From NCBI RefSeq assembly GCF_963675165.1, contig NC_087389.1, positions 3,904,830 to 3,968,829 on the forward strand: DNA of 64,000 nt, written 5' to 3'. The notes beneath the pieces were generated by a model. It did not search any database and was not told the DNA's origin. It worked only from the letters and a program-made list of their open reading frames with translations. The translations under genes were made by a program, and so were the position numbers. Shown in pieces: positions 1 to 64,000 of the stretch (position 1 is the first letter of the stretch; every line of letters starts with the position of its first letter). The DNA comes from Halichondria panicea. Taxonomy: Eukaryota; Porifera; Demospongiae; Suberitida; Halichondriidae.

Positions 1-95
1 CTACAAAGTCTCTTTTCCTCAACATCAAGGTACTGGTGGTCATACTTTGTACGCTGCCTGTCACCTCCTGGTAAGCTGATCAATCTTTTAGTGGC
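1..95 (-). CDS. Partial exon of an unidentified minus-strand gene running off the left edge
   Basis: The minus strand has a strong splice acceptor at 96-100, a pyrimidine-rich tract ending in TTCAG. Only one frame after it is open as far as the window edge. It reads ATKRLISLPGGD, then RQRTKYDHQYLDVEEKRLC. The other two frames stop within a few codons. The charged, non-repetitive composition looks like real coding sequence. I do not recognise the protein, and the rest of the gene lies outside the window. Confidence 0.4.
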
Positions 96-727
96 CTGAA
101 AAGAAAAGAATCAAGACTGTCGTCAGATCAAGCAAAGGAACAAACGTTTATCATCACTTACACTTCTACATTTACACAGAGTAGACTAGACATGATTGCA
201 TTGACATTTGACATACCTTAAGAAGAGTTGGCTAGAGTTTGCCATCCCAGGCGAATTGAGCTTCTGGTCATAAACATTCTTGACTTGCTGATGTTGTATA
301 TACTGTCAGTACTGTGCACCATCTAGAAAACAGTGGGCGTTGCCGACAAAAGGGGCGTGACTTCCAGGAAGTGGGCGTGGTTTAAATTTTGCGGCGCGCT
401 TCGCCATTCACTGAATCCTAGGATCGCCCCTGCAATCCATTATGCTTGGTTAACGTTTCAGGTTACTGGGTGGAGGCTGGGCTTTGGGTAACTTCAGTCA
501 TACTATGCCAGTATCTAGATAGTGGCACAGTTCACCATTTGACCTGTGCCATATGGCAGATATTGGCACAGTGTTTCCTTTGATCTGCCCGCTCAAAATG
601 CAACAAAAACCACTTTTGGTATGTATTTCCTGTCTTGGTTTATACAATACTTGTGGTAAGGTAATACTATAGCTAGTGGTATGTATTTCCTGTCACACTT
701 GGATCTTGGGTGACTGCCAGATTTAGA
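96..727. other. Spacer upstream of the first B3GALT6-like gene, partly repetitive
   Basis: No coding region could be supported here. About 461-606 is an inverted copy of a sequence at about 3599-3757 (see the repeat entry). GC-rich short motifs at 330-430 also look repeat-derived. The spacer shares no obvious 5' flank with the minus-strand B3GALT6 copies further right. Confidence 0.5.
461..606 (+). repeat. Dispersed repeat, inverted partner of 3599-3757
   Basis: The segment runs from an ACTGGGTGGAGGCTGGGCTT motif to CTGCCCGCTCAAAATGCAAC. Its reverse complement recurs with substitutions at 3599-3757, including the paired 'tgtgccat/atctagat' stretches. The two copies lie in opposite orientation on either side of the first B3GALT6-like gene. 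Confidence 0.7.
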
Positions 728-1648
728 ATGTATAGGAAGTTTGCTGTGTTGCTACTAGCTTCAACCATACATACTACAGCTGTATGGTACCTAGCCAAAT
801 TATCTTTTGAAACCCAATGTGAGCATCTGGATCACAAGCAATGGAGCCAACCAACAGATGCCACAGCTGTATCCAATGACTTACCTGAAACAGCTAATAT
901 TCCAAATAATGTACTACTCGTGATGGTCATTTCAACACCCGAGAACAGAGCTAGGAGAGATGTGATTAGGAAGACTTGGGTGGGTAGCTATGTCGAACAT
1001 AAAAAGAAGTTTGCAGTCAAATTTGTTATAGGAGCCCTTGATCTAAATGTTAATGAAACAGAGTCGCTGATTTCAGAGAATAAGACGTTTGGCGATGTAT
1101 TACTTTTGACCGATCACCTGGATTCATACAAGAATCTCACCAGGAAAGTTTTACATACCTTTGTGTGGGTAGACAAGAACACAAACTACTCCTTTGTACT
1201 GAAACTTGACGACGACTCATTCCCTAAGTTGGATCAGATTGAATTGGAATTGAAAAAAAGAACTAACCGAAAACCTCTCTACTGGGGTTTGGTTGCATCA
1301 CGAGGTACCCCAATGAAAGAAGGGCCGTGGGCGGAACCACATTGGAACTTGTGTGACACTTATCTGCCGTATGCATTGGGAGGGGGTTATGTATTATCTA
1401 AAGACCTTATACACAGAATTGCTATCAATGCTCACGGTCTTACACTCTACAACAATGAAGATGTCTCAGTTGGAGCTTGGATCAGTCCATTCAACTTGGA
1501 AAGAAAAAATGACAAACGATTTCGTGCAGATATGCAAAAAAACTGGCATCACGATCAGTGCAAGGACTATCTTCTTGTTCATCATCTGTCTATTGAAGAT
1601 GCTAAGAAAACTCATGAAATAATGAAGAATAAAGGTGTTTTGTGTTAA
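728..1648 (+). CDS. B3GALT6-like beta-1,3-galactosyltransferase, copy 1 (GT31 family)
   Basis: Single-exon 306 aa protein. Residues about 4-25 form an uncleaved hydrophobic anchor, typical of a type II Golgi enzyme. The lumenal domain has the GT31 landmarks in order: RRDVIRKTWVGSY, a DSYKNLT block, the metal-binding KLDDDSF (DxD), [17 protein letters not shown] and [10 protein letters not shown]. The C-terminal SIEDAKKTHEIM...GVLC matches human B3GALT6, which adds the third sugar of the glycosaminoglycan linker tetrasaccharide. I chose ATG at 728 because no in-frame ATG lies upstream. The other copies start six codons earlier with MRFVIR, and here that ATG is gone. It keeps the full DDD triad, unlike the four minus-strand copies, so it is the best candidate for a working enzyme. 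The exact acceptor sugar cannot be read from sequence. Confidence 0.9.
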   Translation: MYRKFAVLLLASTIHTTAVWYLAKLSFETQCEHLDHKQWSQPTDATAVSNDLPETANIPNNVLLVMVISTPENRARRDVIRKTWVGSYVEHKKKFAVKFVIGALDLNVNETESLISENKTFGDVLLLTDHLDSYKNLTRKVLHTFVWVDKNTNYSFVLKLDDDSFPKLDQIELELKKRTNRKPLYWGLVASRGTPMKEGPWAEPHWNLCDTYLPYALGGGYVLSKDLIHRIAINAHGLTLYNNEDVSVGAWISPFNLERKNDKRFRADMQKNWHHDQCKDYLLVHHLSIEDAKKTHEIMKNKGVLC

Positions 1649-1735
1649 GGTTCTATTCCTTCTTATTTTATCATAATTATATGAGTGCAATCACCACCAT
1701 TGATTAGTAATATCAAGAGTTCACTAATATATACA

Positions 1736-2134
1736 CAGGGGCGTAGGCAGGAATTTGAGGAAGGGGGGGGCTGAGCTGTTCGCGCCAGAAACTACTTGGC
1801 GCGGAGCGCCGAAAATTCCGGTGACCAGGAGCCACACCCCCTAATTAATGACTCATTGCGCATGTGCAAGAAATAGCCACACCTTGCTTCAATTAATAAT
1901 ACTGCTAAAGCTAGCTAGCTAGCCGTAGCTAGCTAGCTTAGTTCTGTTGCACTAAAGAATCAAAGTTACTAGTATAGTATAGCTAGCTCTTGGACATGCT
2001 GTTTGTCTGCCACTAATCTATACCAGTAATTCCCAGGCTGAAGACTCATCAGAGAAGGTGGGGCTCTTAGTGTAGTTTTTGCAGAGAAAGGGGGGGCTCC
2101 AGCCCCCAAAGCCCTCCCCCTCCCTACGCCCCTG
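1736..2134. mobile_element. MITE with CAGGGGCG termini and a 5 bp target duplication
   Basis: The ends are inverted repeats: left CAGGGGCGTAGGCAGG, right CTCCCTACGCCCCTG, with G-rich and C-rich subterminal runs. ATACA flanks the element on both sides (1731-1735 and 2135-2139), consistent with a 5 bp target-site duplication. There is no transposase ORF, so it is non-autonomous. The superfamily is uncertain: the termini look hAT-like, but hAT elements normally make 8 bp duplications. Confidence 0.75.
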
Positions 2135-2337
2135 ATACAGGTGAATGTCAACAGATTGCTGTATTGAATTTAAGCGAAAAGCCACTGACTGTCGTGGTTA
2201 AAAGATCATTGTTCGTTTGGATCGTGATCTAAATCACTTTCACAAATATTGTGGGCCATTGCGGAGCTCTAAAACATGGTGTGTGTTTATAGATGTAATC
2301 CATTGAACTGTTGTACGAGACTACACGTATAATATCC

Positions 2338-2490
2338 TCACGATTTAGTGTCTCTTATACATTGACTTCGAATACAATAATTCTCATTTTGTAAGACGGT
2401 GCCTGTGAAGTATTGGACTATCAGGTGGAGAGCACCTCTTCTTCCGAGGGGGAGGAAGATGAATAGGAGGCAGTGAGGAAGCAGCAGGCC
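2338..2490 (+). pseudogene. Decayed acidic exon-like module, paralogous to 48534-48690
   Basis: From 2395 the frame reads DGACEVLDYQVES, then an acidic Ser/Glu run, with an in-frame TAG after EEDE. The minus strand of 48534-48690 carries the same module with its stop at a different codon (after EAVRK), so the ancestor had an open frame. The 48.6 kb copy is preceded by an acceptor-like TTTTGTAG. Both copies sit about 0.6-0.8 kb downstream of a B3GALT6-like gene in the same relative orientation, so they probably belonged to one duplicated block. The protein is not recognised. Confidence 0.5.
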
Positions 2491-3598
2491 ATGTGTGCGT
2501 GTTTGTATCTTTGTAAAATTTATCACCTATGGGGGGGGGGGGTTCTGATTTCCAGGTGTCACGACTAAAGAATCATTCTAATGTCCTGATAGCCTACCAA
2601 CATATACAATTATAAGCTTATATGGTAGCTGTACACTAGTTGCAGTATACTTCACAGTTGCTCTCAGACAGGGAACAAAGTTGCGAGCTGGACGAACTGA
2701 ACAAGGTACTGTGTGTTTGTAATTAATTTGAGAGAACGGTTTTTTTTCCATATATAGTACATTATGCCACCCACCCACATAAATCTCGTACAACATAGTT
2801 GCACACACTGTTGATACATTATTTGCTATCAAATTCAAGCTGGCTGTTTCTTCTATCTGCTACCAGTTGTAAATGAATAAACTATGTTGTAATAAGTTCC
2901 ACAATAATTATTCTGTATGCACAATTTCAGCACAAATTATTCATGTGACGTGCATGTGTATACAGACAATTTCCCCTTACACAGTACCAATATCACCCCC
3001 ATGCACCACTGCATATATAAGTATCAAGGCGAATAACCAGTGGGAAGTGATTTGGTGTGTACAGTGATTGTTTGATAACAATTTGGGAAAGTCCTGGGCT
3101 GTTATACAGATTCCCTGAAGTCATACATGTATCATGCCTGTGTGTTTGAGGACACTGAGAATTTAAAAGCCGTGTGCCAAATAATAGCAAAAAGTTACTT
3201 TACATCTACTGTGCCCAGCCATCCATAGTCCAGCCATTCTGTTTGAACTTTACACACGGGGAAAACACTGGGAATTTCGCTGTTCATTTGGCTCATTCGG
3301 AGGTTTTCACTCATAAAACATTGTAGTAATAATTATTATGTTAAGTAAGTGGTGCCAGTGGGGGGGGGGCGGTGCAATGGGTCCGGATGGCAAATTTTGG
3401 TACTTGGGGTGCAACCAAGGCGTATACAGCCCTTGGTGCAACCGACCTAATATGTATCTAGTGCGCCTGCGTGGTAGAAGTACATGCATGGAGGACTGTT
3501 GGGGTGCACGTAGGGTTATTATAAAGACACACAGTACACTGATTTAAGTACAAACAAACTCATAAGTATATAAAATTTGTGACCTAATCCTAACTAAA

Positions 3599-3757
3599 TT
3601 TGTTGCAATTTGAGTGGGCAGATCAAAGGAAACACTGTGCCAATATCTGCCATAATTATGGCACAGGTCAAGCCTTGAACTGTGCCACTATCTAGATACT
3701 GGCATAGTACGGCTGAAGTTACCTGAAGCCCACCCTCAACCCAGTAACCTGAAACAG
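3599..3757 (-). repeat. Dispersed repeat, inverted partner of 461-606
   Basis: The reverse complement matches 461-606 (CACTGTGCCAATATCTGCC, ACTGGCATAGT and CCCAGTAACCTGAAAC blocks) with small indels. There is no coding capacity. Confidence 0.7.
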
Positions 3758-4188
3758 TCCCTTTTATAGTATAACGTTTTTCATGCGTCTGGTGCATTCC
3801 ACAAGCCACCACAAGTAGTTGAAACTAGTTGTCCTATACAAGGAGTGATGTGTACACAGAAAGGAATGCACAAGGAATGCAACAAATCAGTTGTTACACA
3901 ACTCACTCGTGCACACATTGGATATATTGGATGATGGAAATATAAACTACCTTGAAGGGGGAGGCACATTGCTCTGTTTGTGGTGGCTATTGTTTGTTTT
4001 ATTTTGTTGATTTTACCGTATACGATTCTGCTAATATTCTTCAAATTCTTTCAAGCTTGCTCTGATAAGAAACTGATGTCATGATTGATGCATACGCTGG
4101 TCCTTATAAGGACAATCTTCGATTTTTAGTAGTTATTTTCATCCATATTCAAGTACACCCCAATTCGTTCGTGTGTTTCCTGCATTAG

Positions 4189-4306
4189 GAGGAGGTTTAC
4201 TGAAGATGAAGTCAACAGAGGAAACGATGAAGACTTATTATTTGATGATCGATATGAAGCCGTTGTTGAGTCTGATGAGGATGAACTCAAAGACACTGTT
4301 GGTTGA
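4189..4306 (+). pseudogene. Possible acidic terminal exon, unidentified
   Basis: A plausible acceptor (TTTCCTGCATTAG) precedes a 38-codon open frame ending in TGA at 4304-4306. It begins RRFTEDEVNRGNDEDLLFDD and continues with an Asp/Glu-rich stretch. Composition is protein-like and the spacer around it has no other open frame. It could be the remnant of a transposase N-terminus or the last exon of a lost gene. I cannot assign it. Confidence 0.25.
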
Positions 4307-5054
4307 ACATGAAGTAGATAGTCTTTGCAACATATCACACTGAGCACAGCTCTAGTTCATATATACAGGCAATGCCGGCTATTTGGTTTGGCACGGATTG
4401 CCGAAAATTATACCCACTATACGGTATACTTTTTGACCGAAACAAAACGTTTAGTTTAGTTTAGTTTTGTAGAAATGATGTAGCACTACACTGGAAACTA
4501 CTCTCTTCACTGCGCTCTGGAGACTGGTAAGCTGCCGTGTTGAGAGTTGTCCTGTTGGAATGCAATTAGAACAAACCACAAAATGCGTAATGCGTGGGTG
4601 ATATTGCTTCAGCCTCGAGAACAGACCGCCAGTGTGGTACTTATACTCGAGTCCGATAATATATTTTGTGCAGTAATAGTTAGCGCGTGGGCGGTGGCAC
4701 ATGACTATTTGTGACGTTTTCATTCTTGTGGGAGCGTGAAATTCTTCACGCACTGGGATAACTAGCGGGAGTCGTTGTCAGTCTAATGCACTACAACTAA
4801 ATGCCAGTTAATCAACTGAAACGTTTTCATTTTTCATTCAGGACAATACAGAATTGGGGGGAATATAATTATGTCCACATAGCATCCAACTATTGAGATT
4901 CCCCCAAAGTATTATACTAGCACAAAGCTCACAAAGTTAGACAAATTCAATGCAAAATGTGCAATTGTCTCAAAAACAGACTGATATAATCATGTGAGAA
5001 TTAGATACTAGCTAATTGCACAATGCAGAATGTATATCGGATATTCAATAAATG

Positions 5055-8000
5055 TCACATGATAATTTGTGGTTCTGGCACCGAGGTACCAATGTTCTTG
5101 TGTGGGAGTATGCGGCCACCGTTAATGTACAACTCATCTTGAATGATAACATCTTCCCCGAGCACAGAAATGTTCTCCATCCTCACCTATACAGGAAAAA
5201 CACCAGATAATGATGGCATTGATCGACCATGATGGTTGCTAAAAAGGATGCCAAAGTTTATGAATGGCTGCTGTTCTCCATGATCCAAAACAGTGCATGC
5301 TACAAACTATTCTGAAAAGGCTGGTATATACACTGCACCGTATAACTGGAAAATTTGGCGAATGAGCCATTTGAACTGACTTGGCGGTTTCTTAATATGG
5401 CATGGGTACTACAGCAATGATTGCATCCACCGGAAAACTTTAATTTGGCGATAAATATTGTGTAAAATTCGCCACATTTTCTAGTTATACGGTAACTCAA
5501 GATTGAAGCATCCACAAATTTAAATCCAAAAAATGTGACTAGAAGCCTATACATATACTTGCACTTCATTGATCATTGAGCAACTGTAGCAGTCTCCACC
5601 GACACACGCACGCACACAGCAGTCTCGACCGACACACGCGCACACGCACACGCACACGCACACATACACACACATTAACGTATACCTCACTGCACATGCA
5701 CACACCGAGACATAACAATTATAACCTTAAGAGGTACAGTGTAATAGCGAGAACACAGATTCAACTAGAGCACTAAAGTGCAAACCCTCGGCTGGTGACA
5801 TGATACTAAAGAAACCGGAGGAATGGTATAATTATAATGCAGTGCATGTAGCATGCCTATGACTAGCACAGCAACTCAAGAGCAATAAAACTAAACAACA
5901 ACGTACAACTGCATGAGACATGCACTGTGGACTGGGATCACAGCAAAGAAGCCTGGAGTCTTACACTAAGAGAAGTATGGCTCCTGCTAAGCTGGAGTAT
6001 AGGATCCAGAGTCAGTCAACAACCAGCCACAATTCTACTTTCTTGACCGTAGGCCTATTCAATTGTTCCTGGTACGGGATCACTTCAGCTGAAAATACGT
6101 AATGAACCTTGACTACGTATTTGCAGCTGAAGTGATCCCGTACCTTGACTCAAGGCCACGAGCAAGTTTAGCTTTTGCTCGCTTTTATTCGACAAAGGAG
6201 CTTAACATCAAAATCTTCTACTATTTAAAACAAGATACTGTTGTGTGAAGGCTATACATGCTGTAAACACAGTGCTGTGGTATCCAGGTGAGTAGAAAAT
6301 CCCATCACAAACAAACAAACAAACAAACAAACTAGAGCACTAAAGTGCAAACCCTCGGCTGGTGACATGATAATAAAGAAACCAGAAGAGTGATAATGCA
6401 GTACATGTAGCATGTATGAGCAACTCAAAAGCAATAAAACTAAACCAGACTGGAGGCATGCTGAAACTTTGAGTGTTAGTGGTACATGGTATGCATGTCA
6501 CATTAGACATGTACTGTGGACTAGACTGGGATCACAGCAAAGAAGCCTGGAGTGTTAGACTTAGAGAGGTATGGCTCCTGCCAGGCTGGAGTATAGGATC
6601 CAGAGTCAGCCAACAACCGGTTAACCAGTCACAATTTTAGCTTTCTACTATAATTATATCAATTGTTCCTGGTACGGATCACTTCAGCTGCAACTACGTA
6701 ATCAAGGCCACGTGAGAAGAAGTAGCTAGTTATATAGCTGCTTCAAGCTTCTTAGCTTTTGCTCGACAATGAAGCTTTAACATCAAAATCTGCCACTATT
6801 TAAACCAAGATATTGTTGTGTGAAGGCTATCCATGCTGTAAACGCAGTGCTGTGGCATCCAGGTGAGTAGAAAAGCCAATCACAAACAAACAAACAAACA
6901 AACAGACAGACTACTATACCTGTGGCCGCCCACGCGCGCCTCGGGTAACAAACCAACAGACTACTATACCCGTGGCCGCCCACGCGCGCCTCGGGTAATA
7001 ATGCATCTCAGTACTTACCCATTTCCCGACAGTTGATTTCCAGCCAATGATGCTGGACTGCACCCAGGCATGTGACTTGACGGTGGACCCACACAGCACT
7101 GTGGACTTTGACAAACACACTCCTGCAAATGCAACAGTTAGATCAACATGGTTAGAGTATAACGCTCTAAGGAACGTGCCTAGAAAAAACTAGTCTAAGA
7201 CTAGAACGTGGCCTATAAATCAGCCTGGAGGCTGGGGCTTTGCCAATAAGTTGAAGCCCCAAACCTGGTCTCAAATACAAGACTGCATGGGTTACATTGT
7301 TCAAAAGAATTCCTTGGCCACGATTCTAACACAACCCTACAGTCATGCCTACCATCTTCTATCACAACGTTTGGTCCAATGACCACACTCGGTCCGATTC
7401 GGCAGTCCTCACCAATCTTAGCAGTGGGGTGCTACAACAAGAAAACAGAGGAATAACCATGCATTGTATGCACACGTTCATTAAAGAAACACAAACTCTA
7501 TGCATGGGTACTACATTACAAATATGCCACACTCACTGAAACCCACGTATAAGATGTAACTCGCAAAAAGCACCATGCACCTGTACGATAGTCTGCGCAC
7601 AATACGTAAGTATGTACATGTACAGTACACAACTAAATAACACACGTACCACAAGAACATTTCCAACAAAATTATCTCCCTTCGATAACTTTGCTGGGTG
7701 ATTGTCCGCAAGATACGACAAGTACATCCCCACACCTGTGACAAAGTCTTTGGGCTGACCAATATCCATCCAGAAACCTGAAACCAGAGATAGTTAATCA
7801 TGTGATGGTCATGTGATTAGTAAGTCACCTTGTAAGCTATAGGTGAATAATTCTCCTTCTTTTGCCATGTACGGGAACACTTCTTTCTCAATCGACATGA
7901 ATCTAACCTGTAACCATAGCACAGACATAGATAACTAACTATACGTGCATGTTGGACAAAGAAGAGAGTGAATGAGTACATGCAGTCGGCCAAGAGTATA

Positions 8001-11000
8001 ACTAACTATACGTACATGTATGCCATGGACAGAGAAGAGTACATGGAGTCGGCCAGGATCATGATTGTCATACAAATACTGAGTATAGGTTTTAGCAAGT
8101 TGATAATGGAGGGCATACAAGAAACAACCTACAAGGGAGCTCAATCCGAACAAGAATCCTCTGAATAAGGAACGTATTAAAGTGTACTTTTACTTTATTC
8201 AGACGTTTGCTGTAGTATTTTAACCAGCAGGTTAAGCAACTAAAATGCAAAAGCAAGCATACTTATACATGCAGCACTGTAAATAAAACTGTGCTTCGGG
8301 GCGTAGCAGCAGGAGGCATATGGCAAACATGTTCGTGTGCCCGTCTATTCCAGCTCTACATTGTAACTGCTCGGCGGTTGCAATAAAATACAAGCACATG
8401 TAAGAGCTTAATTCTAGCCACATTTTCATTAGCAGATTTGCAAACTAAAGGTTTCTCGAGTTATGGCTAGTTTTACTTACAGTGAGGCTGTTGCTGTCTT
8501 TTCAGAATTAACATCATCTTTTCGCACTATGAGTTAGCTTCCATTAATCATTAAGGTGAATCTACGAGAGTACGAAAACAGCTGCAAAGTCACTATGAGA
8601 AAGCAGCAGCCACTACTGAACCTTGACCTCTTTGCACATCCACCTGTTTTTTTTTTTATCTTCGCACATTTACCCCTTTTCTCAGTATTATGCTCATGCT
8701 ATAGAGATCCACCCTTTTCTACAAATTTACAATTAATCACCTCTTCCTCTAACAATAATAATACTTGGTGAGCGAAACAAATAAGCCAGAACAAAATATG
8801 CCAGAGACAGTTAGCACCGCGATGCTTAAACACTCGTTATAGTTAAGAAACAAGCAGACAGACAAGCAATAGTTATGTTACTGACTCTAAAACAAACCTC
8901 AATCCTCTTTAGAACTGATGGGTTAAAGATGTACATGCCTGCGTTGATCTTGTTCGACACAAATACTTTTGGTTTCTCCATAAATCTCTGTATCTGTCCA
9001 CTTTCCTCATTGTACACCACAACCCCGTATTTGGACGGCTCTTCCACCCGAGTCACCTGACATAGGAGAGGAGGTTTTTTTTTACATGTACACACTAAGA
9101 ACTTGAATGATCAAAAGTATTGTAAGGTAGTATTGTAAGGTGGTCTCTAAAGTGGTACTTGTACGTTATGTATGCTATCAGCAATCAGCTATGCATGTAG
9201 TAGCCTCGATTCCAGGCCGCAAAGAGAAAGGCGCCTTTCTCTTTGCGGCCTGGAATCGAGGCTATACATGTAGCTATTATAACTATGATACGGTGTATAT
9301 AACTGAGCTCAGAAAACTGCTGAGCGTATCTGTATGGAGGCCTGGTCAAAATTAATAAGTTATTGAACTGACCACAATGGTTCCTTCTTTCCCGTGAGCT
9401 TTGTGCGCCTCTAGCATCTTGGTGAAGGGGTAGTTGCAGATTACGTCACTGTTGAGGACAAAGAAAGGGGAGGAGTCAGCATCCAATATGTCCCGGGCAA
9501 GGGCAAGGGGACCGGCTGAAGGGGACATGAAAGATGTGTCAAATTATTTATGGTCCATACAAAGTAAGGAATGGCCACTTTTATGGGGTATACATGTACT
9601 ACTCTAGCCTCGTTCCCAGGCCGATTTTTCTTTAATAGAACGAAGTTGAAAAATACGGCCTGGTTGATTGTATCTGGGCGTGATTCTCTTTTACCCCGTA
9701 TAAGTTTAATACCATAATTTACATGTAGCTCTGTGTATATGTATGCGCTCGAGTACTAAAATCTAGCCATCGATTATATAGCTAGCTGGCTATGGCAAGT
9801 TAAGTTGTGCAAAAAGGTCTTACTCTCATGGCAGAACAGACCCATGCTCTCCAGCTCTGTCGGAAGGAAGAAACGTCTTTGTCTGGTTTTCAACATGGTC
9901 TCTTTGCTATCAATTACTGTACTTTGCAATGGACTACAAGCTAATAGGTACGACCACACTGCCGACCCTTGTCGACAGGTGTGTTGATTTTGCAAAATCT
10001 CTATGCTTTTGTTTTTTGGTTCCTACAACCACGCCCAGACACAATCAATACCAGGCCTACTTGGTAACCTAGCATTATTTAGAGACAACTCGGCCTGGGA
10101 ACGAGGCTAATACTACTCCTACTAGAAACAGTTTTATTGATATCAAAGCAGAGAGAAATAGAGCAAACGTACCTGTTCCTAGTGGTTCTTGCTCATGAGA
10201 AAGCGTGATTGAGATTCCCAACTACATGTATAATTATATACGTAGATTATAGCATCAACATCACTTGGTTAGGCAAAACAGCACTAGCTGATATAAACTA
10301 GAGCACTGAAGTGCTAACCCTCGGCTGTTGATGTGAATCTATAAAAACCTGAGGAGTGTTACACAATAAATACTGATGTGTACGTATGAGCATGGGGAAG
10401 CTGGCTAGTAAGCAGCAAGCATTAACATTAAAAGCATGCTAAAATCGTTGAGAACTGAGTTTTAGTGGTGCAGGAGACATGCATTGTGGACTAGGATCAC
10501 ATCAAAGTCAGCAAAGAAACCTGGAGTCTTATGGCTCCTGATATCTACGTTCCGGAGCTAAAGAAGTAACAAACCACAATTCTAGCTTTCTAATTTTAGC
10601 GACCCTGTTCCATTGTTCCTGCACGGTTAAAGGATCACTTCAGCTAAAAACACGCACCTCAATTAAAGGCCGCATGTCGTTAGCTAGCCATGCAGCCAAC
10701 GTACAAGTTCAAGTTTTTTAGCTTTTATTCGACAACAAAGCTTTAACACCGACATTAAAACTAATAACTTGTAATGAAGGCTATCCATGCTGTAAACGCA
10801 GAGCTCTGGCATCCAGGTGAGCAGGTTCAGATATTACAAACAAACAAAACCAACAGACTACACCCGCTGGCTGCGGCAAGGCCTCGGGTAATAATTATAG
10901 TGATATTGTAACACCCTCACCTTCTGTTCTTGCTCTTTCATCTCCTTCTCTAAGAGCTCAGCCCGGTAGCTCACTGCCAGAATGACATGCTTTACTCCAG

Positions 11001-12528
11001 CCTGAAAATACAGTGGAGTCGACAGTACAGTACAAGTGCGTAGACAATACAATTGGAAATACACGTTGGTAAAACAATTGGAAATGTGAGCTTCTACACA
11101 TGCAATGCTGAGGCCATAGATACTATAAATTACATGGATATGAAACGCCTCTAGATTACAGTGATTCCAGATAGTATCCAGAGTTTTGCTGGGAGGAGGA
11201 TTATCTCGCAGCTACCAGAAAATGAAGAGCTACTGGCAAGCAAAGAATCTGTTGTCACAAGAGTCTACGATTGAAAGCTGAAGTGATACCACTATGATTG
11301 GCTTTAACTAGGTCTGTAAAGTAAGTTTTTGTTATGATTGTTCCAGTTAGAGCGTTGTTACAGTAGCTGATTTGTGAAGCTGAAAATGGCTATATTTACT
11401 CTTTTAATAACTTTGTGTCAGTTGATCTGAAAAGAATTGCTGTGTTAATTTTTTGTGTAGTAGTTAGCCAGTAGGTATAGTTACTGGGTCCACTTACTTC
11501 TGACCTTGTGTATGCTTTAACTATCTGGTTACAAACAGTTGAAGGTGTTTTCAAGTGTCATTCTTTGTGTCAGTTCATTTCTTGAACCACATTTATTGAG
11601 TGTCTGTACTAAGTTTTATTGCGTAGAGTAAGGGCATGTTCACCGGCCGGGTGGGTCCACTAAGTTTTATTGATGCACATGTCTTAGTTTGGCTAAAAAT
11701 CAAGTTCAAATGTACTAAAATTCACGCTCTCAATGAATTGTTGTTGATTATTTATTATTTTTCGATTATTGAAATTATAGCTACATAATTATTATTCGTT
11801 CGTATAGTAGTTACAATGTCATACTTGACTGTTTGCTTATGTTTTGCAGCCAGACTACACCTCAGACAATGCCTCGCGGAAGAAAGAAGGAACCATTATT
11901 GGCAGGCGAAAGAACGACACGAGAATGTGACGTCCACATGTCTATGTCAAAGCCTCTACTCCACATCAGCTATTATAGCCAAGCATTATCATGATTCATT
12001 CATTTCCTAGACACATAGTTTTTGTTATTAAATAATAATAATATTTTGTGCTATATTGAATCCCAGAATGCACATGTAAAGTGTATCCTTGTTATTGTCA
12101 AGCCTCCATCATCATCATTCTAAGTCAGAAATTTTCAAAAGTCATCTGTGACGCTCTCAGAGCTGGAACAACTAGAGACGCCATTTTGGAAAAATTCGTA
12201 TACTAGACCATTACATCCGAGGCAATCATCATCCCAGCCCAAACGTCCGTTACGGAGGCGTTATGCTGAGGCTTAATAATTATAAAGATTGATGTGCAGG
12301 CTCGCCCACAATTGTACATTTCATTGTGATACTTTTGATACTTCTTACAGTTTTTAGTTTAGTGTAGACAAAAACACAAAAGACATGAAAGAAATCTACC
12401 TCTGCTAAGGCCTCAATTTGGTGCAGTAGGATGGGTTTATTGGCAAACTCCACCAAAGGCTTGGGCTTGGACAGTGTGAGTGGCCTCAGTCTTGTTCCAA
12501 ATCCACCAACAAGAATCAGAGCCTTCAT
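5055..12528 (-). CDS. GMPPB: Mannose-1-phosphate guanylyltransferase beta subunit (GDP-mannose pyrophosphorylase B)
   Basis: Complete ten-exon gene; splicing keeps frame throughout and gives 360 aa, the usual length. Exons, 5' to 3' on the minus strand: 12528-12400, 11001-10921, 10221-10173, 9515-9373, 9056-8898, 7907-7829, 7777-7650, 7431-7353, 7122-7019, 5186-5055. It makes GDP-mannose from mannose-1-phosphate and GTP in the cytosol. The N-terminal nucleotidyltransferase fold has the signature [11 protein letters not shown] with PKPLVEF (residues 8-30), [30 protein letters not shown] and [10 protein letters not shown]. The C-terminal hexapeptide beta-helix has [19 protein letters not shown], and the protein ends VPEPQIIM, nearly as in human. 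ATG 12528 gives MKALILVGG; upstream codons are not conserved. Introns are loaded with dispersed repeats; intron 1 (11002-12399) and intron 9 (5187-7018) are longest. All expected catalytic motifs are present. Confidence 0.97.
5337..5493. mobile_element. MITE with ACCGTATAACT termini in GMPPB intron 9
   Basis: Left end ACCGTATAACTGGAAAATTT and right end (reverse complement) ACCGTATAACTAGAAAATGT are near-perfect inverted repeats, followed by GGCGAAT on both sides. The spacer is short and has no ORF. It shares the outermost CCGTA with other MITEs in the window but has different interior sequence. Confidence 0.7.
5580..5680. repeat. CACACG microsatellite-bearing repeat
   Basis: A CA/CG-rich simple repeat with the hexamer CACACG. 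It follows a unit (GACTAGAAGCCTATA... ACTTGCACTTCATTGATC) that recurs at about 53470-53520 and 59150-59195, so it belongs to a dispersed repeat that carries its own microsatellite. Confidence 0.7.
5765..6331 (+). repeat. Family A dispersed repeat, copy 1
   Basis: Begins ACTAGAGCACTAAAGTGCAA and CCCTCGGCTGGTGACATGAT, and ends in a CAAA-repeat tail, where copy 2 starts directly. It lies in GMPPB intron 9. It contains a long hairpin at 6071-6144 that other copies lack. There is no ORF of note. Length and 3' simple-repeat tail resemble a SINE or MITE, but no RNA polymerase III boxes were identified. Confidence 0.75.
6071..6144. repeat. 31 bp-arm hairpin inside family A copy 1
   Basis: Arms 6071-6101 and 6114-6144 are complementary at 30 of 31 positions (GGTACGGGATCACTTCAGCT...), with a 12 base loop. 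The tandem neighbour copy has only the first arm, so the second arm arose by local inverted duplication. Confidence 0.85.
6332..6992 (+). repeat. Family A dispersed repeat, copy 2
   Basis: Directly abuts copy 1 with the same ACTAGAGCACTAAAGTGCAA start. It ends in a CAAA-repeat, then a duplicated terminal block (GTGGCCGCCCACGCGCGCCT CGGGTAA, twice, near 6920 and 6971). Confidence 0.75.
8330..8540. repeat. Dispersed repeat (family B) in GMPPB intron 5
   Basis: Shares ordered blocks with 53735-53945: CCAGCT...AACTGCTC GG(C)GGTT, TTCTAGCCAC, GCAAACTAAAG, TCTCGAGTTATGGCTAGTTT, GTTGC, TTCAGAATT. A shorter piece is at 44235-44335. No coding potential. Confidence 0.65.
9201..9264. repeat. Perfect 64 bp palindrome, TAGCCTCG family
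   Basis: TAGCCTCGATTCCAGGCCGC AAAGAGAAAGGC is followed immediately by its own reverse complement. It lies in GMPPB intron 4. The TAGCCTCG...CAGGCC motif recurs at 9605-10109, 21001-21075 and 36999-37052. Confidence 0.9.
9605..10109. mobile_element. Inverted-repeat element of the TAGCCTCG family in GMPPB intron 3
   Basis: Left end TAGCCTCGTTCCCAGGCCG and right end CGGCCTGGGAACGAGGCTA are exact inverted repeats. A second, inner pair (GGCCTGGTTGATTGTATCTG near 9657 and its complement near 10030-10058) extends the arms. The 60 aa frame inside has no recognisable motif, so I treat the element as non-autonomous. Confidence 0.8.
10298..10892 (+). repeat. Family A dispersed repeat, diverged copy 3
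   Basis: In GMPPB intron 2. Starts ACTAGAGCACTGAAGTGCTA and ACCCTCGGCTG, and ends CCCGCTGGCTGCGGCAAGGC CTCGGGTAATAA. The body aligns to copies 1 and 2 with many substitutions. Confidence 0.7.
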
Positions 12529-12994
12529 TATAAACAATCAAGTCTTGTTCTAGCTAGCCTTCAAATACTCCAATCTAGATCTCTTCTATAGCTAGCTAGC
12601 TAGCAAAGGACTATAAATAGGGTACGGCAGGTAATTTTTATTAATTTTCCATGTGGTCTGTGCCATGCCAGTGGTAAAACGAGACACACCCCTTATTTTG
12701 CACATGCGCATTGCCCCGCCGCTAAACAAGGCGACATCGACACCAGTCAAGCAAGAGGTGAAAATTATGTGTCAATTGATAATTATACCCAAGAAGGCTT
12801 CTGTTCAGTAACAAGACACAGCATTGATTCTGCACTCCACTCAAAATTTACCACATCTATGCATTGAAGGATAGGTGCTAATACAAAAAATGTGGAAGTT
12901 ATGAACAATAGAAAAAACTGAACAATCATTATTTAGCACAGAAATTGTAGTAGCTTGTTAAGTTATCTTCTGAGTTGTATATAGAGTCTCAATT
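12529..12994. promoter_or_regulatory. 466 bp divergent intergenic region between GMPPB and the homeobox gene
   Basis: GMPPB is transcribed leftward and the homeobox gene rightward from this spacer, so both 5' ends must lie in it or nearby. A TATAAATA-like motif is seen near 12611. A GCTAGCTAGCTAGC run sits at 12590-12603. No core promoter element can be proven from sequence alone. Confidence 0.4.
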
Positions 12995-13915
12995 ATGAAT
13001 GGAAAAGACAATTGCAAGAAACCGAGAACAATCTACGCTCCTCAACAAGTCTGCTACTTGGAGGAAAAGTTTGCAGAGCAGGACTTTCCCAACAGAACTC
13101 AGCGAAAAATGTTTGCTGAACACCTACACCTGAGTGAAAATCATGTTCAGGTTAGTTATAAATTTGCATTCTTGGAATCTGGGGTACTATAATTATAGGC
13201 TATTAAATGCTACAGATTTGGTTTCAAAACAAGAGAGCTAAACAAAAGAGGAAGCAGAAAATAAGAGCTAGAACCGAGAAAAAGGTACACGTTCCCAAGC
13301 CACCTTCATTCTGGCCCCAGAATCTCTCCTTTAACAGCTCTCTCCAAGGTAGCTAAATTGCATGCCTGTATGTGAAAAGAATTGTATAATGAGTGAATTG
13401 GTTGGTTATAATTGCTCTACTGGAATTGCATTTACACAGTTTTGGAGTCTGACAGTGAAGACATTGTGTCAAGTAGCAGTTCAGATCGGGCAAAAAATCC
13501 CAGTACTATTTCAGCAAGTAACTCTTCTGCTACAAGCAATCAGACTTCTGAAGAAACAAACAGCAGGAGAGCTAGCAATTCATCTCGTGAAGCTTCACCA
13601 GTGGTAGTGCTTAATTGTTTCGACAGAAAAGGAACTCGTGAAGGCGATCATGTTTGCCAGGTCAAAGACATTGACATCTCCTCTGCCAGAGAGCATCGAA
13701 TGCAGTTTTATTCAAATGGCTTTACCAATGGTTTAAGGTCATCTGCCCCATTGGCAATGAGTTTACAATTACCACCACACCATCATCCCGCTAATTCAAT
13801 CCAAATATACGCTTTCAAGCCTGAGGTGATTGCAAATCCACTTCTTCTTCTGGCGAATTGTGCTACACAGTTACATAAGGCACGTTCTACACTTTCAGCG
13901 AAGAAAAACCACTAG
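12995..13915 (+). CDS. Paired-like (Q50) homeodomain transcription factor
   Basis: Three exons: 12995-13150, 13216-13348 and 13440-13915, giving 254 aa. The homeodomain spans about residues 7-66 with the invariant positions R5, L16, F20, W48, F49, N51 and R53 (IWFQNKRAKQKRK). Residue 50 is Gln. The first intron falls exactly between homeodomain positions 46 and 47, a site common in PRD-class genes. Helix 1 (YAPQQVCYLEEKF) is divergent. The C-terminal two thirds are Ser-rich, low complexity and lack an octapeptide, OAR or other known motif. It is probably a nuclear DNA-binding regulator. The nearest class is PRD-like, with some HESX-like resemblance in helix 3; orthology is not resolved. It starts 466 bp from GMPPB and ends about 300 bp before UFL1. 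Confidence 0.85.
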
Positions 13916-14217
13916 CGAACTGAGCCTAATGTGAGGGCTGTATCACTAGTTGTGAAACTCTATCTATCTACCCATTAATATTTTTATGGTCCTTATATCC
14001 ACCTTTGTTTTTTGTTATCTGACATTATGCTTGTACGCTCACACGAGTGTCCATTTACGCGCAAACGTGATTGGTGCGGCTATATTTCGAAAATAAACCC
14101 AGCAAAAGGGTCGTCGAACAAGTGTGTGAGGTTAGGCTCTGGGCTCCGCCCTACTAGCACTGGATCCTTCTTCTTCTGTCTTTGATCTTCTGGTTATAGT
14201 TCTTAATTCTGTGGAAG

Positions 14218-17200
14218 ATGTCTGAATGGAACATAGTGCAACAGTTGGCTGCTGAGTTTCAGAAGCTCCAGGCCTCCACTGGAGCTCAAAAGTTGTCTGA
14301 GCGTAACTGTGTGGAAGTGGTAAACAAGCTGGTTGAGATGGGCCTGCTAGATATTCTGTACACCGTGGATGGGAAGGAGTACATCACCCCACAACACCTG
14401 GATAGGGAGATGCGGAACGAGCTTGTGGCTAGCAAAGGTGAGGACTGATGTGGACACAAGCCGTGTAAATATTTATGAAATAAGATTTGCGACATAGATA
14501 TACATGTAGATGCATAGGTACTGGTTCCGTATAAATCACTCCTTGTATTAATTGAATAATTTTCCTCCCAGGTCGGCTGAACATTGTTGATTTACAACAG
14601 GTAAGAATAATTGCCGAGTTACTAAATTAATGTGTGTGAGTAGCGCATGGTTACTTTAATTTTGTCTCTCTCTCTCTCTCTCTCGGCTAGATACTCAACG
14701 TGGACTTGAGTCACATTGAAGCAAAAGTTGGAGATATTCTAAAACGTGACCGCAACATAGTTCTGTTACAAGGAGAGCTCATTGACAAGTAAGCTGGTAC
14801 AGTAATAATACATATAAAAGATTCAATTTGGTACAATTAATTGATCTTCCTAGCTCTCCAATGGTTTGGTGAGTATCAGACACTTTAACTTTCCAGTTTA
14901 TAGTTTTTTCTGACAGTATTGTGACCATGGACCAATTTCTGAGGTTAACTGTATTAAAATGATGCGTGTACAGATCGTATGTGAGGGCTCTGTGTGAGGA
15001 AGTGAATGAAACGTTGCAGGAAGTTGGTCAGGTGTCCATTGCCGATCTGAGCAGAAACTTCAGCCTACCCAATGACTTCCTCATGGAGGTACTGTATAAT
15101 TATTGTCAATCTCATAGTAAGTGTATCATTATAGTCTAGGGTCCTCATAATGTGTTGCATGTGTTTTATGCAATCAAGAGTATCCATAAAGTAGACCCCG
15201 AATGTGGTCTCTTTGAGAGCAATAATTCAAATTGTGCTAGACGAATATTCGTTCTTTTGGGAAGTTCTTTATATTGTAGGTCTTTATATTGTAGGTAGAC
15301 TATGGCCCACAGTATACCTCCTCTGAGGCACTTTTCCATTGTTTTTCCCATGTATATCGTATAGATATCCCACTGTCATTGTCAGACACAAGACTATAAC
15401 TGACCTTTTCTTTGCACTCCAGCATATTGAAGAGTCAATTGGTACGATAATTCATGGTCAACTGGACAAAAGTGGCTCTGGTGCCATTTACACTAATGCT
15501 TTTGTGGCAAGGTACGGAAAACACAATAACTATACTGAACCGTATTGGTTGCATCCATGAGAGTATGGGTTGTTGTAAACAATTGCAGCAGCAAGGTTAT
15601 TCTGAGGGTGAGCTAGGTAGATTGTACTAGATTGATGTAGTTGCTAACATACACGACCAGCTATTATAGCATATTTGTGACAATTAACTGCAGGTCAGCC
15701 TCAGCAGCAGATAATTATCGGCAAAGTGTCATTGTGTGCTGTTCTTCTCTGCAGGTATATGTCTCGTATTCGAGGATTGTTCAGTGCTGTGACTAGACCC
15801 ACAGTCATCGGCCCTCTCTTGTCTCGAGGATCATTTCAGGAGAAGCTGTTCCTCAGTGAGTTATCAAGTTTAGTGGTTGGGTTTTAGTTTCTAGAGGCTA
15901 ATTGCTTGAGCTGCACCGCGCCTGTAGTACCTCCTCTAGTTGCCGAGTCGAGACTTGAACCTTAAAAAATCAGGCACCACTATTGATAGAAGTCAGTATA
16001 GAAGTCACTGTATCATTATATGCGTACATCTTTCAAGTCTAATGCCCCGCCCCCTCCAGGTGTTCTCCACGAGTTGGTGTCGAGTGGTGTTCTGGCGGGT
16101 ACCCTACATGGTCACCTGGAGAAGGCCGTCTACGTTCCTCACGTGTACACAAGGATGCAAAACAGATGGGCCGACTCTTTCCTGGAGTCTAACGGATATT
16201 TGGGTAAGGCAAATGACTGTTACATGATGATGGACTTACTTTTCAGGCTAATCAGTTAATGATCTTTACCGTATTTTTATTTACTTCGCATCTACGTGAA
16301 AAGCCCAACAATGTCAGGATTTCTGTACTAGATTGCAGAGGAATATTTATGTGCAAGTGTGTACAGTACATGTATATACGTGTTTACCATAACCATAGCT
16401 TATAGCCTTCCGTATTTGTAGTTAAGTCCACCCCCACTTACCCCTGTAGAGTACGATGCCCTCAAGCGACTGGGCATAGAACAGCCTACTGTGTTTGTGA
16501 GTCAGCGCTACTCTTCCCGAGGTGATGTGATAGAGCTCTCCTCGTGTGTGGTGGGGGACGGGGTGATGACCGAGCTGGCTGCCAGACTAGAGGACGCACT
16601 CGTCACTGAGGGATGGGTCGATGTCCTGGTGGGTCGGACTTATAACATTTGTACCATGGCATTGTGGTATATGTAGATACCTCCTGATTATAATGCTGCC
16701 TCTGTCATCATTATCAATTTATAATTCATGTATAGGGTTATGTATAGTCATGTAAATTAATGCAATTATTTGTACAAGTCTCTTTGATGTTGAAGTCTAG
16801 TAGCATGTACGTATCTTAATACTGCATTTTTTTCTGAAGTATACCCCCTTACTTTTTTAATATCCCATTATCTGGAGAACTATTCGTACCCACCCACCCA
16901 CCCCACCCTCCAGACCTTACTGCCTGCCCCTTGCACCCCAGAAGATGCTGAGCTCCTTGTTCAGAAGAGCTACTCCTCTGATCCTGAACTGAAGGCTGTG
17001 GGAGGGTTCCTTGTTAGAAAGAGCTTTATTCAGACCTGCTTTGAGCACTTCAAACCGATGCTGCAAGAGAAAGCTCAAAAGGTAAGAAGAGTAAGAGTAA
17101 GGTAAGAGTAAGAGTAAGGTAAGAGTGCTTTGTTGTTGGAGAAGTTCTCTGATTGTTCGGAGACTGTTATCTCACAAGTAGCAGCTGATATCAGCAGGTG

Positions 17201-19753
17201 TGCACATATCACATAAATATAGTCTGTGCCCCGAAAATAGTCTTGATCTACAGTCCTACTATCTACACAATAAAATTATATCCATAATGTACATGCAAAT
17301 AATTAAACTGCTAAATTTCTATAATAATATACCCTATTAGATGGTTGAGCGTGATGCTGTGATGGTGTCAGAGATGCTCCAGCAGTCCGAGGCCGTTGAG
17401 GAAGGTGGTGGTCGTAAGAGAGGAGGTCGGAAGGCAGACAAGAAGTCAGGAGGAAAGAGGGGATCACAAGAAGCCAGTAGAGTGGCGGGAAGGGCAGAGC
17501 TCCAGTTCATGTCTGTGGAGGAGGTGAGAATGAGATAGTAGTGAACGTTCTTTGCTGTACTGTATAACTATGATTGCGCAATCAACACGCCACGCCGTTA
17601 GACAATCATGACATGTATAATATTTACTGCATGTAATGTGTTGGTGTGATATGCATGTTGACTGGTGTACACATGTACCGCTCCATTAGTCGTCTTCTCT
17701 CTGAATGCGTGGTCCTGTATACATTGTACATGTTAGAAATTACAATGTACAACTGTATCATAATTATTGTTACGCTACTGATTGTGTGTAAAGTTTACCT
17801 ACGTATACAAAATCTCACTCCTGCTGTTACAGATGAGTGCTTTGTTGTTGGAGAAGTTCTCTGATTGTTCGGAGACTGTCATCTCACAAGTAGCAGCTGA
17901 TATCAGCAGGTGTGCACATATCACATGATCATGTTAAATACTTGATAACACTGTTCACACCCTCTGGCTATACCCTCAGAAATCTGGTGTTAGCTGTTGA
18001 TATGTTAGGTGATGTAAACCCGTGCATCATTAGTGCATCATTAATGGTATAGCTCACCTCGAGTAAATGTTTTGACATCCTAAAATTACACGTAACTGTA
18101 AGTACACTAGACAGTACTGCCCCGTATTTTTTAGCTGTTCTAAAATCAAGTGCATGCAGTGCTGAAATCAACAGCTTGTGGCCCGTTCTGTGTTTAGCTT
18201 CCATGAATCAGTGCCCTGCTTACACATGTATTTCTATACAGCTCCTTACGGACAGCCTTCCAAGAGGAGGTTAGAGAATGTCTGTCGACCCTAGGTCAAG
18301 ACTCCTCCGCTAGTCAGCAGAGAAAGAGACACGCTGACACACAGGAGAGGATGGTCGGACTGTGGACCAACGCCAAACTCTTTGAGAGGGCTATAGCACA
18401 CTTTGAAGGTGAGGATGCAGTACATGTACACCAATAATAATATTATTGAGCCTCCGTGACGTGGTGTAAGACTAGTAGCCTTTGATACTATGTAGTGATT
18501 CATAATTGCGTGAGGCTAAACATGTATTTAAATCTTCACAAGTGTTTGCTGTAATGACTGAATTTGTTGTATTCCCGTCTTCCCCTCGTGCCCAGGTGAT
18601 GGTGCAGTCCAACTGTCCAAGTATCTCCTACGCACTTTGTGCACTGATATGACAAACATGGTCTTGCTCTACATAACAGAAGATGCTTCGTCCAATTCTG
18701 GGGAGATGACAAAAAAGGTAGCAAAAAAACTTTATGTGCTAGTTGACCAGTTCCTTAATCCAAGATTGCTGTACACATCATGGTTAGCAGTCTCTGAGCA
18801 CATGCAATGTTAAACTTATTTTTATCCCTTCATTCTTCTTCTCAGGAGCGTTCCAAGATGACATCTAGTCTGAGTGAGCCAGCCAAGACAATGTTGAGTG
18901 AAGTGGACAAATCCCTCAGTGGAAAGGTGGGAATGTTTAAATAATGCAAATGTGTATTCTAAGAGTAAAGTGCATTTTTTATGTGTATTGCTCACAGGAA
19001 ACGGGGACATTTTTTGAGCTATTTGAAAGCGTATGTGCTGAAGACTTCTGCGGAATTCTTCTCAAAAAAATTGACAAGAAAAAAGAAAGGCAAGTTACAT
19101 ATGTAGAGCTAATGTACACTTAAATACATTCTTTGCACTAAATTGACCCGAAAGCATTTTGAATGAATTAGTGCCAAGTTTGTGACTCCGACCCCCTAAT
19201 GCCACACACAGCACAATGGCATATACATCTACGTGATCATGTATGTAACCTGAAGTCTGCTTGTGTGCGTGTGCGTGTGCACTTATGCACATCCTGGAGC
19301 GTGTTATTATCATTGATCTGCCTGTAACAGGTGCTTGACTATACCAGTATAATGATGAGCCCCCCCCCCCACACACACAACACACCCAGACAGTTGTTGT
19401 TCTCCCACCAGCAGTCTCTGTGTGAGAGTCTAAAGGAAGAGGTGGAGCCGGCCATGTCCCTACACCTCATCTCTGTCATTCTGTTTCAGCAACAAACTGG
19501 TACCATTGTCCATATCCCCGGGAAACTTGTGCCCACAGTGATTGCCTTTCTCGCTCAGCATCTGGACGACAAGGCTTACTTGAAGCTAATCGAATGTCAA
19601 AAGTTAGTCAGCGATCGACTGCGTTCCGTCGTTGGTGATGATGCAAGTCCTGACAACGGTGGTGGAGATGATGACACACTCAGCAGTCTGCTCACTGAGC
19701 TCAAAGAATTGGCACTCACCAAAACAAAGAAAACTGTAACTGCTGGAAATTAG
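14218..19753 (+). CDS. UFL1: E3 UFM1-protein ligase 1
   Basis: Complete 16-exon gene, 742 aa, frame-consistent at every junction (human protein is 794 aa). Exons: 14218-14437, 14572-14600, 14691-14788, 14974-15088, 15423-15511, 15755-15855, 16060-16203, 16450-16628, 16914-17081, 17341-17523, 17833-17909, 18242-18408, 18596-18717, 18846-18926, 18998-19089, 19390-19753. UFL1 is the scaffold-type ligase that attaches UFM1 to targets at the ER, working with DDRGK1 and UFC1. Diagnostic N-terminal blocks: [57 protein letters not shown] Gly/Lys/Arg-rich linker ([14 protein letters not shown]) matches the basic low-complexity linker of the family. The C-terminus keeps [10 protein letters not shown]...[14 protein letters not shown]. 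The last intron uses a GC donor (GAAAG|GCAAGT). A near-identical copy of exon 11 lies in intron 9. Confidence 0.97.
17123..17214 (+). repeat. Duplicated copy of UFL1 exon 11 inside intron 9
   Basis: 92 bp nearly identical to 17835-17926 (one visible difference, GTTATC versus GTCATC), including the exon 3' end and its GTGTGCAC donor. It lacks the original acceptor and follows a short GTAAGA tandem run. If spliced in, it would duplicate [20 protein letters not shown]. Confidence 0.9.
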
Positions 19754-20010
19754 ATAACTCTTAAAAGGTATAATTTAACGTACTGTCGACTTACCCCACT
19801 TTGAGTTTTGTATCGTTCTGAACGTTAACGTACATGTACATGTATATGGAATCAAAAGCATTTTCTCATCAATGTCTTTAATGTCATTAAGAGCTGAGGA
19901 CAATCTCAACAACTAATTACATGTAGCAGCATATGTAACGCATTATTACTTATAATGAAGTGTGCTTTCGACATTATCAGTCAAAGTGAGTTTTCCAGTA
20001 GTGTATCATT

Positions 20011-20850
20011 ATGGCTAAACGTTTGAGTTTCAGTGTGTTGTTCATATTGATACTGAGAGCATCCTCTAAATCGTCTACAGTAGCTCCTCACCTATCTTTC
20101 AATGTCTTGTCAAAGGACTTAATCGATGGTGTTTACCGTCCCTACTCTGAGGGTTCCAGTGTTGGTGTTCAGTTTGTCACTACTGCAGACAGTCTCAGTG
20201 TCCTCACACTCGATGGAGAACCTGTCATTCAAGTTTCAAAAGCTGTTGGTGGTTATCGGGTGCTGAATATTGATAGGCAGACATTTTTACAGAAATCTGG
20301 CACGGAGGAATTGTCCAAAGACTATGCTGTCCCATTCAATACTGAGCTTCAAGTTGACCGATTGAACTATCTTGTGGCCGCATTGCATGATGTTCCAATG
20401 GATCACCATAGCATTGTCCTACAAGAATCAGTCTTTAAATTAGCACATTTTCTGGAGACCAAACTTTTCATACAAGCAGCAATTGCAATGGGTACCGAAT
20501 TATCCATCTCTGGAAAGGAATTTCCTTCAGCTCTTTCGATGTATATGACAGCAATGCAGCTGGACAAACTTCTGTCAAATAACTCCCTCCTCAATCCAAT
20601 CTCCCCGTCTGTTGATTTACGTGCCCTGGGACTCGGAGATGACGATTGTCTTGCAGAGTGTCCTCCGTGTGAGGATGACTTGTGCTTGGGTATGTGTGGC
20701 TACTCCTGCCACTGTTGGCAGTGGGTGTGTGGCGATTGCTGCTACCATCTGGGATGTTATGGTCATGACGTCTGCTGTAGGGAAAAGTTTGTGCAAACAA
20801 AGTGCCTTTTCCCCATTGGAATTACGTGTGAATCTGAATACACCTGTTAA
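20011..20850 (+). CDS. Secreted cysteine-rich protein with a phospholipase A2-like HD motif
   Basis: Single-exon 279 aa protein. Residues 1-19 (MAKRLSFSVLFILILRASS) form a signal peptide. Residues 20-205 are a Cys-free domain I do not recognise, with a hydrophobic helix-rich end. The last about 70 residues hold about 20 cysteines: ECPPCEDDLCLGMCGYSCHC, then CGDCCYHLGCYGHDVCC. The C-x2-H-D-x-C-C arrangement resembles the catalytic-helix motif of secreted phospholipase A2 (CCxxHDxC), but the calcium loop is not apparent. Enzymatic activity is therefore unproven; a PLA2-like fold or an extracellular Cys-rich domain are both possible. It lies compactly between UFL1 (257 bp upstream) and the BTBD9-like gene (363 bp downstream), on the same strand. 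Confidence 0.75.
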   Translation: MAKRLSFSVLFILILRASSKSSTVAPHLSFNVLSKDLIDGVYRPYSEGSSVGVQFVTTADSLSVLTLDGEPVIQVSKAVGGYRVLNIDRQTFLQKSGTEELSKDYAVPFNTELQVDRLNYLVAALHDVPMDHHSIVLQESVFKLAHFLETKLFIQAAIAMGTELSISGKEFPSALSMYMTAMQLDKLLSNNSLLNPISPSVDLRALGLGDDDCLAECPPCEDDLCLGMCGYSCHCWQWVCGDCCYHLGCYGHDVCCREKFVQTKCLFPIGITCESEYTC

Positions 20851-21000
20851 TTAAAATCTGCCGCTATGTATACGTATACATTTTAATTAGAAATGCTGTG
20901 TGATTCTTTCGCTTGTTACAACTACAGTTGCACTGTTCGTGCATGAATATATTTAAGACACATTTGCAGGTCTTAAAAAACACATAGTAAGTTTGTATAG

Positions 21001-21075
21001 TAGCCTCCTTCACATGCAGGCCTTCCATCCACTCTCAGAGGAAGGGCGGCCTTTAATCGGCGTGGATTCGAGGCT
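21001..21075. repeat. TAGCCTCG-family inverted repeat
   Basis: Begins TAGCCTCCTTCACATGCAGG CC and ends GGATTCGAGGCTA. The ends are complementary and the interior has the GGCC..GGCC pair seen in the palindromes at 9201 and 36999. It sits between the Cys-rich gene and the BTBD9-like gene. Confidence 0.6.
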
Positions 21076-21213
21076 ATAGCCTCTGCAATTACCTTGAGCG
21101 TGGGCAGTGCGCGCAAAAGGTGGCCTCAATACCAAGCCGCGGAATTTTAGAGGGTTTCATGAGTTAATACCCACGTGGCTTTTAGACTCTGCTGCGTTTG
21201 TAGGACAGTCAAG

Positions 21214-24200
21214 ATGACCGAGATGGATGTAGATAGTTCAAAAGCTGTGGTTGATCTGACTCAAGGTAAGCAGCCATTTATTCGTCGATCACTCTTTATG
21301 TTTAATTTTTTTGGCAAATGTGCATTCAGTTTCAGTGACTTGATTAGTTTTGTTGCTGCATATAGCTAGTGTTATTATATTGGTTATTTCGTCTCAGTGA
21401 CCCTAGACGAGGGGATAAGCTCTGCTGTAGTGCCTTCTGCTGGTCTACTGGATGTACTTGAGAATGAGAAGTATTGTGATGTCACCTTTGTTGTTGATGG
21501 AGAAAAATTCAAAGCACATCGAGTGATCCTTGCCTCGCAGTGTGAATACTTTGACAGGTATCAATGTCACTGCCGGGCTATAAATATGACATGTAAAATG
21601 ACATGTAGGCCTATATGGATCTAGGTTTGCATACATCAACATTATAGAGGCTGCCTGTTTTTCAACCCAATGCATGTGTAATAATGTAATAATGGATGTT
21701 GTTTATGTTAGCACATTATTGTTACTTTTAGTAGAACACACACATAGACCTGGCAAGATCGAGCATGCCTCTTCAAGCATGCATCTTCAAGATCGAGCAT
21801 GCCTCTTCAAGATCCACCAAGACTCATCAGGACTAACCATAGAATGCAATTAGTGCAGGCATTAGTATATAAACTGGTTGTTAAATTGTGCATGGCAGTC
21901 TTGTGAATAACCAATATCATTTATCTACAACTATCAAGTGAACCTGTTCACACATGCATTTATATTCAATTTCTCTCTCTGGCACAGACTGCTGTATGGG
22001 CCCCTTAAGGAGGCGAAAACTGATCAGATAGCACTCCAAGACACTCCAGCGGCTGCATTTCAATACCTCCTCAGATATTTGTACACTGGGCAACTGGAAA
22101 CTATTGACATTCAGGTTAATAATTATTTTCATGCATAATTATAGACATGCCAAAACATGATTGCATGTATTCAATTGTCACTCAGCAGGTACAATGTTAA
22201 ATATTTACTCTGCATGCATGCATGCCACAACATGTACAAACTAGAGCACTAAAGTGCAAACCCTCGGCTGGTGACGTGACATGATTATGAAGAAACCAGA
22301 AAAGTGATATAATGCAGTGCATGTAGTGATGAATATCATGTATGACTGTCTAGCACAGCAACTCAGAAGCTAAACCAGACTGGAGACTGAACAGACTGAA
22401 ACATTTGAGAACAGGGTTTTATACGCACTGTGGACTAGGATCGCAGCAAAGAAGCCTGGAGTCTCATGCAGAGAAGTATAGCTCCTGATCCCAGAGTCAG
22501 GGACAAACCAGACACAATTCTAGCTTTCTATTGTATCCGACCCTTTTCCACAAACAATCTGTAATAGTGGTTTATGCAAATAATAGCCGTGTTTAGTAGT
22601 ACGCAAAAAGCTTCTTAGGTTTAGCTCGCCTTTTCTGCGAAACAAAGACTTCTTTGCAAAATCTGCCAAATTTTAAGCCTTAGTTTTAATGCAATACAAG
22701 TTTCCCTACGTACAAATTGTGATGCCTAAATCACCAGGTAAGCCAAACTGAGCGAGACACACACACGGACACACAAACAGACTGACAGACTACTTAACCG
22801 AGGCCGCCTACGCGCCTCAGGTTAATTAGTGTATTGACAATTTAGGTATATATTTTATAGCATGCCTTGCATGCACAGGGCATACTTACAAGCGTGATTC
22901 ATTACCATGTATTGTGCATGTATGTAAATGTATAGGCTGCATTGGACTTGCTGTGTCTGGCTGATCGCTACCAACTCAATGAGCTCAAGTCCTGTTTGGA
23001 GCAGAATCTCTCTCATCATTTGAGCATCAGTACTATCTTCCAGTTTCTCTTCTATGCCGAGGCTTACAACTGCAGCGACCTTCATCAGATATGTACCACC
23101 TATATCGAATGCAACACACATAGTGTTTTATGTAGTGAGGTCATTCTCAATTTGCCTTACAGTCACTTCAAATCGTTTGTCTCTCGCGATCAACTACTGG
23201 TAGATGAGATTGAAGTGTTTGACACAGTACAGAAATGGATTGCTCAAAACAATCCTGAGACGAGGGAGAGGGAGAAATTGCTGAAATGTATTCGGTTGTC
23301 GGAGATATCAGCCAGTCAGCTACAAGAGAAGGTTGCTTCCAGTGGCCTCTTTGACAAACCTGTTATCTCCAAGGCACTGGAGATTCAGAGCAGCGCTTCT
23401 GAGGTGACGGATGGTGATATGCCTCGTGGAAGAACTAGTGAGTATTGTGTTATAGTTACAATCCTAATAAAGCCAGATTAACTGTTAATATAACATTAAT
23501 TATCTTCATACAATCATGAATGTAACTCATACATTTTTTCTCTGAAATTGAGCATTTTATTTCGAGGGTGTAAACTTTCGCGGAATGACCGTTAGAAAGG
23601 TTTTTGCGGATTTAATTTTAGCGGAATAGCAGCATGCATGTAATATTATATTCGTGGGTATAAATGTTTGCGGCAGATGCTTGATCAGCAAAACCCACGA
23701 ACAATACGGTATATATACTTACCTTTTTGTTTTGTTTGTAGCCGATAGCAATCTGTTTGCTGATGCTGCCACCACAATCGAGAATTACGAGAACTTTAGT
23801 CTCAAAGTTCACCCTGACTTTTATGGTGAGGCTTTTCGAGGCAAACCCTCAGACTACAAGTTCTATATTCTCTCTCGAGCCTCACATAAAGTCTCTTCCA
23901 TCACCCTCATGCTTTGTGACGTGTTCCTTGTCAATAAACTCAAGTTTGAGGCCTACTCCGACTCGTGGAGAGAGGATGGAAATTTTGATGAAATAAAGGA
24001 GCCATTCTCGTACAAGATTGAAGTGTCAAAGGACTCGAATTCGTGGATGACGGTTATTGACCATTCCAACTGCAAGTGTTACTTCACTCAGCAACTTTAC
24101 TTTCCAAGGAAGGCAGTTCAGTAAGTCGTATAGAATGTGCCAGTTACCATGACATCCATGAGACCAATTTCTCTATAATTACATACTGTACCCTCCTGTA

Positions 24201-26432
24201 CACTATGTGCTTATAATTTCATAATTTATCACTGGATACTCCACATTAGGCACTCAGTTTATGTAACATACACCTGTACCTTTCTTAACCGACCCAAAAC
24301 ATGCATAGCCGAGTAATCTCACAATGCATGGTTTAATGCTCAGGTATATAAAGTTGACCATAATGAGGGCACATGACAACCTGCAAGTTAGGTTCCTCAG
24401 TTGCTCCTGCAGTTCCAGTGAGCAAGAACCACAGTTCCGGCACTCCAATGGAATTCTAGGTATAGTTATGGTCTTTCAACCATGTCAGTAATGCCATCAC
24501 TTTAACTAGCTCCTATACGTTAGGTCTGTGTAAATGAGTGCACAGCAGGCATGAAACCATAGGCCCTGTATGAAATCTAAAAGTTTTGGAGTAGCTAGGC
24601 CAACAGTTTGGTTCTTCCATTTTTAGGCAGCAGCTACTTTCACAGTTTAAATAGGGTACTGTTTAAATAATTATAGTGCACATTACTCTACTGCCCAAAG
24701 ACGGTGTGTTAAACACGCAGCATTTACAATAAGCTATCAATAACCATCCCTCTAGCTCTTTACGTATGACTTCCTTTTCTTTAGCTCCATTGACTCCGTT
24801 GACCCCAGCAGTCATTAATTTCATGACTGTAGTTCACAAAGGTGTCAGATGCTTTCTCACCCTACACCAACCCTACTCCATCTCTTCAATCACGTGAGTG
24901 GCATGCCCACTGTGATTGATGTATACAGGCTGGGCATGAGTGGCATGCCCACTGTGATTGATGTATACAGGCTAATAGAATTGGCATACCCACTGTGATT
25001 GATGTATATGTATACATTACAGGGCTAATAGAATTAGGCAGTGTATATAGTCCAAATTGATAGTGTACGTGTCCAAAAGTAGCCAAGAGCATTTCAGATG
25101 TAACACTAACTAGCCTGGGGTACATGTCTATAACTGCAATTTTGCTTGAGTGGCAGCTATTTTGGAACTTACTCTAAGATAAGATATGGCAAGATTGAAC
25201 ACATGCCTATACTTGGTTTTATCAGGAGTACTTAATTACTCCTGGCATGATATAAAATAGTAGATTTACATACGTTAGCTTTATGTGTTGTTGTGTTCCT
25301 AGGCTGAAGGTGTGTGGACTGGTGGGGTCGGCTCATGTGGTGGTCAGCGTCTCGCTTGTGAACAAATACAAACAGTACCAGGTTGTGGCCGACTTGAAGA
25401 ACTGCATTTTGAATGAGTAAGTTCACTGTTGCAACGGAATATTTTAACTAGTGGTGAATAGAATCCCGGGATTTCAGTATTGTGGTAGCAACTAAAATGC
25501 GCTCTCTGTACTGTCAAGTTATGATATCACCAAACAACATCGAAGATATACCTGTTACATGTAGTTGCATACTACACCACATTGATTTACTTTTACCGTT
25601 TATCTATTTTTGCAGGAGTGACTTGCAGATCACATTCCAGGAGAGAGTGGTGGCAATCATTACTGTCGATATCCTCGATTTTTCTGTGGAGGTAAGCTCT
25701 AATTAGTTGTACCAGATCATAATTTAATATGCGAATACATGCGTGCATGTTCGTACTGTTCTTTCACGTCAAGCTCTGAGTTAATGTACTGTGTCTAATA
25801 TGCTTGGTGCATATAATGTATATAGTTGGTGGATTGAAAGCTAGGTTAATCATAACATGGAGGTCACGTAACTGTGGTTAGGTTTTGGGGGAGTACTGAG
25901 AGAGGGGCCCCTGTGATTAGCATTGAGCACGTAAGTGTTGGGGCCCTCATTCAGCCCCACTAACATCGTAAGATGGCTTAACCCTTTATGAATGGGAGGG
26001 AGGTTGAAACGTAAAATGGCTTGTTGGAGGCTGAAGAATTCTTCAACAATTTGATTAGCTTAGTGTGCACAGTCATCCCCTATGTACAGTACATAGTAGA
26101 TGATTTGTTTGTTTTATTGACTCAGGGTCAACTTGTACCACTCTCGAAGGACACACCCATCAGTATTAAAAATATTGTCATTGGGCAAGCTATAGTTAGT
26201 TGAACAAATGACATTTTATTGTGACTTTCTTTAATTGTTGTGTTGTGTTGTGTTTGTCAGGCTAGTCTATAATCGTTGTCGCAATCATAATTATGTTTTT
26301 ATGCTATCCAAATTTAGTTCCATCATTATGCTGTTGTTGTTTTCACAGAAAATCAAGAAGCTTATACACACACATCTGTCTCTCGTACTGGATAGCCCTC
26401 GTACTCAATTCGTATCATCATTACAGCTTTGA
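21214..26432 (+). CDS. BTBD9: BTB/POZ domain-containing protein 9-like
   Basis: Ten exons, in frame, 572 aa (human BTBD9 612 aa): 21214-21265, 21398-21557, 21988-22114, 22936-23437, 23742-24120, 24344-24459, 24785-24893, 25303-25416, 25616-25691, 26349-26432. Domain order: BTB from about residue 35 (YCDVTFVVDGEKFKAHRVIL, then LLYGPLKEA, YLLRYLYTG), BACK helices (AALDLLCLADRYQLNELKSC, FDTVQKWI), then an F5/8 type C (discoidin)-like segment with IEVSKDSNSWMTVIDHSNC and QQLYFPRKAVQYIKL, matching the corresponding BTBD9 repeat. The C-terminal second repeat is much diverged, so orthology is likely but not certain. BTBD9 is thought to act as a CUL3 substrate adaptor. The last exon is chosen because it follows a good TTTCACAG acceptor and ends in a clean stop. 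Intron 3 holds a family A repeat. Confidence 0.85.
22238..22826 (+). repeat. Family A dispersed repeat, copy 4, in BTBD9-like intron 3
   Basis: Starts ACTAGAGCACTAAAGTGCAA and CCCTCGGCTGGTGACGTGAC, and ends CGAGGCCGCCTACGCGCCTC AGGTTAAT. Interior blocks match copies 1-3. Confidence 0.75.
24894..25030. repeat. Short tandem repeat overlapping a BTBD9-like splice donor
   Basis: Three imperfect tandem units of about 44-50 bp, each with GGCATGCCCACTGTGATTGA TGTATACAGGCT or a close variant. The first unit begins within the exon 7 donor (CAC|GTGAGTGGCATG). Confidence 0.8.
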
Positions 26433-27609
26433 AATTTGCAGTAGTCATGCAGCTATCCCGATACTAAGTCTAGTTGTTTGATGCAAATGTACTGTAAGCC
26501 ACATACGATGCCTATAGATATACATGTATAGATATATAGCAGCTTTCATTATAATGATATTAATCAGGAAAACAGCATATCACGCTCCCCTGTCTGACAC
26601 ACTTTGCTATGGTATAGGGCTTTTACTGGTTGCTCGGCTGTGCCCACTACCTCATTTCTACCTGATTCCATCATTATTCTGTCAGGTGGTGTAATAGCAA
26701 TTTTTAATACCGTATTACTAGAATATTTTGTGGGAGAAAACCTCTACGAATGAGCCAATCAGCAGAAAATTTGACCCTTTGCTATCCGTAACTATTGCGT
26801 TTGGCAAGGATCGCGTGTATTTATATACTAGTAATAATTTAGATTTTATTATTAAATACCCTCACTGAATTTAATAGCAATCATGGAAACTGATAATCAT
26901 AAACATGTTTCAATTAATTATCACATTCAGAGAGTGAATGGTAAACTGTCATTCCAAATAATGGAAAGCATGATCATCACATGCATCTATAAGCCACTTC
27001 ATGTCAATTACTATATAACTGTTACTATACTCTCTGCAATTAGAACTACAAACATCTGTCGATGGCTGCATCTAATTTCTAAACACACTGCATGGTAGCT
27101 TTATTGGAGACTCATTCCTGAAGTGAGTTATACATTTGATACTATAATATTATGTATTCAGTGCATGCACTCAGACTGTGCAAAATTGTATATATATGTA
27201 CTGAAGTATTACAGGGGGATACAAGTAATCTATGAGGATCATTACAAGTTGCACAATTTAGGGCAGCAGAAATGCATGGATATAGTCAGACATTACTGAA
27301 ACATTTTCTCAGTATTTAGTGCGTATATATATACATTAGTAGGCTGCAGAGTATATACGTATAAGTTTGTACCCTGGTGTGCTCTGATACTATGGAGTAT
27401 CAATTGAAAACCTCCTGCATATACTCTATATATATGCATGCATGCATGCATGCTTTACATAAACTTTTTGGCTCTGCTGATAATAGCCTGCGTGCATGGT
27501 GAACTCCTCCAGAGGCTCGTTCTCCCGGAGATCTGACTATACTAGGAACTATAGGGTACATACAGTATTATGCTGTTCATGCACCCTGCAGGAATGTGCA
27601 TCTATGTAC
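26433..27609. other. Spacer between the BTBD9-like gene and the NLR locus
   Basis: AT-rich, with CATG and TATA-type simple sequence (GCATGCATGCATGCATGC near 27434). The last about 130 bp hold short frames such as GELLQRLVLPEI that may be a decayed piece of NACHT, but stops interrupt them. No intact NACHT P-loop was found anywhere in the window. Confidence 0.4.
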
Positions 27610-28236
27610 CTATATATACAACGGACATTCAGAAAAGTCTTTCAGGTGATTCCATTGAAGCACTTGACAACTTTGATTTCATTCCTGAGGAATTGCAGCA
27701 AACTTTCTGGCTCATATGCAAATTTGCCTACGAATACATGTCTAGAGATAAGATTTTCGGAGTCTGAATTGTCCTCCTTTTTCCCAGAAGCAATAAAATT
27801 GCGCGAAAATTTTTCCTGTTTTGGTCTGCTGCAGTTGGCACGCTCAATTCTATCCAGTGGCCATGGCTTGTCTTTTCACTTTGCTCACCTGACCATCCAG
27901 GAGTTCTTGGCTGCCCTCCATCTTGTAACTCTATCCAATGAAGAAAAAGCAGGTGTTCTTAATACTCATGCTAGAAGGGATCGGTTCTCCATGGTATGGA
28001 GGTTTGTTTTAGGTCTTGGAAGTAATAAGGAACAAGCCCATAAATACAGCAAGACTCTTATTCCTTTGGATGATTCTTTAGTTAATCACTTAACGTATGC
28101 AATCCGTGATGACGATATGTTATTGGCTCATTGTGCATTAGAGTCTAAAGATGACGTCATCAGTCAGAAAATAGCTGGTATGATCAATGGACAACTCTGA
28201 GTCAGTGTTTCTGACAACCCACATGATTATGTAGCT

Positions 28237-31200
28237 GTGTTACACGTACTTAATCATACATTAAGCTCCTCTAATCTAAATCTTAAGCTCAGAAAATGTG
28301 GTATAGGTCCAAAACAACTGAACCAGTTAGCTAACACTCTCGTTAGTTCCAGAAGCAGGCTGCAAGTTAAATCGTTGTACATAGACAACAGCAAGCTAAC
28401 TGACGAAAGTGTCACATATCTTTTAAGAAGGGCAGCAAATTCCTTTCAGTATGTAGAAACACTGTCATTTGAAGATGCAGGTATTAGTTGTTGGGTGCCT
28501 TCCACCCCTCTTAAACATCTCACTGACCTCGATGTATCCAACAATCCTCTCAATACAGAAAGCTATACTGAGTGACAACCTATCAAATCTAGAGGAGCTA
28601 AATCTGTCTAAAACTCTTACTGAAGACTCCGAAACAAATGGTACCCTACTTTCCACCCTCATTCCATCCATCATCTCACATTGTCTTCTCTTAAATAAGC
28701 TTGATCTATCAAAAAACATTCTTGCTTCGCATGGTGCATGTGTCTTGGGAGAATACTTTGTACCACTTACTACAAAAAGAAGGGAATTCAAACTTGATTT
28801 AAGCGACACAAGTATAGGCACTGAAGCAATGTTACTCTTCTCAAATAAAGTGGCTGAAATGCTGAAAAGCTTAGCTCCTTTTTTAGTCACAATATCAAGT
28901 GAATGTGATCTTATTCTTCAAAATAATCCACTTGGACACGATGGACTAAAAGCAATCTCTAGATTGCTAAGGAGTGAACTTTGCCCTGTTACAAAACTTA
29001 ATCTTGATGAAACGGACACGAGCAGTGACCACCTGCTTCAATCTTCTCAATGCAGTGGTCCAGGTGAAGAAGATAAAGTTGAAAGCAGCTCATTAACAGA
29101 ACTTAGAATGTGTAATAACAAGTTAGGTGGACACATTTATCTTGACTTTATGGTAACCACAGCAACAGAATATCTTTTCACCAACCTAGAGAAGCTGTAT
29201 TTAACTAACATTCTAATTGAAGATAACAGTAAAATTGGGGAAATCCTTAAACTATTGCTGATAACAATTGCATCTTATTGCCCCTGTTTGAATCATCTTG
29301 ATATCTCTGAAAATAATATTGGTGTACATATGTCGTCTGCACTTGGAGAAGCTTTCCCACTATTCATTTGCTCCCGAACACAAACAGTAGAGATTCATAT
29401 GGACAAATGCAATATCAATGATGAGGCAATGATTGCCTTTTCAGATCAAGTTTCTGCCAAAATGAAAGCTATACCTAAACAAGGATTCTCTGAATGCCAT
29501 CTTTATTTTGACGAGAATTCATTGGAGGGAAGTGAAGGCGTCTTAGCCATTCTTAAAATGCTCACAGTGTGCCCAATAACATATTTGGATATTTGCAACC
29601 TTGCACATCATGTAACTGAAACTCAGCTCCAACATGTCAGCCTTATAGCGAGTGATAATTATCCAAACACTGTTGTTGAAAGCAGTAATTTAACCAATCT
29701 GGATATGCGGAACACTAAAATCAGGGGATGTTGTCATATCAAGTGTTTAGAGATTGGAATAGTTAACAAGTATCTAACAAACCTTGAATGGTTGTGTTTA
29801 TCCAACACTCTAAGTGACAATGCTAAAGAAAATGGAGTACTACTATGTACATTACTGCCTGCTATTGCATCTCACTGCCCTTGTTTGGAAACATTGGATC
29901 TTTCTAAGAACAATCTTGGTGTGCCTGGAGCAGATGCACTAGGGGAAGCATTCCTTCAACTCGTTAGTGTTGGTGGAAAGTTGGACATTGACCTAAGTGA
30001 GGCTAGTTTTAATAGTGAGGCTGTGATCGCATTTATTGAGAAAGCAACCCACGCATCAGGCAATTTCACTGTTAGCAGGTCTCCTATCGCTGAGATTACA
30101 CTCACACTCAATGAAAATCCAATCGGATATAAAGGATTAGTATCTATCTTGAAAATGGTTTCAACCAGTGACTTCTCTTTTTCAGAACTAAGTATTCGTA
30201 ACATCACCGTACCTGACATTATGTCTCAGTCTAGTTCAATGCAAAGAGTAAGGGAAAATCAGATACAAATCAAATCAGATGTTATTCTCAGAGGTGGTAC
30301 ACTCTCAACACCAAGAGTTTATGATAGAGAGAGAGTATCGAACGTAGGCATACTGTGTATCAGATGTATGCGGAGAGTAACGTGACTTCCTGTATCTGTC
30401 ACAAGCTTGGAATTTGCACACTGACCAATCCAAGCGTGGGTGATGTAATCTATCAACCCATCCAAGTGTGGGTGATGTAATCTACTTTCTTGATAGATGA
30501 CATCACCCACACTTGGATTGGTCAGTGTGCAAATTCCAAGCTTGTGACAGATACAGGAAGTCACGTTACTCTCCGCATACATCTGATGTACAGTATGCCT
30601 ACGTTCGATACTCTCTCTCTATCATAAACTCTTGGTATAACTATAATAGGAAAAAAGAAAGAAAAAGCACAATGCCCATTAAATTCCTGGAGACATCATC
30701 AATGGCAGGGTATTTTTCTAGCCTGGAGAGCTTAGACTTATCCAACACTCTAAGTGACAATGCTGATGAAAACAAAGTACTACTATGTACACTACTACCT
30801 GCTATTGCATCTCACTGCCCTTGTTTGAAAACACTGGATCTGTCTCAAAATAATCTTGGTGTACCTGGAGCATGTGCACTAGGGGACACATTTCATCAAT
30901 TCATCAGTAGCAAAGAAAGTTTTGACATTAACCTAAGCGAAACTAGTCTTGACAGTGTTGCTGTAATGGTACTTACTGAGAAAATATTAGGCACTTTAAG
31001 TGTGAACATAGCCACTGAGGTTGAGCTAAAATTTGATGACAATCCTGTTGGGTATAATGGTCTGGTATCCATCTTCAAACTAGTTGCAACCAGAAACTGT
31101 GGGATTTCGCAATTAGAACTCTGCAGTCTGATTGAGCCTAACATAGTTACTTACAATAACATCCAGTTTTGTGCAGATGATCTTGCTGGTAGTAGGCAAC

Positions 31201-34200
31201 TTACAAAAATCAGTATGTACTCCTTTTCAGCTGAGGCTGGGCAGAGAGGGGAAATATACGTAAACTGCCTGGAGGCAGCAATAATAGCAGGTGCTCTACC
31301 TAATCTAGAGAAGTTGGATGTATCGAATTTTCTGGGCAATAGTAGATCTACTAATAAATCATTACTGACCAAACTTTTACCAGCCATTGCGTCCTACTGC
31401 CCATACTTGGAAGATCTGGATCTCTCTCGGAATAACTTGGGTACACCTGGAGCAACTGCATTAGGTGAAGCATTTTGGCTGCTTATTACTACCAGAAATC
31501 AATTGGACCTTGACTTACATAAATGTAATCTTGATAGTGAGGCTGTGACAGCATTCTCTGAGATAATAACCCACAAATTGTCGTCATTAAATACTTTTGT
31601 GTTGAGAAAGAGTATGAAATGTGATATAAATCTAAGTGAAAATCCAATTGGGCAGGAAGGCCTCGTAGCCATCTTCAATATTCTCACTTTAAAACACTGT
31701 CCAATTAGTAAACTCAGTCTGGACGATCTTGTTCTTGAATCGGGTTCTCAATACAGAAACGCCCAGCAAGTGAATCCAAGTGCAACTGACCTACTATTGC
31801 TTCATTCTTGTGTAGAAATTAACAAACTGAAAACTCTGAGTATGTCCAATGCCTGCATTGGTGGAGATTGCAATTGGCACATCAGATACTTGGAGAAAGC
31901 AATAAAAACGGGTGCTTTGGCCAATATGGAGGATCTTGACTTATCCAATAGTCTGACAAAGAATGCCCATGTAAATGCATCACTGTTGACTACACTGTTG
32001 CCAGCCATTGCTTCCTATTGCCCACATCTTATCGAGCTTAATTTGTCTCAAAACAAACTCTGTGTACCAGCAGCACAGGTGCTGGGAGAAATGTTACCAC
32101 TTTTTATCAGTGGCAGAAAGCAATTTGACCTTAATCTAAAAGAGTGTTTTCTTGATAGTGAGGCTGTGACAGCAATTACGAGAATATATGCTAGGCCTTA
32201 CATTTCCTCATCAAATACTTTTTGGATGCGGTCACAGTTCACTCTTTGCCTTAATGAGAATCCGATAGGACATAAAGGGTTACTAGCCATCTTTGCAAAC
32301 TGTTCGTTTACAAGATTAGAAGTCTGTTATCTCAAAACTGAATCTCACATTCAACAAGATGAGAATTTTTGTGTTGATAATTTGTATCAAAGTACATTAA
32401 AAACACTTGACATGGAAAACCATTGGACAAGCCATTGGACACGAAAAAGCAGAGCTAAAGGAGAACTACTGATAAAGTGCCTGAAAACAGCAGCAATTGC
32501 AGGTGTGTTGGTAAATTTGGAACGATTAGATTTACGCAAAACTGTACCAGATGCAAACAAAACACTTTTGACACCATTGCTAACTGCAATTGCCTCTTGT
32601 TGTCCTCACCTGAATAATCTTAATTTGTCTAACAATGAACTTGGTGTAGCTGGAGCACGTGCATTGGGAGAGACATTTCTGCTGCTTATCAATAGTAGGA
32701 AAAGATTCAACCTCGATTTAAGTGAAAACAATCTTGACAGTAAAGCAATGGCAGTGTTTTCTGAAAAGATGGCTGATACTATAACTTCACTACCAAAGTC
32801 AGTCTCAATGCTGAATGAATATGATCTTTGTCTTAATGAAAATCCATTTGGATACGAAGGATTTATTACAACATTTCAATTAAAAGATTGTCCAATTACA
32901 ACCCTGAAAATCAACAACACAATCGTCTGTCCTAATGGTGAAACAAAATGGAATTCAAAATCTGATTCTTTAAGATTTCGTTCTGAAATAATGCAAACTT
33001 GTGTGAGCAAATCTGCATTTGAAGGATACTAAATCAAGTAGAGGAGATCATATCAAAGCATTGGAAGCAGTGATAAATACAGGCATATTGCGCAACTTAC
33101 AGATACTAAATTTATCAAACAGCCTCTTAAATGGTGAACTATTGATCACACTCTTACCATTGATTGCTTGTAACTGTCCAGGCCTCAATGACCTTGATCT
33201 TTCTAAAAACAATATTGGTGTGCCAGGAGCAAGCGTTCTAGGAGAAGCTTTTCCACTACTAATTAATAGCAGAAATGTATTCCAGCTTGACTTGAGTGAA
33301 AACAACCTAGATAGTATGGCTATGACAGTGTTCACTGAGAAGGTTATTGCAATTAGTAAACTAAAATCTGTATCAATTTCACAATCCACCAAATGTGATA
33401 TTCACTTGTCATTAAACAAAAATCCACTCAGGTACGAAGATTTGCTAGGAATTTTTAGAATTCTTCAATTTGACTGTTGCAGAATTTCAAAACTAGAGAT
33501 TGAGGACACAGTCGTTAATGTACTATCAATTGATTTTGCGACTAGTCAACTGGAAAACACACAAAAATTCATGTCTAAATTGCAGAAACTTTGCATGAGC
33601 AAAAATACTGCCAGTAGTCGACTTCATCTAAACGCACTTTTTTCAATGTTACCAACAGGTATTTTCACAAATTTGGAGGAGCTAAACTTGGCTCAAACTC
33701 TTCTGAGCAATTGTGGTGAGCTACTAAGCATTCTTCTACCATCTCTCTCATCTCACTGCCCTCACCTTGTCGACCTTGATCTATCCGAAAATCACGTTGG
33801 AATTGATGGGGCTTGTGCATTGGGAGAAAACTTCCTTCTGCTCACAAGCAATAAGAAGCAGTTTCATCTAGACCTGAGTGAGTGTAGCATTGACAATGAA
33901 TGTATGATAGCATTTTCTGAACAAATGGCTGAGAAAATGTTTCGATCTACTGAGATTACATTATTCACCGAATGCCATCTTTGTCTTGATAAAAATCCAC
34001 TTGAATCTACAGGACTATGGGAAATAATGAAAGTTCTTAGCTACGAGAGTTGTCCAATCACCAGACTGGATCTCCGAAGAACTCAACGCACAACCACAAA
34101 TAGTGGCATTGATGAAATGTCTAATTTCAACACAGTCATGAGTAGTAGGTTGACTACGCTCCATCTAAATGACAACAGACTTAACGGAGACACTCATCTC

Positions 34201-36795
34201 AAAATATTAACTATAGTGGTGAAGTCAGGACTACTGGCCTCTCTCGAAAAATTTGATCTATCTGAGTCAGTTATTGCTAGGAATGACGAAGCATCATTGA
34301 CAGAACTCATATCATCTTTATCTACCTATTGCCCTAAGCTAACAAGCTTAGACTTTTCAAACACTAATCTTAATGTACCTGAAGCATGTGCATTAGGTGA
34401 CAACTTGACACTACTCGTTTATGGTAAAAAACAATTTCATCTCGACTTGAGTAAGACATATTTTGATACTGAAGCATCGATAGCATTCTGTAAAAAAGTA
34501 ATTGACAAACTACTATCTTCAACGGACACTTCATCTACAAGAGAATTAGAATACAGCAGCTGTGCTCTTTATCTCAACAGAAATCCAATAGGATATAATG
34601 GTTTCTTGGCCCTTTTTAAAATGCTCAGCACAAAATTGTGTCCAATTACAAATCTGCAAATCAAAGATACTTACAACTCAACCACTGAAATTAACAGCAC
34701 TGACCTAGAGGCAGATAGTGTTATGGGCAGTAGGTTGACTACACTTTGTCTTGGTGATAATCAGTTTACCGGAGAAATATATGCAAGAGCATTCAAAGTG
34801 GCTGTAAGGGTAGATGTTCTAGAGTTTAGACCTTTCAAATGCTCTCACTTATAACATGGACACAAATGGAGTGCTGCTAACCACACTCTTACCATGCCTT
34901 GCCTCTCATTGCCCTAGCCTAGCGACTCTTGATCTCTCCAAAAATAATCTTGGTGTGCCTGGAGCACGCCCACTGGGAGAAACATTCCCACTATTCACAA
35001 CAAGCAGAAAAGAGTTTACTCTTCATCTAACTAAGGCTAATTTTGACAGTGCTGCTTTACTTGTCTTCTGTGAAGCAATTAAACTATCTTCAATAGAGGA
35101 AGTTCCTTTCAGTACGGAAAATTACGACATTGAAAATGTTATGTATCTCAACCAAATCCATTGAACTATGACACTTTGCTAGCAATGTTTAGTGCCCTCA
35201 GATGCAGAAGCTGCCAAATCACAACGTTATATCTCAACAACACAGATTACACCACAATGTCTGGCACAAAAGGTATTTTACCTAGCATTGACGCTGATGG
35301 CATGAGCAGCTGTTTGACAACACTGCACCTGAATGACAATCATTTTAGTGGTGAAGCACATATAAATGCATTAGAAGAAGCAGTAAGGGCTGACATTTTA
35401 GTCAATTTGAAGAAGCTATATTTGTCAAACACTCTCACTATTAACAGCAAGAAAAATGGTGAACTATTGAGTAGGCTGCTGCCTTCAATCGCTCAAAATT
35501 CCCCCAAATTAAAGATTTTGGATATTTCAGATAATAATCTAGGTGTTCCTGGAGCATGTGTACTAGGAAAAGTTTTACCAGCTCTCATTGGCAGTAGGGA
35601 TGAGTTTTACCTTGATTTATGCAATACAGATCTCGATAGCCAAGCTATGACAGCTTTTACACAAGAGGCAATTGACGGGCTGTCTTTATTGACTACCCCA
35701 CCACCTGCAAATTCCAAACTCCAGCTTAACGATAATCCTATTGGATACGCCGGACTGTTCGCTCTTTTTAAATTATTAAACACTAAAAACTGTGCAATTA
35801 CAGATCTCAGTCTGACCAACACTGCTTTATATATCCCAGCTATAGAAAATGGTTTTCAGTATGTCAATAACTTAACTACTTCCATTGATGTTACCGTCGT
35901 CAGCAATTTACGAATCCTTAACCTCGGAGACAATAGGTTTTGTGGCGTAACCTATATTCGTATGTTGGAGGTAGCCATCCAAAGTGGCATGCTGATCTAC
36001 CTTGAGGATCTAGACCTGACAAACACCTTTCCCAACGATAGTGACATTAACGGAGCATTGCTCGCATCAATTTTGCCTACAATAGCCAGTTCATGTCCTT
36101 ACCTTTTATCACTTGACCTGTCACTCAACAATTTGGGTGTTCCTGGAGCATATGCAATAGGAAAAGCTCTTCCAATGCTAACAATTGCCAATATTAGTTT
36201 GGTTGACACTTATCTTTTTAGTGAAGCTATAAAAGCTTTTTCAAATGGTTTTGCAAGCACAAGTTGCTTTGCTTGTAATCTCTGCAACTGTATAGTTGAT
36301 CTCAGCGAAAATTCGATTGGGTCAGATGTTCTACCAGCTCTACTCAGTGTTATTGAAGATAAGAGCTGCCCGATTATAATACTTGATCTTAATCTCACTA
36401 ATTCGAAAAACCAATGTGTTCAGAAAGTTAGCAGTGAAATTAGCAACAATAGAGGACTAATAACTGTTGACTTACGCAGGAATAATTTGCATGGAGATAA
36501 CATTTTTGTGTTGGCTGAATTCCTTTCATTGTGCCAATCGCTTGAAAAGCTTCAATGCACAGATTGTTATATTACATCCACTGATGTGAGTAATCTATTT
36601 TCACAAATGAAGTCGAGCAGCATAAAACACAACACTTTGAAAGAATGGGATCTTCAAGACAACTTAGTTGGCAACAAAGGAATTGATATATTTCTTGAGA
36701 ATCTACTCGATTTGTTCCCGGGTCTGGAACAGATTAAACTTGATGGCAATCCAGCCAAGTATGAGCCGAAGAAAAAACTTGAGGAGTTTCTGAAG
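28237..36795 (+). repeat. Array of 13 leucine-rich super-repeats (about 590 bp / 195 aa each)
   Basis: Each unit repeats an anchor like LLPAIASHCPCLETLDLSKN followed by NLGVPGA.ALGEAF, then a LDLSE..LDSEA block, a LNENPIGY.GL..IF block, a CPIT.L block and an L..L..NLE.LDLSN block. Anchors start near 28661, 29258, 29854, 30793, 31375, 31990, 32577, 33151, 33737, 34312, 34885, 35476 and 36070. Spacing is 573-615 bp once the 325 bp insertion between units 3 and 4 is removed. About 195 aa corresponds to roughly seven LRRs of 28 aa, the ribonuclease-inhibitor type found in NLRs. Long open stretches are 28469-30310, 30636-33032, 33019-34854, 34856-35164 and 35161-36795. The final unit ends in a normal LRR cap. 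Confidence 0.85.
30311..30635. mobile_element. Fold-back element (arms about 147 bp) inserted in the LRR array
   Basis: The left arm starts CCAAGAGTTTATGATAGAGA and the right arm ends with its reverse complement. The arms stay almost identical for about 147 bp (CAGATGTATGCGGAGAGTAA, CAAGCTTGGAATTTGCACAC) around a loop of about 30 bp. It interrupts super-repeat 3/4 and shifts the frame. High arm identity suggests a recent insertion. I could not define a clear target duplication. Confidence 0.9.
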
Positions 36796-36857
36796 GTACA
36801 CGTAGTATATATAAAGTATATAATTATACCCTAAAGGTTTTTCTTACACAAACACAG

Positions 36858-38481
36858 AGGGGAAAGAAATCTTCTCAATCCCATCATGCTGGAATATCTG
36901 ACAGTGAAGCAGATGGGAAAATGGAACAAGACCTTACTAAAAAAGAGGTATAAGGCGATAGTATATGAGGTGCATGCATGCACACTGCATCAGTTCAGTA
37001 GCCTCTTTCACAAGGCCCCAGGCCATCTCAGTACGGCCTGGGATTGAGACTACAGTATTCAGTAGACTAAATACAGTTGCAGTGCATGGACATGCATGCA
37101 CTTGCATGAACTGATTGTGTCTGATATAGTAATTATCTAATTAAAGCAGGGATTAATGTGGGACGATTTACTGGAGGAGATGATACAGCACTTCAAGAAG
37201 TTGATTGAAGAAAATAATGTACAATCGTGCAATTCTGAATCAGACAAAACAGTAAGTGTAGCACACAATACCAGACAATAATTATAGTGGAGGTATATTA
37301 TAGTGAAGGCTCAGCTCAGGTCGATCTATAACAATTATATATGTCAAGCTGGGATGGGTAAATAGAATAAGAACATGCATGCAGCTCTACGTGCAATTGC
37401 CTTTTCTACAGTTCCCATCACCTGTTATCAGTGATAACTCAGACAGTCATCTCTCAGCCACAGATGAGCCAGATTCATTGTTGGGGGAAATGGATACAGA
37501 GGAGGCCATAATGCAAAGAATGGATAAATTGGAAATTCACATCTGTTGAGTATAATTATTTGTTCAATATGTTGCTCATTAACATGCCCACTGTAAGCCT
37601 CTTCCCACTGTAAGCCTCTTCTTTCGAATAATAATATGCTTGAGTACAATGCCAGAATCAAATTTGGCTCTTTCATGACATGATTATTGCAATCCACAAT
37701 GCAAATATGCCCAGCACATTCTCGTTATGTTATACAGGCTCTAGAGAATCTCCACCCGTCAAGATAGACAAACTAACTGGTGTAACAGCATCCCCAGTGA
37801 CCACACCCTCCCCACACCGCTCTCCCTCAGGTGTGGCCATATATTGATATTTCTGACCATGTGACTACAATTAACCCCTCTAACCCCAACCCAATGTTGT
37901 CATAGGAAGTGGTGGACTGAGGACACTGATTATTGAGGAACTGAAGGAACGTACTAAAGTGACCGACTCTCAACTTGATGAACAAATTCAACAAAAAGAC
38001 ATGTTCAAACTTTCCGCTTACTTTGGTAGTGTAGAAGACTACATAAATTACTTAGAACTAACCCCTAGCCAGCAAACTGACATTAAAGACCTAGCGTTAA
38101 GAAGAAGCACACAAACCGCCATGACCGAGGTGTTGAAATTGTGGAGAGAGCATAACCCATACACTGCCACGTACCGATCACTATTGGAACTTTTATTGGA
38201 TATGGGAAAAGGAGAAGTGGCTTCTCAAGTGTGCTACTACCTCAGCTCCAAATGTGAGTTATTGCATTATACAGTAATTGTGTGAGGAGCCTAGTATTCA
38301 ATTACCGGAATTCTAGAGGTATAAGATCTCCTATATATACATTCATATAATTATACCAACCAAAATCAGTATAGTAGATAGTTAACTCTATCTGATAGAG
38401 ATATAAGTAGACTCTATATACTTTACTTTCGGCTACCACACAAACTTTTTCCCATCTGCAGGTCAACATACATACATGTAG
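36858..38481 (+). CDS. 3' exons of the NLR-like gene: acidic linker and C-terminal death-fold domain
   Basis: Exon 36795 ends FLKVH-side at an AAG|GTACAC donor, then 36858-36947, 37150-37251, 37412-37544 (weak GTTGAG donor), 37738-37830, 37906-38253 and a short last exon 38462-38481. Phases agree at every junction, which argues that these exons belong to the LRR gene. Linker exons are acidic and Ser/Pro-rich (MDTEEAIMQRMDKLEIHIC, then TASPVTTPSPHRSPS). From about 37930 the sequence has death-domain spacing: LDEQIQQKDMFKLSAYFGSV, LELTPSQQTDIKDLA, TEVLKLWREHNPYTATYRSL LELLLDMGKGEVASQV. Death domains mediate homotypic adaptor recruitment. If exon 37412 instead reads through, it stops at TGTTGA and the death domain would be a separate gene. 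Confidence 0.65.
36999..37052. repeat. TAGCCTCG-family short palindrome in an NLR intron
   Basis: TAGCCTCTTTCACAAGGCCC CAGGCC pairs with the downstream GGCCTGGGATTGAGACTA. Same family as 9201-9264. Confidence 0.65.
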
Positions 38482-38729
38482 CAAATCAAAACCATGCACA
38501 ATATGACCATACCATAGACAATACAGACAACATTAGATTTACTTTTTTTGCACTTAAAAGTAGCGATTATTATAGCATGCATGCTTATCCGTTAAATATT
38601 CTTTGCATATACTAGCTCAAATTCCATATAATTATTACAGTCCTATTATCAGAACCGTTGTTGTACACATATGCAATTAGATCTATGGCATCATTCTTTA
38701 CTCAAAATTTAAGTAAATACTGATTCTAC

Positions 38730-40571
38730 TCATAAAGAGTCTCGATTATAGTGGCTGGCATTCATCTCCCTGTCTCTAAATCTTTTTGTGTACTCTTGTT
38801 CTTGCTGTAATCGTCTCTCAAACACCTCCTCAACATCACTCTGGGAGAAACCCTCCTCACCTCTCACTCTGTACTGGTACTTGCACGCACTAATCACGAA
38901 ACTTACCAGACCAATAAGTGCTATAAACAAGGTCGCAACAAAATATCCAAATTCGCAACTTAATACTGATGTGATCTGACCGGGTTTTACGTATTTCCAG
39001 TACTTCTTCAAACTGAATGGGTACACTAAGCTAGCTCCAATCAACTGGTACAGGCCTTTATTTGCAAACAAGATACCTATCAGTACACCCTTCATGGAGT
39101 GTGGGCCTTGGGCAGATATGAACTCAAGAGCCGTAGCAAGTAGCAAACTGGGTGCAAGGCCTAACAGAATATTTGGTAGCAGCAAAATCGACCAATGCAA
39201 TAACAATGGATCGTATGGGCCATCAAGTGGGTGAAGAAACATGCAAGTCGTGTTTTGATCTCCCTTGGTGTGTAAAATAATGTGTCCTGTCAAATCAATG
39301 ATCAAAATACTGCTAATGGCCAGTATAAACACTACCAGTGCAAAAGTAAGTCGGATAAGAATCTTAGGCACACGGTTTCTTAACACAGAGTACACTAACC
39401 AAATATACACAGGGAGCAGTGTGTTACAGATTATGAGGGAAAGGCTTCCACTCTCAAGCAATATCCATTTGGCTGTACAGGTTGAATTATCAAATGTCTC
39501 ATCTCTTCCAGTATGATGAGAAAATAAGGGGAAAACAGTATACGAAGAAGTGACTTGGAGTGTAAAAATGGGTCCCAAGGCTAAGAGTAAAAGTAAAACA
39601 CGAAGAAAGGTTTTAACATCATCAACGTCAGAATTTGCAAATGGACCACCAAATACCTCTTTAGCGTAATCAATTCTTGATGGTTTCTTATGATAGGTAT
39701 ATACGAATGCACTTGGGGGACGAACTGGATGTTTATGTTTTCGGGTGAAGTTGATAACACTAAGAATCAATTTGTATGGATTTTTCTGAGCAACCTCCGT
39801 ATGGAAAAAGCGATACTGGAATAAGTTAACGACCAAAAGAAACGAGAGAATAAGGAAACATACGGATGGCGAGAAAGAAAGAAGTATGTCGGTCCAGGGT
39901 CCAATTATTGTGTTTCCTTTACTACATTCAGCAACTACTTTCAAGATATTAATAACCGATACTCCTAGTTGTTCAGCCCAAACGTACCAGTGAACAAACA
40001 TGCCTAGATAGTGACTAGGCTCATCAAGAAGTTGATCAAATCCAAGTTGAACAATGTTTGAAGTAAATCCTGCCAAGGCTGGTATAAGCAATATAAATGA
40101 CATAACACCAAGAATCCACTCAAAAACTCTTCTTGTAACAGTTGCTTCAGTAGTTGAAAAGTCAATAGTAGCCAAAATGGTGACCAAGAGTAAGCAAAAC
40201 CACAGAAACGAGAGACTAATGATTACGGTACGATATCTACCACACCATACATCAGCTATAAATCCACCAAGAGGGTAAAACATGGTAGCTAAAGCTAGTA
40301 GGAGATAAACACCTATGATGTAATGTACTGGAGAGTGTACAAAGACGTTTAATGTTTCCATAGCTTTAATAAAAACGGTGGCAGTAACTGATGTTCCCTC
40401 ATAAATAGCTCCAATGATGAAAGTCCAGGCAAAAATTAACACAACTTGTCGAGATGATATACATATACGACTTGGTGAGAATACAGATATGACTAACCAT
40501 TTTGATCTTCTTTTTGCAGTTGTGTGAATCAATCTGGATGTTTCATTGGGTAGAGTCTGTTGTTCGGCCAT
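38730..40571 (-). CDS. POT/SLC15-like proton-coupled oligopeptide transporter family protein
   Basis: Single-exon 613 aa membrane protein with about 12 hydrophobic segments. Family marks: FYPLGGFIADVWCGRYRTV after the second helix (the POT/MFS loop signature), GVMSFILLIPALAGFTSNIV, the PYKLILSVINFTRKHKHPV cytoplasmic loop followed by a long conserved linker before GGPFANSDVDDVKTFLRVL, and QGPHSMKGVLIGILFANKGL in the C-terminal half. SLC15 proteins import di- and tripeptides with protons across the plasma membrane. The ExxER motif of bacterial and classical POT members is not evident, so the substrate could differ. The N-terminus (36 aa) and C-terminal tail (charged, EEVFERRLQQEQEYTKRF) are cytosolic. 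ATG at 40571 is the first Met before the first helix. It converges tail-to-tail with the NLR locus (248 bp gap). Confidence 0.8.
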   Translation of the reverse strand: MAEQQTLPNETSRLIHTTAKRRSKWLVISVFSPSRICISSRQVVLIFAWTFIIGAIYEGTSVTATVFIKAMETLNVFVHSPVHYIIGVYLLLALATMFYPLGGFIADVWCGRYRTVIISLSFLWFCLLLVTILATIDFSTTEATVTRRVFEWILGVMSFILLIPALAGFTSNIVQLGFDQLLDEPSHYLGMFVHWYVWAEQLGVSVINILKVVAECSKGNTIIGPWTDILLSFSPSVCFLILSFLLVVNLFQYRFFHTEVAQKNPYKLILSVINFTRKHKHPVRPPSAFVYTYHKKPSRIDYAKEVFGGPFANSDVDDVKTFLRVLLLLLALGPIFTLQVTSSYTVFPLFSHHTGRDETFDNSTCTAKWILLESGSLSLIICNTLLPVYIWLVYSVLRNRVPKILIRLTFALVVFILAISSILIIDLTGHIILHTKGDQNTTCMFLHPLDGPYDPLLLHWSILLLPNILLGLAPSLLLATALEFISAQGPHSMKGVLIGILFANKGLYQLIGASLVYPFSLKKYWKYVKPGQITSVLSCEFGYFVATLFIALIGLVSFVISACKYQYRVRGEEGFSQSDVEEVFERRLQQEQEYTKRFRDREMNASHYNRDSL

Positions 40572-40722
40572 TAGATATATATAATAGTTAGTAGGTTAAC
40601 GATGATTAAGCAGAGAAGCCTTCAGCAATTAATTCAAAGTTACTACGTCTAATCTCTGGTGAATAGCTGTATAGGACTAATCTATGACTGTGATAACTAT
40701 GCTATAAACAACAGTATAATAC

Positions 40723-40787
40723 ACTGTAGTTATTATCATCATTGAAAGTTAATGCATTAACTTTCAATGATGCATAATAACTACAGT
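40723..40787. repeat. 65 bp near-perfect palindrome upstream of the transporter
   Basis: ACTGTAGTTATTATCATCAT TGAAAGTTAATG is followed directly by its reverse complement with one inserted base. It lies about 150 bp 5' of the transporter start and is probably a fold-back MITE. Confidence 0.9.
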
Positions 40788-42590
40788 AAGTATACACAAA
40801 CCGCAAGTATCTAGAAATGTAAACGAAGGTGTCAGACAACATACCATCATGCACTCACCCTAACACATGCACTGGCCGGGAAAACTTGACAGATTCGCAA
40901 CATTCACAACCATACTGAGAGTTTATACCTTGATAGAGTCAAAAACGAAATCTATAGCTGAGTTCTTTCAAATGTTTAGCTTGCTCTTGTTCTTTCAACT
41001 ATACTGCTTTCAACTCTGACAGCTCCTTTAAATCTGAGCCGTGAACACAACTATTAAGTCATAGATATACCAAATGCATATACTGCGTACATGTATAATT
41101 ATATACACACAAACAATACTTCAGGTAGGAACCCCCCCCCCCCCCCCCCCCAATTCAGACCCAAACACAAATACGGCAGGCAAAATGGAAATGAAGTTAG
41201 TCTTTGATATTACAGACGGCTCGATCATCAAAAGGGCTATCATCAAGCTATCTGGATTGTGTATACACAGGTAGCATGAGCGTGCCACAGAGAACCTCCT
41301 GACTCGAGTCGGAAGGCCTGGAGCTAGGCCAGATAGACCACACCCACTACAGAGTTCTTGAGAAGGACTGTGACAATAACAGATAAAGTATTTGTCTCCA
41401 GTGACTGTTGAAGGAGGGCAGGGTACTTGGATTGAGACGGTGAACAGATACTCTGTAGTCTGGGGGTGGGGTGGAGGGGAGTAATTGTGTGACTAGAATA
41501 TCGAAAATTGAATTTGAAAGGTGGACATGTACACATGCACATATGACTTTTACTATCGAAAGGAATACATTTACTGTATGATAGAATTGTATAAAGCTAG
41601 ATCTATTAGTATGACTTGTCTAAAGTTTAATGTGAAAGGTAGAATGGTATATACACACAATTAAGGCAGCTAGTAGTGTATGTTGAAAATGCACTGTTTA
41701 CACATAGACAGAAAAGGATCTATGTTTTACATTCATGACAACTTAAGTAACAACAGGCACGCTCTCACTCAAACCCTGCCACAATGTGACCTGGGATCGG
41801 TCGATAATGTGTCCCACGATTGGCCAGGCCACGAGGCCAAGTAGACCACCGCCTGCCTTCATATATGAAGTGTACTTGTAAAATGGTAAACACAAGGCAA
41901 TTATAGGTCTATAGTATATATTGCATGTTGAAAAACAATGTTTTGCATTCACAATGATTAAGTGCTGCTGCCTATGGAGAGAGGTCAGAGGAGGAATGCC
42001 AGTGTCAAAAGGTCACTAATTAAAACACCACGTGGCCCTATGTTTTACATGTAAAACTGAGTTTACCCTCGCGCCCCTGAGTTTATACACCATCAATAGC
42101 TTGATCCTCTTTACAATCACAACAGAAATCGGTTGAACTATCCCGCCCCAAAGGAATTAGCTTGAGCTATGGCTTGAGAGAGGAGATCCAGGATTTAATA
42201 TTGCAACCTTTGACCTTTTATTGCATTCTTCAAAACCACAAGATATGGAAATTAGCCTTCTGTGGCTAGGGTATAAATTTTGATGTACTGGCTTGCTGCA
42301 CTGGATAGATCTAGCTTTCCAAGCAGGCAACTAAAGAACAGAAGCGCTAAGCTGCTATATGCAGCAAAGGTCAAGAACCCAGAACTAATCCTTCATTAAA
42401 CGTGACCCTATTGACCCTGGCGTTCCTCCTCTGGAGAGAGGTCATGCAGATTTTTCCAGAGATTTTAAGCTTTCGGGCAATTTCAATGTTTTAATTAGCA
42501 CACATGGCTTCAATTGCTTTTGGTTGATTACATATTTGATATAATTATTTGTATACTTATAGTGGTGATTCATTGCACTAAAGTAAAGGA
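40788..42590. other. Spacer between the transporter and B3GALT6-like copy 2
   Basis: Holds a run of 20 C at 41132-41151. A short minus-strand frame near 41743-41880 (KAGGGLLGLVAWPIVGHII) has membrane-like composition but no partner exons. I see no supportable gene. Confidence 0.45.
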
Positions 42591-43511
42591 TTAACACAAA
42601 ACACCTTTAGTCTTCATTATTCCGTGCGTTTTCTCAGCATCTTCAATAGACGGAGGATGAACAAGATAGTCCTTGCACTTATCTTGACGCCACTTCTTTA
42701 CATTCATATCTGAACGAAATCGACTGTCACGTTTCATTTCTAAGTTGAATGGACTGATCCAAGCTCCAACTGAGACATCTTCATTGTTGTAGAGTTGTAA
42801 GACCATCAACATTGATAGCAATTCTGTATTTAGATAATACATAACCCCCTCCCAATGCATACGGCAGGTATTTGTCACACAACTTCCAATTTGGTTCCGC
42901 CCACTTTCCTTCTTTCCTTGGAGTACTTTGTGATGCAACCAAACCCCAGTAGAGTGGTTTTCCGCTAGTTCTTCCAATTCAATCTGATCCAACTTAGGGA
43001 ACGAGTTTTCGTCAATTTTCAGTACAAAGGAGTAGTCTGTGTTTTTGTCTACCCACACAAAGGTATGTAAAACTTTCCTGGTGAGGTTATTGTATGAATC
43101 CAGGTGATCGGTCAAAAGTAATAAATCACCAAACTTCTTGCTCTCTGAAATCAGCGAATCTCTTTCGTTAACATTCCGATCAAGGGCTCCTATAACAAAC
43201 TTGACTGCAAACTTCTTTTTGTGTTCGACATAGCTACCCACCCAAGTCTTCCTAATCACATCTCTCCTAGCTCTGTTTTCAGGTGTTTCAATGACCATCA
43301 CGAGTAAAACATTATTTGGATTATTAGCTGTTTCAGGCAAATCATTGGATACAGCTGTGGCATCTGTTGGTTGGCTCCATTGATTGTGATTCAGCTGCTC
43401 ACATTGGGTTTCAAAAGACAATTTGGCTAGGTACCATAGAGTTGCAGTATATATGGTTGAAACTAGTAGCAACACAGCAAACTCTTTATACATTCTAATA
43501 ACAAAACGCAT
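42591..43511 (-). pseudogene. B3GALT6-like copy 2, internally frameshifted and re-framed
   Basis: Open over 306 codons, but the middle is out of frame. Relative to copies 3-5 it has a 10 bp deletion at about 42971, a 9 bp deletion near 42826 and a 1 bp insertion near 42794. Between the first and last, the catalytic LYWGL...GGGYVLS region is read in the wrong frame ([19 protein letters not shown]). The correct frame resumes at [12 protein letters not shown]. The DxD motif has become DEN. The N-terminal anchor and C-terminus (GVLC) are normal. It almost certainly lacks transferase activity, yet the reading frame is uninterrupted. It sits just right of a 3' breakpoint: homology to the other copies starts at the stop codon. 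Confidence 0.85.
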
Positions 43512-43715
43512 ACTGACAAGGAATTCTGATCAACCTTCTACTCATAAGTCAGCCTGCCTAGCTTTTGTGACCACCTGCTACATAGATAGTTACTTCCTCC
43601 TATTCAATGCATATACAATGACATGCTTCCTTATATAGAGTAAGTAATCAAACACAATGGAGGTTTATTCTAAGGAAACAAGCAGTGGTATACTATTTTA
43701 CACCATCTGATTAAG

Positions 43716-43916
43716 TACCATAATGCGGGTAAATTTCGTGGGGTAAAAAATTCGTTTATCTGGAAAACGGTGGTTTTCGTGAGTAAACATTTCATTGCCT
43801 GCACTGCATTCATACGTTCCGGTAAGCCACGCCTACGTTAACATTTCGTGGCGGTCAGCTTGCCCACGAAAATAATGAATTTTTACCCCATGCACAAAAT
43901 TACCTGCTATACGGTA
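43716..43916. mobile_element. MITE with TACCGTATAGCAGGTAAT termini, copy 1
   Basis: Left end TACCATAATGCGGGTAAATT and right end (reverse complement) TACCGTATAGCAGGTAATTT, each followed by a GGGGTAAAAA block. Interior includes CGGTAAGCCACGCCTACGTT. No ORF. Confidence 0.8.
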
Positions 43917-43974
43917 TAAATTATATATATAATGCAAAACTACTAAGCATTCAGGAGCTGTCAAAACAAGTCTC

Positions 43975-44236
43975 ATGCATTGACCAATAGTCTCCGGTAG
44001 TCCAAGCTTTGCAAAAAAAGGTCGCAGTTCCTTGATAACTGCAAATGAGGTTAAAGAGTACAAAAAAGGTACAAAAAGCTTCCACCTACTTGTTGGAATG
44101 GGCATCAATCAGCCAAATACATTCGTTCGTTTACTGGTCCAGCATAGCTGAGCCCAAGGGCGTACTGGCCAATTCCAGGGATGCAAAGGTGCAGCGGCGG
44201 GTGCTGCTGCCTAAACCACTTGATTTTATAGTTTGA
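43975..44236 (-). mobile_element. Ty3/gypsy integrase fragment next to B3GALT6-like copy 2
   Basis: Minus-strand frames include LSYAGPVNERMYLAD, then SRWKLFVPF and AVIKELRPFFAKLGLPETI, matching the start and catalytic core of gypsy-type integrase in broken frames. The same block lies beside copies 3, 4 and 5. It is inactive. Confidence 0.7.
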
Positions 44237-44333
44237 AAATGCACGAATCAAAATCCAAGAGAACGTGGCGAATCCGATTGAAGCTGTTAAATTTCGTCGC
44301 ATTACAACCGTTGAGCAGTTACGGCTGGAATTC

Positions 44334-44371
44334 ACACGCACACGCACACGCACACGCACACGCACACGCAC
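44334..44371. repeat. CACACG microsatellite
   Basis: Hexamer-based (CACACG)n tract at the left truncation of the DIRS-type retroelement, next to a family B repeat fragment (44235-44335). Confidence 0.85.
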
Positions 44372-44401
44372 AGTCAGCTTTACCATATAAAAAGTATTAG
44401 C

Positions 44402-44848
44402 TTATTTGCAGCTATATATAGTTTCCACCGAGGCAACAGCACCTGTGGTGCTCTCATTATTAGTCCATTGGCTACCCCACAAAGCTGCTGCGATGACGAT
44501 AGGGACCAGCTCTTTTGCTGTGATATTGATAGCTTCCCATGATGGCGGCCATGACGCCTGAAACCACGTGTTGCAAAAGATTGCGCCGCATCCGTAAGAA
44601 CCTGATGCATCCGACGTGACTTCCAGAGTAGTTTTGGCTCCGGGAAAAAACGACTTGCCGTTCCATCCCTGGAGAAATGTGTTCCACCATGCTAAATCGG
44701 CTTGTGCACATAGATTGAGGCGCAGATGGTGGTGTGGCTGCAGTGTGCGTGGAAGAATGGAGAATAAGCTGCGAAGGAACGTTCTGCCCTGAGGTGTAAC
44801 AGTAGCCGCATGAGACAGATACCCTAGCAATGAATCCAGTTGGTGCAT
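44402..44848 (-). pseudogene. DIRS-type RNase H domain
   Basis: The frame has LLGYLSHAATVTPQGRTFLR, ADLAWWNTFLQGWNGKSFF, VTSDASGSYGCGA and AKELVPIVIAAALWGSQW, the standard RNase H extension of DIRS/Ngaro-type elements. It is shifted relative to the upstream reverse transcriptase, and the downstream recombinase is absent. Confidence 0.8.
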
Positions 44849-44881
44849 GCCGTGTGCAAGAACGTTTGTGTGACCATTCTC

Positions 44882-45688
44882 TCAACAGCTGTTGAGTGCG
44901 ATGTAATTTATCACGGGGTATAGTTGCAGTTTGAATGTGTGTGTATTAATAAGGATCCCTAAGAATGTTAGTGTGGTGGTTGGACCTTCGGTTTTTTGTG
45001 ATGCCACTGGGATTCCGAGGGAGTCGAGTGTTGCTAATGCTGTATCTCGTGTACGCTTCCCCTGATCGCAATTTGGGGGTGCTAAGAAGAGGAAGTCGTC
45101 TAAGTAGTGTATCTGATGTTGAATGCCCCTGCAATGGAGTACCCATGCGGTGAGATCTGCCACGGTGTTGAAAAGTTTAGGGGCTGAACGTAACCCGAAT
45201 GGTAGGGCATGATCAAGATAGAGTTGACCCTGCCATGTGATGCCCAGCAGCGTATAGTCTGCAGGATGGACAGGGACAATCCTGTATGCGTCCTTGAGAT
45301 CTAGCTTGATGAGTTGTGTGTCGCGGCCTAAAAGGTTGATAATGTTTACGGCATCGTGGACCGTAGCATATTGCATGGAGCAAAGAGCAGTTGGAATGCC
45401 GTCGTTGACGCTGTGCCCGTAGGGTGCTGATAGATCACAAATCAATCTCCATTTGTTCGCCTGGTGTGCTTTTGGGACGAGGCCCAGAGGGCTGATGTTT
45501 TGTTTGTAACTCATTATTGGGCCTAGCATGCGATTGGCTGCTAACTCTGTACAAAGTCTTTCCTGCACAAAGTGTGGGTTTGCTAGTGCAGAGAGATGAT
45601 TACGGGTGTAGGAGCGAAGGTGATCTCGGGGGGCCATGAAAGCCAATACGAAAGCCCTCTTGGATGCTTTTATACATATACGATGCAT
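44882..45688 (-). pseudogene. DIRS-type reverse transcriptase domain
   Basis: 268 codons open. Motifs: LGLVPKAHQANKWRLICDLS, IKLDLKDAYRIVPVHPADY, LPFGLRSAPKLFNTVADL and HYLDDFLFL (YxDD active site as YLDD), then TFLGILINT. This motif style is typical of tyrosine-recombinase retroelements rather than gypsy. The active-site aspartates are intact, but the element is truncated and frameshifted on both sides. Confidence 0.9.
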
Positions 45689-46070
45689 AGCATTGGTCGG
45701 GGTGTGCCCGCAGAAAGGGCTCTAGCTGAACAAGATTGATAGGAGATGTGTAACGAGGGCACTTTGTGTAATTCTCCATCAGCGACGAGCCTGCCGTAAG
45801 CGTCTGTAAGTCGTAAGTCTTTCCGGATTTGATGTTTGCGCACGGCAAGTCCCGCCTATAGATAGCACCTGCAGCAGGAAAGATAAATATGGCTTAGGAG
45901 GCATGCATGCGTATTGCGTGACGCAACTAATATGAGCCTGCACGCACCAACGCAAATGACAATATGACGGCAGAGAAAGTGCATTTACTTGCAAAACAAC
46001 ACAAAACAACAGCATAATTATTTGTAAGATAATATACATTAAATGCAAAGAGACAAACTAGCTGCTCGCA

Positions 46071-46986
46071 TCATGAGTTCAGTGGAATTCGTTTACAAAG
46101 ACTTTCGGAATGGTCTCCTCTGCTTGAAGAACGAGTCGCCTGGTGTTTTGGGGCATTCACAAGCAGGATGAGGTGCTGCACCAGGGCATGTAGCACAAAC
46201 ATAGTTGTACGTGCATGTGCCGGGATAGATGCAGGAACCTCGATTCCACACCCTTGTCTTTGTATGCGTAAACGTTGGTGGAGGAGGATGGGATTTCGGG
46301 TGAAGGTACGCCAAGGCACATTCATTCCTGGTGTGATCGACCCTGCGACAAAGGGAGCAGAGGAGGCGACTAAGTTTATCCGTGAAATTTCCAAGGATGG
46401 TTGTGGCGTGAAGTGCTGGGGAGAGGGTGTTCCAGGGCAGCTTGTTGCCGGAAAGAGTCCAGCCAGCCGAGGTGTCTGTGACGAGAGGCCTCTAGGATCA
46501 TTAGCCAGGCATAGGCAAGCTTATCTTTTGTGGGGGTGAGGATTGCTGTGTAAGTCAGGAAGCAATACAACCATGATGGCAATGTGAGGACATCCCTCAT
46601 GCGGGGGCGTGATGCTGTGGAGTTGCTCTAGTAGGGAGATGTTGTCGGCCAGCAATTCTCGCATCTCCACAAATTGACCAGATCGAATCTTGTCGACAAT
46701 TTTTTGTGGGATGGGCGCTTCTGCCGGTGAGTCCGCTTCCATAGGATGACTGTGGCAATTGGTATGTAGATGGGGCGCTGAGTTGGTTTTGGGTCAACGG
46801 GACCAAAGGTAACAGCGCTGGTGGTGGTATGGCCCCAAGGGCTGCTATGAGGGTTGGATTAGATATTAGTGAGGCGAAGTGCTCGTAAGAATTGATGAGT
46901 GAATGAGGAAAACAAAACAAAAAGCAGAAGCGTGAGATATAGCCACGCGAGTGAATAGTGTGATTTGTCCTACTCAATACCAGCAA
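46071..46986 (-). pseudogene. DIRS-type gag fragments
   Basis: Overlapping minus-strand frames hold successive pieces of one gag: PIPQKIVDKIRSGQFVEMRE (about 46720-46640), LPSWLYCFLTYTAILTPTKD with RRHLGWLDSFRQQAAL-type sequence (about 46590-46420), and a CxxC/H knuckle region (46290-46110). At least two frame changes separate them. Confidence 0.7.
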
Positions 46987-47029
46987 GTAAATATACTGCT
47001 CTGCTCATTAGTATTGGATAGGACTCTAG

Positions 47030-47520
47030 CCAAATCGAATACTTATCATGCTCATGCAATAGTACGGAATAGGGCCAAGACCATGTGAATGAGCGGTGTG
47101 GTTTTTTTTCTTTTCTGTTTTTTTGCTGTGCAATAGTATACTGAACAGGACTATAGTAGCCAAAGCCACAAGTGAGTAGTGCATAGTGCTGCTCAAGCTG
47201 TTAGTCTGAGTCAGTTTGCCCTAGCCAAGCCACAAGAGTAAATAGTGCATAGTGGTTATCAAGGCTTATCATGCAAGCACTCACTGTTAATGACATAGTG
47301 CTTATCATGCAAGCACTCATTGTTAATGATGCTTGCGGTTTCCTGCTGTGCAATAGTACTGAATATAGGACTATAGTAGCCAAAGCCACAAGTCAGTAGT
47401 GCTGTTACATGTAGTCTGAGTCAGTTTGCCCTAGCCAAGCCACAAGAGTAAATAGTGGGTAGTGCTTATCAATAGGACTGTAGTGTTAAGCCCACTGTCA
47501 TAGTGCTTACCATGCATGAG
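47030..47520. repeat. Degenerate about 220 bp tandem repeat inside the DIRS-type element
   Basis: Blocks GCCAAAGCCACAAGT, GTCTGAGTCAGTTTGCCCTA, GCCAAGCCACAAGAGTAAAT and AGTGCTTATCA recur about 220 bp apart (for example near 47159 and 47380). It separates the two halves of the gag sequence. Confidence 0.65.
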
Positions 47521-47774
47521 ATACTATGCAGTGCTATATATAGTCATACTGGGCAGCAAGTGTTTGATGCAGTGTGGGACATGGCTAAACTGCTGCTCCA
47601 GACGCTGGCAATTAGCTATAATTATGGCAGCAATGGGAAAGTAATCAACAGGTGTACTCCACAACGCTATGCGAGAAGCATAAAAAAATCGACAATCACA
47701 TGATAATTATATGTACAAAGCACTAGCAATGTATTTATAACACCAACCTTGGAGGGTGGTGGGGATGAGCGTCC

Positions 47775-48209
47775 CTATCCCTTGTGTGGGTTGATATTGT
47801 GGAGGCTGCACGGTCTGTGCAATGGGCATCGCTTGTTGTTGCAGGCGGTTGATTGCCGCTGTTGTCCTGTGGTGAGCAGTGTCTGCTGCTGAGAGGGGTA
47901 CTGCTGTGGCTGTGGTAGAGAGTTGACTGGCTCCTGTGGGTCCTGGGATTGGGTTGAAACGGGCAGGGAGCTTACTGCCACGCGTTGGGCCTCTAGTTCG
48001 GCCTGCATTTCATTTGGTATGACTTGCAAAAATGCTGTGAAGTTGGCTTGGGCAGGTGGTGGGGCTGGTGGTGCTGGAGGCTGTCCAGCGGTGATTGGGA
48101 CTACCTGTCCAGGAGGAGTTGCCGTCGAATTGTTTCGTGTGGCAGCTCGAGTAGATCGTCGGCTAGTCGCTGTGGATCTGGTAGTTCTAGTCCTCTTTCC
48201 ACGTGGCAT
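47775..48209 (-). pseudogene. N-terminal gag ORF of the DIRS-type element
   Basis: 144 aa: a basic Arg/Thr/Ser start, a Pro/Ala-rich middle (PPAPPAPPPAQANF), a helical segment (FLQVIPNEMQAELEAQRVAV) and a Gln-rich end. This matches the style of the first ORF of DIRS-like elements. I cannot tell whether it was once spliced to the 46.9 kb part. Confidence 0.6.
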
Positions 48210-48533
48210 CGTGGAGTGGTATAGTTAGACCAAAGTTAGACAAAGACTTTGCAGCTGACAACTGAATATGTTTATGCTTGTGATAGAGCTAGCAGTAGCT
48301 ATAGTGCACAATAATTGTATTATGCACATTATGTGCAACACATGACCCTTATACCTGGCCTTGCATTTGACCACAATTATGCTGCTAAACAGGAAATCTG
48401 ATGTTAACTGCATTTAAATGCATGCCTATTTAATTCATTAAGCATGCAAGATTGTTATTATAATTATCCGAAGAGTGTTGGTTGCTTGTAATACACACAT
48501 TCCACACACAATTTACCTTCTCTTTCTCGTATA

Positions 48534-48690
48534 CGGCCTGCTACTTCCTCACTGCCTCCTGTTCATCTTCCTCCACCTCGGAAGAAGAGGAGCTCTCCAC
48601 CTGATAGTCCACTGCTTCACAGGCACCGTCCTACAAAATGAGAAGGGTGTGACATACGTATTGGATAGTCAATGTATACACTAAATTGTG
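48534..48690 (-). pseudogene. Acidic exon-like module, copy near B3GALT6-like copy 3
   Basis: Reads DGACEAVDYQVES followed by a Ser/Glu run to EEDEQEAVRK and a TAG. Preceded by TTTTGTAG, a plausible acceptor. Paralogue of 2338-2490 with a stop at a different position. Confidence 0.5.
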
Positions 48691-48889
48691 AGTCTCAGAC
48701 TCTGGTACAATAGCAGCACTCACATTGTGAATGTGCTAATTAAGTCAATAATTAGTTGACATTCATAATACCATTTTCCGTTTTGATAAAATAATAGTGA
48801 ATGTATGCAATTTGGTCGTCATGATATTGTCATAACTTATGTCAGATACGTTAAAATGTCATATTCCTTGGTTAAAAAGGGCTTCCATC

Positions 48890-49099
48890 TACCGTATATA
48901 GCGGGTAATTTCTTGGGGTAAAATATTTGTTGTTTTCGTGGGCAAGCTGACCTCCACGAACTTTTAACGCAGGCATGGCTTACCGGAACGTACGAATGCA
49001 GTGCAGGCAATGAGACTCACCGAACATTTTTACTGGCGAAAACCACTGTTTTCGAGTTTAATGAATTTTTACCCCACGAAAATTACCCGCTATACGGTA
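48890..49099. mobile_element. MITE with TACCGTATAGCGGGTAAT termini, copy 2
   Basis: Left TACCGTATATAGCGGGTAAT, right (reverse complement) TACCGTATAGCGGGTAATTT, plus GGGGTAAAA on both sides. Interior shares GTGGGCAAGCTGACCTCCAC with 43716-43916 and with the half-copies at 52139 and 57463. Confidence 0.85.
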
Positions 49100-49200
49100 T
49101 AACATTATATTTAGTGATAATTAGCAATTTCATGTAGAAGTCTTAGCTGGCACAACTTGACAACCACAAAAAGCATAAATGAAGCCATAATTCATAACTT

Positions 49201-50193
49201 TCAGTTGCATGATAATGTAAAAAACACACACACAGAATAGAACATGAACATAAGCATTAACAAAACTCCTTTACTCTTCATTAGTTTGTGAGTTTTCTCC
49301 GTATCTTCAATAGACAGATGATGAACAAGAAGATAGTCCTTACACTGTTTGTGATCCCAACTTTTATCTACCTTTGTACGAAATCGTTCGTCATTTTTTC
49401 TTTCTGAGTCAAATGGACTGATCCAAGCTCCAACTGAGACATCTTCGTTGTTGTAGAGTTTAAGACCGTCAGCATTGATAGCAATTCTGTGTATAAGGTA
49501 TTTAGATAATACATAACCCCCTCCAAATGCATACGGCAGGTACTTGTCACACAACTTCCAATTTGGTTCCGCCCACTTTCCTTCTTTCCTTGGAGTACTT
49601 TGTGATGCAACCAAACCCCAGTAGAGTGGTTTTCCGCTAGTTCTTTCTTTCAATTCCAATTCAATCTGATCCAACTTAGGGAACGAGTCTTCGTCAATTT
49701 TCAGTACAAAGGAGTAGTTTGTGTTCTTGTCTACCCACACAAAGGTATGTAAAACTTTCCTGGTGAGGTTCTTGTATGAATCCAGGTGATCGGTCAAAAG
49801 TAATACATCGCCAAACGTCTTATTCTCAGAAATCAGCGACTCTGTTTTGTTAGCATTCAGATCAAGGGTTCCTATAACAAACTTGACTGCAAACTTCTTT
49901 TTGTGTTCGACATAGCTACCCACCCAAGTCTTCCTAATCACATCTCTCCTAGCTCTGTTCTCGGGTGTTGAAATGACCATCACAAGTAGTACATTATTTA
50001 GAATATTAGCTGTTTCAGGCAAGTCATTGGATACAGCTGTGGCATCTGTTGGTTGGCTCCATTGATTGTGATTCAGCTGCTCACATTGGGTTTCAAAAGA
50101 CAATTTGGCTAGGTACCATAGAGTTGCAGTATATATAGTTAAAACTAGTAGCAACACAGCAAACTCTTTATACATTCTAATAACAAAACGCAT
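49201..50193 (-). CDS. B3GALT6-like glycosyltransferase, copy 3, with stop-loss extension
   Basis: 330 aa, with MRFVIRMYKEFAVLLLVLTI signal-anchor, RRDVIRKTWVGSY, KIDEDSFPKLD (DxD kept as DED), LYWGL, YAFGGGYVLS and [10 protein letters not shown]. Compared with copies 4 and 5, a 2 bp deletion in the last codons changes GVLC-stop to GVLL and adds about 20 mostly hydrophobic residues (MLMFMFYSVCVFFTLSCN). The conserved terminal Cys is lost. Similarity to the other copies also ends at this point, so a duplication breakpoint probably created the new tail. The catalytic domain looks intact, so activity is possible, but a second hydrophobic end would be odd for a Golgi type II enzyme. Confidence 0.8.
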   Translation of the reverse strand: MRFVIRMYKEFAVLLLVLTIYTATLWYLAKLSFETQCEQLNHNQWSQPTDATAVSNDLPETANILNNVLLVMVISTPENRARRDVIRKTWVGSYVEHKKKFAVKFVIGTLDLNANKTESLISENKTFGDVLLLTDHLDSYKNLTRKVLHTFVWVDKNTNYSFVLKIDEDSFPKLDQIELELKERTSGKPLYWGLVASQSTPRKEGKWAEPNWKLCDKYLPYAFGGGYVLSKYLIHRIAINADGLKLYNNEDVSVGAWISPFDSERKNDERFRTKVDKSWDHKQCKDYLLVHHLSIEDTEKTHKLMKSKGVLLMLMFMFYSVCVFFTLSCN

Positions 50194-50446
50194 ACTGACA
50201 AGGAATTCTGATCAACCTTCTACTCATAAGTCAGCCTAGCTTTTGTGACCTGAATGTGTAACTGAGCAATTACCTACTACATAGACTTCCTCCCGCATAG
50301 TGTCTACAATGACATGCTTCCTTATATAGAATACATGCAGACCCAGTGGATGTTCATCTAAGAAAACAAGCAGCATAAGCAGTGATCATGATACTATTTT
50401 ACACCATCTGATTAAGTATGTACAGCTTACTATGTACTATATATGC

Positions 50447-50850
50447 AGATGCAAAACTACTAAGCATTCAGGAGCTGTCAAAACAAGTCTCATTGACTGT
50501 AACAATAGTCTCTGGTAGTTCAAGCTTCGCAAACAAAGGTCGCAGTTTCTCGATAAGTGCAGATGAGGTTGAAAAGGAGGTATAAAAAGCTTCCACTTAC
50601 TTGGAATGGGCATCAAATGACAATCGGCCAAATATACATTCGTTCGTTTACTGGTCCAGCATAGCCGAGCCCAAGGGTGTACTGGCCAACTCCAGGGGTG
50701 CAAAGGTGCAGCGACGGATGCTGCTGCCTGAACCACTTGACATTCGGCACATAATCCAACTATTGTCTCGATATTGTCATTGATCCTTGGCCACCAAACA
50801 TATGACACTGCATGCAATGTGCTGTACATAGAAATGTTAAAATTGATCAC
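50447..50850 (-). mobile_element. Ty3/gypsy integrase fragment beside copy 3
   Basis: The frame reads LHAVSYVWWPRINDNIETIV GLCAECQVVQAA (integrase zinc-binding region), then PLHPWSWPVHPWARL, the usual linker to the catalytic core. After that it is shifted. It matches 43975-44236 and 60487-60790. Confidence 0.85.
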
Positions 50851-50917
50851 GTTAAAAAGTAAAGAGAATCTAGCTCTAAAGGTCGACTAAGCAACGCAGC
50901 CACTATATCACTAAACA

Positions 50918-50990
50918 AACTAGAGCACTAAAGTGCAAACGCTCGGCTGGTGACATGATAATAAAGAAACCAGAAGATCTATATAGAAAC
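50918..50990 (+). repeat. Family A repeat, truncated head fragment
   Basis: ACTAGAGCACTAAAGTGCAA and ACGCTCGGCTGGTGACATGA TAATAAAGAAACC, then unrelated sequence. Its counterpart in the next duplicated unit is at 56028-56095. Confidence 0.75.
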
Positions 50991-51125
50991 AGTTGAAATA
51001 CAACCTGAGTATGGTAAAAACTAAAATATTCGCGAGCGCGAAATCATAACGCGTAGTGTTTCACCCGTTGACACAGGGCGGCCTGGTCGTCTCCAATCCC
51101 TTTCCTGTTTTATCTAGTGCAATAA

Positions 51126-52034
51126 GGTAACTCAGTAGGTTCAATGGAAGTCGGGGTCACCACTGGCATGATGTGGTCAATAATGACAATATACTGGATG
51201 ATATTGTAATGAAATTCATCGTATTCTCTGTATACCACCCCGCTTTGAATGGACTAGCCGAGAATGCAGTCCAAATCGTGAAGATTGGCTTGTTTGCCTA
51301 CCTATTTGTTTGCCTACCACAGAAGACTAACACTGCATGGAGTTTCTCCTGCCCAAATATTTTGGGACGTAGACCTCGGTCCAGATTAGATATCTTACGA
51401 CCAACTGACAGCTGAAAAAGTAGATAATCAGCAATTCTACTAAAAGGGCAAACACAGCTCATGATAGATCATTCGTTTGGTATCACCAGGGTGATAAGTA
51501 GTTGCCTGGAACTATAGAGAAACAAACTGGTCCGGTGTCTTTTGCTATTAAGTGATGGATGCCACCAGGACTAAGCTCGGGAATGACTAATTGAATCCAA
51601 ACTACTTGCGAGTGAAGTGACTGTCGAAGTTCACACCTTAGTTCAGACCTAGCTGCCCGGCACCCGTTCCCAATGGGTGGCCGGGGGACATGCTTATGTA
51701 GGATTTGTACTGCTGTGTTATGCAATACTGCTCTGTCAAAACCGCAGAATGCTGCTCTGTTTGCTTACGAATAAATTATAAACCGCACGTCCGATTATGA
51801 ATATCGTTATCTTGGAAATACTGCAATCTGATTGGGCTGCACTCCTCAGTGCAGCAGTACAAATCCTGTATAAGCATGTCCCCTGGCCACCCGTTGGGAA
51901 CGGGTGCCGGGCTACGCCCAGCTAGTTCAGACCCTCTGATCGAAGTGAGGGCGGGACCTGAAATCGTGCCAATGGAGCCGGATATTGACAGAGTGCCGGT
52001 AGGAAACGCCGTGGTTACCTCACCCAAGACTTAA
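51126..52034 (+). mobile_element. Ty3/gypsy pol C-terminal fragment with GC-rich 3' segment (unit 3)
   Basis: Plus-strand pieces: FSVYHPALNGLAENAVQIVK (end of the integrase core), LGRRPRSRLDILRPT and GPVSFAIK (C-terminal integrase), separated by frameshifts. It is followed by an inverted repeat: 51656-51718 and 51847-51910 are reverse complements, containing GGCACCCGTTCCCAATGGGT. Orientation is opposite to the integrase fragment at 50447-50850, so the element was rearranged. Nearly the same block recurs at 56228-57352. Confidence 0.8.
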
Positions 52035-52138
52035 CCTCGTAGGGAGCTGTAAAAATGTTGACCAAAATGGTCACTGTTTAACTCAATGCTGATGATAATC
52101 AGATGTGGGAAGATTTCTTTCATTGACAAGGGTCTATA

Positions 52139-52240
52139 TACTGTATAGCGGGTAATTTATGTGGGGTAAAATATTCGTTATTTTCGTGGGCAAGCTGACG
52201 TCCACGAAATTTTAACGTAGGCGTGGCTTACCGGAACCTT
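52139..52240. mobile_element. Half of a TACCGTATAGC-type MITE (unit 3)
   Basis: Only the left half (CTGTATAGCGGGTAATTTAT ... GGCGTGGCTTACCGGAACC) is present; a matching half-copy is at 57463-57558 in unit 4. Confidence 0.7.
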
Positions 52241-53340
52241 TTTTGTAAATGTTGTTCCTGCACTAGGCTCCGGAATTCCTTAGTCTCAAGCAAATAATTA
52301 TGCCTCGAGGCGTTAGTAAAGCTGACCATAATAGATAAACCATATAAACGAATTAAAGAGAGGGATAGGCAACGCCAAGTACTTCCGGTGGATGAGGCTA
52401 TGTGCGTTTAATCAGCAAAAAGGGGTGTGCACTCAAATGGATCCCAGTACTATTATGGCAAGCCATTGATCGATCAATAAAAGGCCTTGACCAACTTTTA
52501 TTTTTTATTACCCATTAAATTTTGCCCTATTGTACCCATCATACACGCGCATTTTGCTTCTTATGAAGAGCCGGTGTTACTCATGTAATGGCATAGATAC
52601 TTTTCAACTCAATGAATTTACAATAATAATTATTATACACAGTATACAGTGTGCAAGGAGGTAGGGGGTATAGCCTTGTTTCCAGGTAGATAGAAAATTG
52701 GCCAGTATATACAATTGTACACACACGGCTATAAAAATAGATTACATCAGTTTAATTTCGTACTGAAAGCTATTTACGGTATTACTTATCTAAACATTTA
52801 ATGTGAAATTAATACTTGAAAGATAGAATGTGGTGTACAGTGCATGTTCAAAATGCAATTATGTTCACATTCACTTTGCAATAATGAAAGGTTGACTTTC
52901 AGTTTTATGCCAATTTAAGATGAAGTATACTTGTAGAATGGTACACATAAGGCAGTGTATATAATTGTAAGATATAGTATACATGTACTATATAATTCGC
53001 AATCTAATACGATGCATGGTGGGTGCTTTAGTAGTCTCATGAATCAGCCACCTTTCTTGTGGTCTTACAAAAGAAGGTAAGCTGATTCATGAGACTAGTG
53101 CATGCTTAAGGTAGAATTGGAGAGCCAGTACAACATTTTCCCACTTCCGTAAGCAAGAAAAATGCACGATTTACATTTTGCCAGTTTGAGATGTAAGCGT
53201 GCATAGGCTGGCCCTTAACCCTTCATACAGTTCAGCCTTAATCTATGATGCCATCAGCAGAGCCTTGCAGCTCTATTCTCACTCTTGCAGCTACCAATAG
53301 CTAGCTTTCTAGTGCAGAGCTAACTACTAAGTAGAGTAGC
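52241..53340. repeat. Segmentally duplicated spacer, unit 3
   Basis: Aligns to 57558-58790 and 61065-62755. It includes a stem with 17 bp arms, TAGTCTCATGAATCAGC and its complement (53029-53097), kept in all three units. There is no gene. Differences between units are small indels and the MITE insertions listed separately. Confidence 0.85.
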
Positions 53341-53379
53341 AACACTGGGTGAACACATTTTGCTACGGACTCTTCTGAA

Positions 53380-53531
53380 AAGGCTGCAATGGCATTCCAA
53401 GTAAGCAAAACTAGGCATAACTCGATAACGAAGCTTTATTTTGCAAATCCACAAATAGCATGCCAAGAATGACTAGAAGCCTATAGAAACTCTTACTTGC
53501 ACTTCATTGATCCTTGAGCAGCTGAAATAGT

Positions 53532-53569
<38 letters not shown>

Positions 53570-54130
53570 GCACGCGCGCACACACACACACAAACACACA
53601 AACACACTATATACCGTATACCTCGCTTGCGCATGCGCACCGAGGCATAATTATGCCTCGAGGCGTAGCCGCACGAGGGATACGGTAAAGCTGACTGTGT
53701 GTGTGTGTCTGTCTGTCTGTCTGTCTGTGTGTGTGTGTATTCCAGCTATAACTGCTCAACGGTTACAATGCGACGAAAACTAACAGCTTCTATAGGCTTC
53801 TAGCCACGTTCTCTTGGATTTTGATTCGTGGATTAGCAAACTAAAGCTTCTTTCTCGAGTTATGGCTAGTTTGACTCACATTAAAGGCTGTTGCAGTTTC
53901 TTCAGAATTTTTCATAGCATCATCTGTTCGCACAAACTTTCTATTCAACTTATGAGTTAGCCTTGCACTTAAGCGCTAGCTTTTTGTTGGCTACAAGAGT
54001 TAGAAAGAGCTGCTAAAGAAGCTAGTAGCCATTATTGATTGAACTTGCAGACACACCCCTATTCCTGGATGTAGATCTAATGCGCATGCGCGCTCAATAC
54101 CACGTGTAAGAGAATCCACATTTTGATCAA
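53380..54130. repeat. Composite dispersed repeat with CA and TG microsatellites (families B/C)
   Basis: Order: GACTAGAAGCCTATAGAAAC unit, (CA)n with CG variants (53533-53605), a palindrome-like core (53613-53689, TACCGTATACCTCG...CGAGGGATACGGTA), (TG)n (53696-53740), then the family B block. Partial copies lie at 5510-5680, 8330-8540, 44235-44371 and 59100-59300. Confidence 0.7.
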
Positions 54131-54412
54131 TTTTCTTCTTTGTTGAGGTCCAGGTAAGCCACAAACCAACCTTTTCTACATTATTTTCAATTTGTATTAT
54201 TGTTACTGTGTTTAATGTTCATTCAATTGCTAACACCTATTTTTTGTCAATTTGAAATCATAATTATTGCAAATTATTAACCTTTCTATTATAACACTCT
54301 AATGCTGGCGAGAGGCATTAGCACAGCGCCAGCTTGAACACTAGTTATTACTGATGGTGGTGATTGCACTCATAATTATGAGAAAACTCATCACGGTGGA
54401 ATATATAGAACC

Positions 54413-55351
54413 TTAACACAAAACTCCTTTACTCTTCATTATTTCGTGAGTTTTCCCAGCATCTTCAATAGACAGATGATGAACAAGAAGATAGTCCTTG
54501 CACTGATCGTAATGCCAGTTTTTTTCCGTCTCTGAACGAAATCGTTTGTCATGTTTTCTTTCCAAGTCGAATGGACTGATCCAAACTCCAACTGAGACAT
54601 CTTCATTGTTGTAGAGTGTAAGACCGTCAGCATTGATAGCAATTCTGTGTATAAGGTCTTTAGATAATACATAACCCCTTCCCAATGCATACGGCAGGTA
54701 TTTGTCACACAACTTCCAATTTGGTTCCGCCCACTTTCCTTCTTTTGTTGGAGTACTTTGTGATGCAACCAAACCCCAGTAGAGTGGTTTTCCGCTAGTT
54801 CTTTCTTTCAATTCCAATTCAATCTGATCCAACTTAGGGAACGAGTCTTCGTCAATTTTCAGTACAAAGGAGTAGTCTGTGTTTTTGTCTACCCACACAA
54901 AGGTATGTAAAACTTTCCTGGTGAGGTTATTGTATGAATCCAGGTGATCGGTCAAAAGTAATAAATCGCCAAACGTCTTATTCTCGGAAATCAGCGACTC
55001 TGTTTTGCTAGCATTCAGATCAAAGGTTCCTATAACAAACTTAACTGCAAACTTCTTTTTGTGTTCGACATAGCTACCCACCCAAGTCTTCCTAATCACA
55101 TCTCTCCTAGCTCTGTTCTCGGGTGTTGAAATGACCATCACAAGTAGTACATTATTTAGAATATTAGCTGTTTCAGGCAAGTCATTGGATACAGCTGTGG
55201 CATCTGTTGGTTGGCTCCATTGATTGTGATCCAGCTGCTCACATTGGGTTTCAAAAGACAATTTGGCTAGGTACCATAGAGTTGCAGTATATATGGTTGA
55301 AACTAGTAGCAACACAGCAAACTCTTTATACATTCTAATAACAAAACGCAT
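54413..55351 (-). CDS. B3GALT6-like glycosyltransferase, copy 4
   Basis: 312 aa, single exon, ATG giving MRFVIRMYKEFAVLLLVSTI. Full set of GT31 motifs: RRDVIRKTWVGSY, DSYNNLTRK, KIDEDSFPKLD (DED), [15 protein letters not shown] and terminal GVLC. One change lies at a strongly conserved site: the GGGYVLS turn is GRGYVLS. Its 3' flank matches those of copies 1 and 5 for about 60 bp. Predicted to be a Golgi lumenal transferase; the Gly-to-Arg change may weaken it. Confidence 0.88.
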   Translation of the reverse strand: MRFVIRMYKEFAVLLLVSTIYTATLWYLAKLSFETQCEQLDHNQWSQPTDATAVSNDLPETANILNNVLLVMVISTPENRARRDVIRKTWVGSYVEHKKKFAVKFVIGTFDLNASKTESLISENKTFGDLLLLTDHLDSYNNLTRKVLHTFVWVDKNTDYSFVLKIDEDSFPKLDQIELELKERTSGKPLYWGLVASQSTPTKEGKWAEPNWKLCDKYLPYALGRGYVLSKDLIHRIAINADGLTLYNNEDVSVGVWISPFDLERKHDKRFRSETEKNWHYDQCKDYLLVHHLSIEDAGKTHEIMKSKGVLC

Positions 55352-55624
55352 ACTGACAAGGAATTCTGATCAACCTTCTACTCATATAAGTAATTCTGTC
55401 TTGCCTAGCTTTTGTGACCTGAATGTGTAACTGAGCAATTACCTACATATATACATAGACTTCCTCCCATTCAATGCATACAATGACATGCTTCCTTATA
55501 TAGAGTACATGCAGACAATGCATGTTCAGATATTTATTCTAAGGAAACAAGCAGCATGAGCAGTGATATACTATTTTACACCAACTGATTAAGTATGTAC
55601 AGCGTACTATGTACTATGCAGATG

Positions 55625-55716
55625 CAAAACTACTAAGCATTCAGGAGCTGTCAAAACAAGTCTCGATATTGTCATTGATCCTTGGCCACCAAACATATGA
55701 CACTGCATGGTGAGTC
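55625..55716 (-). mobile_element. Short Ty3/gypsy integrase remnant beside copy 4
   Basis: A shortened version of the block at 50447-50850: the YVWWPRINDNIE region (55680-55710 side) is joined directly to the end of the block (AAGCATTCAGGAGCTGTCAA), so the interior has been deleted. Confidence 0.7.
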
Positions 55717-56027
55717 CTGTAGATCTGCAATAACAATACTGCCTTAATTTAGCGTTAATTGATAAATTCACTAAGTACCCGTTTATAATAGCGAATGGAT
55801 AGAACAGTAAGAGGGATTGGAAACGAAAATGTTTGCGTGAAACACTCCATGTTATAGGGTGTGGCTAAAACTACAAAGGATTATATTTATAGTCAGCATG
55901 CTCATTACCTGTCTTGCTGCCATACAATGTGCTGTAGTCTACATAGAAATGTTAAAATTGAAAAGTAAAGAGAATCTATATAGCTCTAAAAGGTCGACTA
56001 AGCAACGCAGCCACTATTACTAAACAA

Positions 56028-56100
56028 ACTAGAGCACTAAAGTGCAAACCCTCGGCTGGTGACATGATAATAAAGAAACCAGAAGAGCTAGAAACAGTTG
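56028..56100 (+). repeat. Family A repeat, truncated head fragment (unit 4)
   Basis: Same truncated fragment as 50918-50990, at the equivalent place in the duplicated unit. Confidence 0.75.
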
Positions 56101-56227
56101 AAATACAACCTGAGTACGGTAAAAACTAAAATATTCGCGAGCACGAAATCATAACGCGGAGTGTTTCACCCGTTGACACAGGGTGGCCTGGTCGTTTCCA
56201 ATCCCTTTCCTATTCTATCTAGTAACA

Positions 56228-57352
56228 ATAAGGTAACTCAGTAGGTTCAACGGAAGTCGGGGCCACCACCGGCATGATGTGGTCAATAATGACAATATAC
56301 TGGATGATATTGTAATGAAATTCACCGTATTCTCTGTATACCACCCCGCTTCGAATGGACTAGCCGAGAATGCAGTCCAAATTGTGAAGATTGGCTAAGT
56401 TTTTGTTTGCCTACCCATTTGTTCGCCTACCACAGAAGACTAACACTGCATGGAGTTTATCCTGCCCAAATATTTTGGGACGTAGACCTCGGTCCAGATT
56501 AGATATCTTACGACCACTGACAGCTGAAAAAGTAGATAATCAGCAATTCTACTAAAAGGGCAAACACAGCTCATGATAGATCGTTCGTTTGGTATCACTA
56601 GGGTGATAAGTAGTTGCCTGGAACTATAGAGAAACAAACTGGTCCAGTGTCTTCTTGCTATTAAGTGATGGATGCCACCAGGACCAAGCTCAGGAATGAC
56701 TAATTGAATCCGAACCATTTGCGAGTGAAGTGACTGTCGAAGTTTATACCTTAGTTCAGACCTAGCTGCCTGGCACTCGTTCCCAATGGGTGACCGGGGG
56801 ACACGCTTATGTAGGATTTGTACTGCTGTGTTATGCAATACTGCTCTGTCAAAACCGCAGAATGCTGCTCTGTTTGCTTATGAATAAAATTATAAACCGC
56901 ACGTCCGATTATGAATATCGTTATCTTGGAAATACTGCAATCTGATTGGGCTGCACTCCTCAGTGCAGCAGTACAAATCCTGTATAAGCATGTCCCCTGG
57001 CCACCCGTTGGGAACGGGTGCCGGGCCTCAGTGCAGCAGTACAAATCCTGTATAAGCATGTCCCCTGGCCACCCGTTGGGAACGGGTGCCGGGCCTCAGT
57101 GCAGCAGTACAAATCCTGTATAAGCATGTCCCCTGGCCACCCGTTGGGAACGGGTGCCGGGCCTCAGTGCAGCAGTACAAATCCTGTATAAGCATGTCCC
57201 CTGGCCACCCGTTGGGAACGGGTGCCGGGCTACGCCCAGCTAGTTCAGACCCTCTGATCGAAGTGAGGGCGGGACCTGAAATCGTGCCAATGGAGCCGGA
57301 TATTGACAGAGTGCCGGTAGGAAACGCCGTGGTTACCCCACCCAAGACTTAA
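56228..57352 (+). mobile_element. Ty3/gypsy pol C-terminal fragment with expanded minisatellite (unit 4)
   Basis: Near-identical duplicate of 51126-52034 (YHPASNGLAENAVQIVK, LGRRPRSRLDILRP). It differs mainly by expansion of one 68 bp segment to four tandem copies. Confidence 0.8.
56959..57230. repeat. 68 bp minisatellite, four tandem copies
   Basis: The unit starts CTCAGTGCAGCAGTACAAAT and ends CCGTTGGGAACGGGTGCCGG GC. Starts at 56961, 57029, 57097 and 57165 give an exact 68 bp period with almost no divergence. The paralogous site at 51849-51910 has one copy. Confidence 0.95.
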
Positions 57353-57462
57353 CCTCGTAGGGAGCTGTAAAAATGTTGACCAAAATGGTCACTGTTTAAC
57401 TCAATGCTGATGATAATCAGATGTGGGAAGATTTCTTTCATTGACAAGGGTCTATATACTGT

Positions 57463-57558
57463 ATAGCGGGTAATTTACGTGGGGTAAAATATTCGTTATT
57501 TTTGTGGGCAAGCTAACGTCCACGAAATTTTAACGTAGGCGTGGCTTACCGGAACCTT
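57463..57558. mobile_element. Half of a TACCGTATAGC-type MITE (unit 4)
   Basis: Same half-copy as 52139-52240 with a few substitutions. Confidence 0.7.
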
Positions 57559-58248
57559 TTTTGTAAATGTTGTTCCTGCACTAGGCTCCGGAATTCCTTA
57601 GTCTCAAGCAAATAATTATGCCTCGAGGCGTTAGTAAAGCTGACCATAATAGATAAACCATATAAACGAATTAAAGAGAGGGATAGGCAACGCCAAGTAC
57701 TTCCGGTGGATGAGGCTATGTGCGTTTAATCAGCAAAAAGGGGTGTGCACTCAAATGGATCCCAGTAGTATTATGGCAAGCCATTGATCGATGAATATAA
57801 GGCCTTGACCAACTTTTATTTTTTATTACCCATTAAATTTGCCCTATTGTACCCATCATACACGCGCATTTTGCTTCTTATGAAGAGCCGGTGTTACTCA
57901 TGTAATGGCATAGATACTTTTCAACTCAATGAATTTACAATAATAATTATTACACACAGTCTACAGTGTGCAAGGAGGTAGGGGGTATAGCCTTGTTTCC
58001 AGGTAGATAGAAAATTGGCCAGTATATACAATTGTACACACACGGCTATAAAAATAGATTACATCAGTTTAATTTCGTACTGAAAGCTATTTACGGTATT
58101 ACTTATCTAAACATTTAATGTGAAATTAATACTTGAAAGGTAGAATGTGGTGTATATAGTGCATGTTCAAAATGCAATTATGTTCACATTCACTTTGCAA
58201 TAATGAAAAGTTGACTTTCAGTCTTATGCCAATTTAAGATGAAGTATA

Positions 58249-58377
58249 CACTGTAAAAAAAAAAGTGCGGTGAGCACACTAAAACCGTCGCATATAGCAC
58301 ACTTTTTCAAAAAAGCGTGCTATATGCGACGGTTTTAGTGTGTCTACCGCACTTTTTTTCAATCATTTTTTACAGTG
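58249..58377. mobile_element. 129 bp fold-back MITE with TA target duplication
   Basis: CACTGTAAAA...TTTTTACAGTG ends; arms include GCACACTAAAACCGTCGCAT and its complement. Flanked by TA on both sides (58247-58248, 58378-58379). The paralogous positions near 52927 and 61753 read GAAGTATACTTGTAGAATGG without it, so they are empty sites. Confidence 0.95.
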
Positions 58378-58537
58378 TACTTGTAGAATGGTACACACAA
58401 GGTAGTGTATATAATTTTAAGATATAGTACGGTACTATATAATTCGCAATCTAATACGATGTAGAAAATCATGTACCTCACCATGTAGCAAAGATTAGAT
58501 AAGAACATTCAAATCTGACATGGTGGGTGCTTTAGTA

Positions 58538-58606
58538 GTCTCATGAATCAGCCACCTTTCTTGTGGTCTTACAAAAGAAGGTAAGCTGATTCATGAGACT
58601 AGTGCA
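58538..58606. repeat. Conserved stem-loop TAGTCTCATGAATCAGC (unit 4)
   Basis: Arms TAGTCTCATGAATCAGC and GCTGATTCATGAGACTA with a loop containing CTTTCTTGTGGTCTTACAAA. Copies in unit 3 (53029-53097) and unit 5 (62569-62635) are nearly identical. Confidence 0.8.
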
Positions 58607-59366
58607 TGCTTAATAAGGTAGAATTGGAGAGCCAGTACAACATTTTCCCACATCCGTAAGCAAGAAAAATGCACGATTTACATTTTGCCAGTTTGAGATG
58701 TAAGCGTGCATAGGCTGGCCCTTAACCTTTCATACAGTTTAGCCTTAATCTATGATGCCATCAGCAGAGCCTTGAAGTCCTTGCTCTTGAAGCCCTTGTC
58801 GACTCCAGTTGCAACAAGCCCATCCTGGGAGGACTTGCAAAACATCCCCCTCGTCCACTATTGCCTCAAGGAGACCATGTACATATATGTACATCATAAT
58901 ATAATAATTATAATATATATATATATAATAATATATATAATGTGCACTCAACACTTGGTACAGAACCAAACTGGTGCTGTTGGAATGAGGGATGAAAGAA
59001 ACTCAATTTACTGTTAATTGGATCATATCTCAGGTTACAACACTCCCAGAGTATCAATTAACAGTGCATTCCAAGTAAGCAAAACTAGGCATAACTCGAG
59101 AACAAAGCTTTATTTTGCAAATCCACAAATAGCATGCCAAGAAAACATGACTAGAAGCCTAATGTATAGAAACTCTTACTTGCACTTCATTGATCCTTAA
59201 TTGAGCAGCTGAAATAGTATACACACACATACACACACACACAGACACCCAAACACACTATATACCGTATACCTCGCTTGCGCATGCGCACCAAGGCATA
59301 ATTATTACTGATGGTGGTGATTGCACTCATAATTATGAGAAAACTCATGTGGAATAATATAGAACC

Positions 59367-60305
59367 TTAACACAAAACACCTTTACTCTTCATTATTTCG
59401 TGAGTTTTCTCAGCATCTTCAATAGACAGATGATGAACAAGAAGATAGTCCTTGCACTGATCGTGATGCCAGTTTTTTTGCATATCTGAACGAAATCGTT
59501 TGTCATTTTTTCTTTCCAAGTTGAATGGACTGATCCAAGCTCCAACTGAGACATCTTCATTGTTGTAGAGTGTAAGACCGTCAGCATTGATAGCAATTCT
59601 GTGTATAAGGTATTTAGATAATACATAACCCCCTCCCAATGCATACGGCAGGTACTTGTCACACAACTTCCAATTTGGTTCCGCCCACTTTCCTTCTTTC
59701 TTTGGAGTACCTTGTGATGCAACCAAACCCCAGTAGAGAGGTTTTCGGTTAGTTCTTTCTTTCAATTCCAATTCAATCCGATCCAACTTAGGGAACGAGT
59801 CTTCGTCAATTTTCAGTACAAAGGAGTAGTCTGTGTTTTTGTCTACCCACACAAAGGTATGTAAAACTTTTCTGGTGAGGTTATTGTATGAATCCAGGTG
59901 ATTGGTCAAAAGTAATAAATCGCCAAACGTCTTATTCTCGGAAATCAGCGACTCTGTTTTGCTAGCATTCAGATCAAAGGTTCCTATAACAAACTTAACT
60001 GCAAATTTCTTTTTGTGTTGGACATAGCTACCCACCCAAGTCTTCCTAATCACATCTTTCCTAGCTCTGTTCTCGGGCGTTGAAATGACCATCACGAGTA
60101 GTACATTATTTAGAATATTAGCTGTTTCAGGCAAGTCATTGGATACAGCTGTGGCATCTGTTGGTTGGCTCCATTGATTGTGATCCAGCTGCTCACATTG
60201 GGTTTCAAAAGACGATTTGGCTAGGTACCATAGAGTTGCCGTATATATGGTTAAAACTAGTAGCAACACAGCAAACTCTTTATACATTCTAATAACAAAA
60301 CGCAT
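59367..60305 (-). CDS. B3GALT6-like glycosyltransferase, copy 5
   Basis: 312 aa from ATG at 60305 (MRFVIRMYKEFAVLL). All GT31 motifs are present: [50 protein letters not shown] (intact, unlike copy 4), [10 protein letters not shown] and GVLC. The DxD is DED. Of the four minus-strand copies this is the best preserved. Very close to copy 4 and also to copy 1 near the C-terminus (RFRSDMQKNWHHDQCKDYLL). Likely a Golgi lumenal galactosyltransferase-like enzyme. Confidence 0.9.
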   Translation of the reverse strand: MRFVIRMYKEFAVLLLVLTIYTATLWYLAKSSFETQCEQLDHNQWSQPTDATAVSNDLPETANILNNVLLVMVISTPENRARKDVIRKTWVGSYVQHKKKFAVKFVIGTFDLNASKTESLISENKTFGDLLLLTNHLDSYNNLTRKVLHTFVWVDKNTDYSFVLKIDEDSFPKLDRIELELKERTNRKPLYWGLVASQGTPKKEGKWAEPNWKLCDKYLPYALGGGYVLSKYLIHRIAINADGLTLYNNEDVSVGAWISPFNLERKNDKRFRSDMQKNWHHDQCKDYLLVHHLSIEDAEKTHEIMKSKGVLC

Positions 60306-60486
60306 ACTGACAAACAATTCTGATCAACCTTCTACTCATAAGTCAGCCTAGCTTTTGTGACCTGAATGTGTAACTGAGCAATTACCTACTACATAGACTG
60401 CCTCCCATTAAATGCCATGCTTCCTTATATAGAGTACATGCATGCAGACAATGTTAAGTATGTACAGCTTACTATGTACTATGCAG

Positions 60487-60790
60487 ATGCAAAACTACTA
60501 AGCATTCAGGAGCTGTCAAAACAAGTCTCATTTGACCGTAACAATAGTCTCTGGTAGTTCAAGCTTCGCAAACAACGGTCGCAGTTCCTCGATAAGTGCA
60601 GATGAGGTTGAAAAGGAGGTACAAAAAGCTTCCACTTACTTGGAATAGGCATCAATCGGCCAAATATACATTCGTTCGTTTACTGGTCCAGCATAGCCGA
60701 GCCCAAGGGCCTACTGGCCAACTCCAGGGGTGCAAAGGTGGATGCTGCTGCCTGAACCACTTGACATTCGGCACATAATCCAACTATTGT
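60487..60790 (-). mobile_element. Ty3/gypsy integrase fragment beside copy 5
   Basis: Matches 50447-50770 (the CGAACGAATGTATATTTGGC and GAGACAATAGTTGGATTATG blocks on the minus strand), with frameshifts. Ends abruptly at about 60790, where sequence unique to unit 5 begins. Confidence 0.7.
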
Positions 60791-61064
60791 CTCTACTGGC
60801 AAAACATTCACCGATTTTGACTATTCATGAGATTCATAATCCTTTTGGCTTGTCATGTGACCGTGTCGTACCTCCTCTGGTATAGTGCCTTTGCCCTCGG
60901 GCCTAAGTCACTATACTGAACCAATGTATCCCATGTGGCACTGTGCATGTGTCAAAACTATTACTTGTTGTTGATGCTAAAATACTGGGGTGCAGGCTTT
61001 TTCAGTATTAAAGTGCACACAAGCTCATCCCCTTTGCCAAAACACTCTCTTATCAGTCATCCTT
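60791..61064. other. Sequence unique to unit 5
   Basis: Replaces the gypsy pol and minisatellite block seen in units 3 and 4. Contains a TATAGTGCCTTTGCCCTCGG GCCTAAGTCACTATA near-palindrome. No ORF. Confidence 0.5.
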
Positions 61065-61792
61065 TTTTGTAAATGTTGTTCCTGCACTCCGGAATTCTTT
61101 AGTCTCAGCAAGTAGTTATGCCTCGAGGTGTTAGTAAAGCTGACCTTAATAGATAAATCATATAAACGAAAGAGAGGGATAGGCAACGCCAAGCACTTCC
61201 GTTGGATGAGGCTATTTGCGTTTAATGAGCAAAAAGGGGTGTTCACTCAAATGGATCCAGTAGTATTATGGCAAGCCATTGATTGATCAATATAAGGCCT
61301 TGACCAAATTTTGCTTTTTTATTTACTTTATTTGCTTTTTTATTTACCCATTAAATTTTGCCCTATTGTACCCATCATACACGCGCATTTTGCTTCTTAT
61401 GAAGAGCCAGTGTTACCCATGTAATGGCATAGATACTTTTCAACTCAATGAATTTAATAATTATACACAGTCTACAGTGTGCAAGGAGGTAGGGGGTATA
61501 GCCTTGTTTCCAGGTAGATAGAAAATACGGCCAGTATAATTATACAATTGTACACACACGGCTATAAAAATAGATTACATCAGTTTAATTTTGTACTGAA
61601 AGCTATTTACGGTATTATTTATCTAAACATTTAATGTGAAATTAATACTTGAAAGATAGAATGTGGTGTACAGTGCATGTTCAAAATGCAATTATGTTCA
61701 CATTCACTTTGCAATGAAAGGTTACCTTTCAGTCTATGCCAATTTAAGATGAAGTATACTTGTAGAATGGTACACACAAGGCAGTGTATATA

Positions 61793-62499
61793 TACCGTAC
61801 TCTACCGAGATAACGCCCACGTCCGAAAATACGCCCACCCCCACTTTTGAGTGAAAGTTCCTGCATAGGCTAATTTGCCTCGAGAATACGCCCACCAGGA
61901 AGCATTTGTCAGTGAGCAAGTTTGTCAAGAAAAGGTTTAGCAGTTTATTGTGCGTGTAGTACACTGGTATAGCTAGATATATATAGCTAGATCCTATTTG
62001 CAAGTATAAGAGACAAGGACAATCTTCTCTGAATCTCTGTTGAAGACTCTGACAGTGACAAGGAACAACCTTTGATGCAGAATCTTAACTCTTTATACCT
62101 ACCGTAAAACCTCGATTTAAGGCGACACTTTTAAATAATTACGTTTTGCGAAAGTAGAGTTTTAATGTACACAAAAAAAATGAATTTCCTATATGGGCGA
62201 AATGTCCAAGTGTCGCATATTTAGAGGGTCGCCTTAAATAGAGGTTTTACGGTAGCTACTTTACCCATGCATTACCATTGTTGTATGTTGATGTATTCAT
62301 TGTATTTTCAAGAGCTGGTAGGCCTCAGACACAGACAGAAAAGAATAGTTTCTTAATGAGTGGGCTTAATTTCGATCGAGGCAAACACTTGGGTGGGCTT
62401 AATTTAGAGACAAAACTACTGTTTTCGAAATTAAGCCCATCCCACCTGTAGCTGCTTTGTATGCAATTAGGGTGGGCGTAATTTCGGTAGAGTACGGTA
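61793..62499. mobile_element. MITE with TACCGTACTCTACCGA termini, host of a nested MITE
   Basis: Left TACCGTACTCTACCGAGATA, right (reverse complement) TACCGTACTCTACCGAAATT, both followed by ACGCCCAC. In units 3 and 4 the same site reads GTGTATATAATT with no insertion (near 52960 and 58410), consistent with a TA target duplication. It contains the separate element 62100-62254. Confidence 0.9.
62100..62254. mobile_element. Nested MITE with TACCGTAAAACCTC termini
   Basis: Left TACCGTAAAACCTCGATTTA AGGCGAC, right complement TACCGTAAAACCTCTATTTA AGGCGAC. Inserted inside 61793-62499, so it is the younger of the two. Confidence 0.9.
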
Positions 62500-62822
62500 A
62501 TTGTAAGATATAGTATACATGTACTATATAATTTGCAATCTAATACGATGCATGGTGGGTGCTTTAGTAGTCTCATGAATCAGCCACCTTTCTTGTGGTC
62601 TTACAAAAGAAGGTAAGCTGATTCATGAGACTAGTGCATGCTTAAGGTAGAATTGGAGAGCCATTACCACGTTTACCACACCCGTAAGCAAGAAAAATGC
62701 ATAATTTACATTTTGGGATGTAAGCGTGCATAGGCTGGCCCTTAACCCTTCATACACTTTTAGCCAGCATGCTGACTATAAAAGGGGCGTGCCCTGGGCA
62801 TTCGAGGCGGAAATTATTAAAT

Positions 62823-63951
62823 ATGGCCGCGTGCAATAAACTCTCTGGCCTTTTCTGCTTCACTGCCGCTCGCTTCATGCACACATGTTTTTACTTGGAC
62901 AAGTTGGAGCAGGAGCAGGCAGGTGCTGTTCCTGAGAGAGTAGACCTACAGTCTGTAAATCTAACCCAATGTAGGAGAATTCAGGTTTGTTGATAAATTT
63001 GTATCCGTAAAGACGTTACTTCTTGTTCAGGAATATTTACTGGCAATAATATACTGACGTAGTGATGAACATGTTGCTCGTGTGTGAACTAAAGACTTTG
63101 TTCCGTCTTTTCACTGGCCTATCCCAAGTGTGTGACCACCAGTGCCAATCTTGCTATTATGGACTGGGTATAATTATGTTATGCTGGCTAATTAATAATG
63201 TGTGACTGTACATTCATTTGCAGAACGAGAAGGTAGGTATATTGTATATAGAGAGAGTATACAAGTGAGCAACTAGTTCAGGACATGAGAAGACCGGATT
63301 GTAGGACTCCCATGAGAGTGCTGGTGGAAAAATCGTTCGACTTTGTCGGAGAAATATGGGAGAATTACGTTCAGCAGAGAAAAGTTGACCTCAGGTACTG
63401 CGTATAATTATTATGTGCAATGTATATGATCGATTTTACATGCTACATGTATAAAATTATGCATGCAGTGAGTTTGTAGAGGACATGCAACTAGCTGAGC
63501 AATCAGATAAGCCAGTAGAGGACCTAGTGAACGATTGTTTACATGTACTTGACGAAGATCTCTATGAAGACATAATAATTATAAAGTAAGTGTAGCAAAT
63601 TTTTCCTTTGACTTTTTACATTTACATCAATTAGAGAGTGACGTCAGGGTACAAAGCTACAACTTCTTTAACTCCTCCAGAAAGTGTTCTGGAGGATGCT
63701 GGCTATAGCATACCTGAAGCTGAATAGAGACATACATTTTTTATCTCCTTATGTATTATATATGGCCTTCTTTGGTACCTTGAGTCTTGTTTTCTGTGTA
63801 TTAGTAGCCATTTTACTTAACGTGCATTGTATCCCCCCCCACCCATGCATGCATGGTATAAAATGCGCATGCTTGTTCTAGAGCCGTTTATACATTGTTT
63901 GAAAGGGCTATGAAGTGGGAAAGAAAAGAGAGCTGTTTTACACATATTTGA
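62823..63951 (+). CDS. Unrecognised multi-exon gene with a 9 bp microexon
   Basis: Exons supported by good splice sites and frame: 62823-62984 (MAACNKLSGLFCFTAARFMH...TQCRRIQ), 63224-63232 (NEK only), 63282-63394 (MRRPDCRTPMRVLVEKSFDF VGEIWENYVQQRKVDLR), 63469-63585 (EFVEDMQLAEQSDKPVEDLV NDCLHVLDEDLYEDIIII) and probably 63882-63951 (AVYTLFERAMKWERKESCFT then stop). About 157 aa, acidic and helical in the middle, no signal peptide. ATG 62823 is the first in frame. The family is not recognised. The last exon is the least certain; an alternative acceptor at 63681 would end the protein within nine codons. Confidence 0.55.
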
Positions 63952-64000
63952 ATGTTGGAGCTGGGGTCAAAGGTCTGCCCAGGGCATGGGCCTTTTGTAC

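Follow-up and report, generated by a model that had tools for sequence, protein, structure and literature searches.

INTRODUCTION

In PIDD1, LRRs are followed by two ZU5 domains, a UPA domain, and a C-terminal death domain (DD), and the protein is not known to contain a NACHT domain. The FIIND (ZU5-UPA) undergoes self-cleavage. As stated in an excerpt of the corresponding article, NLRP1 carries a C-terminal FIIND-CARD arrangement (PMC11508797). The NLRs of the sponge Dysidea avara have been assigned to the categories NLRD, NLRC, and NLRX; the article excerpt names DEATH or CARD as N-terminal domains and gives NLRX, the class with no recognized N-terminal domain, as the largest (PMC12909245). 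The order NACHT-LRR-DD was not found in the literature excerpts searched, a set outside which lies Yuen et al. 2014, where this layout is possibly described. In the text search, the string NACHT-LRR-DEATH had no occurrence, the phrase "C-terminal death domain" combined with NACHT, LRR, and invertebrate matched only receptor and TRADD-type proteins, and the order was not seen in the searched text of PMC8195603, PMC2575513, PMC5094078, PMC8242945, PMC6208332, and PMC13133943.

We analyzed a locus of the sponge Halichondria panicea that is contained in a stretch of 64,000 nucleotides, referred to in its entirety as the window. Our main reading, to which we assign a probability of roughly 0.8, is that this locus is a decayed, 5'-truncated copy of an NLR with a C-terminal DD, an order that appears to recur in a group of NACHT proteins of the same genome, termed clade A.

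RESULTS

Structure of the window locus

The individual features are listed in Table 1. The first-pass annotation had described 13 LRR super-units followed by a DD exon, connected through an acidic linker by phase-compatible exons; we confirmed that these elements are located on the same strand and that the predicted exon chain joins in phase. The AAG/GT end of the LRR exon matches that of the sister genes. Linker exon 3 resembles by eye its sister counterpart (..LWDTLLSEM..), and the sister linker exon 2 at the matching place (25 codons, phase 0) is by eye unlike the window sequence. The window DD scored 25.6 bits with PF00531, which is over the Pfam cut-off of 22.6, and possesses the six helices of a death fold; a phmmer search of this DD against the PDB sequences retrieved no death domain, and the best hit (E 0.029) was an unrelated protein.

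Table 1. Features of the NLR-like locus, in window coordinates
Feature	Position	Strand	Remarks
Helical domain (HD) remnant from the NACHT-LRR interval, plus first LRRs	27600..28557	+	tblastn with sister proteins, Pfam
In-frame TGA	28198..28200	+	Within homologous frame; sister protein aligns across
LRR super-units 1-3	28589..30262	+	
Foldback (inverted-repeat) element in LRR region	30310..30636	+	Arms of 147 nt, 97% complementary
LRR super-units 4-7	30723..32945	+	
LRR super-units 8-10	33097..34806	+	Frame change before (33010-33030) and after (near 34824)
LRR super-units 11-13	34826..36432	+	Break in unit 11 (35080 to 35155)
Final LRRs and LRR exon end	36433..36795	+	tblastn to sister; AAG/GT end, donor GT at 36796
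Predicted linker exon 2	36858..36947	+	30 codons, phase 0
Predicted linker exon 3	37150..37251	+	34 codons (GLMWDDLLEEM...)
Predicted acidic linker exon 4	37412..37549	+	End at 37544 via weak donor, else TGA at 37547-37549
Predicted linker exon 5	37738..37830	+	Sister exon 5 at corresponding place
DD exon	37906..38253	+	Acceptor tag before, donor gtgagt after
Predicted tiny terminal exon	38462..38481	+	CQHTYM, stop; tiny terminal exons in sisters too

The 5' part of the gene is incomplete. Two sister proteins align only from 27600 onward, i.e., after the position of the NACHT domain; no NACHT fragment was found upstream of this point by tblastn with the same two proteins, and none of the NACHT places listed genome-wide (150 of 249 candidates scored) is located inside the window. 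The copy is thus devoid of the NACHT domain of animal NLRs; the LRRs occupy the place that they take behind NACHT in these receptors, and LRR_6 was recognized by Pfam in four of six window frames. The HD remnant matched NLRC4_HD2 with an E value of 3.8e-6 and 27.8 bits, under the cut-off of 33.1. Five frame changes were detected (near 27745-27755, 28551, 33010-33030, 34824, and 35080-35155). The foldback element is present at no fewer than 40 places in the genome, including the window (40 scored of 408 candidates, all matching). Its 85 matching pieces range in identity from 76 to 100% (most exceed 94%), and since many are 97 to 100% identical, the element was probably active recently. The lack of NACHT, the five frame changes, the in-frame stop, and the insertion of a multicopy foldback element indicate that the window copy is very probably a decayed, 5'-truncated NLR relic from which, very probably, no working receptor is made. 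A reading of the locus as a working NLR gene was therefore not borne out.

Other elements were observed elsewhere in the window. Five frames resemble one another, one on the plus strand (677-1648) and four on the minus strand (42591-43529, 49201-50211, 54413-55369, and 59367-60323); the two that were scanned both matched Galactosyl_T (PF01762), and the five appear to form a local glycosyltransferase array. A reverse transcriptase frame (RVT_1) is located between the glycosyltransferase copies at 44885-45721, and a 68-bp unit is repeated four times with a 100% match at 56958-57230.

Duplication of LRR super-units

The LRR super-units had initially been described as segments of about 590 bp with about seven LRRs each; the length was retained, but the model gives about six LRRs per unit. 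Tandem Repeats Finder, with its period limit of 500, did not report them. The 13 window units have a mean mutual identity of 38% and are 38 to 41% identical to sister units, so that the window array is old, and its recent amplification was rejected.

The same LRR blocks were found at seven sister loci, namely, at C7:3.30 Mb (L017), in five copies on C11, and in one copy on C17. In the C7 gene, NACHT, a region that weakly matches the helical domain, and six LRR units lie in a single open frame of 1934 aa, and this gene alone is open; the long arrays of the other six loci are broken. The C17 copy is interrupted by an insert of some 400 bp, and the C11 breaks examined look like short indels; introns were accordingly rejected as the cause of the breaks. 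Mean unit identity amounted to 0.85 within the C7 gene, 0.85 within the C17 gene, and 0.77 to 0.85 within the three C11 genes measured. Between different sister genes, it was 0.69 to 0.83; the C7 and C17 units showed 0.69 to 0.80 with other sister genes and 0.38 to 0.41 with the window. The units of C7 group as one clade (support 100/100), and two adjacent C11 units (C11d_2 and C11d_3) are nearly identical. These sequence relationships indicate that duplications of a 590-bp block, which contains about six LRRs, enlarged the LRR part in one subfamily, and this growth is seen most clearly in the C7 and C17 sisters. The amplification en bloc that had been suggested for the window array thus applies to its sisters (identity of 0.85 within C7 and C17, and the C7 clade) and not to the window, where the units have diverged to 38%.

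Gene models of the sister loci

The NACHT domains of L017, L022, L027, and L028 scored 67.5, 72.7, 86.3, and 77.7 bits, respectively (Pfam cut-off, 26.7). In L017, L022, and L027, NACHT is followed by LRRs within one frame, which in L027 is an open frame of 865 aa. A Met heads a common N-terminal motif (e.g., MDKFIASIRRKY) in 12 of the 13 clade-A NACHT exons read, and the 13th (L019) has the same Met in another frame just upstream. This conserved Met is located about 80 to 100 aa ahead of the Pfam NACHT match in L017, L022, L027, and L028, and an in-frame stop precedes it by one codon in L027 and L032; a short 5' exon may be joined just ahead of it. Pfam recognized no death fold upstream of the clade-A NACHT in one upstream frame per locus at nine loci, and it recognized neither a death fold nor a pyrin domain ahead of NACHT in L017 and L027.

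An alignment of nine C13-type genes, among which L028 is the most divergent, revealed that the end of the LRR exon, the linker exons, the DD acceptor, and the DD donor coincide where they are reached in the aligned parts read. In L031 and L051, an open splice chain runs from the LRR exon across four linkers as far as the DD; in L052 and L053, it is open from linker exon 2 onward to the DD. The splice-pattern script found no open exon chain in the other four of the eight genes (L027, L030, L032, and L054). At the 3' end, 5 of 10 sister loci share a tail exon (..CNR..) after an intron of 52 to 63 nt, with the sequences KPEPVMCNRT (L027 and L054), KHVICNRRSI (L053), KPVGCNRI (L032), and KPMMCDVVCNRRRSI (L031). 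A different tail is possible for L029 and L030 (KTPLV..), L028 and L051 have short dissimilar ends, and L052 is without such a donor; the common tail exon was not seen in these last three loci. When left unspliced, the frame stops at most six codons from the end of the DD profile in L027, L030, L031, L032, L053, and L054.

The sister C-terminal DDs are under purifying selection, as dN was lower than dS in all 36 pairs among nine sister genes (median ratio, 0.36). The scores of those scanned with Pfam Death, where listed, are 12.5 to 18.1 bits, with none for L019; because these values are below the cut-off, the assignment of the death fold to the sister DDs is based on their homology to the window DD.

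Census of death modules around NACHT domains

To define the family, the NACHT domain of L027 was used as the query. At least 42 places (merged from 44 rows) were 57 to 100% identical to it and constitute clade A; 106 other rows had identities of 32 to 41%. In a tree of 12 sampled clade-A and 9 other NACHT domains, clade A was one clade (98/96) in all 200 bootstrap trees. We then matched the 148 NACHT places against 338 rows for death modules, allowing distances of at most 9 kb on the downstream side and 4 kb on the upstream side; 150 of 642 DD candidates and 150 of 503 Death candidates had been scored (148 of the latter listed), and eight DD places were added locally. As only part of the candidates were scored, all census counts are lower bounds, and "none" does not equal absence.

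A number of observations were made. (i) Among the matches listed, 36 of the 42 clade-A places have a death module downstream within 9 kb (32 downstream only and 4 on both sides); 1 has a module upstream only, and 5 have none. All five upstream modules are of type 2, and each lies 2.7 to 3.0 kb behind the NACHT of a tandem neighbor. The N-terminal death fold of classical NLRD and NLRC proteins was thus not found in clade A among the matches listed. (ii) The 106 other NACHT places include 17 with a listed module, which is upstream in 16 of them; among the matches listed, 15 have it upstream only, 1 on both sides, 1 downstream only, and 89 have none. (iii) Under a stricter rule, by which each module is assigned to its nearest NACHT only, the matches listed give 26 downstream, 5 both, 2 upstream, and 9 none for clade A and 1 downstream, 16 upstream, and 89 none for the others. 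(iv) The DD is located 2.4 to 2.7 kb behind NACHT in 14 of 17 single-block clade-A genes with a type-1 or Pfam DD. Taken over clade A, type-1 and Pfam DDs are found 2.4 to 7.5 kb behind NACHT, whereas the DDs of classical genes are found 317 to 2191 bp before it, and the NACHT-DD spacing is conserved in dispersed copies on C13, C6, C8, and C4.

The search for sister loci with the DD behind the LRRs, recommended in the first-pass annotation, was hence successful, with at least 36 of 42 clade-A places bearing a downstream death module. An NLR layout in which the DD follows the LRRs is supported by the sister census, the splice chains, and the gene ends, and the genomic order indicates that it recurs in one NACHT clade. 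Outside clade A, a PF00531 match was located 4.6 kb downstream of one NACHT place (G000:C16:5712794-5718208) and may be an independent C-terminal DD.

Diversity of the tail modules

A tree was built from 26 DDs. In it, the C7, C11, and C17 genes have C-terminal DDs that group with the four N-terminal NLR DDs sampled (100/99). The C-terminal DDs of the C13 type are found in another part of the tree, together with the DD of L005, a region without any NACHT place among the matches listed; with a support of 88/92, this fork is open. The window DD is weakly placed (73/46). The C-terminal class requires four label changes on this tree, at least two of which are forced by starred branches. No type-1 or Pfam DD is listed for 18 clade-A places, and 12 of them have a type-2 module 2.4 to 4.2 kb downstream. 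In the four of these 12 places whose sequence was read, the module is split across two exons; it appears death-like by its pattern, and Pfam gave no Death match for it. One clade-A place on C4 has a PF00531 match downstream. Judging from these sequences, no fewer than two DD lineages, and in addition a split death-like module, are represented at the clade-A tail.

In the genes on C7, C11, and C17, the LRRs are followed first by a weak DD, matched only over its first half, and next by a strong, full DD that occupies its own frame. The weak matches, at L019:7985-8173, L022:9619-9807, L025:3447-3605, and L017:9185-9382, may be relics or linkers. About 1.8 kb behind the C7 DD, a type-2-like exon (L018:1978-2121 and L018:1056-1154) may be either a third tail module or part of a neighboring gene. 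Two different death-like frames in a row (L036:4968-5462 and L036:7017-7319) were seen beside a frame that by eye is GTPase-like, the second of them closely related to clade-A tails; Pfam recognized no domain in the large frame of L036.

DISCUSSION

Proposed receptor and alternative explanations

The intact gene is proposed to encode, in this order, a short N terminus, NACHT, a helical region, LRRs, acidic linker exons, a C-terminal DD, and a short tail. In the living animal, the LRR and DD exons would give rise to one protein. Its NACHT domain would serve as a nucleotide-driven assembly switch, and the LRRs may restrain NACHT and sense a ligand or the state of the host. Upon activation, the assembly of several receptors would bring their C-terminal DDs together, and these would recruit partners via DD-DD contact. 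Candidate partners are the ROC and ankyrin-ROC proteins with related DDs that are encoded in the same genome.

The main functional rival to this reading is that the C-terminal DD is an integrated decoy that imitates a DD of the death pathway, by which the receptor would notice attacks on such domains. The tail modules do vary between lineages though NACHT remains one clade, analogous to the integrated domains of plant NLRs, which are variable modules, and the purifying selection on the DD is compatible with both a decoy and an output domain. However, a DD that is only a decoy would leave the scanned proteins without a recognized output domain, and we regard this explanation as rather unlikely.

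The main structural rival is that the LRR gene and the DD gene are separate, adjacent, and co-duplicating, the latter being a small adaptor gene that starts in the linker region. Linker exon 3 starts with ATG in seven of the eight sister genes read (ATA in L053), so that DNA by itself would accommodate a separate short DD gene, and the in-frame TGA in the window closes the linker frame unless the weak donor is used. On the other hand, conserved donors close both the LRR exon and linker exon 2, these two exons share a reading frame with exon 3 and the DD in the resolved genes, the window has no ATG in the open DD frame ahead of the domain, and dispersed copies would have had to preserve the NACHT-to-DD spacing noted above. 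Judged by the sister genes, a separate DD transcript is unlikely.

It is more doubtful still that the window locus is functional and that its breaks are assembly errors or introns. Its linker, DD, and tail exons do form one open frame, but NACHT is missing, and the five frame changes, the in-frame stop, and the repeated foldback element occur where C7 is a single open frame. Finally, the DD exon is followed by a splice donor, and classical DD-NACHT genes are present in the genome, but the view that this exon forms the N terminus of another NLR gene downstream, with the classical DD-NACHT-LRR order, was rejected as hardly tenable, as it is largely contradicted by the ends of the sister genes, whose frames stop soon after the DD (in five through the common tiny exon), and also by the lack of a listed NACHT place inside the window and by the different DD-NACHT distances of classical and clade-A genes.

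Comparison with known systems

With the reading of the locus as a relic of an NLR with a C-terminal DD, the closest described systems can be compared as follows. (i) The DAPK-like ROC and ankyrin-ROC genes of the same genome have related DDs (57% identity for L033 and 54% for L035). Pfam recognized Roc in both, and a GTPase core takes the place of NACHT-LRR; DD and Roc are putatively parts of one gene, as read from their order. (ii) Like PIDD1, clade A has LRRs ahead of a C-terminal DD; unlike PIDD1, it has NACHT, and no ZU5 or UPA was seen in the L051 linker scanned. (iii) As in NLRP1, described in the article excerpt cited above, the death-fold domain of clade A is located after the LRRs, but it is a DD and not a CARD. 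Between the LRRs and the death fold, Pfam recognized no FIIND, ZU5, or UPA in the spliced L051 linker and three window linker exons, so that the FIIND typical of an NLRP1-like protein is not seen there. (iv) Like the NLRs of Dysidea avara, as far as they are described in the article excerpt (PMC12909245), clade A combines NACHT with LRRs, many copies, and a wide range of LRR numbers; in contrast to the N-terminal domains named there, its death fold is C-terminal, on a separate exon, in a class without a recognized N-terminal one, and scores under the Pfam cut-off in the sisters scanned.

NLR activation models assume an N-terminal effector gathered by a NACHT wheel, and the order NACHT-LRR-DD would raise the question of how a DD located past the LRR horseshoe is gathered. 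Clade A also provides naturally occurring swaps of the output module within a single NACHT clade. We see an even chance that part of the sponge-type NLRX proteins are armed C-terminally, by a death-fold exon cassette located behind the LRRs and swapped among members of one NACHT clade, with independent lengthening of the LRR block by six-LRR duplications. If this is true, sensor length and output module would evolve as two independent dials at one end of the gene. The tail DD, placed on its own exon and under the Pfam cut-off in the copies scanned, would then be a possible reason why effector-less NLRs abound in sponge annotations.
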